Assembly: GCF_020150815.1 (NCBI RefSeq)
Contig: NZ_CP083723.1
Coordinates: forward strand, 2,418,001 to 2,482,000
Length of the DNA: 64,000 nt
Source: Haloprofundus salilacus
GTDB lineage: Archaea > Halobacteriota > Halobacteria > Halobacteriales > Haloferacaceae
Direction: 5' to 3'
Part shown: positions 1-64,000 of the stretch, one piece after another
Layout of the letters: every line of letters starts with the position of its first letter
How positions within the stretch are numbered: position 1 is the stretch's first letter
Position numbers and translations under genes: made by a program
The notes under the pieces: model-generated
What the model was told of the DNA's origin: nothing
Databases searched by the model: none
Seen by the model: only the letters and a program-made list of their open reading frames with translations

Positions 1-468
1 ACCGTCGAGACGGCCGAACAGAGCGAGAACGCCGTCCGGATGACCGTCGACCGAACCAGCGACGAGGGGACCGTCCTCGTCACGAGCGTCTCCGAGGCCG
101 CGGGCGACGTCTCGGTGACCGTCGACGGCGAGGCGGCCGCGGAGGCCTCCTCGTACGGCGAACTCGAAAGTGCCGCGAACGGAGGCGACAGCTCCGCCTA
201 CATGGTCACCGAGGGGAGCGCCGACGTGCTCGTCGCAGTGAACCACTTCTCGGAGCGCGAAGTCGCGATAGAGGGGAACGAGACGGAAACGAGCGACGGT
301 ACGGAGACGGACGACGGAACCGACGACGCCGCCGACACCGAATCCGGGAACGGCGGCAACGGGGACGACGAGTCGGGGACCTCGTCCACGGAGATGCCCG
401 GCTTCGGCGTCGGCGCCGGGCTCCTCGCGGTGCTGTCGAGCGCCTTCGCGCTCGTCGGCCGGAATTAA
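1..468 (+). CDS. C-terminal part of a PGF-CTERM anchored surface protein (5' truncated by window)
   Basis: The frame is open from the first base, so the gene starts outside the window. The visible 155 residues contain a beta-rich extracellular segment, then a Thr/Asp/Glu/Gly-rich linker of the kind that is O-glycosylated in haloarchaea. It ends with MPGFGVG, a hydrophobic stretch and a short basic tail. That tripartite end is the PGF-CTERM signal, which archaeosortase ArtA processes to attach a lipid. The protein is therefore inferred to be exported and anchored at the cell surface. The identity of its N-terminal domains cannot be judged. Confidence 0.85.
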   Translation, partial: TVETAEQSENAVRMTVDRTSDEGTVLVTSVSEAAGDVSVTVDGEAAAEASSYGELESAANGGDSSAYMVTEGSADVLVAVNHFSEREVAIEGNETETSDGTETDDGTDDAADTESGNGGNGDDESGTSSTEMPGFGVGAGLLAVLSSAFALVGRN

Positions 469-480
469 GCGCGGTATCGA

Positions 481-485
481 TTTTT
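481..485 (+). terminator. T-tract after surface protein gene
   Basis: A run of five T residues starts 12 bases past the stop codon in otherwise GC-rich DNA. Archaeal transcription termination commonly uses such U-tracts without a hairpin. This rests on composition only. Confidence 0.3.
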
Positions 486-520
486 CAGTCACTTCGGTTG
501 ACGCCGGTGCGAGATGGTGA

Positions 521-640
521 CGGTACGGACGGTGACGGCGCGAGATAGCGACGATACGAGATAAAGACGATACGAGACGACGGCGCGAGACGATAGTGCA
601 AGATGAAGACGGTACAAGAGGCCACCGTTCGCGCAGCAGT
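521..640. repeat. Degenerate short tandem repeats
   Basis: The spacer ahead of the oxidoreductase gene repeats variants of GACGATACGAGA and GACGGCGCGAGA several times. It codes for nothing convincing. It may be slippage-derived spacer DNA. Confidence 0.4.
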
Positions 641-689
641 CACGCACGACCGGCACAATTGCTAATTCAGTGGCGCGGAATCGTTCAGT

Positions 690-2087
690 ATGCACGTCGC
701 TATTCTCGGTGCCTACGGAAGCGCGGGCGTCGCCACCGCCGAGCGCCTCGCCGACGCGGACGAAGTCGACCGACTGACGCTCCTCGACGGCGGCGAGCCG
801 GGCGGGGGACTCTGCATCCTCCGCGGCTGTATGCCCTCGAAGGAGGTGCTGTCGGCGGCGGCGCACCGCTACCACGCCCGCCACGACGAGCGCCTCCGCG
901 GCGAGCCGCCGGAGATCGACCTCGAACGGGTCGTCGCCGGCAAGGACGCACACATCCACGGCTTCGCCGAGCACCGCCGGAACGCGGTTCACGCGCTGGC
1001 GACCCACGACGGCGTCGAGTTCGTCGGCGAGAACACCCGCTTCGTCGGCGCGGGGACGCTGGCGGTTGGCGACCGGGAACTGACCCCCGACTACGTCGTC
1101 GTCGCGACCGGGTCGACCGTGAACGTCCCCGACACGCCCGGACTCGACGAGGTTCCGTACTCGACGAGCGCCGACGTGCTCGACGCCACCGAGTTCGGCG
1201 ACTCGGGCATCGTGATGGGGTTCGGCTACGTCGGCGTCGAACTCGCCGCGTATCTCGCGGAGGTGGGCGTGGACCTCACCGTCGTCGAACACGACGACAG
1301 ACCGCTGGACGAGGCCGACCCCGAGTTCGGCGACGACCTGCTCGCGCTCTACCGCGAAGAGTTCGACATCGACGTGCGGACGAACGTGAGCGAGCAACGC
1401 GTCGAGCGAACCGACGACGGCGGCGTCAGGATGTATCTCACCGGAGAGAGCGGCGAGGAGGTCGTCGAAGCGGACCAGTTGTTCCTCTTTACCGGCCGGC
1501 GGCCGAACGTCGACGGCCTGAACCTCGAAGCGACGGGTCTAGAGGCCGAAAGAGGGTGGGTCGAACCGACGATGCAGAGTCGAGACGACGACCGGGTGTT
1601 CGTCGTCGGCGACGCGAACGGCCACGAACCGATTCTGCACGTCGCCAAAGAACAGGGCTTTCTCGCAGCCGACAACGTGTTGGCGCACGCGGCGGGCAAG
1701 GAACTCGAACCATACGAAAACCTCCACCACCACGTCATTTTCTCGGGGGCGTCGGTGTACCCGTACGTCCGTGTCGGTCACTCCGAGCAGTCGGCCGACG
1801 ACGCCGGGGTGAACTACGTCAGCGTCTCGCGGGAAGCGAGCGACGACGGCGTGTTCAAGACGAAGTACGCCACCCGCGGGCGGGCGAAGCTCGTCGTCGA
1901 CGCCGACGACGGCACCGTGCTGGGCTATCAGGGACTACACTACCACGCCGACGTGATGGCGAAGACGATGCAGGTCGTCGTCGAGCGGGAGCTGCGCGTT
2001 GACGAGATACCGGACCGCGCGTACCACCCGACGACGCCCGAGATAATCGACGGACTACTCCGCGCGGCGAAGTCGGAACTTCGGTAG
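690..2087 (+). CDS. Dihydrolipoamide dehydrogenase-like pyridine nucleotide-disulfide oxidoreductase
   Basis: A 465-residue flavoprotein of the class I disulfide reductase family (Lpd, glutathione or mercuric reductase type). The N-terminus has an FAD-binding GAYGSAG loop. The redox pair lies in CILRGCMPSK at about residues 47-56, that is, the CxxxxC active-site disulfide. A second nucleotide-binding loop, GFGYVGVE (about residue 178), should bind NAD(P)H. FVVGDANG near residue 308 is the second FAD motif, and the C-terminal dimerisation domain ends with YHPTTPE, which carries the His of the His-Glu pair. No E1/E2 genes of a 2-oxoacid dehydrogenase are adjacent, so the physiological disulfide substrate is unknown. 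ATG at 690 fits the start of the Rossmann fold. Confidence 0.85.
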   Translation: MHVAILGAYGSAGVATAERLADADEVDRLTLLDGGEPGGGLCILRGCMPSKEVLSAAAHRYHARHDERLRGEPPEIDLERVVAGKDAHIHGFAEHRRNAVHALATHDGVEFVGENTRFVGAGTLAVGDRELTPDYVVVATGSTVNVPDTPGLDEVPYSTSADVLDATEFGDSGIVMGFGYVGVELAAYLAEVGVDLTVVEHDDRPLDEADPEFGDDLLALYREEFDIDVRTNVSEQRVERTDDGGVRMYLTGESGEEVVEADQLFLFTGRRPNVDGLNLEATGLEAERGWVEPTMQSRDDDRVFVVGDANGHEPILHVAKEQGFLAADNVLAHAAGKELEPYENLHHHVIFSGASVYPYVRVGHSEQSADDAGVNYVSVSREASDDGVFKTKYATRGRAKLVVDADDGTVLGYQGLHYHADVMAKTMQVVVERELRVDEIPDRAYHPTTPEIIDGLLRAAKSELR

Positions 2088-2233
2088 TCGCGGCGCTTTG
2101 CGGATTTCCGAGGCTCGGACGGCGATTCGTAAACGACCGTTTGGGAGCCTGTGTCACGTGTTTTCGAGATGACAATACATGATGCGCATGAATGACCAAA
2201 TACAAATGCGCCAGCCGCATACCTGGCGAGTAT

Positions 2234-3733
2234 ATGGTATCACTGTCGTTCGAACCGCTGGCGTACGACGATATTCCGGAGGACGAGCGGCCCTCGCTCG
2301 GGCAAGCGCTCGTTCCGGTCGTCGGTATGCTGTTGTTTTTGAGCGTCGGCGCGATCTGGCTCGAACTCGACGCGCACATGCCGCTTCTGTGGGGCATCGC
2401 GCTGACAGGTCTCGTCGGCCGGTACTGGTACGGCGTCTCCTGGCAGCGGATGTACAAAGGTATCGTGGACGGACTCAGTATGGGGATGCAGGCGATACTC
2501 ATCCTGTTCGTCATCTACATGCTCATCGCCACGTGGACCGACGCCGGGACGATTCCGGGACTCATCTACTACGGATTGGAACTGCTGTCGCCGGCCATCT
2601 TCCTACCCGTGACCGCGCTGTTGGCGACTGGCGTCGCCTTCGCCGTCGGGTCGTCGTGGACGACGGCCGGAACGCTCGGCGTCGCGTTCATCGGCATCGG
2701 GTCGGGGCTCGGCGTCCCGGCGCCGATGACCGCGGGTGCGGTGCTGACCGGCGCGTACACCGGCGATAAGATCTCGCCGCTGTCGGACACGACGAACCTC
2801 GCATCGGCGGTGACGAACACGGACCTCTACACGCACATCCGGACGATGCGCGTCGGGACGGGCATCGCGCTTCTCATCTCGCTCGTCCTCTACAGCTATC
2901 TCGGCCTCGCGGCCACGGGGTCGATTCCCGCCGGACGCGTCGGCGAGATTCAGAGCGCGATTGCAGGTGCATACTCGGTGAGCCCCGTCGTCTTTTTCCC
3001 GCTCGTGGTGACGTTCGGTCTTGCGCTGTACGGCCTTCCAGCACTCCCCTCGTTGACGGCGGGTGTCTTCGCCGGGGCGCTCACCAGCATGGTCGCGCAG
3101 GGCCGACTGGGCGTCAAGGGGTTCATCCACGTCTGGGACGTCGCCCAGAACGGAACCGCGCCGGAGACGAACGTCGCACTGGTGAACGACCTGCTCGCCA
3201 CCGGGGGACTCATCGGTTCGTCGTGGACCATCACCATCGTCGTCGCGGCGCTGGCGCTCGGCGGCCTGCTGGAGCGCACCGGCGTCTTGGCCGTTCTCGC
3301 GTACCACCTGAGCAAGAGGCTCCACAGCGTCGCGGGCATCACGACCGGGACGGCCGTCTCGGCGTTCGGGATGAACGTCCTCGCGGCCGAGCAGTACATG
3401 AGCATCGTCGTCCCCGGCATGAGCCTCCGCGGCATCTACGAGGAGAAGGGTCTCGACAGCCGGAACCTCTCGCGGGCCGTCGAGGCCGCCGGGACGACGA
3501 CGAGCGCGCTCATCCCGTGGAACGCGGGCGGCGTCTACATGGCGGGGGTCCTCGGCGTCCCCGTCTGGGCCGGACAGTGGGGTCTCGCCGGGTACGCGCC
3601 GTACTACTTCCTCGGCTTCCTCTCGCCGCTCGTCCTCGTCGTCATGGGCGTCACCGGCTGGCGCATCACCTACGAGGACCAGGATACGACCGCCGGCATC
3701 CGCGGTGCGGTCGAATCACTCGGCGACGACTGA
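2234..3733 (+). CDS. NhaC-family Na+/H+ antiporter
   Basis: A polytopic membrane protein of about 499 residues with roughly 11-12 hydrophobic segments. It carries NhaC-type signatures: the SDTTNLASAV segment in the middle of the protein and the AEQYMSIVVPGMSLRG to ALIPWNAGGVYMAG region near the C-terminus. It should exchange cytoplasmic Na+ for external H+ across the cytoplasmic membrane, which suits a halophile. An in-frame start exists at 2192, but its extra 14 residues are basic and unlike the family, so the ATG at 2234 is preferred. It is separated by 100-150 bp from the upstream gene and appears monocistronic. Confidence 0.85.
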   Translation: MVSLSFEPLAYDDIPEDERPSLGQALVPVVGMLLFLSVGAIWLELDAHMPLLWGIALTGLVGRYWYGVSWQRMYKGIVDGLSMGMQAILILFVIYMLIATWTDAGTIPGLIYYGLELLSPAIFLPVTALLATGVAFAVGSSWTTAGTLGVAFIGIGSGLGVPAPMTAGAVLTGAYTGDKISPLSDTTNLASAVTNTDLYTHIRTMRVGTGIALLISLVLYSYLGLAATGSIPAGRVGEIQSAIAGAYSVSPVVFFPLVVTFGLALYGLPALPSLTAGVFAGALTSMVAQGRLGVKGFIHVWDVAQNGTAPETNVALVNDLLATGGLIGSSWTITIVVAALALGGLLERTGVLAVLAYHLSKRLHSVAGITTGTAVSAFGMNVLAAEQYMSIVVPGMSLRGIYEEKGLDSRNLSRAVEAAGTTTSALIPWNAGGVYMAGVLGVPVWAGQWGLAGYAPYYFLGFLSPLVLVVMGVTGWRITYEDQDTTAGIRGAVESLGDD

Positions 3734-3768
3734 CGCCTCTTACCGTCGTCGGTCGTCGACGGGCAACG

Positions 3769-4881
3769 TCACCCCCGGACGAGTCTCGATGCGTCGGCGC
3801 CGTCTGCTTCGGCGACCGGAAGCGAAACGCGGACCATCGTTCCGCGCGGCGTCCGTTCTTCGAGGTCGACGGTGCCGTCGGAGTCGTCGATAATCCAGTT
3901 GACCAGCCAGAGACCGATACCGCTGGCGTGGGTGAGCTGCGTCTCCCGACCGGACCGAAACACCGACAGTTCGTCGTGTGGAATCCCCGGGCCGTCGTCG
4001 GCGACGCGGAGGAAGACCCGGTCGCCACGCAGATCGAGGGTGACACGAACACGCGGTCGCTCGGTCGGGTTGTGGACGATTGCGTTCTCCAGAAGGTTGT
4101 TCACCGCGACGCCGAGCAACTGGTTAGCTTGGACCGACCCCGCCTCACCGTAGTCGATTTCGACGCGCGCCTCCGGATGTTCGCTTCGGACCGTCGTCAC
4201 CTCCTGTTCGACGAGCGTCCGGAGGTCGACGATCGTCTGCTCGCTGTCCGAGAGCAGATGTTCGATACGTCGCGCGTTGTCGCCGAGCGACGCGAGATCG
4301 AGCGCCGTGCGCTTGATTATCCTGGCGTGTTCTTCGACGTCGGCGTCGTCCTCGGTCAGGAGGTCGGCGTAGCCGAGGATGACGTTCGAGCGGTTCCGGA
4401 CGTCGTGTCGGAGAACGCGGTTGAGAACGCGAAGCTGTTGGTTGAGTCTGGCCGTCCGCTCGCGTTCGGTGGCGAGACGGGTTTCGGTCGTGCGTCGCTG
4501 GACGTCGTACACGCCGACCAGAAAGCCGACGAGCGCGCCGCTCGTCATCCCGCCGACGAAGACGATGTCCCGATTGCTCAGGACGACGCCCTCCGACAGT
4601 TGGTACAGCATCATCAACGCGACGATGGCGCACGTGACTATCACCCCCGCTGCGCACCAGAATCCGACTTTGGCCACGTTCGAGTCGTCGAACTCCTGTC
4701 GGGTGAGCCAGACCCCACACAGAAAGAGGATGAGCGCGACGCAGAAGGGGATGAACGTCCCGAAGATGAACGTCGCAACCGAACTCGAGCTTCGAAGGCC
4801 GTGGAGCGCGTACACCGCCGCCGTCACGACTGCGAACCCGAAGATGGAGAGATAGCCCAGAGTACGCCCAACAGATTTCAT
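3769..4881 (-). CDS. Membrane sensor histidine kinase
   Basis: A membrane histidine kinase of about 370 residues. The N-terminal third has four hydrophobic segments and no large extracellular domain. A short coiled linker follows (YDVQRRTTETRLATERERT). The phosphoacceptor H-box is VLRHDVRNRSNVILGYADLL, with the N-box NNLLENAIVHN, the G1 box VADDGPGIP and the G2 box GIGLWLVNWI. This is the usual haloarchaeal HisKA/HATPase_c layout. No response regulator gene is adjacent. An upstream in-frame ATG at 4902 exists. The start at 4881 is preferred because a TATA-like CTTTAACT lies near 4913-4920, directly next to a perfect palindrome at 4921-4940 that may control the gene. Confidence 0.8.
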   Translation of the reverse strand: MKSVGRTLGYLSIFGFAVVTAAVYALHGLRSSSSVATFIFGTFIPFCVALILFLCGVWLTRQEFDDSNVAKVGFWCAAGVIVTCAIVALMMLYQLSEGVVLSNRDIVFVGGMTSGALVGFLVGVYDVQRRTTETRLATERERTARLNQQLRVLNRVLRHDVRNRSNVILGYADLLTEDDADVEEHARIIKRTALDLASLGDNARRIEHLLSDSEQTIVDLRTLVEQEVTTVRSEHPEARVEIDYGEAGSVQANQLLGVAVNNLLENAIVHNPTERPRVRVTLDLRGDRVFLRVADDGPGIPHDELSVFRSGRETQLTHASGIGLWLVNWIIDDSDGTVDLEERTPRGTMVRVSLPVAEADGADASRLVRG

Positions 4882-4920
4882 AGAGAGACGGATATGATAC
4901 ATAACGGAGCCAGTTAAAGT

Positions 4921-4940
4921 GTAATAACTTTTGTTATTAC
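4921..4940. promoter_or_regulatory. Perfect palindromic operator candidate upstream of histidine kinase
   Basis: GTAATAAC-TTTT-GTTATTAC is an exact 8-bp inverted repeat around four T residues. It lies in the intergenic region between the divergent histidine kinase and the gene at 5022, immediately upstream of the kinase's TATA-like element. It is strikingly AT-rich against its surroundings. A dimeric DNA-binding regulator is the natural reading; which protein binds it is unknown. Confidence 0.55.
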
Positions 4941-5021
4941 GATAGTACGTCGGAGCGGAGTCGGTCGCGTCCGGGCCGTCGACCGTCCGCCTTATGTCCG
5001 CGACCCCCGAAAGCGGCGAAT

Positions 5022-5636
5022 ATGGAACTGACGACGCGCGGCCGGTACCGGGTTTTCGGACACCCGCGCGACCCCGAGGAGCTGCTGTTGGTCGAACTCG
5101 ACGGCGAGTCGTTCGACCCGACGTACGTCCGGATCGACGGCTACGAGGGCAGTCTCGCCGACGAGGTGTCGGCGCTCCGTCCGGGCTACGTCGTTGAGGC
5201 GACGCTGGCGTGGGACGACGACGGGACGCCCGCGTTCGAGACGGTCGACGTCGAGCAACGGAGTCGCATCGAATTCGTCGACGCCGTGACGGGACTGTTC
5301 GAGGCGGCCAACGAGACGTGGAACGAGGCCGTCGCCGCCGGCGAGGGCATGAACTCCCGCGTCACGCGGGACACCGACGGTCGACCGAACGGCGCGCTCT
5401 ACGTGTTTGCCGAGCAACCGGGCGCGCGCGACCTGTTCGACGAGTTCGAGAGTGGCGTCCTCCCACTGGAACCGCTCCTTCAACGCGTGAACGACGAACG
5501 AGACGACGACGACCCCCGCGAGGTGTTCGTGATGCGTCCGGTTGACGGCGAGTTCGTTGTCGTATACATCGTCTTCGAGAAAGAGGGACTGCTGGCGAAC
5601 ACGGTTCGAGAGACGTACGACTGTCCGCGACGGTGA
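5022..5636 (+). CDS. Haloarchaeal conserved protein of unknown function
   Basis: A 204-residue, soluble, strongly acidic protein with no signal peptide or membrane segment. It looks two-domain. The N-terminal half (about residues 1-80) is beta-rich, with alternating charged and hydrophobic strands. The C-terminal half begins with a helix (FVDAVTGLFEAANETWNEAV) and ends in an alpha/beta unit (GALYVFAEQPGARDLFDEFE...). I recognise the type as a haloarchaea-restricted orphan family but cannot assign a function. It is transcribed divergently from the histidine kinase. Confidence 0.7.
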   Translation: MELTTRGRYRVFGHPRDPEELLLVELDGESFDPTYVRIDGYEGSLADEVSALRPGYVVEATLAWDDDGTPAFETVDVEQRSRIEFVDAVTGLFEAANETWNEAVAAGEGMNSRVTRDTDGRPNGALYVFAEQPGARDLFDEFESGVLPLEPLLQRVNDERDDDDPREVFVMRPVDGEFVVVYIVFEKEGLLANTVRETYDCPRR

Positions 5637-5718
5637 CGGCGTCAAGCGTCGATTTCCGCCGTGTACCACGGGCAAAAACATCGAACAGCGCGCGCCGGTT
5701 CGACGAGCGAGGGCGGCG

Positions 5719-7062
5719 CTACGCGTCCAGTCTGGGGAAGTGGCCTATCGTCTCCGAGCGGAACCCCTCTTCGTCGAACTCGTAGTCGTCGCCGAGGAAT
5801 TCAACGACCCGCTGCGCGTCGTTCATCGCGTTCTTCAGGCAGGTCGACGCACCGGGCGACGGCGTGATGTTGAAGATGATGTTGTCGCCGGCTATCGTCG
5901 CCTCACCCATGTCGAGCGCCTTCGCGTCGGTGTCGACGATCTGCGGTCGGACACCGCCGTAACCTTTCGCGCGCTCGATATCGTCGATTTCGGCCGTCGG
6001 GACGACCTTCTGGACGTTCGGCAGGAAGGCCTGCTTGCCGACTTCGGGCACGTCGTACACCAAGTTCCTGAGCACGTACGGGAGGAGAATCCGGTCCGAG
6101 AGGATGTTCGCGTAACTCAGAATCGAGTCGGCGTTCAACTCGAACACGTCGAAGAAGTCGCCGACCGTCGAGAGGCGACCGCGTTCGAGCGCCGGGACGA
6201 CTTTCGCCGTCGGACCGAACCGCGTGATTGAGTCGTCGTGGACGTCGGCGTCGCCGTGGACCGCCGCGAACGGCAACTTCTTCATCTGGAGCGTGTACAC
6301 CTTCCCGTTCAGCATGTCGTTCGCGAGGAAGAAACTCCCTGCGACGGGGAGCAGCGACATATTCTCGCCGTAGCCCATCTCCTTGGCGATCTGGAGGCTG
6401 TGCGACCCCGCCGCGACGACGACGGCGTCCGAGCGAAACTGGCCCTCGGCGGTCTCAACGCTGAAACCGGTGCCGCGGTCGACGAGTTTCGTCACCTTCG
6501 TCCCGGTGTACACGTCGGCGCCGTCGCGGGCCTGCGCCTCCCGGACGAACGACTCCGACGTTTCGCCGTAGTCGACGACGTAGCCGTCGGACGTCTGCAG
6601 CGCCAGCAGTCGTTCGTCGGGGTCTCTTCCTTCGACCACCTTCGGTTCGAGTTCCTCGATCTCGTCGCGGCCGATGGCTCGAAGCTTCGGGAAGAGGTCG
6701 CCGAACCCTTCGTCCTCGTAGCGGGTCTCCAGCTCCCGGACCTCCTCGTCGCCGACCGCGAGGACCATCTTGCTCCGCTTGCTGTGCATCTCCCGGTCGG
6801 GGTCGTGGTTCTCCAGATACCCCGCCAGCAACTCCGCGCCCTCTTTGACTTCTTCGGCCTTTTCGAGGGTGTAGTTCGTCTCGATGTCCCCAAAGTGCAG
6901 CGTTTGGGAGTTGTTCGTGTGATGGGAGTTGACCGCTGCGATCTCGTCTTCTTTCTCGAACAGCGCGACGTTCTCGATGTCGGTGAAGTTCGACACCGCG
7001 TAGAGCAACGATGCCCCGCTGATTCCGCCGCCAACAATGATCAGATCGTATTTCTCAGGCAT
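5719..7062 (-). CDS. mqo: FAD-dependent malate:quinone oxidoreductase-like protein
   Basis: A 447-residue flavoprotein. The N-terminal DLIIVGGGISGASLLY is the FAD dinucleotide-binding loop, followed by an Mqo-like HHTNNSQTLHFGDIETNYT segment. The FAD-domain return VVVAAGSHSLQIAKEMGYG and the C-terminal NITPSPGASTCLKNAM resemble malate:quinone oxidoreductase, which oxidises malate to oxaloacetate at the membrane and passes electrons to menaquinone. It is somewhat shorter than bacterial Mqo (about 490-500 residues), so a related 2-hydroxyacid dehydrogenase is possible. It stands alone on the minus strand ahead of a tRNA gene. Confidence 0.7.
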   Translation of the reverse strand: MPEKYDLIIVGGGISGASLLYAVSNFTDIENVALFEKEDEIAAVNSHHTNNSQTLHFGDIETNYTLEKAEEVKEGAELLAGYLENHDPDREMHSKRSKMVLAVGDEEVRELETRYEDEGFGDLFPKLRAIGRDEIEELEPKVVEGRDPDERLLALQTSDGYVVDYGETSESFVREAQARDGADVYTGTKVTKLVDRGTGFSVETAEGQFRSDAVVVAAGSHSLQIAKEMGYGENMSLLPVAGSFFLANDMLNGKVYTLQMKKLPFAAVHGDADVHDDSITRFGPTAKVVPALERGRLSTVGDFFDVFELNADSILSYANILSDRILLPYVLRNLVYDVPEVGKQAFLPNVQKVVPTAEIDDIERAKGYGGVRPQIVDTDAKALDMGEATIAGDNIIFNITPSPGASTCLKNAMNDAQRVVEFLGDDYEFDEEGFRSETIGHFPRLDA

Positions 7063-7185
7063 AGTTAGCTGTGATACTCAGTCTCGTGTCGATACTCGTC
7101 TCCCGGTAGTTAATTCACTTTTCATACGAGTACATCTCGCCACCGCGGGGAGAACCGGGGACACCGGACGTGCGCAGAACTCGGA

Positions 7186-7260
7186 TGGGCCCTGCCGGAT
7201 TTGAACCAACGACCACTCGGTTATGAGCCGAGCGCTCTAACCAGACTGAGCTAAGGGCCC
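7186..7260 (-). tRNA. tRNA with CAT anticodon (Ile2 or elongator Met)
   Basis: A full cloverleaf can be folded on the minus strand: acceptor GGGCCCT/AGGGCCC, anticodon stem CTCGG/CCGAG with loop CTCATAA, T-loop TTCAAAT and discriminator A. The anticodon is CAU. It lacks the three G-C pairs of initiator tRNA in the anticodon stem. Its GGGCC start and CTTAGCTCAGT arm resemble isoleucine tRNA read with agmatidine-modified CAU, but elongator Met cannot be excluded by eye. Confidence 0.9.
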
Positions 7261-7380
7261 CCGTTCGTCGTACTATCGGGCTTCCCTTTAGCGTTATCTA
7301 TCGACGCTGTAGTTCCAAAGCGAACGAGGTACGGAGCCCAGAGCGTTGTCGCTCGTCGAAGCGAGTTCGAGAGAAAACGA

Positions 7381-7453
7381 CGCCGTCGCCAGGACTCGAA
7401 CCTGGGACCACCTCGTTAACAGCGAGGTGCTCTACCAACTGAGCTACGACGGC
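7381..7453 (-). tRNA. tRNA-Asn(GTT)
   Basis: Minus-strand cloverleaf with acceptor GCCGTCG/CGACGGC, anticodon stem CCTCG/CGAGG, loop CTGTTAA (anticodon GTT), T-stem CCAGG/CCTGG with loop TTCGAGT, and discriminator G. It lies between another tRNA and the CCA-adding enzyme gene. Confidence 0.95.
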
Positions 7454-7598
7454 TTGCTGCACCCTTTCGTATTCGGGTTGATTTGATAGGGCTTTCGTTT
7501 TCCCCCGACTGCGTCTGTCGGTCGCACACCCTGAGACATCGCTCGTACGCCGTCTACGCACCGACACGCTTTCGCCGCGACCGTTCGAACGCGGGCAC

Positions 7599-8951
7599 AT
7601 GTCCGACCTCGACCGCGTCGTCGCGTCCGTCCGCGAGCGAATCGACCCCGACGCCGACGAACGCGCCGCCCTCGCCGCAGCCGTCGACGCCCTCCGCGAG
7701 CGCGTCAAGGCGGCCGTCGCCGAACTCCCGGTCGACGCCGACGCTGTCCAGGTCGGCAGCACCGCCCGCGGCACGTGGCTCTCTGGCGACCGCGACATCG
7801 ACCTCTTCGTCCGCTTTCCGCCGGACCTCCCGCGCGAGGACCTCGAACGCTACGGGTTGGAAGTCGGCCGCGCGGTGCTCCCGGGCGGCCACGAGGAGTA
7901 CGCCGAGCATCCGTACGTGAAGGGGGAGTTCGAGGGGTTCGAGGTGGACCTCGTCCCCTGCTATGACGTGCCCGAGGCGACCGACATCCAGTCGGCGGTC
8001 GACCGGACGCCGTTCCACAACGCCTACCTCGACGAGCGGTTGGACGACAGCCTCCGCGCCGACGTTCGCGTGTTCAAACGCTTCCTCAAAGGAATCGGCG
8101 CGTACGGCAGCGACCTCCGCACGAAGGGTTTCTCGGGCTATCTCTCCGAACTCCTCGTGCTGGAACACGGCGGCTTCGAACCGCTGCTGCGCGCCGCCGC
8201 CGACTGGCACCCGCCCGTCGAGTTCGACCCGGAGGACCACAGCCGGGCGACGTTCGACGACCCGCTCGTCGTCGTCGACCCGACCGACCCGGAGCGGAAC
8301 GTCGCCGCGGTACTCTCGGCGGCGAACGTCGCGCGACTTCAGCACTACGCCCGCGATCTGCTCGCGGACCCTCGCGAGGAACTGTTCTTCCCGCCGGGCG
8401 AGGAGTCGTTCTCGGCGGCCGACGTGCGCGAACAGTTCGACCGGCGTGGGACCTACCCGCTCGCCGTCGTCTTCGACGCGCCTGCAGTCGTCGATGACCA
8501 ACTCTACCCGCAGTTGGAGAAGTCGCTGTCGGGCGTCGTTTCAGAACTCGATCGCCGCGGCTTCGACCCGTTGCGGGCGACGGCGATGGCCGACGACCGC
8601 GCGGTGCTGTTCGTCGAGTGTTCGGTCGCAGAGCGCTCGACGATTTCGCGCCACGTGGGACCGCCGGTGGCGGTGCAACAGCACGCGTCCGGATTCTTCG
8701 GGAAGTACGGGGCCGACGACGAGGTGTACGGCCCGTTCATCGACGGCGACCGTTACGTCGTCGAGCGCGAGCGCGAGTTCACGACGCCCGAAGCGCTGCT
8801 GTCGAGCGATGCGCTGTTCGACGTGGCGTTGGGTGCGCAGGTGGAGTCGGCGCTCCGAGAAGAGTACGACGCGCTGGTCGGTGACGAGGTAGCAACGCTG
8901 GCCGATGAGTTCGGCGACGAACTCCGCGCTTACTTCGAGCCGAAACCGTAG
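7599..8951 (+). CDS. cca: Archaeal CCA-adding tRNA nucleotidyltransferase
   Basis: A 450-residue class I (archaeal) CCA-adding enzyme, which builds or repairs the 3' CCA of tRNAs from CTP and ATP without a nucleic acid template. The nucleotidyltransferase motif GSTARGTWLSGDRDIDLF (about residues 50-67) contains the catalytic Asp pair, and the third acidic residue lies in GFEVDLVPCY. The central RVFKRFLKGIGAYGSDLRTKGFSGYLSELLV stretch matches the archaeal enzyme. Length is normal. It diverges from two tRNA genes, whose products it would mature. Confidence 0.93.
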   Translation: MSDLDRVVASVRERIDPDADERAALAAAVDALRERVKAAVAELPVDADAVQVGSTARGTWLSGDRDIDLFVRFPPDLPREDLERYGLEVGRAVLPGGHEEYAEHPYVKGEFEGFEVDLVPCYDVPEATDIQSAVDRTPFHNAYLDERLDDSLRADVRVFKRFLKGIGAYGSDLRTKGFSGYLSELLVLEHGGFEPLLRAAADWHPPVEFDPEDHSRATFDDPLVVVDPTDPERNVAAVLSAANVARLQHYARDLLADPREELFFPPGEESFSAADVREQFDRRGTYPLAVVFDAPAVVDDQLYPQLEKSLSGVVSELDRRGFDPLRATAMADDRAVLFVECSVAERSTISRHVGPPVAVQQHASGFFGKYGADDEVYGPFIDGDRYVVEREREFTTPEALLSSDALFDVALGAQVESALREEYDALVGDEVATLADEFGDELRAYFEPKP

Positions 8952-8995
8952 GTACGCCGAACCGACCCTGTAGCGACGCGGAACTGCGGTTGTGA

Positions 8996-10009
8996 TTACG
9001 TCGAGTCGAGACCGTAACGGTCGAGGAGTTCGGCGACGAGTTCTTTCGTCTCCTCGTCGGCGTCTTCCTCGGGTTCCATCGGTCTACGGCCGTCGAACGT
9101 CTCGTGGACGGTGGCGACCCCCTCCGAGAGCGTGTCGAGTCCGTAGCCGCCCTCGAGGACGAACGAGAGCGCGGCGTCGTTCTCCTCGGCGAGCGTCCGG
9201 ACGGCGTCGGTCAGCAGCGCGTAGCCCTCGGTGGAGACGCGCATCCGGGAGATGGGGTCGTAGCGGTGGGCGTCGAAACCCGCGCTGACGACGAGCAGGT
9301 CGGCGTCGAACGACTCGAAGACGGGACCGAGTCCCGATTCGACGACGTACAGGTAGTCGGCGTCGCCGCTCCCGGCCGACAGCGGAACGTTGAACGTCGC
9401 GAGTTCGCCGTCGCCCTCGCCGGTCTCGTCGAGTTCGCCCGTCCCGGGGTAGAGACCGTCCTCGTGAATCGACGCGTACAGCACGTCGCCGCGGTCGTAG
9501 AAGATGTCCTGCGTGCCGTTGCCGTGGTGGACGTCCCAGTCGAAGATGGCGACACGCTCGGCGGCGCCCTCCTCGATGACCGTCTGGGCGGCGACGGCGG
9601 CGTTGTTGAAGAAACAGAACCCCATCGCGTCGTCAACGACGGCGTGGTGGCCTGGCGGTCGGCCGAGCGCGAACGGCGTGTCGCGCCCGTCGTTGCCGTC
9701 GAGCGCCGCGTTCGCGGCCCACTGCGAGAGACCGGCGCTAGCGAGCGCGGCGTCCCACGTCTTCTCGCCGGCGACGGTGTCGGGGTCCCAGTTGCCACCG
9801 CCGGCGGCGCAGAACTCCTTGACATCTTGGACGTACTGGTCGTCGTGGACACGCGCGACTTCCTGCTCCGTCGCCGGGTCGACGTCGACGTACTCGACGC
9901 TGTGACGTTTCTTCAGCCCTTCGCGGATGGCTCGAAGGCGGTCGGCCGTCTCCGGGTGGCGCGGGCCGGTGTCGTGTTCGAGGCACGTCTCGTTGTAGCC
10001 GAATTTCAT
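8996..10009 (-). CDS. hdaI: Histone deacetylase-family (class II / AcuC-like) protein
   Basis: A 337-residue Zn-dependent deacetylase of the arginase/deacetylase fold. Motifs include RPPGHHAVVDDAMGFCFFNNAAVAA (the catalytic His pair), FDWDVHHGNGTQDIFY (metal-binding Asp and His), SAGFDAHRYDP (second metal Asp) and EGGYGLDTL. The protein likely removes acyl groups from lysines or small amines in the cytoplasm. H. volcanii has an essential homologue, HdaI. The gene starts 2 bp after the stop of the histone gene and is surely co-transcribed with it, although the histone has very few lysines. Confidence 0.9.
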   Translation of the reverse strand: MKFGYNETCLEHDTGPRHPETADRLRAIREGLKKRHSVEYVDVDPATEQEVARVHDDQYVQDVKEFCAAGGGNWDPDTVAGEKTWDAALASAGLSQWAANAALDGNDGRDTPFALGRPPGHHAVVDDAMGFCFFNNAAVAAQTVIEEGAAERVAIFDWDVHHGNGTQDIFYDRGDVLYASIHEDGLYPGTGELDETGEGDGELATFNVPLSAGSGDADYLYVVESGLGPVFESFDADLLVVSAGFDAHRYDPISRMRVSTEGYALLTDAVRTLAEENDAALSFVLEGGYGLDTLSEGVATVHETFDGRRPMEPEEDADEETKELVAELLDRYGLDST

Positions 10010-10011
10010 CG

Positions 10012-10443
10012 CTACTCGAAGAGGGAGAAGTACGTCTCGATGTCTTCGGCCTGAACGGTGCGCCGGTCGGCGTGGTGTGCGAGTTTGGTGGCCGCGCTCG
10101 CGACGTTGTTGGCGTAATCTTCGAGGATGTCCGCGAGCGCGATGCGCGCCTCCATCGAGACGCGGTACTGGTCGTCGATATCGAGTCGCGCGATGCGGTC
10201 GATGGGAGCGATGGGGAGTTCGAGCGCGTCACGACTGACGACCTGTTCGACGCCGAAATCCTCGGCCATCAGTGTCTTTCGACCGTCCGCGGTCGCGCGC
10301 TCGGCGGCGTCCTCGGCGAGTCGAGCGCCGTGGATCTGGATGCGACGTGCGAGTTCTTCGGCCGCGTCGGCGCTGACTCGGAGTTCGCCCGCGTTCCGTC
10401 GGATGAGCGTATCGACGGGGGCGAACGGTAACTCGACACTCAT
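10012..10443 (-). CDS. hstA: Archaeal histone, end-to-end doublet
   Basis: 143 residues made of two fused histone folds. The first begins LPFAPVDTLIRRNAGELRVSADAAEELARRI, and the second begins LPIAPIDRIARLDIDDQYRVSMEARIALADIL. Each half ends with the typical T(L/V)(M/Q)AEDI/F segment. The doublet forms an intramolecular heterodimer and is the only histone type in haloarchaea. It has no tails and only two lysines by my count, and it is very acidic, so strong DNA wrapping is doubtful and a gene-regulatory role is likely. It lies between the RPA gene (138 bp upstream) and the deacetylase gene (2 bp downstream). Confidence 0.95.
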   Translation of the reverse strand: MSVELPFAPVDTLIRRNAGELRVSADAAEELARRIQIHGARLAEDAAERATADGRKTLMAEDFGVEQVVSRDALELPIAPIDRIARLDIDDQYRVSMEARIALADILEDYANNVASAATKLAHHADRRTVQAEDIETYFSLFE

Positions 10444-10581
10444 ACCCTGATACCAGTCGGTGCGGTGTATAATGCTTTGCGTTGGTGACGGCGCCTGAGA
10501 ACCGTCTGCCGTGGGGAGAGGGGGTGTGTTTTCGAGTGGTGAACGACGTACCGGAGGTGAGACGCGAGTCGGCGTGAGCTC

Positions 10582-12063
10582 TCAGAGCACTTCGTCGGCG
10601 TCGATGCGGTCGCCCGAGAGCGTCCCGCGCACGGTGACCGTCTCGCCGAGTCGGAGGTTCGCGCCGGTGTCGACGCTGCGCGTCTCGGTTCCATTGTCGA
10701 GAATGACGGGGTCGCCCGCCTGGACGACGGTGCCGGTGAACTCGACCGTCTCGCCGTCGGCACTCGCGCTATCGGCTTCGACCGTCGCCGCTGCGGCGCC
10801 GGATCGAGCGTCGCCAGAGCCGCTGGTACTGCCGGAGCTGGCTGCGCTGTCGGAACTGCTGGCGTCGTCGGAACTACCGCTCGAATCGCCGCCGAACGCG
10901 GACAGTCCGCCGGCGTTCGAACCCGCACCACCGCTCGCACTCTCACCGGAAGCGGGGGCGTCCTTCTGGACGGTCACGGTCGAGCGCCAGCCCGCAGAGG
11001 CTTCGATGTCCTCCTGCCAGCCGTCTTTTATCTCGACGTCCGCGAGGACGACGTGGTCGGCGAGTTCGACCTCCGTATCGGCTTTCTCGCCCCAGAGCGC
11101 GACGCGCACGTCGCCGGTGTCGTCCTTCACGCGGATGTTTCTGACCTGCCCTTCCGAGCCGTCTTTGCGCTCGAACGTCCGCTTGGGGTCGGCCTCGATG
11201 ACGCCGCCGGCGATGTCGACGGTCTGATCGATTTCGAGCGAGCCGATATCCGTCGTCTCGGGGACGTACTGGACGTTCTCGTCGAGGCGCTCGACCGCGC
11301 CGCGGGAGCCGACGTGGAGTTCGAGGTTGCCGTCGCGCTCGCGCACGTAGCCGTCGACGACTTCGACGCTCTCGCCCGCGTCGAACTCCTCGGCGAGGTC
11401 GGCCTTGTCGTCCCAGAGTGTGACGCGGATGCGTCCGGTCGGGTCGCCGAGCGCGAGGTTCGAGACGCGACCCTCCGAGCCATCGTCGCGCGAGAAGGTG
11501 CGGACGGTGCCGCTGTCGAGTACTTGGCCCTTGAGGTTCACGTCTGAGAGACCGAGCGAGATGTCCTCGACGCGGTAGCTGTCGAGAATCTGCACGTCGA
11601 CCTCGGCGTCGGGGTCCGGTTCGGCCTGGTCGACGTTCACCTCGACGCCGTTGTAGCCGTCCTTCGGACGACCTTTGATGCGGAGCACCTGTCCGACCTC
11701 CAGTTCGCCGTCGGCGATGGATTCGGCGATCTCGTCCCAGAAGGAGACGCGGATTCGGCCAGTCTCGTCGGCGACTTCGACGTTAATGACCCGACCGTCC
11801 TCGTCTTCGCCGTCACGCTCGAACGTCCGAAGTTCCCCGACGCTGACGACCTTGCCGAGGAACTTCACCTCGTCCATTCCGGGTTCGACGTCGGCGATGC
11901 CGTTGACCTCCTCGTCGCGCAGTTCGTGGGCGATAAGCATCGCCGCCGTCTCCTCGTCGGCGAGACCGCCCATCTGCTCGACTTTCTCCTCGACGGCGGC
12001 TTCGAATTCCTCGAACTCCACGTCGGTGTCGAGGTCCTCGTACACCTCTTCTATCGCGCCCAT
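10582..12063 (-). CDS. rpa2: Replication protein A-type single-stranded DNA-binding protein (multi-OB-fold)
   Basis: A 493-residue ssDNA-binding protein. An N-terminal helical region (residues 1-55) is followed by at least three tandem OB folds, each with the repeated pattern GRIRVSFWD / GRIRVTLWDD / GDVRVALWGEKAD. A Ser/Gly/Asp-rich flexible linker then leads to a short C-terminal OB-like domain. It should coat single-stranded DNA in replication and repair. I chose ATG at 12063 (MGAIEEVYEDLD), as the longer frame to 12216 has a basic, non-conserved N-terminus. The run RPA-histone-HDAC on one strand matches what I remember of the H. volcanii HVO_0519-0522 region. Confidence 0.88.
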   Translation of the reverse strand: MGAIEEVYEDLDTDVEFEEFEAAVEEKVEQMGGLADEETAAMLIAHELRDEEVNGIADVEPGMDEVKFLGKVVSVGELRTFERDGEDEDGRVINVEVADETGRIRVSFWDEIAESIADGELEVGQVLRIKGRPKDGYNGVEVNVDQAEPDPDAEVDVQILDSYRVEDISLGLSDVNLKGQVLDSGTVRTFSRDDGSEGRVSNLALGDPTGRIRVTLWDDKADLAEEFDAGESVEVVDGYVRERDGNLELHVGSRGAVERLDENVQYVPETTDIGSLEIDQTVDIAGGVIEADPKRTFERKDGSEGQVRNIRVKDDTGDVRVALWGEKADTEVELADHVVLADVEIKDGWQEDIEASAGWRSTVTVQKDAPASGESASGGAGSNAGGLSAFGGDSSGSSDDASSSDSAASSGSTSGSGDARSGAAAATVEADSASADGETVEFTGTVVQAGDPVILDNGTETRSVDTGANLRLGETVTVRGTLSGDRIDADEVL

Positions 12064-12335
12064 CTCAGCGCCACCCCTGCGGTCGGCGTTCCCAATCCGT
12101 AGAATCTTCGACACCCATAATCGTGTAGCGAAGCAGGGAAGGGCCGCGCTTAAGCGTTGTCCTTGCCGGAGTAGGGCGACGCAGTCTGTCGTTTTGCGTC
12201 GAGTCGGCGGGAGCACTCATGGATGGTCGTAGGCCGGCCATCGTAGAAAAACGCTCGTGACGGGGCGCGGTGGTGGGAGCGAACCGTGGTCGACGGTCCG
12301 GTTGATAGCAAACCGCCGATGGCGGTCGTCGAAAC

Positions 12336-12851
12336 CTACTCCGTCGCGTTCGACGACGCGACCGTGCTTCGCCCGTCCGCACCGTCGTGGATCACGTCGA
12401 CGTTACCTGGGAGGCCGTTCTCGAACTCGACGCGGACCTCGTAACCGCGGCTGACGAGCGCCTGCGTACAGACCTCGTCGTCCTCCCGCTCGACGTTCGT
12501 CGCGACGACAACTGAGAGGCGGTCTTCGGCAGCGTCGTACTGTACGCTGTCGAGGACGGCGACCGAACAGCCGTTCCTTCCCCGGATGCAACCCTCAACG
12601 ACGACGGTGTCGCCGTCGCGGGTGACCGTCGCCGAACTGGGTTGGTCGCACTCGCCTGTCCGTTCGAAGGTTCGGTCGGTAATTGTCTGGCCGCTCCCGC
12701 CGGACCCGTTGCCGGAGTCGGTGCTCCACTCACCACCGTCGTCACCACCGCCGTCACCGTCGCTTTCGTCGCCTGTCCCGGTACTCGTACAGCCAGCCAG
12801 TCCGACCGCGGCGAGAACAGTCGTCCGCGCGAGGAACGTTCGTCGGTCCAT
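12336..12851 (-). CDS. Tat-exported lipoprotein of unknown function
   Basis: 171 residues starting MDRRTFLARTTVLAAVGLAGC. This is a twin-arginine signal with a lipobox (LAGC), so the mature protein should be a lipid-anchored exoprotein. A Gly/Asp/Ser linker precedes a compact beta-rich domain of about 110 residues with four Cys (ECDQ, GCIRG, NGCSV, EVCTQ) that could form two disulfides. An upstream in-frame ATG at 12878 would bury the Tat motif, so 12851 is preferred. No function is recognised. Confidence 0.75.
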   Translation of the reverse strand: MDRRTFLARTTVLAAVGLAGCTSTGTGDESDGDGGGDDGGEWSTDSGNGSGGSGQTITDRTFERTGECDQPSSATVTRDGDTVVVEGCIRGRNGCSVAVLDSVQYDAAEDRLSVVVATNVEREDDEVCTQALVSRGYEVRVEFENGLPGNVDVIHDGADGRSTVASSNATE

Positions 12852-12878
12852 GGGGGAGTCAACGAGACCTCTTTTCAT

Positions 12879-13219
12879 ATGCTTTCGGAACGGTCAAAAA
12901 TCTCTTTGTGCTATCTCTGGAGGCCACGAGTCGTCGGAATTCGTCGATTCGGCCGGTTGTGCGAGTGAATACGGTCGTGTCGTTTCGGAGAGACGCCGTT
13001 ATCTCCGTGTTCGACTCCGAGAAACGGAGTGGGTTGGTCGGCGAAAGGAGAGTGCGGTTTTCTCAGAACGCTTCGACTTCGGTGTGAGCGTGCCCCCGAC
13101 GCCGACGAAGAGTGTGTTCGCTCACCGACCCGCCGTCCGTCGAATGTGCCGCGATACCGTACCTTCCGACGCTCCCGAATCGGAAGCCACTTATGTAGGT
13201 CGAGTGTATCCGTAATTGA
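12879..13219. other. Intergenic region without a recognisable gene
   Basis: About 340 bp between the divergent lipoprotein gene and tRNA-Arg. Open frames on the plus strand are present but have non-haloarchaeal composition. Nothing else is supported. Confidence 0.4.
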
Positions 13220-13292
13220 GTCCTGATAGGGTAGTGGACTATCCTCTTGGCTTGCGGAGCCAGGGACCGGAGTTCAAATCTCCGTCAGGACG
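13220..13292 (+). tRNA. tRNA-Arg(GCG)
   Basis: Acceptor GTCCTGA/TCAGGAC, anticodon stem TTGGC/GCCAG with loop TTGCGGA (anticodon GCG), T-arm CGGAGTTCAAATCTCCG and discriminator G. A partial copy of its 3' end lies 54 bp downstream. Confidence 0.9.
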
Positions 13293-13629
13293 TTCACTTC
13301 GTTCACAACCTGACGAGCCTCACGCTCGCTTCCGCTCGCGTGAGACTCCGTCAGGACGCTACACTTTCCGAGAACTACCGAACGAGCGACGCCGATGCCA
13401 GTCGTTCGAGTGAGCGATTGCGAATCTTGGCTTCGAGACGAGCGTCTCGGAGCATCGATAGACTAATCGCCTCGGAACTGACGAATTTTTGTGGATTTCC
13501 TCCTCATCTCGCATACCGTCTCGAATTTTGGTGGGCGTACAGTTGACTTTCGGTACTTCTAGTGCTTTTGAATTTCCCATCATATTTCATATAAGAACAA
13601 TTATTTTTGCACCTCTTGTCCCAGATACT
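13293..13629. other. Spacer with tRNA-Arg remnant and promoter of the phosphodiesterase gene
   Basis: No gene is supported here. The right half (13540-13620) turns AT-rich, with CATATTTCATATAAG upstream of the next ATG, a plausible TATA region. Confidence 0.4.
13346..13358 (+). repeat. Partial copy of tRNA-Arg 3' end
   Basis: CTCCGTCAGGACG is an exact 13-bp copy of the last 13 bases of the tRNA-Arg gene (13280-13292). The stretch between the copies is GC-rich, with an inverted repeat CTCACGCTCGC...GCTCGCGTGAG. This is consistent with a decayed attachment site. Confidence 0.5.
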
Positions 13630-14643
13630 ATGGATCGAAACCGATCTATCGAGGTAGACAGACGGACGTTCGTGAAGGGAACCGGTGCAGCACTCGGCAC
13701 CGCCGCGGTCGGCGGCGTCGCGACGGCCGACGGTGTGGCGAAGGACGACGAACACGACGAGGGCGACGCCACCGACGGCGACGGCGTCGAGTTCGGCGAG
13801 GACGACGACCCGATCGAGATCGCCCACCGAGGGTTCGCGGGTCGATACCCGGAGAACACGGTCGCGGCGGCCGTAGGGTCGGGACTCGCGAACGCGGACG
13901 CGATAGAGATCGACGTCGTTCCGTGTGCGGACGGAGAAGTCGTGGTCTTTCACGACGATGGCCTCTCGGAACGCGACGACGACGGTCTCACCGACGAGGA
14001 GGGCCTCGTCTGGGAGACCGACTGCGAGACGGTACTGCAGGCGGAGGTGTTAGAGAGCGGTGAGACCGTGCCGACGCTCGAGGAGCTGATGGACGCGATT
14101 CCGACGGAACTCGCGGTCAACATCGAACTGAAGAACCCCGGCTCCGAGGACCTCGCGTTCGCCGAGGACGTCGCCGGCGACGAACTCGAGCGGCGAAAGG
14201 AGCTGTGGCGCCCCTTCGTCGAGAACGTCTTCGACATCGCGTCGAACTACGAGAACGAGATTCTCGTCTCGTCGTTCTACGAGGCTGCGCTCGCCGTGAC
14301 CCGGGAGATTGACGAGACGATTCCGGTCGCCTTTCTCTTCTGGGACTCCATCGAAGAGGGTCTCAGAGTCACTCGGGAGTACGACTGCGAGGCGCTGCAT
14401 CCACCGTTCGACATGATTCAGGGAACGCCGTTTTTCAACAGCGGCGCCTACATCGAGGACTCCGACTTCTCGGACATCGACCTTCTCGAAATCGCCCACG
14501 AGGAGGGGCGGGAGGTGAACGTGTACACCGTCACGACGTGGTACGAAGCCGAGCAACTCGCCGCCGCGGGCGTCGACGGACTTATCGCCGACTACCCCGG
14601 GCTGTTGACAGCGAGCGACCCGGGTCGCGGGAACGACGACTGA
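13630..14643 (+). CDS. Tat-exported glycerophosphodiester phosphodiesterase
   Basis: 337 residues. The start MDRNRSIEVDRRTFVKG plus a hydrophobic stretch is a twin-arginine signal, so the enzyme folds before export. The GDPD catalytic core is clear: IAHRGFAGRYPENT (catalytic His, substrate Arg and Glu), AIEIDVVPCADGEVVVFHDD (metal Glu/Asp and second His) and VNIELK. It would hydrolyse glycerophosphodiesters to glycerol-3-phosphate and an alcohol outside the cell, possibly for phosphate or carbon gain. ATG at 13630 is chosen because the 47 upstream codons are unlike a signal peptide. The mature N-terminus is highly acidic. Confidence 0.88.
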   Translation: MDRNRSIEVDRRTFVKGTGAALGTAAVGGVATADGVAKDDEHDEGDATDGDGVEFGEDDDPIEIAHRGFAGRYPENTVAAAVGSGLANADAIEIDVVPCADGEVVVFHDDGLSERDDDGLTDEEGLVWETDCETVLQAEVLESGETVPTLEELMDAIPTELAVNIELKNPGSEDLAFAEDVAGDELERRKELWRPFVENVFDIASNYENEILVSSFYEAALAVTREIDETIPVAFLFWDSIEEGLRVTREYDCEALHPPFDMIQGTPFFNSGAYIEDSDFSDIDLLEIAHEEGREVNVYTVTTWYEAEQLAAAGVDGLIADYPGLLTASDPGRGNDD

Positions 14644-14881
14644 GCGTCTCCCGACTCCGCTCGAGGGAGTGGACTCCGTTCGCGCCCCCGCGCTTCCCGC
14701 GGCCTGAGGTAGCAACGGTTCACGCGGAGTAGTGACGACTTAGACTGCGAGAGCGACGGCTCACGGGGCATCGCGTGGCGCGGCGCAACTGAGTACGATC
14801 GACACAGGAGACAAAAAATCGCGTTCGAGGCAGTGTTGGGAGCGGTCGACCGGAGTGTCGACCGAAACCGGGACGAGTTAC

Positions 14882-15838
14882 TTACCGGCTCGCGGCGTCC
14901 TCAGCACTTTCCGGAACGCCGTCGGGAACGTCCACGTCGGCGTCGTCGCCGACGTTGCTCGTCTCGACCGTTCCATCGATTTCGCCGCGACCGCCGCGCG
15001 ATTCGACCGCGGAGTCGACGAGGTCGATGGAACCGCCCGTCTCGATGTTGTCGTTCTCGACGACGCCCCACGCGGCCTCGTCGTATTCCATGAGAATGTC
15101 CATTCCGGAGACCTCGACGTCGCCGCCGTTGCGGACCCAGACACCGCGCGTGTATCCCGAATACGATGTCTGCTCGTCGACGTACACGACGGAGTTCCGG
15201 ACGTACGACCCGTCGCTTCCGAGTCGGTAGTTGGCGACGCCGTTGTTCTTCGCGTAACAGTTCTCGATTTGAACAGGGCCGTCACCGCCGCCGTCGTCGA
15301 TACCGGGGGCGCTGCCGTAGATACCCTCCTGCCAGCCCTCCAGATAGACGTTCCGAATCGTCAGTTCACCTTCGTGTGCTTTACGTACGAAGGCGAAGTC
15401 GGTATCGTAACTCCCGTCGGCCGCGTAGACGTTTTCGACCAGTCCGGTTTCGTCGTCGTCGGTCACCTCGAACGTGAAGAGGTTCTCGGCGGATGGCTCC
15501 TCGTACTCTCCCTCGATGCCGATGTTGCGGATGACCCAGTCGGTGCCGCTCGCGTCGATGTTGAGCGACGCACCGTCGGCAGAAATGTCGTAGAGGACGT
15601 TTTCGAGCGTTTCACCGCTTCCGACGTTCTCGTCGTACTCTTCGCCCGCGTCGACGTGGACCGTCTCGTACTCGTCGGCGGCCGCAACGCCAGCAGTTCC
15701 GAGTCCGCCTGCCGCAGCGAGCGTCGCTCCGACACCGCGGAGGAACGGTCGGCGACCGACCGAGCGCGTTCGGTTGGCGGCGGTCTGCGTTCGAGCGTCG
15801 TCTTCTTCAGATGAAGTAGGCGTATCAGTGTTTTGCAC
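14882..15838 (-). CDS. Tat-exported right-handed beta-helix protein
   Basis: 318 residues with a twin-arginine signal (SVGRRPFLRGVG followed by an Ala/Gly-rich hydrophobic stretch to AAADEYETV). The mature part repeats short beta-strand coils such as WVIRNIGIEGEY, LTIRNVYLEGWQ, VQIENCYAKNN and YVRNSVVYVDEQ. This is the pattern of parallel beta-helix (pectate-lyase-like) proteins that bind or cleave polysaccharides. No catalytic site can be assigned by eye. Confidence 0.75.
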   Translation of the reverse strand: MQNTDTPTSSEEDDARTQTAANRTRSVGRRPFLRGVGATLAAAGGLGTAGVAAADEYETVHVDAGEEYDENVGSGETLENVLYDISADGASLNIDASGTDWVIRNIGIEGEYEEPSAENLFTFEVTDDDETGLVENVYAADGSYDTDFAFVRKAHEGELTIRNVYLEGWQEGIYGSAPGIDDGGGDGPVQIENCYAKNNGVANYRLGSDGSYVRNSVVYVDEQTSYSGYTRGVWVRNGGDVEVSGMDILMEYDEAAWGVVENDNIETGGSIDLVDSAVESRGGRGEIDGTVETSNVGDDADVDVPDGVPESAEDAASR

Positions 15839-16252
15839 AGAGTATAACTCCGTCCTCGCATATTTGCATCGCTCATATAGTTGTCAGCATCCGTTCGTGT
15901 ATCAAAAAGTGTCGCAACAAGAATAGTGGTCGTCGAGAGGAATTGTCGTTGTGGGAATAGTAGTAGGTATGAGGGTATCTCATCGAAATATAAACTCTAT
16001 GGGCCGAGGAATCTCCCCGCCTAAATACAGTATCTTTCAGATACTTGACTTTGTAAGAGACAGTTGCCGAACGCGCACCATGAGGCACGAAGATAGTTCG
16101 TGGGAAAGCGTACGTATCGTCGGGAGGAAGTTACGCGGCGCGTATCGCCAGTGTGACCGATGCGGGAGGTGGTCGGACGGGCCTACAGGTACGGCCGTTT
16201 CGCGCCACCGTTTTACCCGGAGCCGGCGAACGTAACTAGCAACGTGTCCAGT
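15839..16252. other. AT-richer intergenic region, no gene seen
   Basis: About 410 bp between divergent genes. It holds several AT-rich blocks (for example around 15840-16000) that could be promoters for either side. Its short frames have no coding character. Confidence 0.4.
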
Positions 16253-16873
16253 ATGGAGAACGCGCTCCGAGCCGGCGTCGCCATCTACAACGTCGGCGAG
16301 TACCACGACGCCCACGACGCGTGGGAAAAGTGGTGGCTCGACGCCGACGACGGCGAAGACGACGAGCGACTGCTCCACGGTCTTATCCAGTTCACCGCCG
16401 TCGTCCACCACGCACGCCGTCGAAACTGGAGCGGGGCGCAGCGACTCGCCGGGAGCGCCCGCGAGTACCTGACCGGTCTCCCCGACGATTACCGCGGCGT
16501 CGACCTCGCGGCGGTCCGAGCGGAACTCGCACGTCTCGCAGCGGACCCCGAACGCGCCGAGCGACGGCGACCGATGCGACTCACGTACGACGGCGAGGCG
16601 CTCTCACTCGACGACCTGAACTTCGAGGCGGCGGCCGTCGTCGCGCACGTCCGAGCGGAGAACGACGACCGATTCGACGAGGGACGAATCGCGGCGGGCG
16701 TCGAGGCCGCCCGCGAAGAGCGGGAGGGTGGCTTCGAGACGCGGTACATCGCGCTGGTGATGGATTTTGCGACCGGGAGCGACGCCGAACGACCGATAAT
16801 CTACCGGCGGCTCTGTGACCACCTCGAGCGTCGCGAGCAGAAGGAACGCGACGTAGAAGGACTGTTCGAGTAA
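16253..16873 (+). CDS. DUF309 family protein
   Basis: 206 residues. The N-terminal YNVGEYHDAHDAWEKWWL...LLHGLIQFTAVVHHARRRNWSGA is the helical hairpin of the DUF309 family, with its conserved HxxHE/D-like and Q residues. The rest is helical and acidic. The function of DUF309 proteins is not established. ATG at 16253 lies directly at the start of the domain; the longer frame to 16160 has a basic tail. Confidence 0.8.
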   Translation: MENALRAGVAIYNVGEYHDAHDAWEKWWLDADDGEDDERLLHGLIQFTAVVHHARRRNWSGAQRLAGSAREYLTGLPDDYRGVDLAAVRAELARLAADPERAERRRPMRLTYDGEALSLDDLNFEAAAVVAHVRAENDDRFDEGRIAAGVEAAREEREGGFETRYIALVMDFATGSDAERPIIYRRLCDHLERREQKERDVEGLFE

Positions 16874-16943
16874 CCGCCTCTCGCTCACCCACTCTCCCTC
16901 TGCTCCGATCTCGACTGCAACTGTGACGTCCGCTGCTCAGTTC

Positions 16944-17849
16944 TCACCACTCGCCGCTAAACCGCCACCGGTTGGCGTCGCGACGTTCGACGGAGGGAAC
17001 GTCGGCGAGCAACTCGGAGAGTTCGCCACGGAACCAGCGGTCGTCGGGTCGCTCGCCGCCCGTCTCGGCCACCGCCTCCGACGCGGCGGCGCGGAGTTCG
17101 TCGGTCGTCGCCTCACCCCGACGACGGAGTATGTCGAACGCCGCCGCCGCGGCGAGTCGCTGCTCGGTCGTCACGTTCTGACTCACCAGCACGTGGGTGA
17201 GATTCGCGTACTGCGGGCCCCCACCCCGGCCTCTGAGCACCGCGCGTCCGTCCGTGTCGGCGTCGTCGTCGACTGTCCCATCGGCGGTCGAATCGCCGAC
17301 GTACCGCCAGAACGGGTCCGATTTGCGACCGTCGCCGGGTTCGACGCGAGGCAGCGCGGCGAGCACCTTGTGCGCGCAGTCGTCCCACCACTCGTCGGCG
17401 TCGCGGTAGCCGGTCGACGTCTCGGGAAACACGCCCGCCTTCAGTTCCGGGACCGTCGCCTTCCCCCACTCGCGGAGAAAAGTGAACGCGTGCCGAACCG
17501 TCTCGACGCAGTCGACGCCAACGTTCGCGTTCGAGAGCATCTGCCGGACGTTCGGCGGGAGATCGATAGCCTCGTCTGCGGCCGCCGTGTTGGGCGATTG
17601 GAGCACGCGTCGCCCGCTCTCGGTGAGCGCGAATCGGCCGGTACCGTCGCTGTCAGCGTCGCCGTGAGTACCGTCGTCGCCGAGTTCGCGCACGAGATCG
17701 TTATCCGCCATCCGCAACAGCCGCTCGGAAACCGCGTCGGCGTCGACGTCTGCGGTCAGGCGGTCGGCCAACTCCGCGGCGGTGAGCTGTTTACCGCGCA
17801 ACCGCGCCAGGACGGAACGGTCGAAGTCGGTGAGTTTGGTGTTCCCCAT
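16944..17849 (-). CDS. Winged-helix-like haloarchaeal protein
   Basis: About 301 residues. The N-terminal 85 residues (KLTDFDRSVLARLRGKQLTAAELADRLTADVDADAVSERLLRMADNDLV...) read as a winged helix-turn-helix, ending in a FALTESGRRVL wing typical of haloarchaeal regulators. A second helical block (NVRQMLSNANVGVDCVETVRHAFTFLREWGKATVPELKAGVF) and a C-terminal block (EATTDELRAAASEAV) could be further winged helices. Target and ligand are unknown. It is divergent from the gene at 17917. Confidence 0.7.
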   Translation of the reverse strand: MGNTKLTDFDRSVLARLRGKQLTAAELADRLTADVDADAVSERLLRMADNDLVRELGDDGTHGDADSDGTGRFALTESGRRVLQSPNTAAADEAIDLPPNVRQMLSNANVGVDCVETVRHAFTFLREWGKATVPELKAGVFPETSTGYRDADEWWDDCAHKVLAALPRVEPGDGRKSDPFWRYVGDSTADGTVDDDADTDGRAVLRGRGGGPQYANLTHVLVSQNVTTEQRLAAAAAFDILRRRGEATTDELRAAASEAVAETGGERPDDRWFRGELSELLADVPSVERRDANRWRFSGEW

Positions 17850-17916
17850 ACCGATGGGTACCACGGCTTGGCTATTGAGGGTCCAGACCTATCGGTCTGC
17901 GAACTGGACTACCGGT

Positions 17917-18222
17917 ATGGAGCACTCGAACGAACCCATCGCGGACGCGCGAGCGGAGATTCGCCGAGCGAGCGAGGACGCCGACGGGGAGGCGCGCGAG
18001 CAGTTGCTGTCGCTCGACGAGGGGCTGACGGAACTCGCCGGCGACAAAGTCGAGAACGACGGACCGCCGAAAGAGAACCGCGTCAAGCAGGTCGAGGAGA
18101 AGATCGTCGGGTTGGCGAACGAACTCGACGACGACCACCGAGCACAGGATCGGCTCGAGACGGCTCGCGACTATCTCGACCAGTACCGACAGGAGCGGGG
18201 GATTCCGACCGACGGGGAGTAG
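17917..18222 (+). CDS. Small helical haloarchaeal protein of unknown function
   Basis: 101 residues, acidic, and almost entirely predicted helical with heptad-like spacing (IADARAEIRRASEDADGEAREQLLSLDEGLTELAG...RVKQVEEKIVGLANELDDDHRAQDRLETARDYLDQYRQER). It resembles short haloarchaeal orphan families annotated only as DUFs. ATG at 17917 is used. Confidence 0.7.
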   Translation: MEHSNEPIADARAEIRRASEDADGEAREQLLSLDEGLTELAGDKVENDGPPKENRVKQVEEKIVGLANELDDDHRAQDRLETARDYLDQYRQERGIPTDGE

Positions 18223-18252
18223 CGAGCGAATCTGCGGAGGAGAGACAGTCGC

Positions 18253-19218
18253 TCAGTCGAAGTCGAACGACGGCCACACCTCTTCGTCGTAGAACTCGAA
18301 GAACGACTCCTGGTCGTCGCCGACCTGGTGGACGTACACGTGATCGTAGCCCGCGTTGACGAACTTCTCGACGTTCTCGATGTGGGTCTCCGGGTCGGGG
18401 TCGGTGATGACGCTGTCGGCCTCGCGGACGTCCTCCTTCGTGACGGCCTGCGACGCCTGCTCGAAGTGCGTCGGCGTCGGAAGTATCGAGGCGAGTTCGC
18501 CCGGCACGAACGAGTTCGGCCACTGCTCGTAGGCCGTCTCGACGGCCTCGTCCTCGTCCTTGGCGTAGCAGACGGTCATCTGGGCGAACTTCGGCCCCTC
18601 GCCGCCGTTCTCCTCGAATATCTGGAGGGGTTTCTCCTGCGGGCCGACGCACCAGAAGCCGTCGCCGAAGTCGGCGGCCGCCTTCGCCGCGCGCTCGCCG
18701 TAGGCGGAGACGGCGATGGGCGGCGTCTCCTCGGGGAGCGTGAACAGGCGGGCGTTCTCGACGGTGTAGTGTTTCCCATAGTGACTCGTCTGCCCGCCCT
18801 CCCAGAGTTTTCGGACGACCTCGACGGCCTCTTCGAGCATCTCCAGTCGGACTCGGTGGGGCGGCCAGTGGTCGCTGAGGATGTGTTCGTTGAGGTTCTC
18901 GCCGGTGCCGACGCCCCAGACGAATCGGTCGCCGAGCATCTGCGCCGTCGTCGCCGTCGCCTGCGCGAATATCGCCGGATGCATCCGCATAATCGGACAG
19001 GAGACACCGACGACGACGTCTATCTCCTCCGTGGCCGTCGCGACGCCGCCGAGCGTCGACCAGACGAACGGCGCGTGCCCCTGTTCGCTCACCCACGGGT
19101 GGTAGTGGTCCGAGATGGAGACGAAGTCGTATCCTCGCTGTTCTGCCTCTTGGGCGTAGTCGACGAGGTCGTTCGGGGTGTGCTCCTCGCTCGACAGCGT
19201 GTAGCCAAAGTTCGTCAT
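18253..19218 (-). CDS. F420-dependent (luciferase-like) oxidoreductase, G6PDH-like subfamily
   Basis: 321 residues of the luciferase-like TIM-barrel superfamily. Diagnostic stretches are GYTLSSEEHTPNDLV, FVSISDHYHPW, VGVSCPIMRMHPAIFAQATATTAQM, RFVWGVGTGENLNEH and VRLEMLEEAVEVVRKLW. This subgroup includes coenzyme F420-dependent glucose-6-phosphate dehydrogenases, but in haloarchaea the substrate is unproven. Start at 19218 (MTNFGYTL) matches the family, while the frame to 19272 adds 18 residues. It lies on the same strand as the Azf-like gene, 141 bp away. Confidence 0.82.
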   Translation of the reverse strand: MTNFGYTLSSEEHTPNDLVDYAQEAEQRGYDFVSISDHYHPWVSEQGHAPFVWSTLGGVATATEEIDVVVGVSCPIMRMHPAIFAQATATTAQMLGDRFVWGVGTGENLNEHILSDHWPPHRVRLEMLEEAVEVVRKLWEGGQTSHYGKHYTVENARLFTLPEETPPIAVSAYGERAAKAAADFGDGFWCVGPQEKPLQIFEENGGEGPKFAQMTVCYAKDEDEAVETAYEQWPNSFVPGELASILPTPTHFEQASQAVTKEDVREADSVITDPDPETHIENVEKFVNAGYDHVYVHQVGDDQESFFEFYDEEVWPSFDFD

Positions 19219-19359
19219 CGCGTCCTCCGCCGGTGTCGAGTGCTCTTCGAGTTCATACAGCGGGGAGGCCAACGAGCGGACGCTTAAGCGTAGTTCGTCG
19301 CTATGAGTGTTGGGGTCGGGTGAGAAACGGAGCGGGCGAGTCGGAATCGACGGACGCCG

Positions 19360-20121
19360 TCACTCGAACTCGGCGGAGTTGTCCTGCGGGTCGTAGCCGA
19401 GCACCTCACGGGTGCGGTCGATGGAGTAGTACTTGCGGTCGTTGTCGCTGATGCCGTAGACGATTTCGTAGCCGTAGTCGGCGCGGATGCAGCAGTCGAA
19501 CAGGTGCGCGCAGTCGCGGTACGAGAGCCACATCGCCTGTCCGCGCTCGTAATCTATCGGCGGGTGGTCGCGCGTCAGGTTGCCAATGCGGACGCAGACG
19601 ACGGAGAGACCGGTCTGGTCGTGGTAGTACCGACCGAGCGTCTCGCCGGCGGCTTTGCTCACGCCATAGAGGTTTCCGGGCCGCGGGAGTTCGCTCCCGT
19701 CGAGCAGGAACTCGCTCTCGGGGCGGTAGATGTCCGGCGTTCGGCGGTCGGTCTCGAAGGCGCTCACGGCGTGGTTCGAGGAGGCAAACGCGACTTTGTC
19801 GACTCCCGCCTCGGCCGCCGTCTCGAACAGCGCCTGCGTACCGTCGATGTTGTTCCGGAGCACGCTGTCCCAGGGCGCTTCCGGACGCGGGTCGCCCGCG
19901 AGGTGAATAACCGCACCGACGCCTTCGAGGGCCGTCCTGATCGCCTCTCGATCCGTGACGTCGGTGACGTACACGTCGTCTCGGCTCGTTCCCGGGGGGA
20001 GTTTGTCGTCTGCGAGTGGTTCGCGGTCGAGCAGTCGCCAGTCGTGGTCCGCGCCGATACCACCGAGGATGGCTTGGCCGACGCGCCCGCCCGCGCCCGT
20101 CAGTAGAACCGGGTCGTCCAT
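19360..20121 (-). CDS. azf: NAD-dependent glucose-6-phosphate dehydrogenase Azf-like (extended SDR)
   Basis: 253 residues of the extended short-chain dehydrogenase/epimerase fold. The N-terminus has LLTGAGGRVGQAI (NAD-binding GxxGxxG), then IHLAGDPRP, and the catalytic Tyr-Lys pair in LYGVSKAAGE. H. volcanii Azf, which opens the oxidative pentose phosphate pathway with NAD+, has the same length and sits in the same gene neighbourhood as I recall it (near rpa2 and histone). Sugar or uronate dehydrogenases of the same family are the alternative. A conserved ATG at 20121 begins directly at the Rossmann fold. Confidence 0.7.
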   Translation of the reverse strand: MDDPVLLTGAGGRVGQAILGGIGADHDWRLLDREPLADDKLPPGTSRDDVYVTDVTDREAIRTALEGVGAVIHLAGDPRPEAPWDSVLRNNIDGTQALFETAAEAGVDKVAFASSNHAVSAFETDRRTPDIYRPESEFLLDGSELPRPGNLYGVSKAAGETLGRYYHDQTGLSVVCVRIGNLTRDHPPIDYERGQAMWLSYRDCAHLFDCCIRADYGYEIVYGISDNDRKYYSIDRTREVLGYDPQDNSAEFE

Positions 20122-20240
20122 TCGGTAGTAGATGGAAATACGGAGGGTAAGTAACGCACGGTTCGAGTCCGCGGCGCGACGCGCCCGAGCGATGCACCGT
20201 CGCCCGACAGAGATTAACCGGCCGACCGAGTCGACTCCGC

Positions 20241-20582
20241 ATGGTCACCGACGCAGAGCAGGCGTGTTTCGAGGCGGGAATCAAGTTCGGGTCGCTCTAC
20301 CACCAGTTCGCCGGAACGCCCGTCAGCGTCGACAGCGCGCGGAGCCTCGAAGCCGCGATGGCGGAGGCCATCGAGAACCAACCGCACTGCGAGACGGTCG
20401 CGGTGGAGATTCTCGACGACCGAGTCGACGACGCCATCGACCACGAGAACGGCTACACCGAACTCACCGGATCGCTCATGGAAGTCGAGATGGAGGTGCG
20501 CTACGAGTCGGTCCGCGTCCGCACGTGCATGGAGATGGAGGACGGCTACCCGTTGATGAAACTGGTCAGTGTCGACGCATAG
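20241..20582 (+). CDS. mptD: Archaeal dihydroneopterin aldolase (MptD)
   Basis: 113 residues matching the archaeal MptD family: FEAGIKFGSLYHQFAGTPVS near the N-terminus and ALE/HCETVAVEILDDRVDD in the middle. MptD converts 7,8-dihydroneopterin to 6-hydroxymethyl-dihydropterin in archaeal pterin cofactor synthesis, which in haloarchaea feeds folate. Full length for the family. It is divergent from the Azf-like gene. Confidence 0.85.
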   Translation: MVTDAEQACFEAGIKFGSLYHQFAGTPVSVDSARSLEAAMAEAIENQPHCETVAVEILDDRVDDAIDHENGYTELTGSLMEVEMEVRYESVRVRTCMEMEDGYPLMKLVSVDA

Positions 20583-20726
20583 ACGATCGTCGTTGTCGGC
20601 GACGCCGCTCGCACTGTAATAATCTCGTGGCCGAAACTGAATTCGGTACGGAGACCGCGACAGTCGCCGGATTTCACTTTCACTTTCGGGCATGTATTTA
20701 AAACGAGTCGGAGCGAAACGTCGGGT

Positions 20727-21203
20727 ATGAGTCAATCGAAACTGGGCGACGACGAGCTATTCGGCGAGGCGGCCGCAGAGATGCGCGAGGACGTCGAAGA
20801 ACACCTCGCCGCGGCGCGCGAGACGCTCCCCGAAGGCGACGACATCTGGGAGACGGAAGCCGACAACGTCCTCGGCGTGCTCAACGGCCTGCGCTCGGCG
20901 CTCGACACCGGCGACGCCGAAGACCACCTCCGACAGGCGAAGAAGTGGTACACCATCGGCGAGCGCGCCGACGCATTCGAGGACGCCGACGACCTCGCAG
21001 AAGCCATCGAGGAAGTCGAGGAACTCCTCGAGCAGATCACCGAGGCTCACGAGAACGTGAGCGAACTCGCGAGCACCGTCCCGCAGCTCCGCGGCGCGCT
21101 GGACGAGGCGCACGAGGAGACCGACGCCGACGAGGACGAAGAGGGAGACGAGGAAGAAACGGAAGCCGACGAGGAAGAAGAAGACGAAGAAGACGAAGAG
21201 TAA
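20727..21203 (+). CDS. Haloarchaeal helical protein with acidic tail
   Basis: 158 residues. The first 120 are helical (ELFGEAAAEMREDVEEHLAA..., DHLRQAKKWYTIGERADAF...) and the last 40 are nearly pure Glu/Asp. It is conserved in haloarchaea under a DUF name, with function unknown. The upstream ATTTAAAACG at about 20696-20705, 24 bp before the ATG, suggests a leaderless transcript. Confidence 0.75.
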   Translation: MSQSKLGDDELFGEAAAEMREDVEEHLAAARETLPEGDDIWETEADNVLGVLNGLRSALDTGDAEDHLRQAKKWYTIGERADAFEDADDLAEAIEEVEELLEQITEAHENVSELASTVPQLRGALDEAHEETDADEDEEGDEEETEADEEEEDEEDEE

Positions 21204-21944
21204 CTACGACCGTCGTTCCGGTCGCGACACGTCCCGCTCGGTGACCGCATCGAGTACCTGCGCAAGCGCCGCCGCCGCCGTATCGAGCAGTTCCTCGCCC
21301 AGCGCTGCGTCGCCGTCGTTCGGGTCGCCGACGACGCCGTTCTCGGCGAACTCCGCCGAGTCGTGCGCGAGGTTGACGCTCGCGACCCACTCGCCCCATC
21401 GGTCGGCCGCCCCCGCTCTCGCTTCCTCCATCCGGTCTTCTTGCACCGTCTCCGGCGCGATATGTCTGAGCAGCGCCGTCTCCAGCGGCCCGCCGTGTCC
21501 CATCCGCGTCGCGTGTTCGCCGACAGCCTCGAACCACGTGAACGAGACGGCGTAGGCGTCGTCATGGCGAGAAATCCTCGCCGTCACCTCGCGGAGCGCG
21601 CCGACGTTGCCGCCGTGTCCGTTGACGACGACGACGCGGTCGAAGCCGTGGTAGGCCAGACTCTGGACCGTCTCGCGGACGTACGCGCGAAACGTCTCCT
21701 CCGACACCCAGAGCGTCCCCGGGAACTGTCGGTGTTCCTCGGCGATACCGACGGGGACAGTCGGCGCGACGACGACGTCTTGGTCCGAAGCGTCGGCACC
21801 CGCGGCGGCGACGGCTTCGGCGGTGAGCGCGTCGGTTCCGAGGGGCGCGTGCGGGCCGTGCTGTTCGGTGCTGCCGACCGGGAGTAACGCGAGGTCGGCG
21901 TCGAGGTCGCGGACGTCGGTCCACGCGGCGTCGGTGAGATGCAT
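21204..21944 (-). CDS. Creatininase-family amidohydrolase (possible ArfB-type formamide hydrolase)
   Basis: 246 residues with the creatininase fold. LLPVGSTEQHGPHAPLGTDAL supplies metal-binding Glu, His and Asp, VVVNGHGGNVGAL supplies another His, and MGHGGPLETALL a further site. The archaeal member ArfB deformylates a pyrimidine intermediate shared by the riboflavin and F420 pathways, and haloarchaea need both. The assignment to ArfB is an inference. The stop codon abuts the end of the convergent gene at 21203. Confidence 0.78.
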   Translation of the reverse strand: MHLTDAAWTDVRDLDADLALLPVGSTEQHGPHAPLGTDALTAEAVAAAGADASDQDVVVAPTVPVGIAEEHRQFPGTLWVSEETFRAYVRETVQSLAYHGFDRVVVVNGHGGNVGALREVTARISRHDDAYAVSFTWFEAVGEHATRMGHGGPLETALLRHIAPETVQEDRMEEARAGAADRWGEWVASVNLAHDSAEFAENGVVGDPNDGDAALGEELLDTAAAALAQVLDAVTERDVSRPERRS

Positions 21945-22069
21945 ACCGGCCGCACTCGCTCAGAGGGCTTGTAATCCGCGGCTTCGACGTGGTCGAGCCG
22001 TCCGGAGTTCGTTCACGAAAACCGACGTATGCGAACGGGTTTTTGCCCCGGCGTTGACCACAGATACGC

Positions 22070-22393
22070 ATGAGTAACGACGAAGGCGACGACAGTCGCG
22101 AGTTGGGCGTCGAGTTCGGCGAGTTGGAGCCGGAGCTTGAGTCGCACGACTACCCGACGACGACCGAGGAACTCGTCGACGAGTACGGCGATTACGAACT
22201 CGAACTCTCGGACGAGACGCGGACGTTCAGCGAAGTTATGGAGCCATATCAAGAGGAGATGGACCAGGACTTCGAAGACGCCGAGGAGGTCAAGCAGGCG
22301 GTGCTCAATATGGTCGGGTCGGAAGCGGTCGGCCGTCAGCGATACAGCGACCGCGGCAACGAGCAGTCGCAGGACGAACAGGAGTCGATCTGA
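22070..22393 (+). CDS. Small acidic haloarchaeal protein
   Basis: 107 residues, very acidic. The conserved-looking core is YPTTTEELVDEYGDYELELSDETRTFSEVM, followed by EEVKQAVLNMVGSEAVGRQRYSDRG. This matches a short haloarchaeal DUF family of unknown function. No membrane segment. Confidence 0.75.
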   Translation: MSNDEGDDSRELGVEFGELEPELESHDYPTTTEELVDEYGDYELELSDETRTFSEVMEPYQEEMDQDFEDAEEVKQAVLNMVGSEAVGRQRYSDRGNEQSQDEQESI

Positions 22394-22396
22394 CGG

Positions 22397-22401
22397 TTTT
22401 T
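22397..22401 (+). terminator. T-tract after the gene ending at 22393
   Basis: Five T residues immediately after the stop codon, between convergent genes. Likely a U-tract terminator. Confidence 0.35.
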
Positions 22402-22430
22402 CTTCGGATGGAGTGATCGGACGCCAGGAC

Positions 22431-24371
22431 TTAGTCGTCTTGCGCTTCGGTTCGCGCCTGACGACGCGTCGCGCGTTCGATGAACTCCTCCGGGAGTTCG
22501 TCTATCTCGCCGGCCTGGACGCCCCAGAGGTGGGCGTAGAGGTCGTCGTTGGAGAGGAGTTCCTCGTGAGTCCCGCGCTCCTTGACTCTCCCGCCTTCGA
22601 GAACGAGAATCCGGTCGGCGTCCTTGATAGTCGAGAGTCGGTGCGCGATAGCGAACGTCGTCCGGTTCTCCGTGAGTCGGTCGAGGCTCCGCTGGATGAG
22701 CATCTCCGTCTCGGTGTCCACGTCGGAGGTGGCCTCGTCAAGGACGAGTATTTCGGGGTCTTTCAGGATGGCGCGAGCGATGGAGAGACGCTGGCGCTGC
22801 CCGCCCGAGAGTTTTACCCCGCGCTCGCCGATTTCGGTGTCGTAGCCCTCGGAGAGGTTCTCGATGAACTCGTGAGCCTCGGCGGCTTTCGCGGCCTGGA
22901 CTATCTCCTCGTGGCTGGCGTCGAACGTCCCGTACGCGATGTTGTCGCGGACGGTTCCGTAGAACATGAACGTCTCCTGACTGACGTAGCCGATGGCCTG
23001 CCGGAGGCTCGGAATCGTCACGTCGCGGAGGTCCTGGCCGTCGATTTCGATTCGCCCCTCGTCGACGTCGTACATCCGCAGGAGGAGTTTGAGAATCGTC
23101 GACTTGCCCGCGCCGGTCGGACCGACGAGCGCGAGCGTCTCACCGCCGTCGACCTCGAAGTCGACGTCTTCGACGATGGTCTCGTCCTCGTCGTAGCCGA
23201 AGGTGACCGAATCGTACTCGACGCGTCCCTCGTCGACGACGAGTGCGTCGGCGTCGGGGTCCTCGGCGATGCGCGAGGGTTCGTCCATCAGCCCGAAGAT
23301 ACGGGCCGAGGAGGCGCGGGCGCGCTGGTACATGTTGATAATCTGTCCGAACTGCGCCATCGGCCAGATGAACCGCTGGGTGAGGACGATGAAGGTGACG
23401 AACTGGCCGATGGAGAGCGCCTCCGTGAACGGTCCCGGCGGGCCGGCGAACACCCACAGACCGCCGACAAAGAACGTGATGACGAAGCCGATGCCGGCGA
23501 GGACGCGCAGTCCGGGGAAGAACTTGATGCGCGTGCGAATCGCGTCCCAGTTGGCGTCGAAGTAGTCCATCGACACGTCGTCGACGCGGTCGGACTCGTA
23601 ACCCTCCGTGTTCGACGTTTTGATGACCTGAATGCCGCCGAGGTTGTTCTCCAGTCGGGAGTTGAGCGTCCCCACCGAGGAGCGAACGTCAGCGTATTTG
23701 GGTTGGATGATGTCGACGAACTTCCAGGTGAACAGCGCGATGAGCGGCACCGGGAGGAGCGCGACGAGCGCCAGTTGCCAGTTCATCGAGAAGAGGATCG
23801 CCGCGATGGCGACGACCATCACCGACAGGCGGAAGAAGGAGTTCATCCCGTCGTTGAGGAACCGTTCGAGGCGGTTGACGTCGTTCGAGAGGATTGACAT
23901 CATCTCGCCGGTCTGCTTGTCGGCGAAGAAGTCCATGTTCAACCGCTGCATCTTGTCGTACGTGTCGGTCCGGATGGCGTGCTGGATGTTCTGCGCGAAG
24001 GAGTTCCACCCCCAGTTGCGCGTCCAGTGGAACACCGCGCCGCCGAAGAAGCCGAAGGCGATGAGACCGACCGAGAAGTAGAACTGTTCGGTCTGCGTGG
24101 CCGGAATCACGCCCGAGACGGCGGCGGCCGACACGGGAATCGTGTCGGCGACGGCCTGCGCGTACTCCTTGTCGCCGAACACCGCGTCGATAGCGATACC
24201 GAGCACCACCGGCGGGAGCAAGTCGAGGAGTCGGGCGACGACACTGGCGAGCAGCCCGACGGCGAACTGGAAGGCGTTCTGCCGACCGTACTCGGAGAAC
24301 AGTCGGCGCATCGGGTTGTCCGTCTGCTGTCGCTGCGCTTCGAAGGGGTCGTCGTCTACGGCCGTTCCCAT
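22431..24371 (-). CDS. ABC transporter, fused permease and ATP-binding protein (exporter type)
   Basis: 646 residues. An N-terminal six-helix ABC transmembrane domain is followed by an ATPase with every motif: Walker A GPTGAGKST, Q-loop GYVSQETFMFYG, signature LSGGQRQRLSIARAIL, Walker B ILVLDEATSD and the H-loop AHRLS. This MsbA/lipid-or-drug exporter type works as a dimer in the cytoplasmic membrane. The substrate is unknown. It probably forms a homodimer, as no partner half-transporter is nearby. Confidence 0.92.
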   Translation of the reverse strand: MGTAVDDDPFEAQRQQTDNPMRRLFSEYGRQNAFQFAVGLLASVVARLLDLLPPVVLGIAIDAVFGDKEYAQAVADTIPVSAAAVSGVIPATQTEQFYFSVGLIAFGFFGGAVFHWTRNWGWNSFAQNIQHAIRTDTYDKMQRLNMDFFADKQTGEMMSILSNDVNRLERFLNDGMNSFFRLSVMVVAIAAILFSMNWQLALVALLPVPLIALFTWKFVDIIQPKYADVRSSVGTLNSRLENNLGGIQVIKTSNTEGYESDRVDDVSMDYFDANWDAIRTRIKFFPGLRVLAGIGFVITFFVGGLWVFAGPPGPFTEALSIGQFVTFIVLTQRFIWPMAQFGQIINMYQRARASSARIFGLMDEPSRIAEDPDADALVVDEGRVEYDSVTFGYDEDETIVEDVDFEVDGGETLALVGPTGAGKSTILKLLLRMYDVDEGRIEIDGQDLRDVTIPSLRQAIGYVSQETFMFYGTVRDNIAYGTFDASHEEIVQAAKAAEAHEFIENLSEGYDTEIGERGVKLSGGQRQRLSIARAILKDPEILVLDEATSDVDTETEMLIQRSLDRLTENRTTFAIAHRLSTIKDADRILVLEGGRVKERGTHEELLSNDDLYAHLWGVQAGEIDELPEEFIERATRRQARTEAQDD

Positions 24372-24405
24372 TATCTCCGTAACAGGAGACCACCGTTAAA
24401 AAGCA

Positions 24406-25017
24406 TTACCTACGAATCGAAATACTCCGGTTCGTCGCCGCGTCGTCGGGCGTCGCTTCGCTGGACGCGAGGTCGCCTGCCGTCGTGTTAGCGGTCGTTT
24501 CGTTCGGAATCAGGAGTCTATCGCCCTCGGAGACGCCCGTTCGGTTGGTGTAGCCTATCGGCACTTCGAGGACATACTTTCCGTATCCCGTGTAGCGCGT
24601 CAGTTCCCCTTCGGACGTGCCGGGCGGCTCCAGCGGCGCGTGGTGGATCTTCGTGATGGTCCCGTTGGCGTCGACGAAGATGATGTCGAGCGGGAAATCC
24701 ATATTCCGCATGACGTAGGAGTAGTTCTTCTGGCGGTCGTGGATGAACAGCATCCCCTCGCCGTCGTCGAGCGACGTGGTGTTGCTCAACCCGGTGTAGC
24801 GTTTACTGTACGTGTCGGCGATTCGAACGTCGACGGAGGCAAGTTGGGTACCGTTGGTCTCGTCGACGACGGTGACCGTCGCCGTCTCGTACGCGCTCGG
24901 TTCGGGCGGGTCGCGGACGTAGTCGAGGGCGAAGACGCCGCCCACGGCGGTCAGAGAAACGACGAGGAGACCGGCGAAGAGAGCTCGCGAGCGCACGGTC
25001 GTGAGAACGAAGCCCAC
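24406..25017 (-). CDS. DUF192 domain exported protein
   Basis: 203 residues with one N-terminal hydrophobic segment (about residues 12-32), probably a signal anchor. DUF192 features follow: VRIADTYSKRYTGLSNTTSLDDGEGMLFIHDRQKNYSYVMRNMDFPLDIIFVDANGTI and YVLEVPIGY. The domain is found in many secreted prokaryotic proteins, but its biochemical role is not known. It is read on the minus strand just upstream of the ABC exporter gene, with a 34-bp gap, so the two may be co-transcribed. Confidence 0.85.
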   Translation of the reverse strand: MGFVLTTVRSRALFAGLLVVSLTAVGGVFALDYVRDPPEPSAYETATVTVVDETNGTQLASVDVRIADTYSKRYTGLSNTTSLDDGEGMLFIHDRQKNYSYVMRNMDFPLDIIFVDANGTITKIHHAPLEPPGTSEGELTRYTGYGKYVLEVPIGYTNRTGVSEGDRLLIPNETTANTTAGDLASSEATPDDAATNRSISIRR

Positions 25018-25088
25018 GCGAGTAAGCGTTCCGGGGGCGAACGCAGAGAGTAACAGTTATTCGAGCGGAGTGACTCGTGGTGAAACGC

Positions 25089-25162
25089 GGGCTCGTGGTC
25101 TAGTTGGTTATGACGCGGCCCTTACAAGGCCGAGGTCGGTGGTTCGAATCCGCCCGAGCCCA
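25089..25162 (+). tRNA. tRNA-Val(TAC), integration target
   Basis: Acceptor GGGCTCG/CGAGCCC, anticodon stem CGGCC/GGCCG with loop CTTACAA (anticodon TAC), T-loop TTCGAAT, discriminator A. Its last 22 bases are repeated exactly at 34732-34753, which marks it as the attachment site of the island that follows. Confidence 0.95.
25141..25162 (+). repeat. attL: 3' end of tRNA-Val
   Basis: A 22-bp core from the T-arm to the discriminator base of tRNA-Val, GGTTCGAATC...GAGCCCA. It matches 34732-34753 at every position. Integration keeps the tRNA intact. Confidence 0.9.
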
Positions 25163-25404
25163 CTACCGCGCCTCACGTTTTTGATTCGCAGTACGGCGTT
25201 CGATTTTGACCCTCTTGCCCTGGGGGTATCGTCGTAGATCCGAACCACGATGTGCACGTACCACCTCGCTATCTGGCACTCATGACCATATCCGCGCGCT
25301 ACTCACCTAGTTCTTTCGCAGTAAAGCACATTACGAGAATATCTAGCGGTAGAGACCCCGCGACCGACGACACGTTGCCTTTTCCCAATCTCCGAGTGGT
25401 CAGA
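25163..25404. other. Left edge of the island, no gene seen
   Basis: No gene between tRNA-Val and the first inverted repeat. GC content falls progressively here. With the following IR-to-gene spacer, the gene-free stretch is about 380 bp. Confidence 0.4.
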
Positions 25405-25423
25405 GGCTCTGTTGAAACCCTCA
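25405..25423 (+). repeat. Cassette 1 left inverted repeat
   Basis: GGCTCTGTTGAAACCCTCA, preceded by TGGTCAGA. It matches the inverted right end at 26438-26456 and the left end of cassette 2. Confidence 0.6.
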
Positions 25424-25544
25424 GCCGATGACAGAGGTATTATGCAAGATAAATAGGTTGTATTCCGTAGACATTTAACAATGAACGAGATTCGAGATAG
25501 AATTCTGGCGCAAGAGTAATATCATATTATTTGAAATATCGGAC

Positions 25545-26348
25545 ATGGGTATTGTACGAAGAGACGGAAAGTGGAGGCTTGACAAACGGGAGGCAGGTGT
25601 CTACGAAGTCACCTTTGAGAATCAACCAGAACTGAAGATAGTGACCTCTGACTACAGTCCACGCGGTTTCATGGATGAACGGACTGACTTCTCCATCGAA
25701 GTACGGGAAGTCGATTCCTTCTCCGAAGCAGAGGCCCTTTTCGAAGAGGTAGCTAAGGGAAGCTCCTCCAGAATCGGCGGGCATTCTCTGCCGATTGGAG
25801 CTAATGAGTCAGAAACTTTTGATGGGAGTGGAGAGGATTACAGCCTTTCCGACCTTCCACCCGTAGGTGCTCTCTTATTTGGTACATTAGTGGGGGGTAT
25901 CCTCATCAACTCGAGTGGGTTGGCTGTCCAATCAATGAGCTTCCTAATTGGAGTTGCCTTCTTCATACTCCCTCTTGCCGTTCTCGCATTCACCTACCGA
26001 GAATATGCTTCTAACGGGCCAAAAGCTGCTATTACATACTTATTCACCGTGGAGGAGAGCAACAAGGATAACTCACGCTCTGAGGACGAGACACCTGACC
26101 GAACACCACCTGCTCCTCAAGCATTAAAGAACGAGCTATACTTCGAGCGAGCTGAGCGCAAATGCGAGTGGTGCAATGAATCCATTGACTCACACGAAAC
26201 GCATCACATCAGACCTCGGAGCGAGGGTGGACCAAATGAGCCGAACAATTTGATTATTCTTTGCCCGAATTGCCATGATAAGGCTGACCGTGGAATGATT
26301 TCTCGCTCAAAGCTCAAAAGAGTAGTTTCGATGAACAGCAAGCAATAA
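25545..26348 (+). CDS. Membrane-anchored HNH endonuclease-like protein
   Basis: 267 residues in three parts. Residues 1-80 form a small beta-rich domain. Two adjacent hydrophobic helices (about residues 105-150, VGALLFGTLVGGILI... and MSFLIGVAFFILPLAVLAF) follow. After a polar linker, the C-terminal HNH domain is CEWCNESIDSHETHHIRPRSEGGPNEPNNLIILCPNCHDKAD, with both CxxC zinc pairs, the catalytic HH and the Asn present. It could cut DNA near the membrane, for example incoming DNA, but no activity is proven. It is the sole cargo of a cassette with IS6-like ends. Codon use is AT-richer than in the chromosome outside. Confidence 0.75.
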   Translation: MGIVRRDGKWRLDKREAGVYEVTFENQPELKIVTSDYSPRGFMDERTDFSIEVREVDSFSEAEALFEEVAKGSSSRIGGHSLPIGANESETFDGSGEDYSLSDLPPVGALLFGTLVGGILINSSGLAVQSMSFLIGVAFFILPLAVLAFTYREYASNGPKAAITYLFTVEESNKDNSRSEDETPDRTPPAPQALKNELYFERAERKCEWCNESIDSHETHHIRPRSEGGPNEPNNLIILCPNCHDKADRGMISRSKLKRVVSMNSKQ

Positions 26349-26404
26349 CCAGACCAAGCAGCGGGTAGTAGGTGGAAAGCCTTCAATTCCGCATACGTAC
26401 CCAG

Positions 26405-26418
26405 TATTCAGCACGGTT
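26405..26418 (+). repeat. Cassette 1 conserved subterminal 14-mer
   Basis: TATTCAGCACGGTT, also present at 30421-30434. Both copies lie about 50 bp inside the right cassette terminus. Confidence 0.6.
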
Positions 26419-26437
26419 CCTGAAACCCCTCACCGCT

Positions 26438-26456
26438 TGAGGGATTCAACAGAGTT
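26438..26456 (-). repeat. Cassette 1 right inverted repeat
   Basis: TGAGGGATTCAACAGAGTT, the imperfect inverse of 25405-25423. It is followed by AGGTCAGT. Confidence 0.6.
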
Positions 26457-26463
26457 AGGTCAG

Positions 26464-26961
26464 TTAGTGTGTGCTCTTTCGCTGTTCGTGATGGTGTTTT
26501 GTGTGGTCAGATGCGGACATCAGTTCGAGATTCTCTGAACGATTGTCGAAAGGAATTCCGTTCTTATGATGAACCTGGTATTCTCCGCTGGAGAATACTT
26601 TGTGGGGGTCCTCACCGTCGTGGATTACCTGAAGTTGGTGAAGATAGACTTCATGAGACCCATCAGGATCGTTTGAGTAGCACCGTACATATCCAGTATC
26701 CCCACGGGTGGATAATCCAACATGGTTCTTCTTAGCGGCCTCTGACCTATCTCGTGTATCGATATCGTGGCGGGCCAGCCAATTTGAGACACTCGATTGA
26801 GAACAACCAAGATAGTTAGCAATCTCTTGTTGACTCATCTCTTCCTCTAAGTATAGTATTTCCAAAATCTCACGATTTTGGTATGGCTTCTCGCTTCGTT
26901 CTATCTTTTCCTGGAGTGTCTCTCTCTCTACGGGTGGTGAAGTCTCTGCTACAGCACTCAT
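26464..26961 (-). CDS. Helix-turn-helix plus HNH endonuclease protein
   Basis: 165 residues. Residues 25-70 hold a helix-turn-helix (ILEILYLEEEMSQQEIANYLGCSQSSVSNWLARHDI). The C-terminal half holds an HNH_3-type motif, YQVHHKNGIPFDNRSENLELMSASDHTKHHH, typical of phage homing-type endonucleases. The HTH probably gives DNA specificity. Its start codon overlaps the stop of the small gene at 26958 (ATGA), so the two are translated from one message. It begins just after the right end of cassette 1. Confidence 0.78.
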   Translation of the reverse strand: MSAVAETSPPVERETLQEKIERSEKPYQNREILEILYLEEEMSQQEIANYLGCSQSSVSNWLARHDIDTRDRSEAAKKNHVGLSTRGDTGYVRCYSNDPDGSHEVYLHQLQVIHDGEDPHKVFSSGEYQVHHKNGIPFDNRSENLELMSASDHTKHHHEQRKSTH

Positions 26962-27146
26962 TTTCGCTGCGCCTCCTCGTTCTTGTTTCTCGCTAAAAGT
27001 GCCCTACAGGCCTGCTTTACCACTACTCCATACGGAACGGTACTGTCGTCAAATACTGCTTGACGAGTTGCTCGTAACTGTTCTTTTTCGCTGTCGCTCA
27101 GTCTAATTCGCTTCTTTCTCATTAGTACTGTAGTAGGAGTGGCCAT
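26958..27146 (-). CDS. Small basic protein with ribbon-helix-helix-like character
   Basis: About 62 residues: MATPTTVLMRKKRIRLSDSE... then KEQLRATRQAVFDDSTVPYGVVVKQACRALLARN. Its short beta start (RKKRIRLS) followed by two helices recalls ribbon-helix-helix regulators, but this is only a resemblance. An internal ATG at 27122 is an equally possible start. A TATA-like ACTATAAG at 27163-27171 precedes it. Its stop overlaps the start of the HTH-HNH gene by four bases. Confidence 0.55.
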   Translation of the reverse strand: MATPTTVLMRKKRIRLSDSEKEQLRATRQAVFDDSTVPYGVVVKQACRALLARNKNEEAQRK

Positions 27147-27275
27147 CAACGGCCACTTCCTCTACTTATAGTGTACTGACGAATGATTGATTTAAAGCAA
27201 ATAGAGGAGTTTTCCTCAACTACTGAATAGAGTGAATGTTTGTTCTCACGCTAATAGCGTGCTCAGATATCGGTG

Positions 27276-28067
27276 TTACTTGCGGATTTGCTTGTGAAGT
27301 TGAGAGAGCGCTTCACGCATATCACCAATACTCATGCCGACTTCCGTGACAACTGCTTGAAATTCACTCCGATTCTGCATTCGATTTTTCAAATTCTGTA
27401 TATAACAGTTACCAACGAAGGCTATTGCCGCGATAATATGTGCGTCTTGGCCGCCACCTTCACCCTCGTGTCCATATGATGTGAAGGCTCCAGAGTTAAT
27501 GTTCAGAACGATTTCCTGGACCTCATCAATCTGCGTCTGATTTAGCCCTACAGCAGAAGCTAATGCATGTATACGCGCTTTCAGGAATCGTCGCTCTCTG
27601 TTGAGTTTTTGACGGCCATCTTCTCGCCCACGGTGTCCATCCACCCCTCGATGCCAAGCATCGGCAGAATATACCCACGTTGTTAGCTGACTTCCGTCAA
27701 AGGTCGTAGCAGCTGCTGAATCTTCCATCGCAACTGCATACTTGTATTGGAGTGTCCCAGTTCCGTTTTTGCTATTATCATTGAAAGACTCACGCTCAGC
27801 CCTCAAGTCTATAGAGGCAGTCCAAAGGTCTACACCATCGTGGACGAGTCCACATTCTACACAGTATGTTTCCCAGTCGTTGTATGAGACCTTCCCATTG
27901 CACTCATCACATCGGCCGCGAGGCGTCTTTGTTTGTTCAATGGGGGTTATCTCTTCCTCATCATCCGTAGTGTAGAACCAGCGGTATGGATATGGCGAAT
28001 GGTGTATTTTGCTGTCCTGGGGTAGCTCACTACTATAGCTCGTACTGAAGCAAGTTGCTGATGACAT
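27276..28067 (-). CDS. Divergent TFIIB-like (TFB) transcription factor
   Basis: 263 residues. Residues about 51-75 contain a zinc ribbon CDECNGKVSYNDWETYCVECGLV, the N-terminal hallmark of archaeal TFB. A middle region WVYSADAWHRGVDGHRGREDGRQKLNRERRFLKARIHALASAVGLNQTQIDEV aligns loosely with the B-linker and first cyclin fold. A shortened second cyclin-like part (HIIAAIAFVGNCYIQNL) ends the protein. Normal TFBs are near 320 residues, so this one is reduced. It may redirect host RNA polymerase to island promoters or act as a repressor. Confidence 0.65.
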   Translation of the reverse strand: MSSATCFSTSYSSELPQDSKIHHSPYPYRWFYTTDDEEEITPIEQTKTPRGRCDECNGKVSYNDWETYCVECGLVHDGVDLWTASIDLRAERESFNDNSKNGTGTLQYKYAVAMEDSAAATTFDGSQLTTWVYSADAWHRGVDGHRGREDGRQKLNRERRFLKARIHALASAVGLNQTQIDEVQEIVLNINSGAFTSYGHEGEGGGQDAHIIAAIAFVGNCYIQNLKNRMQNRSEFQAVVTEVGMSIGDMREALSQLHKQIRK

Positions 28068-28666
28068 GTGCGGATCTACGGACGCCTTCAGTCACGAACA
28101 CAGGTAATCCGCGGGGCAAAAGAGCCTATTCCTGACGGACTTCTTCTGTGGGATATACGGCGTCTCGTATACATAATTACGTCCTGGAAATTGAAAAGTG
28201 TGCTGATTTGATGGATTGTATTCTTATACACCCCCTTCGGTGTCATTGGAAGTGGTAAGGTCGTGAGGGAGGTCGGATGAACGTGTGAAAGTAGAACGAG
28301 CATAGATGGGATACGGCCTTAGCAGCTCATGAGGGTTGAATGGCGGTCAAAGGTGAATAGTACGAACTGCCAACGGAGATGTGGACGATGGTGAGTCAGA
28401 TAGATGCCTATTTAGGTTCACTTGGGAGATGCTCTGACTCTTTGATACGGTCATGTCTTGCGCACATGCGTGATGAACTTGTGGACACAACCGTGAAGGC
28501 GCTCAGATGGCCTGAGATTGCTTCAGATTCGTTCCGATCTCGGGACGAATAGGAACGCCCAAACAACAGCAGTAACGCCTCTATGAGGCTAAGAATACCT
28601 CTCAGACATAGCCCCACCCGTCATTGATTGAGTGAATTAGCCTCATGCAACAGGTGCTACGAGGAA
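28068..28666. other. 600-bp island region without a supported gene
   Basis: Short open frames occur on both strands (for example 28408-28617 minus), but they lack haloarchaeal coding composition and recognisable domains. No repeat or RNA gene was recognised. Confidence 0.4.
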
Positions 28667-29131
28667 TTAGTCCCAGTGAAACCTCTCATGCCTGTTGTGA
28701 CGATAGTAAACGTATGTGTCGTCCAAGTTCTGATATTCTTCACCGACCTTAGCTTCTTGATCTCTTGCCTCTTCTATCGATTCATAGCATCTAATTTCCG
28801 TTAGGTGAGTTGGCCGATATTGTTGAGTGAACTTTGCTCCGTAAGACTTCCCACGGACGTGTTTCCACAACCGATTCTCAAGCCATTGGGAACAGCCAAT
28901 ATAAATCAGGCGACTATTCGTAAGTGCTTCTGCGACTCGGATTTTCCTTCCATCATGCGGCTCCTCGATTTGTCCGACGTTTGCTGGACTGAAGCATTCT
29001 AATCGGTAGACACAGTTGCCTGTCCATTCATCAGTAAAGTCGGACTGGATTTCATCGACTATTCTCGTTACTTCACCTTCGTGTTCATCTTTCGGTGCTT
29101 CTCGAACTGGGAGTGTATATTCGACATGCAC
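28667..29131 (-). CDS. GIY-YIG nuclease-like protein
   Basis: 154 residues. The GIY-YIG core is recognisable: CVYRLEC for the first strand, then SRLIYIGCSQWLENRLWKHVRGKSYGAKFTQQYRPTHL (YIG, conserved Arg, and the region of the catalytic Tyr/His), then RCYESIEEARDQEAKVGEEY with the metal-binding Glu. The GIY is degenerate (VYR). An extra N-terminal 40 residues and an insertion between the first strand and YIG are unusual. It is a free-standing nuclease in the island, and its role (defence, homing or recombination) is not evident. Confidence 0.7.
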   Translation of the reverse strand: MHVEYTLPVREAPKDEHEGEVTRIVDEIQSDFTDEWTGNCVYRLECFSPANVGQIEEPHDGRKIRVAEALTNSRLIYIGCSQWLENRLWKHVRGKSYGAKFTQQYRPTHLTEIRCYESIEEARDQEAKVGEEYQNLDDTYVYYRHNRHERFHWD

Positions 29132-29463
29132 ATCCTACTTGAGATTCTGTAAGTACGTCAATTTATTTCCCAGTTGATTACTTCGATACTACCATCTATG
29201 AGGATTGGTCGATGACTAATCGAAAATCAAGCAAGAATACCCTTAGAACCGAATCTTGGGAACATGGTACTCAACCAAAATACAGAGCCATCGCATTCCA
29301 ACCCCGCAATCAAGATCACTTCAACCCTAATCTACGTACCTAAACCAATTATATGGTATTTGGAGATTCTACTTGAGTAACCCTCTCCATCACCCTCTAC
29401 TTACAAAGACAGGGAAAGGGGGCATATAAGGAGAGCCAAGAAGAGGGGACATTTAGTGGCATA
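29132..29463. other. Island spacer, no gene seen
   Basis: About 330 bp of AT-rich DNA between the GIY-YIG gene and the left repeat of cassette 2. No coding or structural signal was recognised. Confidence 0.4.
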
Positions 29464-29482
29464 GGCTCTGTCGAAATCTTCA
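29464..29482 (+). repeat. Cassette 2 left inverted repeat
   Basis: GGCTCTGTCGAAATCTTCA, similar to the left end of cassette 1 at 25405, with 15 of 19 positions identical. Confidence 0.55.
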
Positions 29483-29708
29483 AATCGGGATAGAAACCGC
29501 GTGTTGAATACAGAGCGCGACTGCAGCACGTCCGAAATCAGCGACGATAGGGGGAAGAACTGAACTTATTAATGTACCAGATCAGCCGCACAACACACGC
29601 AGATACAGGCTAAAGGATAAATGCTCCGTAATATCGCACAAAAAGGGGTGTTCGTTCGACACTCATCTGAATAAGATATTTTAAATATCGAATATCAACA
29701 GTAGTTGG

Positions 29709-30401
29709 ATGACCACGGTGACTAGCGGAGATTCGGCCAAGATCCCTGGCTACGGACTGAAGTTGATTGTTTCGTTCTGGGCTATAGGGGTCTCGTTGGC
29801 CATTGGACTGATGTTAGCAAATTTCTTTGAAAACTACTCGTCTGGATTGTCTATTTCCGCTATTCAGGTACTTGAGGCAGTCGAGTTTTTCCCACTTTTA
29901 TTGGCGTGGGGATTCATGATTCGTTACTCTGCTCAGTGGCTCATGCATATTCCACGGCTAGCCAGCGACACCGTTACTCAATACGAGAAGAGCACTGTTC
30001 GAGGCGTGTTCAGTCTCTTTATCGCAACCTTTGGTCTCATATGGTGGGCAGAACGCCTGCTAACGAGAGAGTTGCTAGCACACGCAATATTCACGTGGCC
30101 CTTCCCTATCACTGTGCTCGGACTCTCCTACAGCAGCTGGTACTACTCCAAAATGAAAGCCTATCGAAGGGCCGTGTCCGAGGGTCAACCAACTCCCAGT
30201 CGGACGGAGAGCAAACTGCCTACACCTATCGGGTTTCTTACTAGTGTCAAAGAGGGAGAAGTAACGGTCGAGAAGGTCGGTCTTGACCGAGGACTTCCCA
30301 CGTTTCTGTTCAAAATCGAATCCGACAATGGCGACGATATAGTCCTAAACCTCGGCATGGAACGGCTTCTCCCGACTGCCCTGTTCAAGCAAGACAAGTA
30401 G
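29709..30401 (+). CDS. Four-helix membrane protein of unknown function
   Basis: 230 residues. Four hydrophobic segments lie at about residues 17-40, 58-78, 97-118 and 126-146. A cytoplasmic tail of about 80 residues contains two similar beta-like stretches (VGLDRGLPTFLFKIESDNGDDI and LGMERLLPTALFKQDK). No family is recognised. It is the only gene of cassette 2. A TATA-like ATATTTTAAATATCG lies about 27-40 bp upstream of the ATG, suggesting its own promoter. Confidence 0.6.
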   Translation: MTTVTSGDSAKIPGYGLKLIVSFWAIGVSLAIGLMLANFFENYSSGLSISAIQVLEAVEFFPLLLAWGFMIRYSAQWLMHIPRLASDTVTQYEKSTVRGVFSLFIATFGLIWWAERLLTRELLAHAIFTWPFPITVLGLSYSSWYYSKMKAYRRAVSEGQPTPSRTESKLPTPIGFLTSVKEGEVTVEKVGLDRGLPTFLFKIESDNGDDIVLNLGMERLLPTALFKQDK

Positions 30402-30420
30402 TGGCTGAATCCACCTAATA

Positions 30421-30434
30421 TATTCAGCACGGTT
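30421..30434 (+). repeat. Cassette 2 conserved subterminal 14-mer
   Basis: TATTCAGCACGGTT, identical to 26405-26418 and at nearly the same distance from the right cassette end. Confidence 0.6.
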
Positions 30435-30449
30435 GCGCCAAACAATCGC

Positions 30450-30469
30450 TGAGGGTTTCCAACACAGCC
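30450..30469 (-). repeat. Cassette 2 right inverted repeat
   Basis: TGAGGGTTTCCAACACAGCC, the imperfect inverse of the cassette left ends. Confidence 0.55.
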
Positions 30470-30483
30470 AAATAAGACAATCC

Positions 30484-31278
30484 TCATTCGTCTTCCGACT
30501 TGACTTCGAATTCTACTTTTGCATCATCATCTTCAAGTGCTTCCATAAGCACCTCTGCTTGTTCAGGGTCAAGCCCAATATTTTCGCCTACAGCATCAGA
30601 AAGTTGCTCCAGGAAATCAGGAAGCTCCTTGTCTTTGAGATTAATCTGCATCTCGTTCACAACAATCTCAGGAGTAGTATCATGTTCTTTGTTAGATTCT
30701 TTCCGTTCACGGTTAATCGTATATGCGACTAATGCAAGTTCGATGAGAAGTGGGATGTTGTTGGCAACTACATCAACGATAAAAGCGCCTTCAGCAGATT
30801 TCTGGACTTCAAGTCTTGCTGGTACTCCTTTTTCGGATATCGCTTCCTTCAACTGGTGGTAATCCTCTCCCAAGCCTAAATATCTGAAATTTATCTGGTT
30901 AGGGTTCCACGCTTCCTCCTTGGTGTTTTCGTAGCCGACAAGAGATACGCTAAACCCACCAAGTCTATCGATTTCGTCCTCACGATGTTCAATATCTTCG
31001 TATAATCCGACTTCGCCAACAAGATGAGTTACATCATCTTCTTCTTGGATTCCTGCCCACAGAATTTCTCCCATTGGGTCGTCACGATTGTGATGAATCG
31101 ATACGATACGGCGTTCGGGGTGCTGTTTCATCGATTCAATGTATTCTGGATACAATTTGTCAGAGACAACATGACCGTGTGCATCCTTCTGTGTGGTATT
31201 GAAGGACCCTCTGATTCGACCGCTAAGAGGCTTGTCAGTTACTCGATCGAACTTCACCAGGTTATGGATGTTCTCCAT
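30484..31278 (-). CDS. Prohead-protease-like domain protein with membrane segment
   Basis: 264 residues. Residues about 10-130 follow the layout of HK97-type prohead (S78/XkdF-like) proteases: SGRIRGSFNTTQKDAHGHVV, then a His-containing strand VSIHHNRDDPMGEIL, LVGEVGLYED, and finally GGFSVSLVGYE with the candidate nucleophile Ser. A middle hydrophobic stretch (VVANNIPLLIELALVAYTI) and an acidic C-terminus follow, neither typical for the phage enzyme. No portal, capsid or terminase gene is nearby. The start at 31278 is preferred to 31323 because an AT-rich promoter-like region lies between them. The family call is by pattern only. Confidence 0.5.
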   Translation of the reverse strand: MENIHNLVKFDRVTDKPLSGRIRGSFNTTQKDAHGHVVSDKLYPEYIESMKQHPERRIVSIHHNRDDPMGEILWAGIQEEDDVTHLVGEVGLYEDIEHREDEIDRLGGFSVSLVGYENTKEEAWNPNQINFRYLGLGEDYHQLKEAISEKGVPARLEVQKSAEGAFIVDVVANNIPLLIELALVAYTINRERKESNKEHDTTPEIVVNEMQINLKDKELPDFLEQLSDAVGENIGLDPEQAEVLMEALEDDDAKVEFEVKSEDE

Positions 31279-31611
31279 GTTAATTGAATATGATATGGAT
31301 TGGTCACTAATAACTGCTGCCAATCAGAATAATTGGTGGATTTACAGGTGATTAAGGAGCGCTGGTAAGATGTTGAGCCCTTCTGGTATATTTAGCATGG
31401 CTTCATAAACGGTCATGGATAATTGATTTCAAGAGAGATGTTACATCATTCTTGCATGGAATCTCCGCGAGTCGAGGCACGAGAACGCAGACCCGCCCCC
31501 ATCAAGATTAGATTCGGGGGAAGTTAGCGTGTGACATACGTAGGGGTGCATTCGACTGCTCCCTCTTGCCGAAATTATTATCAATGTTTATTGATTTCTC
31601 TTTAGCGAACT
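31279..31611. other. Divergent intergenic region in the island
   Basis: No gene. It contains a weak resemblance to cassette right ends at about 31393-31440 (TATTTAGCATGGCTT ... TTTCAAGAGAG), too degenerate to call. AT-rich promoter-like DNA lies at 31570-31610. Confidence 0.3.
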
Positions 31612-32550
31612 ATGGTTGAAGATTCTGATTATTATTCAAATAGGCAAAAACAGAATCAACCACGAGTACATTCTACACTGACGCAACCAGCTAGAGAGAG
31701 ACTATCTCGTATCGTAGCGCATCCATATCGACAAGGTAAGGAGGCAGGGATCGGGCACGTTAATCTCTCTGGTGAAGTCATCAATAGAGCAATAAACGGA
31801 GTCTACGAAGATGTGGGCCGTTCTAGAGTCACCGAACAAATGAACGCGACAATGGGCGATACTGCGTCATATCATAGTTCGCTCATAGAAGATACAGATA
31901 CAGACATTGTATTAACATATATAGAAAAAGTGTTTGACATTTGCTTCACCCAATCCACGTTTTCGAACCAAAGTTTAGTAAAGAAGAATGCTCTCCGACG
32001 GTCGCAGCAGCTCGTGAATACGGTGATGGAAACGGAAGGTATTCTATATGAATTCAAAGAAAGTGAAGGGAGGTTTAGATTTCGACAAATCGCAACAGAG
32101 CGGTTAGAAGAGAGCGACGGGGAACTTTCTGATCTCGCACTAGGAGAAAAATGGGAAAAGCCGTTGAAAGGATACGATGAAGCGTATCGCCTCTACCGTG
32201 AGCGAACCTACAGCTATGCGATTCCTGAGAGTCTCTATAATGCAATTGAAGAGGTTGTGAAGACTATTTGCGTGGATCTTGAGTCTTGGGAGGGTAACCG
32301 AGATCAGAATCTTTCAATTTATCTAAATGTTATGAGTGATAAACAGTTATTTTCACCTAATAATATAATGCGAGAGGAACTTCGACTGTTGCACGAATCA
32401 ATGGAGAAAACCTTCCAAAAGGCAGGGGGCGATCGTAAGAACCGACATTCTAGTGATATGGATCGTCAATACGCTACTCTACTGTTGGCGCAAGTATCTG
32501 CATATATACTGTTTATAATCCAGAGATATGAGGAAAAATACGGCTCATAA
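31612..32550 (+). CDS. Island protein with possible HEPN/Abi-C-like C-terminal domain
   Basis: 312 residues, soluble, mostly helical. Residues 1-175 are not recognised. The C-terminal 120 residues run YAIPESLYNAIEEVVKTICVDLESW, then a spacer, then EELRLLHESMEKTF, RKNRHSSD and ATLLLAQVSAYILFIIQRYEE. That order resembles the Abi_C / HEPN-type domains of abortive infection proteins, where an RN...H motif is the RNase centre. Here the Arg-His spacing is short, so the match is tentative. Toxic or defence activity would be an inference. Confidence 0.45.
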   Translation: MVEDSDYYSNRQKQNQPRVHSTLTQPARERLSRIVAHPYRQGKEAGIGHVNLSGEVINRAINGVYEDVGRSRVTEQMNATMGDTASYHSSLIEDTDTDIVLTYIEKVFDICFTQSTFSNQSLVKKNALRRSQQLVNTVMETEGILYEFKESEGRFRFRQIATERLEESDGELSDLALGEKWEKPLKGYDEAYRLYRERTYSYAIPESLYNAIEEVVKTICVDLESWEGNRDQNLSIYLNVMSDKQLFSPNNIMREELRLLHESMEKTFQKAGGDRKNRHSSDMDRQYATLLLAQVSAYILFIIQRYEEKYGS

Positions 32551-32595
32551 TCCAATATCTGCTAATGGATGAGGGTGATTGGATACCTTATAGGA

Positions 32596-33459
32596 CTAAT
32601 CGCGGTTTTGGTAGAGAGAATAAATACCGATTGCACTGCCAGATATACCAAAAGCAGTTCCAAGGCTTAAGCCGTCCACAAAGAAAGACATACCGAGAAT
32701 CATGATTGAAGAGGTAATTACAATCTCGCGACCAGTAAAGAGGAAGCGAGTAGCGCGTTTGATGTCCGAGATGAGTCGACCTCTCATCGTCTTTTCCCCA
32801 GTGTACGCGGTGTCCATGTCCTTTGCGAGCTGTGAAAAAGTCGTTTCTGAGGTACTTGCTACTGAATTAGAAAACTCCTCCATGAAGAGCGGAAATGTCT
32901 GATGGAACTCATCGGATATGTAAGTAGGGTCCCCTGCCTCAACGACCTTACTTAGATAGTGCTCAGCATCTTCAAACCTCTTCTTATCTAATCTCTTGAA
33001 CTGATGTGAGTCAAAGAATGACAGAGAAGTCGAAATTCTCTCAATAACAGGTTCCAGACTATCTGGGTCACTTCGGTACGTTTTGAAAGCAGATGCGAGT
33101 TCATGATATGCAACCATTTCTGTTGAAATCTCAGAGAACAGGCGAGCCAACCAAGAGATTGTCCCTAAGAGGATAACTGCAGCAAAGAGAGATCCCGCAA
33201 AATAACTAAATGGTTCTACGATGACATTCGAGTCTTGTCCGTAGTATTGATGCTCAAAAAGGGCGACAGCAAAGATACCACCTACTGTTAAGCCACCAAT
33301 ACGTGGAAACCATAAGTCGGCCCACTCTCCGTATATTTTGTATCCCTTGTATCGGTCTACTCTCTTTTCATCTAGAATGTTCTCTTCTATGAAAGATTGT
33401 ATCGAATCCCTTCCCTCTGTATTTTTTGAGATCCTAGTCTTCTCTGACTTGCTACTCAT
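32596..33459 (-). CDS. Membrane protein of unknown function
   Basis: 287 residues. Two hydrophobic helices near residues 52-70 and 85-108 are followed by a long helical cytoplasmic section (about 120-235) and two further hydrophobic segments at the C-terminus (IVITSSIMILGMSFFVDGLSL and GTAFGISGSAIGIYSLY). No known family is recognised. It is convergent with the possible HEPN-like gene, with 45 bp between stops. Confidence 0.6.
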   Translation of the reverse strand: MSSKSEKTRISKNTEGRDSIQSFIEENILDEKRVDRYKGYKIYGEWADLWFPRIGGLTVGGIFAVALFEHQYYGQDSNVIVEPFSYFAGSLFAAVILLGTISWLARLFSEISTEMVAYHELASAFKTYRSDPDSLEPVIERISTSLSFFDSHQFKRLDKKRFEDAEHYLSKVVEAGDPTYISDEFHQTFPLFMEEFSNSVASTSETTFSQLAKDMDTAYTGEKTMRGRLISDIKRATRFLFTGREIVITSSIMILGMSFFVDGLSLGTAFGISGSAIGIYSLYQNRD

Positions 33460-33570
33460 GGGTAATCGACTTGAACGTGACAGATATAAGATTTTTGTTG
33501 AAGAGAATATAGTCAGAAAGAGGTTAAGCGCGACTGGCCATATCTAAAGCTATCGATAGGTTGATTTTGA

Positions 33571-34578
33571 TTAGAGATTGTTAAGAAATCCACGTCGTTG
33601 CTCTGCTTTTTGCTCCTCAGTACGTTTGTCGTAGTGCTTGTCCAGAATTTCCTTACTCACGTTCATGCGATCACTCACGACCTGTTCAGGAACATCGTTA
33701 AGAAGAAAGTGCGTGATTGCACCACGACGGATATCATGAGGCCGAATACTACTTGGACACGTTGCACCCCCCTTGTAGCCCTCTGCATCGCATTCCTCAG
33801 GTTCTCGGTCGTGAGGACATTCTCCAAGGAAGCATGGTTGTGTGACACGGTACACTGTACGGCGTAGAGTGCTGATGGTGGGTCGTCCGTGTGCTGTTGT
33901 AAACAGAGGTTGCCGTTCGTAGTCGTCGGTCACGCTGTGGCGACTGTTATCAATATAGTCCGCAAGCACCTTCGATGTATGAGACGTGAGAGTAACGTAT
34001 CGCTCACCGTGCTTTGCATTCTTTAGCGGGGTGTCGGTCTCAGGTCGGTGGATCAATTCAACACGATCTCGCTGACGGTGAACATCCTTCACGTCAATTC
34101 CACGAGCAGCACCAACACGAATTCCAGTACGCCAGAGGAGGAGGAAGAGTGCGTGTTCGCGGCTGGCGTATTTGAATTGACTAAGATGTTCCAGAATCTT
34201 CTCAGCCCGTTTTGCCTCCATGATAGTGTCACGGTGCTCACCGTCGCCAGCATCTGGGAGTTCTACTTTCTCGTGGAGTCGGTGGGGAACCCCGTCAATG
34301 CGTTCACAGAACTTGAGAAAGGCACGGATAGTAGCAAGTTGACCACGGAGTGAGACCGTAGTGAGATTACCGTCCTTGCGCCGCCAAACACGGTACGCTT
34401 GCAGATCACGTCCGCTTAGCTCGTTGAGATTATCACGACCCTCTTTGTCGCACCACCGAATAAAATGCTGAAGACGATATTCATGGGATTGGACAGTGCT
34501 GGCTGCTTTCTCGCCTTCTGCTGATTGTAGGTACAGTTCGACTGCTTCTTCTGCAGAGATCGGCTCTAGTTTCGTCAT
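33571..34578 (-). CDS. Tyrosine recombinase (integrase) of the tRNA-Val island
   Basis: 335 residues. The N-terminal SAM-like core-binding domain spans about residues 5-100 (AVELYLQSAEGEKAASTVQSHEYRLQHFIRWC). The catalytic domain has Arg in WRTGIRVGAARGID, Lys in LKNAKHGERYVTL, HxxR in RPHDIRRGAITHFL and the nucleophile Tyr in ILDKHYDKRT. A Cys-rich insert before the HxxR box (CFLGECPHDREPEECD...CPS) may bind zinc and is common in haloarchaeal integrases. ATG at 34578 begins MTKLEPISAEEAV. The gene lies just inside attR and reads into the island. It should excise and integrate the island at tRNA-Val. Confidence 0.92.
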   Translation of the reverse strand: MTKLEPISAEEAVELYLQSAEGEKAASTVQSHEYRLQHFIRWCDKEGRDNLNELSGRDLQAYRVWRRKDGNLTTVSLRGQLATIRAFLKFCERIDGVPHRLHEKVELPDAGDGEHRDTIMEAKRAEKILEHLSQFKYASREHALFLLLWRTGIRVGAARGIDVKDVHRQRDRVELIHRPETDTPLKNAKHGERYVTLTSHTSKVLADYIDNSRHSVTDDYERQPLFTTAHGRPTISTLRRTVYRVTQPCFLGECPHDREPEECDAEGYKGGATCPSSIRPHDIRRGAITHFLLNDVPEQVVSDRMNVSKEILDKHYDKRTEEQKAEQRRGFLNNL

Positions 34579-34610
34579 GGCTCTTGTCACTGAGCACCAG
34601 TTGGGCAGGC

Positions 34611-34641
34611 GGGTGAAGTGCACCTCATCTGGGTGAAGTGC
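34611..34641. promoter_or_regulatory. Direct repeats upstream of the integrase
   Basis: GGGTGAAGTGC occurs twice at 34611-34621 and 34631-34641, one helical-turn multiple (20 bp) apart and 33 bp upstream of the integrase ATG. Likely a binding site for the integrase arm domain or a regulator. Confidence 0.45.
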
Positions 34642-34710
34642 GGTGAGACACGGCCCTGGAACCACCAAGTCGGTGAGTGGTCGAGTCCCGCAGGGAGTCG
34701 GCCACTATCG

Positions 34711-34728
34711 CGGGCCGCCTGCGGCCCG
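34711..34728. repeat. Perfect hairpin next to attR
   Basis: CGGGCCG-CCTG-CGGCCCG forms a 7-bp perfect stem with a 4-base loop. It ends three bases before the attR core. Confidence 0.5.
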
Positions 34729-34731
34729 AGA

Positions 34732-34753
34732 GGTTCGAATCCGCCCGAGCCCA
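34732..34753 (+). repeat. attR: copy of the tRNA-Val 3' end
   Basis: A 22-bp exact repeat of 25141-25162. It defines the right boundary of the island; the upstream part of the tRNA is absent here. Confidence 0.9.
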
Positions 34754-34831
34754 TGAAAATCCGCGAGCGCAGCGAGCGTGATTTTCTGTCGAGAGGGCGA
34801 TGCGAGCCCAGAGGACGAGCGAACTCGGCGT

Positions 34832-34851
34832 GGTTCGAGTCCATCCGAGAC
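34832..34851 (+). repeat. Degenerate tRNA-Val 3' copy (second)
   Basis: GGTTCGAGTCCATCCGAGAC resembles the attachment core (three or four mismatches). It is preceded by GGACGAGCGAACTC, a motif also found before the tRNA-Phe fragment. It is probably an older attachment scar. Confidence 0.5.
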
Positions 34852-34960
34852 TTGTTTCTGTGAAAGCGCTCGAATTCAAAGGGAGGGCAGCGTCCTCGCG
34901 AACCGAGTCCGCGCGGGTCGAGTTCTGCCGGTTTCTCGACTAGAGACTGAGTCTCCGCTG

Positions 34961-34975
34961 TCGAACCCGCCCGAG
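34961..34975 (+). repeat. Degenerate tRNA-Val 3' copy (third)
   Basis: TCGAACCCGCCCGAG differs from the attachment core by one base over this stretch. The last recognisable copy before unique chromosome. Confidence 0.45.
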
Positions 34976-35145
34976 ACACCCATATCAAAATTTCTACTGT
35001 TCTATCGAAGATGGCCTTTCAGTCCGGTAATTATCGCATCCAAACCCCAATCAGTTCGTGATAGATTTTGTATATTTTCTCTATACAAAAGTAACTAATA
35101 TATACAAGTGAACTGTGCAGACTATCCGATACAAGTGATACTCTA

Positions 35146-35703
35146 ATGCTTCGAAACGTATTCGCTGGCGTCGGCGTCCTCACCTTGGTCGTCGTCGCGG
35201 GCATCGGCGGTGCGTTGGCGCTCGGTCTCACGCCGGGCGACATCGTCGGCGGTGCGGCGGGCGGCGTCGGCGACGACGCACCGACGGACGCGAGAACCGA
35301 CGGCGGTACCACCGGAGGCGACGACGGAGCGTCGTCCGGCGGAGGCGACGACGCCGTACAGGACGCGTACGACCAGCCGCTTCGGTTCTCCGTCGGTGAA
35401 ATCGAGGAGTGCGGGACGACCTGTCGGGACGTGACCGCGCAAGTGAAGAACACCGGCAACGAGTCCGTCGATGACATCGACGTGACCGTCCGCATCTTCG
35501 CCGACGACGACGAGGTGTGGAACGGGAACGTCGAAGTCGGGGCTGTGGACGCCGGGGAGGTGCAGGAGCAGACGATCCGCGTCGAACTCGGCTACATGGA
35601 CGCTTACAAAATCAAGCAGAACGACGGCTACATCACCGTTCGCACGACGGTGACGACGGCGGAGGGGAGCTTCGAGTTTACGGAGCGTCGGAAGGTCGCG
35701 TGA
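35146..35703 (+). CDS. Secreted or membrane-anchored protein with a CARDB/FxLYD-like beta domain
   Basis: 185 residues. An N-terminal hydrophobic segment (VFAGVGVLTLVVVAGIGGALALGL) acts as signal or anchor. It is followed by a Gly/Asp/Ser linker and a beta-sandwich-like domain of about 110 residues (LRFSVGEIEECGTTCRDVTAQVKNTGNESVDDIDVTVRIF...). CGTTC may form a disulfide. The protein should be exposed outside the cell; its role is unknown. Confidence 0.75.
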   Translation: MLRNVFAGVGVLTLVVVAGIGGALALGLTPGDIVGGAAGGVGDDAPTDARTDGGTTGGDDGASSGGGDDAVQDAYDQPLRFSVGEIEECGTTCRDVTAQVKNTGNESVDDIDVTVRIFADDDEVWNGNVEVGAVDAGEVQEQTIRVELGYMDAYKIKQNDGYITVRTTVTTAEGSFEFTERRKVA

Positions 35704-35770
35704 GAACGGTCGGCACGCCGTCGGCGTGTTCCGAAATCCTTTTTGCTTCCATCCGCATCCATCAGAGTGC

Positions 35771-35844
35771 GCCGCCTTAGCTCAGACTGGGAGAGCACTC
35801 GACTGAAGATCGAGCTGTCCCCGGTTCAAATCCGGGAGGCGGCA
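35771..35844 (+). tRNA. tRNA-Phe(GAA)
   Basis: Acceptor GCCGCCT/AGGCGGC, anticodon stem CTCGA/TCGAG with loop CTGAAGA (anticodon GAA), T-stem CCCGG/CCGGG with loop TTCAAAT, discriminator A. It is followed by element-like arm sequences and a partial 3' copy. Confidence 0.95.
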
Positions 35845-35850
35845 TCCCTC

Positions 35851-35889
35851 CTGATTCCGACTGTCGAGCGAGGCGTCTCGTCGCCGAGC
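35851..35889 (+). repeat. 39-bp arm repeat, copy next to tRNA-Phe
   Basis: This 39-bp segment starting CTGATTCCGACTGTCGAGCG, 7 bp past tRNA-Phe, recurs in inverse orientation at 57589-57627 with one mismatch. There it lies just past a tRNA-Asp 3' fragment, in the same orientation relative to the tRNA. Confidence 0.75.
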
Positions 35890-35960
35890 GACTTCGTCGG
35901 AATCCGTCGATATCATCGATCGCGATTTGAATCACGGAACGAGCGAACTCCTGGAAGTGT

Positions 35961-35974
35961 AAATCCGGGAGGCG
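35961..35974 (+). repeat. Partial copy of tRNA-Phe 3' end
   Basis: AAATCCGGGAGGCG repeats 35828-35841 exactly. It is preceded by GATTTGAATCACGGAACGAG (35924-35943), a motif with a counterpart beside the tRNA-Asp fragment. Confidence 0.6.
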
Positions 35975-36080
35975 AACCTTCCGCTCGGAGTCAGTCAACC
36001 CGCACATAGAGAGTCAGGCGTTCGGGCGCGTCGGCAGCAGGGTTTTACCCGCTGCTACCCTACTCCGGTAGGTTATCACC

Positions 36081-36866
36081 ATGAGCTTCTCCACCACTCC
36101 TTCAGAATCGGACAGCCCCTCAGAGCGAATCGAGGCGGCAGTCGACCGCGCGAACTCGGCGGCGGGCGACGCGTCCGACAGTTCCTTGACGGGGACAGCG
36201 AAGGAACTGGTCGACGTACTCGTCGCGGGCGGGGCGCTCCTCGATAGTATCGATTTCGAGCGACTGCCGGAGGTCGTCGAGAAAGGACAGCTTCCGGCGC
36301 TCGTCGATGTCGACCACCTCGCAGACGCTATCCGAGAACGCGACCCCGATTTGGCCTTCGACTTGAGTAACTTGGAGAAGGTCGTCAACACACGAGAGCT
36401 GTGGAACTCAATCGACCTCCTCGAGTTCGGGAAAGCCAAGCGACGGTTGGACCGAGAACTCGAAGACGTTCCCGAGATCGACTCCTCGAAGGGAGTTGAT
36501 AGCGACTCGGAGGCAGTCGAGGATGCCAAGGAGTTCACCGACTCGCTTCGCCCCGAAGCCAAAAGAGCGCTGGTCCACCAGGAGGCCGCAAAAAGGCTGA
36601 AAGTCGCCCGTAAAGCAGTCATAGCGCAACACACAGCTCTCGAACGGGTTTACGCGTCGAACCCGACGCACTCCGGAAGTCCCGCAAAAAAGCGGACCAG
36701 TCGAAATCCGACGGCGGTGTCGTTGCGTCCGTCGGGGCCGCTTCCGAACGGCGTCTCGACGCGGGTGTCGACGGTTCCGGCGGCGGTTCCGTATTCGGAA
36801 ATCGATGCGCTCCCGCGAATCTACGGTCGGCGGTGGAGAGGAGTCGAGTCCGAGAGGAAACCGTAG
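36081..36866 (+). CDS. Haloarchaeal helical protein of unknown function
   Basis: 261 residues. Residues 15-180 are mostly helical and acidic (ELVDVLVAGGALLDSIDFERLPEVVEKGQLPALVDVDHLADAI...). The last 80 residues are basic, with Pro, Ser and Arg, and look disordered. No membrane segment and no recognised domain. It follows tRNA-Phe and its scars by about 100 bp, so it might once have been carried by an element; the base composition is nonetheless chromosomal. Confidence 0.6.
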   Translation: MSFSTTPSESDSPSERIEAAVDRANSAAGDASDSSLTGTAKELVDVLVAGGALLDSIDFERLPEVVEKGQLPALVDVDHLADAIRERDPDLAFDLSNLEKVVNTRELWNSIDLLEFGKAKRRLDRELEDVPEIDSSKGVDSDSEAVEDAKEFTDSLRPEAKRALVHQEAAKRLKVARKAVIAQHTALERVYASNPTHSGSPAKKRTSRNPTAVSLRPSGPLPNGVSTRVSTVPAAVPYSEIDALPRIYGRRWRGVESERKP

Positions 36867-36931
36867 AGTCGGGGAGAGCACTATAAGCGGGAGGCAGTGC
36901 CATTTACACCGAGAGCGGACTTTCGTCGGAT

Positions 36932-37456
36932 ATGGACGCGGACATCTCCATCGTCCGAACGGATGTCTCCGGACACGAAGCCGAACTACGGGAGTTGCTC
37001 CACGAGTACTTCCTCGAAGCGAACGAACTGGGCCAAGAGTGGTTCGGCGACGAGGAATTCGGCGCGGACCCACAGAAGATAGCGGCCGCTGACCTCGACA
37101 GACTCGCGTCGGCGACGGTGGACGAACCGCTGTTTCTGGCGCAGCGAGATGACGAACTGGTCGGGTCGATTCAGTTGAAACAGCTAGACGAAACGACCTC
37201 CGAGGTGAAGCGACTCTACGTGAAGCCGCCTCACCGGAATGCCGGAGTCGGGCGGACACTCGTCGAGACGCTGATTGCGGCGGCGGAGAGCGATGGGTTT
37301 GAGACGCTTCGGTTGGGCGTCGCGCCCTACCACGAGAGCGCACGGGCGCTGTACCGAGCGCTCGGATTCGAGTTCACTCCCGCGTACGAAGAGACGCAGG
37401 CCCCGGCCGAGATTCACGACGACTGGGGGTTCATGAAACTCGCGCTCACCGAGTGA
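36932..37456 (+). CDS. GNAT-family N-acetyltransferase
   Basis: 174 residues. The acetyl-CoA binding motif A is VKRLYVKPPHRNAGVGRTLVETLIAAAESDG (R/QxxGxG/A as RNAGVG). Motif B is ESARALYRALGFEFTPAYEE. The N-terminal part fits a substrate-binding half. The substrate cannot be told by sequence. Confidence 0.88.
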   Translation: MDADISIVRTDVSGHEAELRELLHEYFLEANELGQEWFGDEEFGADPQKIAAADLDRLASATVDEPLFLAQRDDELVGSIQLKQLDETTSEVKRLYVKPPHRNAGVGRTLVETLIAAAESDGFETLRLGVAPYHESARALYRALGFEFTPAYEETQAPAEIHDDWGFMKLALTE

Positions 37457-37482
37457 CTGACTCCGCCGCGCGACGCCTCCGT

Positions 37483-37578
37483 TTACAGCAGTGAACGGAG
37501 CAACCGAAGCGGGAACGTGACGATTGCGATGACGAAGTCGAGTATCGTACGGAGCAGCGAGCGGATAGCTCTGAGCAT
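37483..37578 (-). CDS. Candidate 31-residue amphipathic microprotein
   Basis: ATG at 37578 opens a frame of 31 codons plus stop: MLRAIRSLLRTILDFVIAIV then TFPLRLLRSLL. It alternates Leu/Ile with Arg and would form a membrane-associated amphipathic helix with a central hydrophobic core. Such short Arg/Leu-rich proteins are known in haloarchaeal small proteomes. There is no homology evidence, and chance cannot be excluded for this length. Confidence 0.4.
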   Translation of the reverse strand: MLRAIRSLLRTILDFVIAIVTFPLRLLRSLL

Positions 37579-37764
37579 CACTACAGTGTTCGACGCCGAA
37601 CAGTATCGTGGTTGGGGCTGCACGTGCAGGGTGGATTAAATCCTCCCGACGGAACGCCTTTGTCGCCGCCGAACGACCGCATTCCCGCGTGCGAGACATC
37701 TATTCGCACGGCCATCTAACGAAGAAAGACATATAGTTTCGGTTCGAAATAGGACTAGCAACGA

Positions 37765-39210
37765 GTGTCCCGATTTCCAAATCCAATTCGAGGGGTAATC
37801 TTACTCATCGGTCTCGTGCTCGCGCGACTCGGCCTCGTCGCGCCCGAGCGCGTTCGCCGAACGACCGACCTCTCGTGGCCGCGCATCGTCACGGGAGTCG
37901 CGCGCATGTCGAAGAACGCCGTCGACGTGGCGATGGTCGGCATCGCCATCGGTCCCGCCGCAATCGCCGGCGTCGGCCTCGCGAGTGCCTACTGGGGCAT
38001 CGCGTTCGCGCTCGGCGGCGGGTTCGCCGCCGGGACCATCGCGCTCGTCTCGCAGCGCTACGGCGCGGACGCGTTCGAGGAACTTGGGCAGGCGGTTCGC
38101 TCCAGTCTCCTCGTCGTCGTCGCGGTGACCATACCCGTGATGGTCGCGTTCGTCTTCTTCCCGTACCAACTCATCGACCTCCTGAGCGGCGACGCCGACG
38201 CGATAGCGTTCGGTGCGGTCTACCTCCAGATCGTCGGCTTCGCCGTCCCTTTCGCGGGCGTCAACCTCATCGGCAGTCGCATCTACATCGGTCTCGACGA
38301 CGCGTGGACACCGATGCTCGTCCGCGCCGGCGGCGCGATATCGAACATCGTCTTCAGCGCGCTGTTCATCTTCGGCTTCGATATGGGCGTCGGAGGCGCG
38401 GCGTTCGGCACGCTGCTGGCGAACGTGTTGGTCACCGTCGCGTTTACCGTCGGCCTCGTCAACGGGCGTCTCCCCGGTGCGGGCGACATTCCCGTTGCCG
38501 TCGACCTGACGGGGTCGTACGTCGACTGGCCGACGACGAGACAGATAATCGAAATCGGTCTCCCGGTCGTCGGTCGCAGCATGGTGTGGACTGTCGCCAA
38601 CTTCCCGATGCTGGCCATCGTCGGCATGTTCGGTGCGCCGGTGCTCGCCGCCTACGTCATCAGCCGCCGCATCTGGGGCATCATGAACACTCCCGGATGG
38701 GGCTTCGGTCTCGCGTCGAGCAGTCTCGTCGGTCAAGAGTTGGGATCGGGAGACGAGCGGACGGCGGAGGCCTACGGGCGCGAAATCGTTCGATTCTCCG
38801 TTGCCACCTACGTCGTCGCCGCGACGCTCGTCGCGGTGTTCGCCGAACCTATCGTCCTCGCGTTCGTCGGTACGCGCGCGGACCCGTCGTTCTCCATGGC
38901 CGTGACGCTCGTCTACGTCTCCTGTTTCGCGGTCATCGCGCAGGGCGTCAGCGGCGCGTCGGCCGGACCGCTCGACGCCAGCGGCGACACGGCGTGGCCG
39001 TTCCTGAGTCAGGCGCTTGGGATGTTCGCATTCTCGATTCCCGTGGCGTACCTCGGCGCGACCACCTCGCTCGGCTACTGGGGGTTGTACCTCTCGTTCG
39101 TCGCGGAGACGACGGTTCCGGCCGCGCTCAACTACTACCGCTTCTCGACCGGGAAGTGGAAAGTCGTCAGCCGGAAGTTCCGCCCGGGAACGGCGGTCGC
39201 AGACGACTGA
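37765..39210 (+). CDS. MATE-family multidrug/sodium efflux transporter
   Basis: 481 residues with about 12 hydrophobic helices in two similar halves: DVAMVGIAIGPAAIAGVGLASAYWGIAFALGGGFAAGTIALVSQRYGA for the first, and IGLPVVGRSMVWTVANFPMLAIVGMFGAPVLAAYVISRRIWGI for the second. This is the MATE (MatE) pattern of cation-coupled drug exporters. The start codon is GTG at 37765. A Nudix gene follows 12 bp downstream, so the two may share a transcript. Confidence 0.88.
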   Translation: MSRFPNPIRGVILLIGLVLARLGLVAPERVRRTTDLSWPRIVTGVARMSKNAVDVAMVGIAIGPAAIAGVGLASAYWGIAFALGGGFAAGTIALVSQRYGADAFEELGQAVRSSLLVVVAVTIPVMVAFVFFPYQLIDLLSGDADAIAFGAVYLQIVGFAVPFAGVNLIGSRIYIGLDDAWTPMLVRAGGAISNIVFSALFIFGFDMGVGGAAFGTLLANVLVTVAFTVGLVNGRLPGAGDIPVAVDLTGSYVDWPTTRQIIEIGLPVVGRSMVWTVANFPMLAIVGMFGAPVLAAYVISRRIWGIMNTPGWGFGLASSSLVGQELGSGDERTAEAYGREIVRFSVATYVVAATLVAVFAEPIVLAFVGTRADPSFSMAVTLVYVSCFAVIAQGVSGASAGPLDASGDTAWPFLSQALGMFAFSIPVAYLGATTSLGYWGLYLSFVAETTVPAALNYYRFSTGKWKVVSRKFRPGTAVADD

Positions 39211-39222
39211 CGGAGCACCGCC

Positions 39223-39720
39223 ATGGATGACCGAATCGGCCCGAACGTCCCGGACGCGCCTCGCGAGCGGCAGACGATACGGCTCACCGAAGAGAGACTG
39301 GCGTCGTTTCGCGAGTGGGCGGTAGACGGAACGGCGCTCACCGCGGCGGCGCGGGTGCGCGACGCTGACGGTCGCACCGCGTTCGTGAAGAACCGATGGT
39401 CCCGCGGATGGGTTCTCCCCGGTGGTGCGGTCGAATCCGGCGAGTCGCCGGTCGAAGCCGCCCGACGCGAGGTCCGCGAGGAGACGGGGCTGGACGCGAC
39501 CATCGAGGGCGAGCTCGTCGTCGTCGAGCAGCGGTACACCACCGAGAGCGACGAAACGGCGTTCACCGCGCAGTACGTCGTGTACGCGGCCTCCGCCGAC
39601 GGCGAGATTCCGGAGCCGGAGCAGTTGGGCGCGAAGTCCGACGAGATAACGGCGGCGCGGTGGTTCGAGGCGACACCGGAGCGCCTCCACGACGGCGACC
39701 TGCTCGATCCGTACCTGTAA
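39223..39720 (+). CDS. Nudix hydrolase
   Basis: 165 residues. The Nudix box GGAVESGESPVEAARREVREETG fits GX5EX7REUXEEXGU exactly, with the metal-binding REVREE. It hydrolyses a nucleoside diphosphate linked to some group, and the substrate is unknown. Probably translated with the MATE gene (12-bp gap). Confidence 0.9.
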   Translation: MDDRIGPNVPDAPRERQTIRLTEERLASFREWAVDGTALTAAARVRDADGRTAFVKNRWSRGWVLPGGAVESGESPVEAARREVREETGLDATIEGELVVVEQRYTTESDETAFTAQYVVYAASADGEIPEPEQLGAKSDEITAARWFEATPERLHDGDLLDPYL

Positions 39721-39890
39721 CGACTCGACGAGAGTCGGGCGTAGGAACTCGACGGGAGGTTTGACGAGGGAACGGGGCAAACGCTCGACCGAGTTCCCTG
39801 TCGAGAGCGTCCCTCGCGACGGTTGTTGAATTCGACTAACAGTGAGGACTCGGAAGGGTTATGTGTGCTGCCGGACTTCCTTCAAAGGTA

Positions 39891-40085
39891 ATGGCGAAAG
39901 GTACGGTTGACTTTTTCAACGACACAGGCGGCTACGGATTCATCGAGACAGAAGATGCGGACGACGACGTGTTCTTCCACATGGAAGACGTCGGCGGCCC
40001 GGACCTCGAAGAGGGACAGGAAGTGGAGTTCGACATCGAGCAGGCCCCCAAGGGCCCGCGCGCGACGAACGTCACCCGACTGTAA
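39891..40085 (+). CDS. cspA: Cold-shock-domain protein
   Basis: 64 residues, a single cold-shock OB fold with the RNA-binding motifs GTVDFFNDTGGYGFIE (RNP1-like) and DVFFHM (RNP2-like). It should bind single-stranded RNA/DNA as a chaperone. ATG at 39891 is chosen; the 10 preceding codons to 39861 are not conserved in type. Confidence 0.92.
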   Translation: MAKGTVDFFNDTGGYGFIETEDADDDVFFHMEDVGGPDLEEGQEVEFDIEQAPKGPRATNVTRL

Positions 40086-40232
40086 GCGTCGTTCTTTTCA
40101 GAACGCCGACTACGATCACACATTTTTATTTGGGACTCCACCGGCGAGCGGCAGCGTCGCTCGTCCGTCGCCCCGGTTTCTCGCGTTCGTCACCCCGCCC
40201 CGCGCTCGTCACTTCGTCCTGCGGTGGTCACT

Positions 40233-40556
40233 TCACCTCGCGCTCGCCGACCGAGTCGCCGACGATTCGCCACTCGCCGTCGGGACACCGTCGCTGCTCG
40301 TCGTCGAGGCGCAGGCCTCGACGTCGGTTTCGACGGTCGATTCCGCGCCCGCCGCCCGCGACGCGCCCGCCTCTGTGAGCGTGTACACCTCCCCGCGCGG
40401 GTCGTCGCCGAGGTTGAGCAACCCCTGCTCGTAGAGGTCGTCCACCCGGTCGCCGATTCGGTCGTCCGTGATCGGTAGCTCGTCGGCGACGTCCTCCGGA
40501 AGCAGCTCCGACGCGTCGGTGCGGGCGAAGACGGCCAGAATCTCCTCGTCGCTCAC
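40233..40556 (-). CDS. Winged-helix protein
   Basis: 107 residues. The N-terminal 65 residues read as a winged helix (EEILAVFARTDASELLPEDVADELPITDDRIGDRVDDLYEQGLLNLGDDPRGEVYTLTEAG). An Ala/Ser/Thr-rich low-complexity tail follows. Probably a small DNA-binding regulator. It is convergent with cspA. Confidence 0.65.
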   Translation of the reverse strand: MSDEEILAVFARTDASELLPEDVADELPITDDRIGDRVDDLYEQGLLNLGDDPRGEVYTLTEAGASRAAGAESTVETDVEACASTTSSDGVPTASGESSATRSASAR

Positions 40557-40705
40557 GTTCGGTTCGCGGTCAGCGTCGGTAATACGGTCGGTGCGAAACG
40601 GAGTCAGTTGAAGCCTCGGCGGACCCGGGTCGCTGCCGCGGACGTTCGAGCCGACGCCGGGAGTTCGGGCTCCGGACTTTTTGGGCTCCGGCCCGTTCGT
40701 TCGGT

Positions 40706-41716
40706 ATGAACGGCGGGGATGCCGATCAGTTGGCCCAGAGCGGACTCGTCTACGAACCGTATCAGTCCTCGCCGGTCAAGCGGTGGCTGCTCCTAGACGG
40801 CGACCGCGTGGTGCTGTCGGGGGTGCTGTCGGTCGCCGTCTGCGCGTCCGTGGCGGCGCTCTGCTGGGTGGGCGTCGTTCCCGTCGGAGACGCCGACGCC
40901 GTGTTGTCGCTCGTTGGCACGCTGGTCGGCGGGACGCTCCCCTTCATCACCATCGTGCTCGCCATCAACCAACTCGTCCTCTCTCAGGAACTGGGGTCGA
41001 CCGACGACCTGCGGACGCGGCTGACCGCGATGCAGGAGTTCCGTCGGGAGGTCGAGTCACTCACCGGACGGAACGTCAGCCCCGCGGCGCCCGCGGACTT
41101 TCTCCGCGACCTCGTCGAGCAGAGTCGCTCGCGCGCGGCGACGCTCGAATCTGCAGTCGAAGGTTCAGACGACGACCTCCGGGAGACGGTCCATCAGTAC
41201 GTCGAGACAGTCGAAAACGAGAGCGAGACAGTGTCGGAAGCACTCGAAGGGGCGGAGTTCGGCACGTTCGGGGCGCTCTCGGCGGTTCTCGGTCACTTCG
41301 ACGGGCGGCACATGCACACGGCGCGCGTGCTTCGAGCGGACCACGGCGAGGCGTTCGGCGACGAGGCCGAGACGCTCGACGACCTCGTCGAACTGCTCGA
41401 ACAGCTCGCCGTCGCCCGGCAGACGTTCAAGACTATCTACGTCCAGCACGAGCTCGCGACGCTCTCGCGGCTCCTGCTCTACGTCGGCTTTCCGACCCTG
41501 TTCGGCGGCGGCCTGCTCATGCTCTCGTACCGGTCGCTCCTGTCGACGACCGCCGGCAGCGGCCTCCCGTTCTGGCTCGTCGCAGGCGGTGTCACCCTCG
41601 TCTTCCTCCCGTTCGTCGTTCTCCTGACCCACACGCTCCGAATCGCGACGGTGGCGAGCCGCACGGCCGACTTCGGCCCGTTCGTGCCGCGAGCGACGGT
41701 AAAAGACGACCTCTGA
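40706..41716 (+). CDS. Membrane protein of unknown function
   Basis: 336 residues. Two hydrophobic segments near residues 37-58 and 67-88 and two near 265-285 and 295-318 bracket a long acidic helical domain of about 170 residues (TSDDLRTRLTAMQEFRREVESL-like coiled-coil). The layout is helix pair, soluble core, helix pair. It is haloarchaea-type in composition. No function is recognised. Confidence 0.7.
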   Translation: MNGGDADQLAQSGLVYEPYQSSPVKRWLLLDGDRVVLSGVLSVAVCASVAALCWVGVVPVGDADAVLSLVGTLVGGTLPFITIVLAINQLVLSQELGSTDDLRTRLTAMQEFRREVESLTGRNVSPAAPADFLRDLVEQSRSRAATLESAVEGSDDDLRETVHQYVETVENESETVSEALEGAEFGTFGALSAVLGHFDGRHMHTARVLRADHGEAFGDEAETLDDLVELLEQLAVARQTFKTIYVQHELATLSRLLLYVGFPTLFGGGLLMLSYRSLLSTTAGSGLPFWLVAGGVTLVFLPFVVLLTHTLRIATVASRTADFGPFVPRATVKDDL

Positions 41717-41858
41717 GCGTTGTGCAACCGCGCGGCGCACCGGCGCACCGCTCTATTGGCGCATCGCATACCGGCACATCAGTTGAACCGGATGCCGGAC
41801 ACCGGAACCGAACGCGATTGGCTTTTGTCGCCGCCGCCCGAACGTCCGTGGACGACGA

Positions 41859-42677
41859 ATGACGGACGACGAGCGGGTCGCCGAAACCGGCAACGCCGAC
41901 ACCGACGCCGAAACGGACCGCAGAGCGCACGCGGTGACGCTCCACCAGCCCACCCACCGCGAGGTGCTCTGGCAGACCGAAGAAGCGTTCGAGCGCGGCG
42001 ACGTGATAACGCTGTTCGGCCGCTGCACCGTCGAGTACGACGGCCGTGCTGCCAGCACGCTCGGTCTCGGCAACCGACTCGTGATTCTCAAACCCGACGG
42101 CGCGGCGCTCGTCCACACCGACGAGAAGCGAACGCCGGTCAACTGGCAACCGCCGGGGTGCGAACACCACACGGCGGTCCGGGAGGGGAGGTTCCGGGTC
42201 CGGAGCGAGCGGACCACGCCCGCGGAGACGCTCGACGTGCGGTTCGAACAGGTCCACCAGTTCTCGTCGCTCTCTATCACCGGCGGCCGGGACCTCGATC
42301 TGCAGGGGAGCGAAGAGGACCTTCGCCAACACATCCTCGACGATCCGGACCTTGTCGAATCCGGCTTTCTTCCGCTGGCGACGGAGCGACAGACGAGCGC
42401 CGGCCCGGTCGACATCTACGGCGAGGACGACGACGGGGTGGCGGTCGCCGTGGAGTTGAAGCGGCGGCGGGTCGGCCCCTCGGCAGCCGGCCAACTCCAG
42501 CGGTACGTCGCCGCGCTGCGCGCGGAGTTCGGGGACGGGGCGAGGGTTCGTGGGATTCTGGTCGCACCGTCGGTCACCGACCGAGCAGCGGCGCTTCTGG
42601 AGGAGCACGGACTGGAGTTCGTCGCGCTCGACCCGACGACGGGACGCCCGCCGGACGCGAACGCGGACGAGGAGTAG
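41859..42677 (+). CDS. nucS: Endonuclease NucS
   Basis: 272 residues. The C-terminal PD-(D/E)xK nuclease domain shows RQTSAGPVDIYGEDDDGVAVAVELKRRR (Asp, then ExK) and the QLQRYV helix typical of NucS. The N-terminal dimerisation and ssDNA-binding domain includes FGRCTVEYDGRAASTLGLGNRLVILKPDGAALVHTDEKRTPVNWQPPG. NucS/EndoMS cuts branched or mismatched DNA and acts with the PCNA clamp in non-MutS mismatch repair. Confidence 0.92.
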   Translation: MTDDERVAETGNADTDAETDRRAHAVTLHQPTHREVLWQTEEAFERGDVITLFGRCTVEYDGRAASTLGLGNRLVILKPDGAALVHTDEKRTPVNWQPPGCEHHTAVREGRFRVRSERTTPAETLDVRFEQVHQFSSLSITGGRDLDLQGSEEDLRQHILDDPDLVESGFLPLATERQTSAGPVDIYGEDDDGVAVAVELKRRRVGPSAAGQLQRYVAALRAEFGDGARVRGILVAPSVTDRAAALLEEHGLEFVALDPTTGRPPDANADEE

Positions 42678-42733
42678 GGGCGCCATCGGAGCGAGGGCGA
42701 GAGAGAAAGACAGAGCCAGAAGACGGCAAGACG

Positions 42734-43420
42734 TTACGCCGAGTCGCTCGCGAGTCGGCGGAAGTTCTCGAACACGCGCGTCGCGGTCACGTCGTCGAAG
42801 GTGCGTTCGGAGTCGGGCGAATCGGACCAGCCGAAGTCGCGGCGGACACGATCGCGGAGCGCCTCGGTGAACTCCGGGTGGAACTGCGTCGTCCACAGCG
42901 GCGCCTCGCGGTGCCGCGTCGCGACGAGTGGATAGTAGTCGGCGCTGGCTATCGGGTCCATCCCCGCCCCCGCGTCGACGACGACGTCGCCGTGGACCAT
43001 CGGTACGGTTCCGTTTACGCCCGCGAACAGCGGGTCGTCCGCGAGCTCCAGCGAGACGAGTTTCGTGGTGAGTCCGCGGTGTTCGACGGTCCCGCCGAGC
43101 GCGTCGTTGACGAGTTGGTGGCCGAAACAGACGCCGAGCGTCGGGATTTTCTCGTCTACTAGTTCGCGGACCAGCGCGCGCTGGTCGTCCATCCACGGGT
43201 AGGCGTCCGACTCGTAGACGCCGGCGGTGCTGCCCGAGAGGACGACGCCGTCGACGGCCGACGCGTCGTCGACGCCGTCGAGTTCGTCGAACCCCGCGAC
43301 GGTTCGCGGCCCGCCGTCGCGGGCGTAGTCGTGGACGACGACGTCTGGCAGGTAGCCGGCGAGTTCGTGAACGAAGTACTCCGCTTCCGGGTCCACTTCG
43401 TTCGCCAGAACGAGAATCAT
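42734..43420 (-). CDS. Class I glutamine amidotransferase
   Basis: 228 residues. The catalytic Cys lies in [11 protein letters not shown], and the His-Glu pair in [10 protein letters not shown]. The N-terminal [24 protein letters not shown] and [10 protein letters not shown] complete the fold. It could be the glutaminase subunit of GMP synthase or a stand-alone amidotransferase; it is somewhat longer than typical archaeal GuaAa (about 190). No synthetase gene is adjacent. ATG at 43420 is at the domain start. Confidence 0.82.
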
Positions 43421-43675
43421 CGGTCGCAGTTTCGCGGCCGGGGCGATAACGGTACTGGCAAGGGCGTCGACGAGCGGGGACTGGAGATGACATCGGCGAG
43501 CGGGGGGTTTCGCGTCGTCCTCGGCGACGTACCGAGTGGGGTGAACCGACCGGAAAGAGCACCGCACGGAGAACGAACCGGACGAGGCACCCCCGTGCCA
43601 ACGAGTCGCAGAACACGCGGAGAACGGCATCGAAGGCTTTATTCACGGCGTTGGCCTTGTTCAGCGCAAGTAACT

Positions 43676-44206
43676 ATGGCAGACAAACCGGCCTCAATGT
43701 ACCGGGAGATCTCCAAAGCGCCCTACACCCGGCGTGAGTACATCACGGGGATTCCCGGCTCGAAGATCGCACAGCACAACATGGGCAACCTGCAGACCGG
43801 TCCCGAAGACTACCCGGTCAAAATCAGCCTTCGCGTCGAGGAGGAGTGCCAGATTCGTCACGGATCGCTCGAATCGGCGCGCCTGTCGGCGAACCGCCTG
43901 CTGTTGAAGCACGTCGGCCAGCCGAACTACAAGATGGTGCTCCGCAAGTTCCCCCACCACGTCCTGCGCGAGAACAAGCAGGCGACCGGTGCGGGTGCGG
44001 ACCGCGTCTCCGACGGGATGCGACAGGCGTTCGGGAAACCGGTCGGCACGGCCGCCCGCGTCCAGCGCAACGACGCCGTGTTCACCGCCTACTGCAACCC
44101 CGAGGACGCCGAGACGGTGAAGGACGCGTTCCGCCGCGCCTACAACAAAATGTCGCCGCCGTGCCGCATCGTCGTCGAAGAAGGCGAAGAGTTGCTCGTC
44201 GCCTGA
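43676..44206 (+). CDS. rpl10e: Ribosomal protein L10e (uL16)
   Basis: 176 residues, the archaeal/eukaryotic L10e, equivalent to bacterial L16. It starts [38 protein letters not shown] and has [34 protein letters not shown]. It lies near the A site and P site of the large subunit. It is transcribed divergently from the amidotransferase. Confidence 0.97.
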
Positions 44207-44277
44207 TTCGGTCCGACGCTCCGTCCGTCGACGACGGACACACACGCTTTTCCCCCATCCCGCCACATCCGTAGCGT

Positions 44278-45138
44278 ATGCTCAGACTGGCGGTGACGAC
44301 CGACGCCGAGACGTTCGAGCGGATGCGCGACCCGCTCTCCTCGCGCGGCGTCGACGTTCGACACCTCCGCGCGAAAGAACGGGCGATCCGACTCACAGCG
44401 TCCCCGACCGAGACGTTCGACATGGGCTTCGTCTACCCGACGCGACTGATGGAAGGCGGCGCGCTCGACTTCCTTCACGACATTCCGTGGGTGAACGACC
44501 GCGACGCCGTCCTCACCTCGCGAAACAAGGCGGGCGTCATCGCCGCGCTCTCGCAGGCGGACGTTCCGGTCCCGGAGACGACGATGGTCTCGAATCCGCT
44601 CGACGACGAGCGACTGTTCGCCGCCGCCGAGGTGTTCGACGGACCCGTGGTCGTCAAACCGAACTCGACCACCCGCGGCACGGGCATCGTCCGCGTCGAC
44701 GACGCCGATTCGCTCTCTGGCGTGGCGGACTACCTCCGACTCGTCCACGACTACCACGCGACGGGCGACAAGTCGTACTTGCTCCAAGAGTTTCTGCCCG
44801 ACGCGCGCGATTACCGGGCGATGGTCGTCGACGGCGACTGCGTCGGCGGCGTCGAGCGCCGGTTGCCGGCTGAAGCGTGCGAGGACGGTCGGTGGAAGCA
44901 CAACGTCCACCGGGGCGCGGAGGCCGCAGCCGTTGAACTGCCGGAGCGGCACCGTCGACTTGCCGAAGAAGTTGCCGGCGTGCTCGATATTCCGTACCTC
45001 GGCGTCGACCTGCTCGAAACGGAGGACCGCCTCCTCGTCGGCGAGACGAACGCCCGCCCGACCATCGACGACGACGCGAAGTACGACTCGGGTTTCTACG
45101 ACCGGTTGGCGGCGCTCGTAAGACGGCAGATCGAGTGA
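44278..45138 (+). CDS. RimK-like ATP-grasp ligase
   Basis: 286 residues of the ATP-grasp fold. VVVKPNSTTRGTGIVRV carries the glycine-rich nucleotide loop. LLQEFLPDARDYRAMVVDG and DIPYLGVDLLETEDRLLVGETNARPTID carry the metal-binding Glu and Asn. It is the RimK/LysX/MptN type that ligates an amino acid to a carboxylate. The substrate is unknown; possibilities include glutamylation of a cofactor. Confidence 0.82.
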   Translation: MLRLAVTTDAETFERMRDPLSSRGVDVRHLRAKERAIRLTASPTETFDMGFVYPTRLMEGGALDFLHDIPWVNDRDAVLTSRNKAGVIAALSQADVPVPETTMVSNPLDDERLFAAAEVFDGPVVVKPNSTTRGTGIVRVDDADSLSGVADYLRLVHDYHATGDKSYLLQEFLPDARDYRAMVVDGDCVGGVERRLPAEACEDGRWKHNVHRGAEAAAVELPERHRRLAEEVAGVLDIPYLGVDLLETEDRLLVGETNARPTIDDDAKYDSGFYDRLAALVRRQIE

Positions 45139-45226
45139 GGACTATCCGCAAACGGCGGTCGCGTCGCTGGACGTCGGGTGCGTCAAAAACTCGGAGAGAA
45201 GCGGCGACGGCGTCGGCGCGTCTGCG

Positions 45227-45598
45227 CTACTCCACGTCGATTTCGGCGGAGTCCTCGATACGGTCAAGCGTCACCTGGAGGACGCCGTTTTTGAACGTCG
45301 CGCTCGCGGAGTGTTCGTCGACGCGGGTGGGCAGTTGGATGCGCTCGTCGTACTCGCGGCGGTCGCTCGCGGCGCTGATAGTGAGGCGTTCGCCGTCGCA
45401 CTTCAGGTCGATGTCGTCCTTGTCGACGCCGGGGAGGTCGGCGACGACGCGAATATGGTCGCCCTCGTCGATGACGTCAACGTGCGTCTCGGTCGTAAAG
45501 CCCGATTGGTCCTCGAACCCGCCGGTCATCTCGTTCATCATGCGCTCGATTTCGCCGAAAATGTCGCCGAACGGGTCATCACGGTCGTCTCGCTTCAT
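45227..45598 (-). CDS. hsp20: Hsp20 small heat shock protein
   Basis: 123 residues. The alpha-crystallin domain runs from THVDVIDEGDHIRVVADLPGVDKDDIDLKCDGERLTISA to SASATFKNGVLQVTLDRI, with the A-x-x-x-n-G-v-L signature. The N-terminal arm DDPFGDIFGEIERMMNEM is typical. It holds unfolding proteins in assemblies. ATG at 45598 (MKRDDRDD) is preferred over 45625. Confidence 0.9.
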   Translation of the reverse strand: MKRDDRDDPFGDIFGEIERMMNEMTGGFEDQSGFTTETHVDVIDEGDHIRVVADLPGVDKDDIDLKCDGERLTISAASDRREYDERIQLPTRVDEHSASATFKNGVLQVTLDRIEDSAEIDVE

Positions 45599-45712
45599 GC
45601 GGCAGGCTATGTCGTATGCGCTCAAAAGCCTTCTGTCGATGTCGGGTGCGCCGAATCCGTCCCGAACAGTACGGCTAAAAGAGACGTTCCAAAACCAATA
45701 TACGAGGCGGGG

Positions 45713-45720
45713 TTTAAATA
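45713..45720 (+). promoter_or_regulatory. TATA box of the gap gene
   Basis: TTTAAATA after a G-rich BRE-like stretch, centred about 27 bp upstream of the gap ATG at 45743. The distance fits a leaderless transcript, common in haloarchaea. Confidence 0.55.
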
Positions 45721-45742
45721 CTACACAGGCACTAACTCAGCT

Positions 45743-46792
45743 ATGAGTGAAAAATCGTACCTAGGTCGCGGGGAAGAAGTCGACGAATCGGAAGTCGTAC
45801 GCATCGCGCTTAACGGCTTCGGGCGCATCGGGCGGAACGTCTTCCGCGCCGTCATGGACGACCCGCGCATCGAACTGGTCGCCATCAACGACGTGATGGA
45901 CGGCGAGGACATGCGGTATCTCAGCAAGTACGACACCGTTATGGGCCGCCTCGACGGCGTGACGCTGGAGGACGACCGCCTCTCCATCGGCGACACGTCG
46001 GCGGAGGTGCTCAACGTCCAGAGCCCCGCCGAACTGCCGTGGGACGACCTCGACGTCGACGTCGCACTGGAGTGCACGGGCATCTTCCGCACGTACGACG
46101 ACGCCCACGACCACGTTGAGGCGGGCGCGGACAGGGTCATCATCTCCGCGCCGCCGAAAGGCGACAAGCCGGTCAAGCAAATCGTCTACGGCGTCAACCA
46201 CGACGAGTACGACGGCGAGGACGTCGTCTCGAACGCCTCCTGCACGACCAACAGCATCACGCCGGTTGCGAAGGTGCTCAACGAGGAGTTCGGCATCAAC
46301 TCCGGCCTGATGACGACCGTGCACGCCTACACCGGGTCGCAGAGCCTCATCGACGCGCCAAAAGGCAAGACGCGCCGCGGGCGCGCCGCCGCCGAGAACA
46401 TCATCCCGACGACGACGGGCGCGGCGAAGGCGACGACCGAGATTCTCCCCGAACTCGACGGCAAACTCGACGGGATGGCCATCCGCGTACCGGTGCCGAA
46501 CGGCTCCATCACGGAACTCGTCGTCGACCTGCAGGGCGACCCCAGTGCAGACGAGATCAACGAGGCGTTCCGAAACGCCGCCGACGGCGAATTGGCGGGC
46601 GTGCTCGGCTACACCGACGACGAGGTCGTCTCCTCGGACATCCTCCAGCTGCCGTTCTCCTCGACGGTCGACCTGAACTCGACGAACGTGCTCGAAAACG
46701 GTGGTCTCGCGAAGATCCTTACGTGGTACGACAACGAGTACGGCTTCTCCTGCCGAATGCTCGACGTCGCGCGCTACATCACCGAGGAGTAA
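45743..46792 (+). CDS. gapI: Glyceraldehyde-3-phosphate dehydrogenase, bacterial-type (GapI, glycolytic)
   Basis: 349 residues. NAD-binding ALNGFGRIGRNVFRAV at the N-terminus, catalytic Cys in VSNASCTTNSITPVAKVL, and HAYTGSQSLIDAPKGKTRRGRAAAENIIPTTTGAAKA are hallmarks of the bacterial-type enzyme. H. volcanii uses this form for sugar breakdown, while the archaeal-type GapII (49032-50093) serves gluconeogenesis. pgk follows by 144 bp on the same strand. A short N-terminal extension before the Rossmann fold is typical for halophile versions. Confidence 0.95.
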   Translation: MSEKSYLGRGEEVDESEVVRIALNGFGRIGRNVFRAVMDDPRIELVAINDVMDGEDMRYLSKYDTVMGRLDGVTLEDDRLSIGDTSAEVLNVQSPAELPWDDLDVDVALECTGIFRTYDDAHDHVEAGADRVIISAPPKGDKPVKQIVYGVNHDEYDGEDVVSNASCTTNSITPVAKVLNEEFGINSGLMTTVHAYTGSQSLIDAPKGKTRRGRAAAENIIPTTTGAAKATTEILPELDGKLDGMAIRVPVPNGSITELVVDLQGDPSADEINEAFRNAADGELAGVLGYTDDEVVSSDILQLPFSSTVDLNSTNVLENGGLAKILTWYDNEYGFSCRMLDVARYITEE

Positions 46793-46936
46793 CGCCGCAC
46801 TCACGGCTGAGTCCGCATTTTTTTGGTCGCGCCAGAGGACGCTAGCGGAGCGCTTCGCGGAGGCGCCCGAACCGTCGTGCAACTTCGACCGCATCCGCCC
46901 ACGACTAAGTAGCAGTCCCCCGATTTCCAACGTGAG

Positions 46937-48157
46937 ATGGCTTCGTTCAACACGCTCGACGACCTCGACGCCGAACAACGGGTACTCGTCCGCCTCGACC
47001 TCAACTCGCCGGTCGAAGACGGCGTCGTGCAGGACAACCGCCGCTTCGAGCGACACGCCGAGACGGTGTCGGAACTCGTCGACTGCAACCACCGCGTCGT
47101 GCTGATGGCCCACCAGGGTCGCCCCGGCGACGACGACTTCGTCTCGCTGGAGCAGCACGCAGACATCCTCGCGGAGCACGTCGATACGGACGTGAACTTC
47201 GTCGCCGACACGTACGGCGAGGAGGCGCTGGACGCCATCGACGCGCTCGAAGCGGGCGAGGTGCTGCTGCTCGAAAACGTCCGGATGGTCGACGACGAGT
47301 TGCCCGAGGAAGACCCCGAGACGAAAGCCGAAACCGAGTTCGTGCAGACGCTCGCGCCGGCGTTCGACGCGTACGTCAACGACGCGTACTCGGCGGCCCA
47401 CCGCAAACACGCCTCGCTGGTCGGTTTCCCGCTCGTGTTGCCCGCCTACGCCGGGCGGGTGATGCAGACCGAGTACGAGGCGAACTCCAGCATCGCCACC
47501 CGAGAGTTCGACGGCCCCGTGACGATGGTCGTCGGCGGGACGAAGGCGACGGACGTCATCGGCGTGATGGACGCCATCGGCGAGAAGGTGGACAACTTCC
47601 TCGTCGGCGGCATCGCGGGAGAACTGTTCCTCCGCGCCGAGGGTTATCCGGTCGGCCGCGACGTCGGTGAAATGGCGCTCTTCGACGACCAGTGGGAGAA
47701 CAATCAGGACGTCATCGAGGACGTGCTCCAGCGCCGCACGGGCCAGATTCGACTCCCGGTCGATTTGGCGTACGAGGACGACAGCGGCGAGCGCGCCGAA
47801 ATCCCCGTCGAGAATATCGAGGAGAAGGAGACTGGCTACCTCGACGTCGGCTCCGAGACCGTCGAGGCCTACGCACCGACCGTCCACGAGTCCGACGCGG
47901 TGTTCGTCAAGGGCGCGCTCGGCATGTTCGAGGATGAGCGCTTCGCCGACGGCACTGTCGGCGTGCTCCGCGCCATCGCCGAGACGGACTGCTTCTCGGT
48001 CGTCGGCGGCGGCGACACCTCCCGCGCCATCGAGATGTACGGCCTCGACGAGGACGACTTCTCGCACGTCTCCATCGCGGGCGGGGCGTACATCCGCGCG
48101 CTGACGGGCGAGTCGCTCCCGGCGGTCGAGGTGCTGGAAGAACAGGCCGAGAGGTGA
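46937..48157 (+). CDS. pgk: Phosphoglycerate kinase
   Basis: 406 residues. N-terminal VLVRLDLNSPVEDGVVQDNRRFERHAETV and LMAHQGRP bind 3-phosphoglycerate. VGGTKATDVIGVMDAI, FVKGALGMFEDERF and VVGGGDTSRAI belong to the nucleotide domain. It makes ATP from 1,3-bisphosphoglycerate, the step right after GapI. Confidence 0.97.
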   Translation: MASFNTLDDLDAEQRVLVRLDLNSPVEDGVVQDNRRFERHAETVSELVDCNHRVVLMAHQGRPGDDDFVSLEQHADILAEHVDTDVNFVADTYGEEALDAIDALEAGEVLLLENVRMVDDELPEEDPETKAETEFVQTLAPAFDAYVNDAYSAAHRKHASLVGFPLVLPAYAGRVMQTEYEANSSIATREFDGPVTMVVGGTKATDVIGVMDAIGEKVDNFLVGGIAGELFLRAEGYPVGRDVGEMALFDDQWENNQDVIEDVLQRRTGQIRLPVDLAYEDDSGERAEIPVENIEEKETGYLDVGSETVEAYAPTVHESDAVFVKGALGMFEDERFADGTVGVLRAIAETDCFSVVGGGDTSRAIEMYGLDEDDFSHVSIAGGAYIRALTGESLPAVEVLEEQAER

Positions 48158-48173
48158 GCGAGACGCGGGCAGA

Positions 48174-48407
48174 TCAGCCGGCGCGACGTCGACTGAGTCC
48201 TCGCAACCCGGTTCCGACGAGGTAGAGACCGAGCGGGAGGAAAATCACGACCGCCGCTGTGTCGGCGGGTCCCCACCAGAGCGCGCTGTCGACGCCGTTG
48301 ACGAGAGTCGGCGACCGCGCGTAGCTGAGATAGTTGAACACGCGGTAGAGCGGCCACGCGAGGACGAGAAGGCCGACGACGAGTTTCGGGAGGGCGTCGA
48401 TGTTCAC
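48174..48407 (-). CDS. Small two-helix membrane protein
   Basis: 77 residues from a GTG start at 48407. VVGLLVLAWPLYRVFNYL and AAVVIFLPLGLYLVGTGL form two hydrophobic helices with a basic C-terminus (RGLSRRRAG). The longer frame to 48614 reads into the phosphoesterase region and is basic, thus unlikely. It lies between convergent pgk and a divergent phosphoesterase. Confidence 0.55.
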   Translation of the reverse strand: MNIDALPKLVVGLLVLAWPLYRVFNYLSYARSPTLVNGVDSALWWGPADTAAVVIFLPLGLYLVGTGLRGLSRRRAG

Positions 48408-48504
48408 GGTCCGAATCCGTAGTCGTCCCACAAATCTCTTCGGAGAACGGCGACGGGGACGAACCTCACGAACGTTCTTACCCGACTCGGACGAACCACG
48501 GAGT

Positions 48505-48996
48505 ATGCTCGTCGGAATCGTCTCTGACACCCACGACAACCTCAACTGCGTGCGGGCGGCCGTCGACCGCTTCGAGTCCGAATCCGTCGACGCCGTTGTC
48601 CACTGCGGCGACATCGTCGCGCCGTTCTCGGCGACGCCGTTCGACTCGTCCTTCGAGTTCTACGCCACCCGCGGCAACAACGACGGCGAGTGGAACCTCC
48701 AGTCAGCCGTCGAATCGTTCGGCACCTACCTCGGCGAAGCGGGCGAGCTCGCGTTCGACGGCCTCGACGTGGCCGTCTACCACGGGACGAGCGGGACGCT
48801 CGTGGACGCGCTGGTCGACTGCGGCGACTACGACTACGTCCTCCACGGCCACACCCACCAACGTGACGTCGAAGAACGCGACGGGACGGTGCGCGTCAAC
48901 CCCGGCGGCCTGCCGATACCGGGGGCCGACGACGCGTTCCACGTCGCCGTCCTCGACACCGAAACCGGCGAGGTGTCGTCGAACGAAGTCGCGTAA
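48505..48996 (+). CDS. YfcE/MJ0936-type metallophosphoesterase
   Basis: 163 residues. The metal-binding motifs of the calcineurin-like fold are complete: GIVSDTHDN, VHCGDI, GNND and HGHTH. This subgroup has phosphodiesterase activity on cyclic or artificial substrates, with the cellular substrate unknown. ATG at 48505 is directly at the first motif. Confidence 0.9.
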   Translation: MLVGIVSDTHDNLNCVRAAVDRFESESVDAVVHCGDIVAPFSATPFDSSFEFYATRGNNDGEWNLQSAVESFGTYLGEAGELAFDGLDVAVYHGTSGTLVDALVDCGDYDYVLHGHTHQRDVEERDGTVRVNPGGLPIPGADDAFHVAVLDTETGEVSSNEVA

Positions 48997-49031
48997 AAGG
49001 GAGCGTCTTCCGTCCGTCTGCTCGCCGTCGC

Positions 49032-50093
49032 TCAGTCGTCGGCGGCGACGAACGGCTGGTTCTGTCCGCCGAAGACGCTTTCGAGACCGACGCCGAGCGA
49101 CTCGTTCGTCAGCGCGATGCTCTCGGATTTGCTCGCGCTGCCGGCGATGGCGCGGGCGGCGTCGATGTTCTCGGGAATCACGTCGCTTTCCTGGTGGATC
49201 GCCTGAAAGAGGTAGAGATCGTCGTCCTCTACGGCGATGGACTCCTCCCAGATGCAGTTCTCCCAGAGGTCACCGCGCGGCCGCCCGGCGTCCATCGCGA
49301 ACTCCTTGAGTTTGCCCGTGCCGTCGATACCGGCGTGCTTCGGCACGAAAAACAGGCGCGACTCGCCGGCGAGCAGGTCGCGCACGTCCTCGGCCGTCGG
49401 CGTCGATTCGAGCGTCACGTTGACGCTGTGGGTGTGCATCAGCGTCGCCGGAACCTTCAGGCCGAGCGTGTCGATTTTGAGATCCGGGAAGATGGTCTGC
49501 ACGTCGGGACCGTGGTGCGAGGGGAGCTTCACGGGGTCCGGTAGGATGTCGTTAATCGGCCCGCGACCGGTCTGGCCGGGGTCGCCGCCGCGGCGGACAA
49601 GCGTCACGCGCGCCTTTTTCACGCCGTAGGTCTCGTCGAGCGGCGCGAGCAGTCGAGACAGACCGGTCGTGTTACAGGAGACGGTCCGGACGAACTGCGC
49701 GCCGGTCGCCTCGTCGTAGTTGGCGCGCGCGTTGAAGCTCACGTCCGCGACGTCGGCGTCTTCGCCGCCCTGGAAGATTGCCGGCGTGTCGTGGCGCTCG
49801 TACAGTTCGCGGTTCTGCGCGCCGATTCCGGAGGGAGTGGTGTCGACGACGACGTCGCTCTCGGCAACCAGGTCGTCGACCACGCCAGCGAGGGGAACGC
49901 CCGCGTCGTCGAACTGGTCGACGCGCTCGGGTAGCGCGGCGTAGAGGGAGTACCCGTTTCTGACTGCTGTCTCGGCTTCGAAGTTCGGCCGCGTCTTCGC
50001 CACCCCGACGAGTTCCATGTCGGGTTGGGCGCAGACGGCGTCTGCGACGCGTTTGCCGATTGTTCCGTAGCCATTGACGCCCACCTTGAGCAT
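49032..50093 (-). CDS. gapII: Glyceraldehyde-3-phosphate dehydrogenase, archaeal type II (gluconeogenic)
   Basis: 353 residues. [18 protein letters not shown] is the archaeal NAD(P)-binding start. The catalytic Cys lies in [19 protein letters not shown], and [25 protein letters not shown] is unique to archaeal GAPDH. In H. volcanii this isozyme is needed for gluconeogenesis. ATG at 50093 is chosen, as the frame to 50171 adds 26 unrelated residues. A TrmB-like motif and TATA element are seen upstream. Confidence 0.93.
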
Positions 50094-50151
50094 ACTCGCG
50101 TCTGCTACCGGCAAGGACATAGTTATTTCGAAGATTAACACCAAGAAATTA

Positions 50152-50166
50152 ACTCCAAGGCGAGTA
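50152..50166 (-). promoter_or_regulatory. TrmB-like site upstream of gapII
   Basis: On the minus strand TACT-CGCCTTG-GAGT fits the TACT(N7-8)GAGTA motif described for the sugar-responsive regulator TrmB of Halobacterium, apart from the last base of its right half. It lies roughly 25-30 bp upstream of the TATA-like AAATAACT, where an activator would bind. TrmB is known to activate gluconeogenic genes in H. volcanii. Confidence 0.5.
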
Positions 50167-50306
50167 ACCATGTTTCGGTTTCAGCCCCCCGAAAGTCGGA
50201 ATATCCGGTGTTGTAGGCGAAAAGAAGGCGAGGAAATTCGGCCGCCGACCGACCGCGAGCACGCGATGTGGCAAAGCCTAACCCGACGCCGGACGGCATC
50301 TCGGAT

Positions 50307-51266
50307 ATGACCGACCGCAACTCCGACGAACTCCGCGCGGCGGCGGAGACGGCGCTCAAACAGTGTCTGCGTCTCCAGCCCGACGAGTCCTGTGCAGTGA
50401 TCACAGACGACAAGCGAGTGCCTATCGGCGAAGCGTTGTACGGCGTCGCGAGCGAGATTTCTGACGACGCCGCACTCGTTCGGTATCCACCGGGACCGCA
50501 ACACGGCGCAGAGCCGCCGGCGCCTGTGGCGGCTGCGATGCGCGACGCCGACGTGTTCATCGCGCCGACGACGAAGAGCCTGAGCCACACTCGCGCGCGG
50601 AGCGAGGCATGCGACGCCGGCGCGCGCGGCGCGACGATGCCGGGAATCACCGAGGAGGTGATGCTCGCGGGTCTCGACGCCGACTACGAGGCCATCGCGC
50701 GCCACAGCCTCACCGTTCTCGAACAGGTCGTCGACGCCGACGAGGTTCGCGTGACGACGCCGAAGGGCACCGACATCACGTTCGTCCCCGGCGACCGCGA
50801 GTGGCTCTCGGATACCGGGATGGTCCACGACTCGGGGCAGTTTTCGAACCTCCCGGCGGGAGAAGTGTTCGTCAGCCCCGAGACCGTCGACGGCACGTAC
50901 GTCGTCGACGGGACGATGATGCCGTACGGACTGCTTGACGAAGGGCGAGAACTCCGCTTCGAGGTCGAAGACGGCTACGTGACCGAGATCTCCGACGACG
51001 AAGTACGAGAGCAGGTCGAAGCGGGCGCCGAGGAGGTTGGGCGGGACGCCTACAACCTCGCCGAACTCGGCATCGGCACGAACGTCGGCGTCGACGAACT
51101 CGTCGGCTCGGTGCTGCTCGACGAGAAGGCGGCGGGGACGGTTCACATCGCCATCGGCGACGACGCCGGAATCGGCGGCGACACCGTCGCGCCGCTACAC
51201 CTCGACGGCATCATCCGGGAGCCGACTGTGTACGCGGACGGAGAGGAAGTGGAACTTCCGCGGTAG
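50307..51266 (+). CDS. Aminopeptidase-like protein (M29-related)
   Basis: 319 residues. The first 110 residues form an alpha/beta domain. The rest contains the TPKGTDITFVPGDREWLSDTG and NLPAGEVFVSPETVDGTYVVDG segments and the ELGIGTNVGVDELVGSVLLDEKAAGTVHIAIGDD segment, seen in haloarchaeal proteins annotated as aminopeptidase T (M29)-like. The metal-ligand set was not checked in full. ATG at 50307 is preferred over 50268. Confidence 0.75.
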   Translation: MTDRNSDELRAAAETALKQCLRLQPDESCAVITDDKRVPIGEALYGVASEISDDAALVRYPPGPQHGAEPPAPVAAAMRDADVFIAPTTKSLSHTRARSEACDAGARGATMPGITEEVMLAGLDADYEAIARHSLTVLEQVVDADEVRVTTPKGTDITFVPGDREWLSDTGMVHDSGQFSNLPAGEVFVSPETVDGTYVVDGTMMPYGLLDEGRELRFEVEDGYVTEISDDEVREQVEAGAEEVGRDAYNLAELGIGTNVGVDELVGSVLLDEKAAGTVHIAIGDDAGIGGDTVAPLHLDGIIREPTVYADGEEVELPR

Positions 51267-51348
51267 CGAGCGACGAAGTCGCGAGCAGGGGAGGTCGTAG
51301 ACCGCCCGACGGTCGAGCGAAAATTCCCGCTTCCACTAGTCGTTCAAA

Positions 51349-51852
51349 ATGATCACTCGACGCACCCTCGTGAAAATGGCGCTTCCGGGTTCGGCCCTGT
51401 TAGCTGGCTGTCTCGGAGTTGGATGACCGGACAGTCGATGCAAGCAGCGTATCCCCCTCTCGGACCAATTTTCCAAGATTACATACGACACAAGCCACGG
51501 TTTTGAGTTACGAGTGAAGGACGAGAGTGTACCGAGAGACGGCGTCATCGAGTTCCGCCTCGTCAACGTTACGACCGAAGAGCAGCAAGCGGGTTCTCAA
51601 TACGCGTACACCTTCCAGCACCAGACTGATTCCGGGTATCGTGACCTCCTCTCCACAGATTCGACTGGCAATTCCAGCATCGTGACGACGCACGAACCGA
51701 GCGAGGGATTCTCGTGGACGTTCCCAGTCACTACCGATGGGTTCTCGCTCGATCACACGATGTGTGGCGACGTGTCCACTGGAAAATACCGGTTCGTCTA
51801 CTGGGGTATCGATGACCCGGCGATCGCGGTCCGGTTCGAGATCGTCCGTTGA
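51349..51852 (+). pseudogene. Interrupted Tat lipoprotein gene
   Basis: ATG at 51349 encodes MITRRTLVKMALPGSALLAG then CLGVG, a Tat signal with lipobox, and then hits TGA at 51424-51426. The same frame continues open to the stop at 51850-51852 with a plausible mature domain (EFRLVNVTTEEQQAGSQYAY, ... DEPAIAVRFEIV-like end). A +1 frame immediately after the lipobox also reads DDRTVDASSVSP, so two compensating indels, one in the CCCCC run near 51454, are possible instead of a nonsense change. The gene seems broken unless this is a sequencing error. Confidence 0.6.
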
Positions 51853-51962
51853 ACGAAGAGGCTCTCTCAATCTCGAGGCCGGCATCTCGCCGCCCGTGAC
51901 TGACCGACACGAGCTCTGTGTGTCTCCGGAACGGTGACAGGCTGCGAGGCGGCCACCTGTCG

Positions 51963-52397
51963 TCACCGCAGCTGGTACTGTTCGTACTGTCGGGTGAATT
52001 CGAGGAACTCGTCGAGCGGCCGGGTACACTCCGCCATCGTCACCACGTTCGCGTCGGCGTCGTAGTCGACGATACCGGCGTCGGCCAGCTTCGGGAGGTG
52101 CGAGTGGTGGAGGTCGGCGTGAATCTGTTCGAGCGTCTCCTCCGGGAGCGTTTCCGGGGTCTCTCTGGTCTCCCATAGAGCGACCTGTTCTGCGACTTCC
52201 GACAGCGTCGCAGGATACCGGCAGGTCTGGAGGTGATAGAGCACGTACCGACGACGCGGGTTTTCGAGCACGCGAAATACGGCGTCCAGCGGGAACGCGT
52301 CCGCGTCGTCGACGCGGACGCCGTCTGGAAATTGGTCGAACTTGTCGGTGTCCCCCTCGCCTCTGGTCGGCGGATCGTTGGGTGCGTCGTCCTCCAT
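51963..52397 (-). CDS. Haloarchaeal winged-helix regulator (DUF7344-like)
   Basis: About 144 residues. The core DAVFRVLENPRRRYVLYHLQTCRYPATLSEVAEQVALWE and LEQIHADLHHSHLPKLADAGIVDYDADANVVTM is the winged helix repeated in many haloarchaeal regulators of this kind. The C-terminal EFLEFTRQYEQYQL is helical. ATG at 52397 follows a GGGGGA run; an ATG at 52445 is also in frame. The regulated genes are unknown. Confidence 0.78.
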   Translation of the reverse strand: MEDDAPNDPPTRGEGDTDKFDQFPDGVRVDDADAFPLDAVFRVLENPRRRYVLYHLQTCRYPATLSEVAEQVALWETRETPETLPEETLEQIHADLHHSHLPKLADAGIVDYDADANVVTMAECTRPLDEFLEFTRQYEQYQLR

Positions 52398-52636
52398 TTT
52401 GTGTCCCCCATCGAGCGCGACTCCCCCTGGAACCGAACTCGTCAACTGCCGCGGAACCAGTGTGGGTGGTTCCTGACGGCGACTCGTGTATATTTGAATC
52501 TCGAGTGGGGGACACCCTTAGTGTTGTCGTTGGACGACGCCGAGTGGCGTGGGCGTCGAAGCCGACGCGGCCCCCAGTCGAGAGCGTTCGTCGGCAGAAG
52601 CGCGGACTTTTAGGGCCAGATGGATTACGGCGTCGT

Positions 52637-53284
52637 ATGAGCCAAAGCGAACGGGTCGCGGTGGTCTGTCCCTCCTGTTCACCGCAGACGGAGACTGTCC
52701 ACGAGGTACTCAAACCCGGTGGACAGACGACCGTCCGCTGCACGGAGTGCGGACACACCCACAAGACGAAAATCGAAGAGGAACGCGAAATTGAACTGAG
52801 CGTCGTCGTCTCACAGGACGGCGAGTCGTTCAGCACGACCGTCGACGCCCCCGCCGAGGAGACGCTGGCCGTCGGCGAGGAGTTCATCGCTGACACGCCC
52901 GAAGCCATCATGCTCGTCCGCATCACGTCGCTTGATATTGGCGACGACCAGCGCGTCGACGAGGCTGTCGCCGAAGACGTTTCGACCGTCTGGACGCGCG
53001 TCGTCGACAACGTGAGTGTCCCCGTCACGCTCCACCCCGGCGACGGCCGCCGCGACGAGACGCGAAGTTTCAAGCTGAGCGTCCCCGGAGACTACGAGTT
53101 CGTCGTCGGCGAGACGGAGGAGTTGAACGACGAGGAGTTCGAGATAGAAGGCATCCACGTCCGCCAGAACGCGACGAACTACCGCTTCGACAAGTTCGAC
53201 CGCGACGGCGACATGGTGTTCGCCAAGGACGTAAAGCGCATCTACGGTCGCGACGAGACGAGTTCGGCGTGGTCGGTGTGGTAA
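52637..53284 (+). CDS. HVO_0476-family zinc finger protein
   Basis: 215 residues. The N-terminal zinc ribbon is CPSCSPQTETVHEVLKPGGQTTVRCTECGHTHK (two CxxC pairs). A longer beta-rich domain follows (SVVVSQDGESFSTTVDAPAEETLAVGEEFIADTPEA...), with IYGRDE near the C-terminus. This is the haloarchaeal family named after H. volcanii HVO_0476, of unknown function. Its place beside gap/pgk in both genomes supports the assignment. Confidence 0.82.
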   Translation: MSQSERVAVVCPSCSPQTETVHEVLKPGGQTTVRCTECGHTHKTKIEEEREIELSVVVSQDGESFSTTVDAPAEETLAVGEEFIADTPEAIMLVRITSLDIGDDQRVDEAVAEDVSTVWTRVVDNVSVPVTLHPGDGRRDETRSFKLSVPGDYEFVVGETEELNDEEFEIEGIHVRQNATNYRFDKFDRDGDMVFAKDVKRIYGRDETSSAWSVW

Positions 53285-53339
53285 GGACGCGGGCGACGTG
53301 GTGAGGACGTGGGCGACGTAATAAGGAGTGGGAGACGTA
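53281..53339 (+). repeat. Three tandem 20-bp repeats
   Basis: GTAAGGACGCGGGCGACGTG (53281-53300) is followed by GTGAGGACGTGGGCGACGTA and a 19-bp third copy ATAAGGAGTGGGAGACGTA. A fourth partial copy begins at 53340. The array overlaps the stop codon of the zinc finger gene. Confidence 0.65.
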
Positions 53340-53487
53340 GTGAGAACGGAGACAAGTGAGAGCACAGCCGAGGTACTGAGTGAGGCTGTAGTCGGCGCTG
53401 CGGACGCGGTCGAGACGGTGAGATAGTCGCGGAACAGACCCAAAGCCGACTCGATACGAGAGACTAACACGACGGAGGAGAACCCCC

Positions 53488-54159
53488 ATGGACTTCGAAA
53501 CTGCCCGTAAGCGGATGGTCGACCGACTCGTCGAACGCGACCGAATCGAACGGGAGGCGACGGCCGACGCGCTCCGAACTGTCCCGCGTCATGAGTTCGT
53601 TCCGCCGGAGCGACAGGGGGCCGCCTACTGGGACCGACCGCTGCCCATCGGCGGCGGACAGACGATCAGCGCGCCACACATGGTCGCCATCGTTACCGAC
53701 CTGCTCGCGCTCGACCCCGGCGACCGGGTTCTCGAAATCGGAACCGGTCGCGGCTACCACGCGGCCGTCACCGCCGAGACGCTCGCACAGATCGAACGAG
53801 ATGGCGGAAGCGACGAGAGCGACGACGCAGAACTCTACAGCGTCGAGTACGACCCTGAACTGGCCGATCGCGCCCGCGAGACGCTGTCCGAGCACGGCTA
53901 CGACATCGACGTCCGCACCGGCGACGGCTACGAGGGGTGGGACGACCACGCGCCGTACGACCGCGCGTACCTCACCTGCGCGCCCGAGTCGCTTCCGGAT
54001 CGAGTGGTCGAACAGGTCCGACCGGGCGGCTGCGTGGTCGGGCCAGTCGGCCGGGGGCGACAGACGCTCGTTCGGGCGTGGCGACGCGAAGATGGCGCTC
54101 TCGACCGCGAGACTCACGGCGGCGTTCGGTTCGTTCCGATGCGTCGCGGCGACGATTGA
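53488..54159 (+). CDS. pcm: Protein-L-isoaspartate O-methyltransferase
   Basis: 223 residues. The substrate motif is GGGQTISAPHMVAIVTDLL with the active-site Ser, motif I is VLEIGTGRGYHAAVTAETL, and later motifs include YDRAYLTCAPESLP. The enzyme methylates isoaspartyl residues in damaged proteins using S-adenosylmethionine. It is the first of three methyltransferase genes in a row on the plus strand. Confidence 0.92.
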   Translation: MDFETARKRMVDRLVERDRIEREATADALRTVPRHEFVPPERQGAAYWDRPLPIGGGQTISAPHMVAIVTDLLALDPGDRVLEIGTGRGYHAAVTAETLAQIERDGGSDESDDAELYSVEYDPELADRARETLSEHGYDIDVRTGDGYEGWDDHAPYDRAYLTCAPESLPDRVVEQVRPGGCVVGPVGRGRQTLVRAWRREDGALDRETHGGVRFVPMRRGDD

Positions 54160-54242
54160 GCCGAGTCCGACGACCGACCCCCGAGAACCGAGACGCCGGC
54201 GGCAACGACCGATTTTTCTCGCCCGTCCGCTACGTTCCCTCC

Positions 54243-55178
54243 ATGCCGACCGTACATCGTTCGGGGTTCGACACCGAGACGCTGTTTCTGCTCTGGACGG
54301 CCCGCGAGACAGGGGTACTCGACGCGCTGACGAGTCGGGCCGGAACCGCCGACGCCGTCGCCGCCGAGACCGAGGTGACGCCTGAAGCCGCGCACGTCGT
54401 CGTCGAGTCGCTCGCCGACCTCGGTTTTCTCGAACGCGTCGGCGACGAGTACGAGGTGACGAACCGAGCGCTCGGCTTCCTCGCGAAGCGCGACGTGCGC
54501 TCCATCGGTCGTCTTCCGCACGCGCTCGACGTGCTCGACGCCTACACTGCGCTCCCCGAGACGATGGCGACGGGGCGACCTCCGGAACTGTCCGAGGAGT
54601 CGACGGTCAACCGACTCGGCGCGCACGCCGCGACCGACGAAGCGGTCGTCAGAGCGGGCGTCACCGCCGCGGTTCGCCTCGCGCCGCGCGCCGAGCGCGT
54701 ACTGAACGTCGCCGGCGGGTCGGGCGTCTACGCCCGCGAGTTCGTCGCCCGCGGCTTTGAGGTGACGATGTGTGACGGTGCCGAAGTCGTCGAGTTCGTC
54801 GCCCCGGCGCTCGAACACGAGGACGTGACGCTCGACGAGCGGTCGCTGACGACGATAGCCGACGGAACATACGACCTCGTCTTCGGCGAGAACCTCTGTC
54901 GGTCGCTCGGCGTCGCGGAGATTCGGACGCTGCTGTCGACGGTCGAAGACGCGCTGTCGCCGCGCGGCGCGGCCGTCTTCGTCGAACCCGTCCGGGGGCG
55001 TTCGTCGGGGGCGGTTCGGGCGGCGACGGAAGCGCTCGCCACCGGGAGCGGCGGCGCGTACCGCGAAACGCAGTACCGCGAGTGGTTCGCCGAGGCCGAA
55101 CTTGAGCGCGTCCGCGTCGACGACGTGCCGGGGACCGACCGGCAGGCCGTCGGGGGGTACAAGCGCCGAGTTGATTAG
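54243..55178 (+). CDS. O-methyltransferase-like protein with winged helix
   Basis: 311 residues. Residues 1-95 are a dimerisation winged helix (TLFLLWTARETGVLDALTSRAGTADAVAAETEVTPEAAHVVVESLADLGFLERVGDEYEVTNRALGFL). The C-terminal half holds a Rossmann methyltransferase domain with motif I VLNVAGGSGVYAREF and YDLVFGENLCRSL. Family members methylate small molecules such as hydroxyindoles or isoprenoids. The substrate here is unknown. It sits between two isoaspartate methyltransferase paralogues. Confidence 0.82.
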   Translation: MPTVHRSGFDTETLFLLWTARETGVLDALTSRAGTADAVAAETEVTPEAAHVVVESLADLGFLERVGDEYEVTNRALGFLAKRDVRSIGRLPHALDVLDAYTALPETMATGRPPELSEESTVNRLGAHAATDEAVVRAGVTAAVRLAPRAERVLNVAGGSGVYAREFVARGFEVTMCDGAEVVEFVAPALEHEDVTLDERSLTTIADGTYDLVFGENLCRSLGVAEIRTLLSTVEDALSPRGAAVFVEPVRGRSSGAVRAATEALATGSGGAYRETQYREWFAEAELERVRVDDVPGTDRQAVGGYKRRVD

Positions 55179-55199
55179 CAGTCGTCTCGGATAGAGCGT

Positions 55200-55952
55200 A
55201 TGGACCCCGCGGTACTGCGCGAGGACATGGTCGACGGCCTCGAACGGGCGCTGGGCGACCACCTCGACGAAGACGTCGACGTGGCGATGCGGACGGTTCC
55301 GCGCCACGAGTTCGTCGACGACCACCCGTACGCGAACAAGGATACGACCGAGAACGGCAGCCGCGTGCTCGCTCCGTCGACGGTCGCGCGACTGCTCTCT
55401 GTGCTCGGCCCGGCCGACGGCGACAACGTCCTCGTCGTCGGCGCGGGCGTCGGCTACACCGCTGCCGTCGTCGCCGAACTGGTCGGGGACGCGAACGTAC
55501 AGGCGATCGATATCTCGCGGCGGATGGTGCTCTACGCGCGCCAGCGCCTCGCCGAGACCGGCTACGAGGGAGTGCTCGTCGACTGTCGGGACGGCGTGAG
55601 CGGCTACCCCGAGTACGCCCCCTTCGACCGGATTCTCCTCGAAGCGGCGGCGATTCGGCCGCCGCGTTCGCTCGTCGACCAGCTCGCTCCCTCGGGGAGA
55701 CTCGTCTTTCCGATGGGCGGCCCGCAGCAGCGACTCGTCGCCGTCGAACCCGGTTGCGACGCTGCGGGACCGGACGGCGTCGTCGAGCGCTACGGACCGG
55801 TGCAGTTCGCGCCGATGCTCGTCGACGGCGAGCAACCGGACGGAGTGGCGCGGAACCGGACGGTTCGAGAGGACCGCGAGTACCACGAGAGCGGGTGGCA
55901 CGCCCGCACCGGGTGGGAGCAGGAGTGGGTCGACTGGGACGAACACCTCTGA
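55200..55952 (+). CDS. Isoaspartate methyltransferase-like protein, divergent paralogue
   Basis: 250 residues related to the Pcm at 53488: MRTVPRHEFVDDHPYANKDTTENG, motif I VLVVGAGVGYTAAVVAELVGD and PMGGPQQRLVAVEP. The Pcm motif GGGQTISAPHMV is replaced by ENGSRVLAPSTV, so the active-site Ser is Leu here. It may therefore bind S-adenosylmethionine but methylate another target or none. It begins 22 bp after the preceding gene. Confidence 0.8.
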   Translation: MDPAVLREDMVDGLERALGDHLDEDVDVAMRTVPRHEFVDDHPYANKDTTENGSRVLAPSTVARLLSVLGPADGDNVLVVGAGVGYTAAVVAELVGDANVQAIDISRRMVLYARQRLAETGYEGVLVDCRDGVSGYPEYAPFDRILLEAAAIRPPRSLVDQLAPSGRLVFPMGGPQQRLVAVEPGCDAAGPDGVVERYGPVQFAPMLVDGEQPDGVARNRTVREDREYHESGWHARTGWEQEWVDWDEHL

Positions 55953-56047
55953 GCGGAGACGCAGTTAGCTCACCGGCCGAACGCCGGGGCTCACCCGCCG
56001 CGAATCACCAGTATCTTCGTGTTCGCTCGCCGGTCGACGAACTCGCT

Positions 56048-56206
56048 TCACGCGGGCGGTTTCACTTCGACGACGAGCGTGCCGTCCTCCTGATTCGGCC
56101 CGAGCGAGGGGTCGACGGTCACCGTCGCTTCTCCGTCGGCGTCGGTCGTCGCCGTCTCGACGTCGTCGGCCGTCCCGCCTTTGACGACGAGCGTCGCGTC
56201 GGCGAC
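56048..56206 (-). pseudogene. C-terminal fragment of a secreted Ig-like protein
   Basis: The minus strand reads VADATLVVKGGTADDVETAT, TDADGEATVTVDPSLG and PNQEDGTLVVEVKPPA then TGA. This is a good haloarchaeal Ig-like end, but no start codon or N-terminus is present. It meets another fragment head-to-head at about 56207. Confidence 0.5.
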
Positions 56207-56533
56207 AGCCTCGTCGCCGCGACGCAACGCCCGAGCGCACTTCCCGCGGTCGCCGTCTCACAGGCGGACCTCCTCGTCGCTCACCGATTGACGATGCAGG
56301 CGGACGTGGACGCGCTGACCGCCGCACAGCCGACGTACCTCGCCGGGACGATACGCGAGCGACTGCCGACGCGGACGTGCGACGCACTCGTCGTCGACGA
56401 CGCGACCGAATCGGCGCACGCGGTTCGAATCCGGGAGCGAGAGACGCCACACGGCGGCGGAAACCCGCGGGCGAGTCGAGTCGCCGTCGCGGCGGACAAA
56501 CGGCCGACGAGAGAGACCGGAGAGCGTTTGTAG
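56207..56533 (+). pseudogene. C-terminal fragment of a HerA/DUF87-type ATPase
   Basis: The plus strand reads SLVAATQRPSALPAVAVSQA, DLLVAHRLTMQADVDALTAA and DDATESAHAVRIRERETPHG before TAG at 56533. The TQRPS...SQADLLVAHRL run is typical of the C-terminal end of HerA-like hexameric ATPases. The Walker motifs are missing, and upstream sequence belongs to another frame and gene. Thus only the last 108 codons remain. Confidence 0.5.
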
Positions 56534-56614
56534 CCCGCTCGCCTGTGAGTCGACAGACCGACTCGGGGTCGACTTCACCGACTTCGCCCACACGTCCGAC
56601 CACGCAACGACGAA

Positions 56615-57004
56615 ATGACCGCAGACCACCCGCTCGTTCGACTCGAAACGCTCGCCCTCGTCGCTATCGGCGGATTTGCCGGAGCGAACCTCCGATTTCT
56701 CTTCGCCGACGCACTCCCCGGTCTCGGCGGAACGTTGGCTGCGAACGCGCTCGGCAGTTTCGCGCTCGGCGTCGTCCTCTACGAGACGATGTATGTGGGC
56801 GTCGTCGCCGCCGAAACGCGCGTTGCTGTCGCGACGGGCTTTCTCTCCTCGTTTACTACCTACAGCACGTTCGCGCTCCAGTCGATGCAAGCCGGACCGG
56901 TACTCCTCGTCGCGAACGTCGTCGCGAACTACGCGCTCGGGTTCGCAGGCGTCTTGACGGGCCGCTCGCTCGTGAACGCCGTTGCCCGGAGGTGGAGTCG
57001 ATGA
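56615..57004 (+). CDS. crcB1: CrcB fluoride channel subunit 1
   Basis: 129 residues with four hydrophobic helices. GFAGANLRFLFADALP is near the N-terminus (the G-x-x-G-A-x-x-R motif of Fluc channels), ANALGSFALGVVLYE follows, and GFLSSFTTYSTFALQSM has the conserved T/S-F-S/T-T-F segment. It forms a fluoride export channel with its neighbour. Its stop overlaps the start of crcB2. Confidence 0.88.
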   Translation: MTADHPLVRLETLALVAIGGFAGANLRFLFADALPGLGGTLAANALGSFALGVVLYETMYVGVVAAETRVAVATGFLSSFTTYSTFALQSMQAGPVLLVANVVANYALGFAGVLTGRSLVNAVARRWSR

Positions 57005-57366
57005 TGGCGCTCGAACCGGCGCATCTCGTCGGGACTGGCGGGGCTATCGGTGCGTTGCTGCGGTACGCCGTCGGACAACTCGTAGACGACGGGTCGTTTC
57101 CGCTATCGACGTTAACCGTGAACGTTCTCGGGAGCTTCGTCCTCGGCGTGGTCACCTTCGCGGGCGTCGGCGATAGCGCCCTGCTCCTCGTCGGCACGGG
57201 CGCGTGCGGGTCGTTCACGACGTTCTCGTCGTTCTCGTTCGAGACGGTCCGTCTCTGGGAGATGGACGAGAAACGACGCGCCGTGGCGAACGCGACGGTG
57301 AACCTGGTCGGGGCAGGCCTCGCTCTCGGTGTGGCGTGGCTCGTCGCCTCCGGCCGTGTGTTCTGA
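57001..57366 (+). CDS. crcB2: CrcB fluoride channel subunit 2
   Basis: 121 residues with four helices: GTGGAIGALLRYAVGQLVDDG, TLTVNVLGSFVLGVV and GTGACGSFTTFSSFSFETV are Fluc motifs. ATGATGG at 57001 gives two possible starts; the first overlaps the stop of crcB1 as ATGA. Paired, divergent CrcB subunits probably assemble as a heterodimer in the membrane. Confidence 0.9.
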   Translation: MMALEPAHLVGTGGAIGALLRYAVGQLVDDGSFPLSTLTVNVLGSFVLGVVTFAGVGDSALLLVGTGACGSFTTFSSFSFETVRLWEMDEKRRAVANATVNLVGAGLALGVAWLVASGRVF

Positions 57367-57414
57367 GCCCGTCACATCGACAGCTACAGGCGTCCGGGGG
57401 ACGAACGTCGAAGC

Positions 57415-57561
57415 ATGACCGACGGCCCGACGAACCGGTCGGTGTTCGCTCGCTTCGTCGACGGTGCGGCGGGGAGTCCGTTTCTCGCGCTGATGGTCGT
57501 GTTGTTGGTGTTCCTCTCGGTGTTCTTCCTCGCCGGCGGTCTGCTGTACGTGTTCGGGTGA
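57415..57561 (+). CDS. 48-residue single-helix membrane protein
   Basis: ATG at 57415 opens MTDGPTNRSVFARFVDGAAG, then SPFLALMVVLLVFLSVFFLA, then GGLLYVFG and a stop. This is a short soluble head and one strong transmembrane helix with haloarchaeal codon use. It follows crcB2 by 48 bp on the same strand. Function unknown. Confidence 0.6.
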   Translation: MTDGPTNRSVFARFVDGAAGSPFLALMVVLLVFLSVFFLAGGLLYVFG

Positions 57562-57588
57562 GTCGCCGAATTCTCGGCGCACACGTGT

Positions 57589-57627
57589 GCTCGGCGACGA
57601 GAAGCCTCGCTCGACAGTCGGAATCAG
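57589..57627 (-). repeat. 39-bp arm repeat, copy next to tRNA-Asp fragment
   Basis: The inverse complement of 35851-35889 with a single mismatch. In the direction of tRNA-Asp it lies directly past the 3' fragment at 57633-57653. Confidence 0.75.
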
Positions 57628-57632
57628 AAGAC

Positions 57633-57653
57633 GCCCGAGGCGGGATTTGAACC
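57633..57653 (-). repeat. Partial copy of tRNA-Asp 3' end
   Basis: A 21-bp exact copy of the last bases of tRNA-Asp (57766-57786, up to but not including the discriminator), beginning GCCCGAGGCGGGATTTGAAC. On its tRNA-5' side (57654-57693) lies a segment with GATTTGAATCATGGA and CGAGCGAA, similar to the region before the tRNA-Phe fragment. Confidence 0.7.
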
Positions 57654-57764
57654 GGAGTCGTTTCGCTCGCTTCACTCCATGATTCAAATCCGCGAACGTC
57701 GCACACTGATTTTCAGCGCTCGCTCGTCACAAGCGACTCGCTCACGAGTTGAAATTCAGAGAAA

Positions 57765-57837
57765 CGCCCGAGGCGGGATTTGAACCCGCGTCACAACCGT
57801 GACAGGGTTGTATGATGGGCCACTACACCACCCGGGC
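57765..57837 (-). tRNA. tRNA-Asp(GTC), copy 1
   Basis: Acceptor GCCCGGG/CTCGGGC, anticodon stem CAACC/GGTTG with loop CTGTCAC (anticodon GTC), T-arm CGGGTTCAAATCCCG, discriminator G. Identical to copy 2 at 58461-58533. Confidence 0.95.
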
Positions 57838-57918
57838 AACCTGTACTCCTTCGTTTTTGTGAGAGACGCTTAAACCTTTTCAGTTGGCCTCGCCTGATGT
57901 GCGACCTATATTCGCAAC

Positions 57919-58335
57919 TTACTGTGGTATCTCTTCGGAGAGTTCGTACTCGTGAGCCCAGTTGATAGAGGGATGGTTGATTTTTGCATCGAATCGGAGT
58001 TCCATCTTCTGCGTCGTTGCTTCGTGAACCGGTATCCAGTACAACGTCTCGTCTGGAGGGTATCTTACAACGAACGCGTCAATCTGATTGTGATACGTTT
58101 GTTCGTGATATTCGCCTTCTTTGGTAGTCTGTGAATGCGTGTTAAACCGAATCGTCCGATCTTTATTCTGCCACGCCGTCTTGCACTGCACACGGTATAA
58201 CTGGATCCCAGCGTCGATAATAAGATCGTACTTCTCGTTGTCTCCGAAAGGTACCGAGACGCTGTATCCGTTGGCAACGAAATGTGCGAGGACTTTTGCC
58301 TAGGTCTCGTCGCCGACATCTTTCGTGTTGCTCAC
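57919..58335 (-). pseudogene. PD-(D/E)xK endonuclease gene with in-frame TAG, between two tRNA-Asp genes
   Basis: From GTG at 58335 the frame reads VSNTKDVGDET, TAG (58300-58302), then AKVLAHFVANGYSVSVPFGD, NEKYDLIIDAGIQLYRVQCK and on to a stop at 57919. YDLIID...VQCK is the D...(E/Q)xK active site of the family of intron/tRNA-associated nucleases (PDDEXK_5). The TAG replaces a Glu in GDETE, so a GAG-to-TAG change is the simplest reading. Otherwise it is full length (139 codons). Without suppression it cannot yield the whole protein; internal GTG at 58191 gives only the last 90 residues. The composition is AT-richer than neighbours, indicating transfer. Confidence 0.78.
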
Positions 58336-58460
58336 GTCTGATAATCTGTTATGAGAACACCCGGTATAAGTGAACCTAATCTGGAAACTCTGCTTCAGGA
58401 GAGTAATATCTTCTTGAGAGAACTGACTGGTGCTCGTTGGAGTTGTTCGCGGCAAAAGTA

Positions 58461-58533
58461 CGCCCGAGGCGGGATTTGAACCCGCGTCACAACCGTGACA
58501 GGGTTGTATGATGGGCCACTACACCACCCGGGC
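58461..58533 (-). tRNA. tRNA-Asp(GTC), copy 2
   Basis: The same 73 bases as copy 1, with similar flanks past its 5' end (CAACCTG.A.TCCTTC). Duplication of the whole gene together with some flank is suggested. Confidence 0.95.
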
Positions 58534-58720
58534 AACCTGCATTCCTTCATTTCTCGGTGTCGTAAATAACGCTTGCCATCCCATCGCGCCGTGTGCCGAG
58601 ATACCGCGACCCGCGTGGCCGGAAAGCATATAATCAGCTACGTTCAGGTGGAGTGTAATGCAGGTTCCCGCTGTGGATGCGGCCACGGCCGGTTAGCGGT
58701 GCGCCGCGCGGTTGAAAAGT

Positions 58721-58728
58721 GTTATATG
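58721..58728 (+). promoter_or_regulatory. TATA box of the RNA polymerase operon
   Basis: GTTATATG preceded by GAAAAGT (BRE-like), about 60 bp before the rpoH ATG. It would give a leader of roughly 35-40 nt. Confidence 0.4.
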
Positions 58729-58787
58729 GGTGGGTCGTTAATGCCGCTGTAGTATCTCGTGAGAGCTTCTTCCCACAAGCCCCACCC

Positions 58788-59015
58788 ATGGTAGACGTAA
58801 GCCAACACAAACTTGTCCCGGAACACACGCTCGTCGACGAGGAGGCCGTCGACGAAGTGCTACAGGAGTACAACGTCAAACGGACGAACCTGCCCAAGAT
58901 CAAACGCAAAGATCCGGCGCTACCGGACGAAGCCGAACCCGGTGACGTCGTCAGAATCGTTCGCAACTCGCGAACCACCGACCAAGCAGTCGTATACCGA
59001 CTAGTGATCGAATGA
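58788..59015 (+). CDS. rpoH: DNA-directed RNA polymerase subunit H (Rpb5-like)
   Basis: 75 residues: [35 protein letters not shown] then [23 protein letters not shown]. This is the Rpb5 C-terminal fold, present in all archaeal polymerases. It opens the polymerase operon. Its stop overlaps the rpoB'' start by four bases (ATGA). Confidence 0.97.
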
Positions 59016-60577
59016 ATCGAGAAGACCGACGCACCATCTCCCGACAGTACTTCTCGGACGAACGACTCGCAGAGCACCACTTCCGCTCGTTCAACAACTT
59101 CCTCTCCCGCGGCATGCAGGAAGTCGTCGACGAGAAAGAGACCATCGACACCGACATCGGCGACAAAGAGGGCGAAGAACCCGTCTACGTCGAACTCGGC
59201 GACGTCCGTGTCGTCACCCCGCGCGTCCGAGAGGCCGACGGCAGCGAGGAGCTGCTGTACCCGCAAGAGGCACGCCTCCGCAACATCACCTACTCCGCGC
59301 CCGTGTTCATGGAGATGTCTATCGTCCGCGGCGGCGAGGACGAAGAGGAGGTCGTCGTCGACTCCACGGAGACGAAAGTCGGCCGGATGCCCATCATGGT
59401 CGGATCCGAGCGCTGTAACATCTCCGGCTTCGACCACGACGAACTCGTCGAGATCGGCGAAGACCCCGTCGACCCCGGCGGCTACTTCATCGTCAACGGC
59501 TCCGAGCGCGTGCTGATGACCTCGGAGGACCTCGCGCCGAACAAGATTCTCGCCGAGTACGACACGAAGTACGGCGACGAGATCCAGGTCGCCAAGACGT
59601 TCTCGCAGCGTCGTGGCTACCGCGCGCTCGTGCTCTGCGAGCGCGGCCGCGACGGCCTGCTCGAAGTGTCGTTCCCCTCGGTCTCCGGCTCCGTGAACTT
59701 CGTGACGCTCGTGCGCGCGCTCGGCCTCGAATCCGACGAGGAGATCGTCCACCGCGTCTCCGACGACCCGGAGATCGTTAAGTTCATGCTGGAGAATCTG
59801 GAGGAAGCCGACGTCCAGACGACCGAGGAGGCCATCGAGACCCTCGGCAAGCGCGTCGCGAGTGGTCAAGGAAAGAACTACCAGCTGAAGCGCGCGAACT
59901 ACGTCATCGACCGCTATCTCCTGCCGCACCTCCACGAGGAGGGCGTCGAGGAGGAGGAAGTCCGCATCAACAAGGCGTTCTACCTCTGTCGGATGGCCGA
60001 GGCGTGTTTCGAACTCGCGCTGCAGCGCCGCGAGGCCGACGACAAAGACCACTACGCCAACAAGCGCCTCAAGGTCTCCGGCGACCTGATGAAGGACCTG
60101 TTCCGGACGGCGCTGAACAAGCTCGCGCGCGACGTGAAGTACCAGCTCGAACGCGCGAACATGCGGAACCGGAACCTGACGGTCAACACCGTCGTCCGCT
60201 CCGACGTGCTGACCGAACGGCTCGAACACCCCATCGCGACGGGCAACTGGGTCGGCGGACGCTCGGGCGTCTCGCAGTTGGTCGACCGGACCGACTACAT
60301 GGGCGTGCTCTCTCACCTGCGCCGCCTCCGATCGCCGCTGTCGCGCTCGCAGCCGCACTTCGAGGCGCGCGACCTGCACGCGACCCAGTGGGGTCGCATC
60401 TGTCCCTCCGAGACGCCGGAGGGGCCGAACTGCGGGCTGGTGAAGAACTTCGCGCAGGCGATGGAGCTCTCGCAGAACGTCGAGGACGAACAGGCACTGA
60501 AACGAGAACTGGCGTCGATGGGTGTCGAGGGGATGCCCGGACTCGAAGGCGTCGAACCGACGACGGCGGACGACTAA
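59012..60577 (+). CDS. rpoB2: DNA-directed RNA polymerase subunit B''
   Basis: 521 residues, the N-terminal half of the split beta-like subunit: protrusion, lobe and the start of the fork. [24 protein letters not shown] and [24 protein letters not shown] near the C-terminus are signature sequences. The split between B'' and B' is a haloarchaeal and methanogen trait. It follows rpoH with a 4-bp overlap and precedes rpoB' by 4 bp. Confidence 0.97.
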
Positions 60578-60581
60578 CACC

Positions 60582-62408
60582 ATGGCTCAGGCACGAGAGG
60601 CGAAAGTATACGTCAACGGGAGCTTGGTCGGGACCCACCCGGACCCGAACCAGCTCGCAGCACAGATTCGGGAAGCGCGACGACGCGGCGACGTCAGCGA
60701 GATGGTCAACGTCTCGGTGAAAGAACGGACCCGCGAAGTCATCATCAACGCTGACGCGGGGCGCGCTCGCCGCCCGCTCATCGTCGTCGAGAACGGCGAA
60801 CCGCTCTTGGGCGACGAGGAGATCGAGGCTGTCGAGAACGGCGAGCTAGAGTTTCAGGACCTCGTCGACCGCGGCTACATCGAGTTCATCGACGCCGAGG
60901 AGGAGGAGGACATCTACGTCGGCGTCGACGAGGACGAACTCACCGCGGACCACACGCACCTCGAAATCGACCCGCAGCTCATCTTCGGCATCGGCGCGGG
61001 GATGATTCCGTACCCCGAACACAACGCCTCGCCGCGCATCACGATGGGCGCAGGGATGATGAAGCAGTCGCTCGGTATTCCGTCGGCGAACTACCGCATC
61101 CGCCCGGACACGCGCCAGCACCTGATGCACTACCCGCAGCTGGCGATGGTGAAGACGCAGACGACCGAGCAGATCAACTTCGACGAGCGTCCAGCAGCGC
61201 AGAACTTCGTCGTCGCGGTGATGAGCTACGAGGGGTTCAACATCGAGGACGCGCTCGTCATGAACAAGGGGTCGGTCGACCGCGCGCTCGCTCGGTCGCA
61301 CTTCTTCCGCACCTACGAGGGCGAGGAACGCCGGTACCCCGGTGGTCAGGAAGACCGCTTCGAGATTCCGTCGCAGGACGTGCGCGGTGCGCGCGGGGAA
61401 GACGCGTACACGCACCTCGACGAGGACGGCCTCGTCAACCCCGAGACCGTCGTCGACGAGAACTCGGTGCTTCTCGGCAAGACGTCGCCGCCGCGGTTCC
61501 TCGAAGAGCCCGACGACATGGGCGGACTCTCGCCGCAGAAGCGCCGCGAGACGAGTGTCACGATGCGCTCGGGCGAAGACGGCGTCGTCGACACGGTGAC
61601 GCTGATGGAGGGCGAGGACGGCTCGAAGCTCTCGAAAGTCTCGGTCCGCGACGAGCGGATTCCGGAACTCGGCGACAAGTTCGCGTCGCGACACGGCCAG
61701 AAAGGCGTCGTGGGTCACCTCGCGCCGCAGCAGGACATGCCGTTCACCGCGGACGGCGTCGTCCCCGACCTGGTCATCAACCCGCACGCGCTCCCGTCAC
61801 GCATGACGGTCGGCCACGTGCTGGAGATGCTCGGCGGCAAAGTCGGCGCGCTCGAAGGTCGACGCGTCGACGGGACAGCGTTCCAGGGCGAGAGCGAGGA
61901 GGAACTCCGCGGCGCGCTCGAAGAACACGGCTTCATGTCCTCCGGCAAGGAGGTCATGTACTCGGGCGTCACCGGCGAGAAGATTGAGGCGCAGATCTTC
62001 GTCGGGGTCATCTTCTACCACAAGCTGTACCACATGGTGAGCAACAAACTGCACGCCCGCTCGCGCGGGCCAGTGCAGGTGCTCACCCGCCAGCCCACCG
62101 AGGGTCGCGCCCGCGAGGGCGGGCTCCGCGTGGGCGAGATGGAGCGCGAGGTGCTCATCGGTCACGGTGCGGCGATGGCACTCAAAGAACGGCTACTGGA
62201 CTCCTCTGACCGCGAAGAAGTGTACATCTCGGCGGACACCGGGATGGTGGCGGTCGAGGACCGCGAACAGCGCCGCATCTACGACCCCGTCACCGGCGAC
62301 GAGGACGACATCCACCGCGTCGAGGTGAGTTACGCGTTCAAACTCCTGCTCGACGAGATGAAGGCGCTCGGCATTCGACCGAAACTCGAACTGGAGGACG
62401 CAGTTTAA
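60582..62408 (+). CDS. rpoB1: DNA-directed RNA polymerase subunit B'
   Basis: 608 residues, the C-terminal half of the beta-like subunit. [70 protein letters not shown] and the C-terminal [23 protein letters not shown] are invariant polymerase motifs near the active site and clamp. ATG at 60582 is chosen over 60522, which lies within rpoB''. Confidence 0.97.
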
Positions 62409-64000
62409 ATGTCATTGCAAACACCGAAAGAGATCGGCGGCATCCGCTTCGGGCTGATGGACCCGGAGACGTATCGCGACATGTCCGCGACGAAGGTCAT
62501 CACCGCGGACACCTACGACGACGACGGCTACCCCATCGACATGGGGTTGATGGACCCCCGACTGGGTGTCATCGACCCCGGTCTGGAGTGTCGGACCTGC
62601 GGGCAGCACTCGGGGTCGTGTAACGGCCACTTCGGCCACATCGAACTGGCCGCTCCCGTCATCCACGTCGGGTTCACCAAACTCATCCGACGGCTCCTGC
62701 GCTCGACCTGCCGAAACTGCGGGCGACTCGCGCTAACCGACGAGGAGCAAGCGGAGTTCCGCACCCGCATGCAGCGAGCCGAGGAACTCAGCGAGGACTG
62801 GAGCGACGTGATGAAGGCCGCGGTTCGACAGGCGCGGAAAGCCAAGCGCTGCCCGCACTGCGGCGAACCGCAGCACGACATCAAACACGAGAAGCCGACG
62901 ACGTACTACGAGGTTCAGGACGTGCTCTCGGGGGAGTACTCCGAACTAATCGCCGAGGCGATGCAGCCCGACGAGGAGGAAGAGCGCGAGGGGATGGCCC
63001 CGCAGGAACTGGCGGAGAAGACCGACATCGACCTCCAGCGCATCAACCAGATTCTCTCCGGCGAGTTTCGTCCGCGCAAGGAAGACCGCAAGGCCATCGA
63101 GAAAGCGCTCAGCATCGACCTCACTGTCGAGGACATGAACAAGCTGATGCCCTCGGACATCCGCGACTGGTTCGAGGACATCCCCGACGACGACATGGAG
63201 ACACTCGGCGTCGACGCCGAGCGCGCGCGCCCCGAGTGGATGATTCTCACGGTGCTTCCGGTGCCGCCGGTGACGGCGCGCCCCTCCATTACGCTCGACA
63301 ATGGTCAGCGTTCGGAGGACGACCTCACCCACAAGCTGGTCGACATCATCCGTATCAACCAGCGGTTCATGGAGAACCGCGAGGCCGGCGCCCCGCAGTT
63401 GATTATCGAGGACCTCTGGGAACTGCTGCAGTACCACGTCACGACCTTCGTCGACAACGAAATCTCGGGGACGCCCCCGGCGCGACATCGTTCGGGCCGT
63501 CCGCTGAAGACGCTCAGCCAGCGCCTGAAAGGGAAGGAGGGTCGCTTCCGCGGGTCGCTCTCCGGGAAGCGCGTCAACTTCTCGGCGCGTACCGTCATCT
63601 CGCCGGACCCGACGCTCTCTCTGAACGAAGTCGGCGTCCCCGACCGGGTCGCCTCGGAGATGACACAGACGATGAACGTCACCGAGCGCAACATCGAGGA
63701 AGCCCGGCAGTACGTGCGCAACGGCCCCGAGAGCCACCCGGGTGCGAACTACGTCAAGCGCCCCGACGGTCGCCGGCTGAAGGTGACCGAGAAGAACTGC
63801 GAGGAACTCGCAGAGAAGATCGAACTCGGCTGGGAGGTCAACCGCCACCTCGTCGACGGCGACATCGTCATCTTCAACCGACAGCCGTCGCTGCACCGGA
63901 TGTCCATCATGGCCCATGAGGTGGTCGTGATGCCGTACAAGACGTTCCGGCTCAACACAGTCGTCTGTCCGCCGTACAACGCCGACTTCGACGGCGACGA
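62409..64000 (+). CDS. rpoA1: DNA-directed RNA polymerase subunit A' (3' truncated by window)
   Basis: Starts [20 protein letters not shown] directly after the rpoB' stop and is open to the window end (530 codons). [26 protein letters not shown] and [10 protein letters not shown] bind zinc. [41 protein letters not shown] and the last bases NADFDGDE, the catalytic Mg site, are seen. An inserted helical segment (about residues 175-240) between the second zinc site and the clamp carries a helix-turn-helix-like stretch ([20 protein letters not shown]), expected in haloarchaea. The rest of rpoA' and rpoA'' should follow outside the window. Confidence 0.97.

Follow-up and report, generated by a model that had tools for sequence, protein, structure and literature searches.

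Two tRNA-Asp genes enclose a small nuclease frame broken by a stop codon in the window (the whole 64,000-nt stretch of DNA analysed here), raising the questions of what ties such a gene to a tRNA and whether it brought a tRNA copy with it. An earlier note on the locus proposed a homing-type unit whose integration would bring in a complete copy of the tRNA that it targets, with a nuclease that is either inactive or rescued by readthrough of the TAG.

The arrangement itself was confirmed. The two tRNA-Asp(GTC) genes are identical, their 75-nt ARAGORN calls matching throughout, and between them lies a frame of 139 codons including its stop, in which one TAG is the sole internal stop codon (Table 1). 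The insert is richer in AT, with a GC content of ∼0.475–0.50 as against 0.64–0.72 upstream in the window. By eye, the two tRNAs have similar 5' flanks over ∼20 nt, and the leader preceding the second gene resembles that of the first. The opening ∼30 nt of the spacer behind the first tRNA are similar to the 3' trailer of tRNA-Asp in congeners, and the anticodon stem of this first tRNA is CAACC/GGTTG (A28-U42). The window genome is near-complete (family f1, genus g1) and has one clear copy of the nuclease only.

Table 1. Parts of the tRNA-Asp locus, in window coordinates.
Feature	Position	Strand	Basis or remark
tRNA-Asp(GTC), transcriptionally first copy	58460..58534	-	ARAGORN, Rfam RF00005 60.1 bits
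Spacer, first tRNA to nuclease	58336..58459	-	
Pseudogene of a PDDEXK_5 nuclease (clade II; tRNA-Asp type)	57919..58335	-	GTG start 58335, TAA 57921-57919
In-frame TAG	58300..58302	-	Glu in 9/9 aligned relatives; precedes D36, Q49, K51
DNA from nuclease stop to second tRNA	57839..57918	-	Likely promoter AAGGTTTAAG (by eye)
tRNA-Asp(GTC), second copy, same sequence as first	57764..57838	-	ARAGORN, Rfam RF00005 60.1 bits
Mini-repeat 3' of second tRNA	57631..57763	-	Ends in partial tRNA-Asp 3' end, 29 nt, 57631-57659

The partial third tRNA-Asp copy that ends the mini-repeat was absent from the earlier note. Mini-repeats of roughly 105–150 nt are found 3' of tRNA-Asp not just in the window but also at loci L010, L057, L151 and many others; they terminate in 22–23 nt that duplicate the tRNA 3' end exactly, in many cases with an inverted copy ahead of them (a hairpin), stand up to three in tandem, and are present with or without a nuclease in many haloarchaea. 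Because it also occurs at nuclease-free tRNA-Asp loci, the mini-repeat is probably not part of the nuclease unit. The same distribution led us to reject an integrase element that uses the partial tRNA 3' copy as its att site: the repeat falls outside the unit, and there is no integrase-sized frame between the two window tRNAs.

The nuclease is a recognizable member of a known family. Read through the TAG, the window protein matches PF11645 (PDDEXK_5) over nearly the whole model at E=1.1e-40 and 139 bits (cut-off 26), ruling out a chance frame. A profile built from an alignment of ten relatives matches 2OST (E=1.3e-8), which we take to be I-Ssp6803I, and the motif residues D36, Q49 and K51 are invariant in the ten sequences and align with 2OST; an AlphaFold model made from the same ten sequences was of poor quality (pLDDT 46). 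By these profile matches, the window nuclease belongs to the I-Ssp6803I/PDDEXK_5 family. Database records of its relatives are labelled 'group I intron-associated', yet the genes were not found to be located in group I introns, and we obtained no Rfam match to a group I intron in window positions 57000–59000 or in loci L106, L117, L275 and L281.

As the TAG replaces a conserved Glu and lies ahead of the three motif residues, the window copy should be dead, and of the two fates offered for it earlier, inactivity is the one that stands; readthrough is unsupported, given the residue found at this position in the relatives. Decay is not peculiar to the window: other stops and frameshifts occur in related copies, and broken copies are frequent. 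Most nuclease copies are nevertheless maintained by purifying selection, since dN/dS is near 0.13 in close pairs, and this value together with the frequent broken copies is consistent with a homing cycle.

Linkage to tRNA genes is nearly universal. Genes matching PF11645 are present in 192 of 391 sampled haloarchaeal genomes, and 135 of the 136 loci that we read (duplicates removed; the loci are the top of the search list, in which weaker family members are under-represented) have a tRNA gene on the same strand within 1 kb. The genome behind the lone exception, L049, is fragmented. In GTDB contigs, each of the 13 closest relatives lies on the 3' side of a tRNA-Asp gene or of a group of two or three. 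Membership of the I-Ssp6803I family and this linkage support the proposed homing-type nature of the unit and its tie to tRNA. Occurrence of the same gene away from tRNAs had been named as the result that would overturn it, and the one unlinked relative that we found is a distant one on plasmid pCBA1229 (L262 2477-2905), annotated as a group I intron-associated PD-(D/E)XK endonuclease, with no tRNA gene in the surrounding 5 kb (within about 2.5 kb).

In the protein tree the nucleases form three Asp clades (I, II and III) and further Pro, Lys, Asn and Ser clades, with one tRNA per clade; mapped on this tree, many forks of which are unresolved, the tRNA labels change 15 times as compared with 39 in shuffles. 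Clade II, to which the window copy is assigned, is found in hosts of five families or more, an indication of horizontal spread, and clades II and III never occur together in one genome of the set. The nuclease gene is free-standing except in genome G021, in which it lies inside a tRNA intron (see below). The nuclease genes at L275, L279 and L281 adjoin intron-bearing tRNA-Arg(TCT) and tRNA-Thr(CGT) genes, and in Pro-type nucleases (L048, L039, L062, L119 and others) a second, diverged copy of the domain follows straight after the first.

Relatives were also seen in viruses. In HSTV-4, a tailed virus of Halorubrum, the gene starts 2 nt 3' of a viral tRNA-Asn (L260 2387-2923), and in phages My1 and phi-pp2 relatives lie within tRNA clusters; the relatives found in phage records are distant. 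A scan of the IMG/VR virus collection for vehicles yielded none.

Does the unit then carry a full tRNA copy, turning one tRNA gene into a tRNA-nuclease-tRNA array? A second tRNA-Asp lies downstream of the nuclease in 18 of the 93 Asp-type loci, and in several of these the leader and 3' flank of the second tRNA are like those of the first, as judged by eye; clade I cassettes from two families also have a common promoter motif ahead of the second tRNA (by eye). In the remaining 75 there is no downstream tRNA-Asp. In genus g9, tRNA-Asp is single-copy in each of the eight genomes searched, and the nuclease is present in the intergenic DNA 3' of it in four and absent in four; occupied and empty alleles thus exist at one site, as for an intronless homing endonuclease, and insertion took place with no duplication of the tRNA. 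Tandem tRNA-Asp genes with spacers of 10–30 nt are, moreover, common at nuclease-free loci. We therefore reject the full-copy cassette as a general mechanism on the strength of the 75 loci and of genus g9, and the claim that the unit carries its tRNA holds at most for the two-copy subset, in which the cassette may include a tRNA.

The window's own genus bears on the same question. The four congeners found all have the order tRNA-Asp, nuclease or nuclease remnant, tRNA-Asp, and their nucleases or remnants are of clade I, unlike the clade II copy of the window. Identity between the window and these congeners is 91–94% as far as the first tRNA extends, 71–79% from the start of the second, and the interval between the tRNAs has no end-to-end match to theirs, with short matches at its ends to tRNA leaders and trailers. 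As the tRNA pair is common to the four congeners found, the idea that this unit brought its tRNA copy is weakened. Ancestry of both tRNAs had been put forward as a way of disproving it, and the pair is indeed genus-wide in these congeners and not private to the nuclease of the window. On balance we think it quite improbable that the unit integrates with a full copy of its tRNA target.

The nuclease loci also differ in the sequence of the tRNA next to them. Among 58 genomes carrying clade II, 56 have a tRNA-Asp whose anticodon stem reads CAACC/GGTTG (A28-U42); among 30 carrying clade I or III, 29 have CGACC/GGTCG (G28-C42). The exceptions are few: G353 (clade II) has the stem CGGCC in common with G066, which carries a frameshifted clade II copy and is likewise of genus g26; G296 (clade II) has G28-C42 and a divergent nuclease on by far the longest branch; and G247 (clade III) has a stop in its nuclease. 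The allele switches within about a dozen genera, and stratification by genus, a rough control for kinship from which genomes of unclear status were excluded, leaves a strong association of clade II with A28-U42 (chi2=41.5, p about 1e-10), the independent switch events being fewer than the genome counts.

This match does not by itself require that the nuclease attack the tRNA. Co-inheritance through linkage alone would yield part of it with no need for immunity, and the nuclease could be a mobile or homing gene with its target elsewhere, for example in the DNA 3' of the tRNA, the tRNA allele merely hitchhiking. The position of the nuclease in the 3' flank, outside the tRNA, agrees with such an account, as does the distance of a few hundred bases between the two genes. 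So does the occurrence of A28-U42 in 114 of the 391 genomes, 57 of which have no clade I, II or III assignment (some have a nuclease locus outside those read); since a search for nuclease remnants in 20 loci of these unassigned genomes gave one weak match, the allele also exists without the nuclease.

Other tRNAs speak against hitchhiking. The common tRNA-Pro(TGG) stem, CGGGC/GCCCG, is found in none of 29 Pro-type carriers and in 16 of 27 non-carriers (p=3e-7; the carriers come from few genera, and independent events number fewer than 29). In its place the carriers have 12 different stems, all but one type fully paired. All Lys carrier loci fetched with a free-standing nuclease have an intron-bearing tRNA-Lys, the introns lying exactly at the anticodon loop, and in genera g6, g13 and g23 an intronless tRNA-Lys is present in 13 of 15 non-carriers and in none of 8 carriers (p=9e-5), some of these carriers being assigned by Pfam matches alone. 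Such variety of stems in Pro, together with the Lys introns, favours the view that being cut was selected against.

A direct case is G021 (L106 1433-1959, in nuclease orientation), in which a nuclease ORF of 141 codons occupies a 449-nt intron in the anticodon loop of tRNA-Lys(TTT). The joined exons fold as a tRNA, the intron ends can pair by eye (GCCTT/AAGGC), and no group I intron was detected. G021 links the nuclease family directly to the anticodon loop. This gene, the exact placement of the Lys introns, the avoidance of the common stem by Pro carriers and the specificity of I-Ssp6803I for the anticodon region (PMC1995217) all tell against a target elsewhere, and we accordingly find linkage alone an unlikely explanation.

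The pattern for tRNA-Asn is narrower. In genus g2, intronless tRNA-Asn is absent from 19 of 28 genomes with any PF11645 gene and from 2 of 18 with none (p=2e-4), a comparison confined to g2, since the sequence pattern used for tRNA-Asn fits few other genera. G008 and G354 have intact-looking nucleases adjoining an intronless tRNA-Asn. The resident target thus differs from the nuclease-free allele in the Asp, Pro and Lys comparisons, with G008 and G354 (Asn) and G296 (Asp) as exceptions.

We consider it likely that these genes are intronless homing nucleases that cut tRNA genes in the anticodon arm and persist beside a tRNA allele that they cannot cut, the window copy being a decayed example. 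This reading is built on the family assignment, the linkage to tRNA genes, the presence of one tRNA per clade, the spread over host families, purifying selection, decay, and the match between clade and anticodon arm. By analogy and from the allele data, the active enzyme would cut the anticodon stem-loop of a sensitive tRNA gene, and repair of the break from a nuclease-bearing DNA copy would then deliver nuclease and donor tRNA allele together. Changes in the anticodon region of the neighbouring tRNAs probably block cutting: the donor allele would be immune by a compensatory change in the stem (Asp, Pro) or by an intron in the anticodon loop (Lys, often Asn), with the tRNA still functional. 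For clade II, the predicted substrate is a G28-C42 tRNA-Asp, and the predicted refuge is an A28-U42 allele (or CGGCC). In some lineages, identical flanking tRNA-Asp genes may serve as homology arms. Once targets are exhausted the nuclease would decay, and the TAG-broken window copy would represent this stage. Against the homing model, the tRNA sequence itself does not explain how clades I and III spare G28-C42, and there are the exceptional genomes G008, G354 and G296 along with A28-U42 genomes that have no detectable nuclease.

An anticodon-arm cutter that spares its host would be expected beside an apparently immunised tRNA whatever its purpose, and the enzymes might therefore serve in defence or competition, directed at tRNA genes (or the tRNAs themselves) in viruses or competing organisms while the host tRNA is altered against self-damage. 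Relatives do occur beside tRNA genes in haloviruses and tailed bacteriophages. Patchy presence, decay and cross-family spread are better suited to a selfish homing cycle, however, homing is the known role of the relative with a solved structure, and the G021 gene sits inside a tRNA intron; a role in defence or competition seems to us very improbable.

The Seg and Mob genes of T-even phages provide a precedent for homing of this kind, in which a free-standing gene lies beside its target, the target of the donor differs from that of the recipient, and the gene is transferred together with flanking markers. The haloarchaeal unit would work similarly. The phage systems differ in that their nucleases are of other families and their targets are phage genes with no RNA fold to preserve, whereas the haloarchaeal unit combines a PD-(D/E)XK enzyme, chromosomal tRNA hosts and resistance changes that preserve the tRNA.

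I-Ssp6803I itself is an active homing endonuclease encoded in an intron of Synechocystis tRNA-fMet, and the anticodon region is reported to be its specific target (PMC1995217, with its reference B28). The haloarchaeal enzymes resemble it (2OST) in profile, in the aligned D, Q and K of the motif and in the tie to a tRNA gene, but the gene for I-Ssp6803I resides in a self-splicing group I intron, whereas the haloarchaeal genes are free-standing beside the tRNA, and even the gene of G021 is in a tRNA intron that has no group I match. Archaeal bulge-helix-bulge introns can carry homing endonuclease genes (PMC6125680), and the G021 nuclease, in an anticodon-loop intron with pairable ends, is similar. 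It differs in that its host is a tRNA-Lys and its enzyme a PDDEXK_5 nuclease, and in other haloarchaea the gene is outside the intron. In the literature, of which our coverage was incomplete, we found no account of the tRNA-nuclease arrangement or of its link to tRNA alleles, and both are provisionally regarded as new.

Since cells cannot do without their tRNA genes, which are strongly conserved, survival of a nuclease directed against them depends on an uncuttable version of the tRNA next to it. Specific compensatory base pairs and tRNA introns are here tied to specific nuclease clades, which opens an old question, the origin of anticodon-loop introns and of variable anticodon stems in archaea, to direct test. 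The nucleases are also a set of small enzymes for which the adjacent tRNA indicates the expected target. The wider proposition, which we hold to be evenly balanced, is that selfish nucleases drive evolution of the anticodon arm, with compensatory stem changes and anticodon-loop introns as the means by which lineages accommodate or evade them, that some archaeal tRNA introns are immunity devices, and that rival Asp clades reconvert the tRNA allele.
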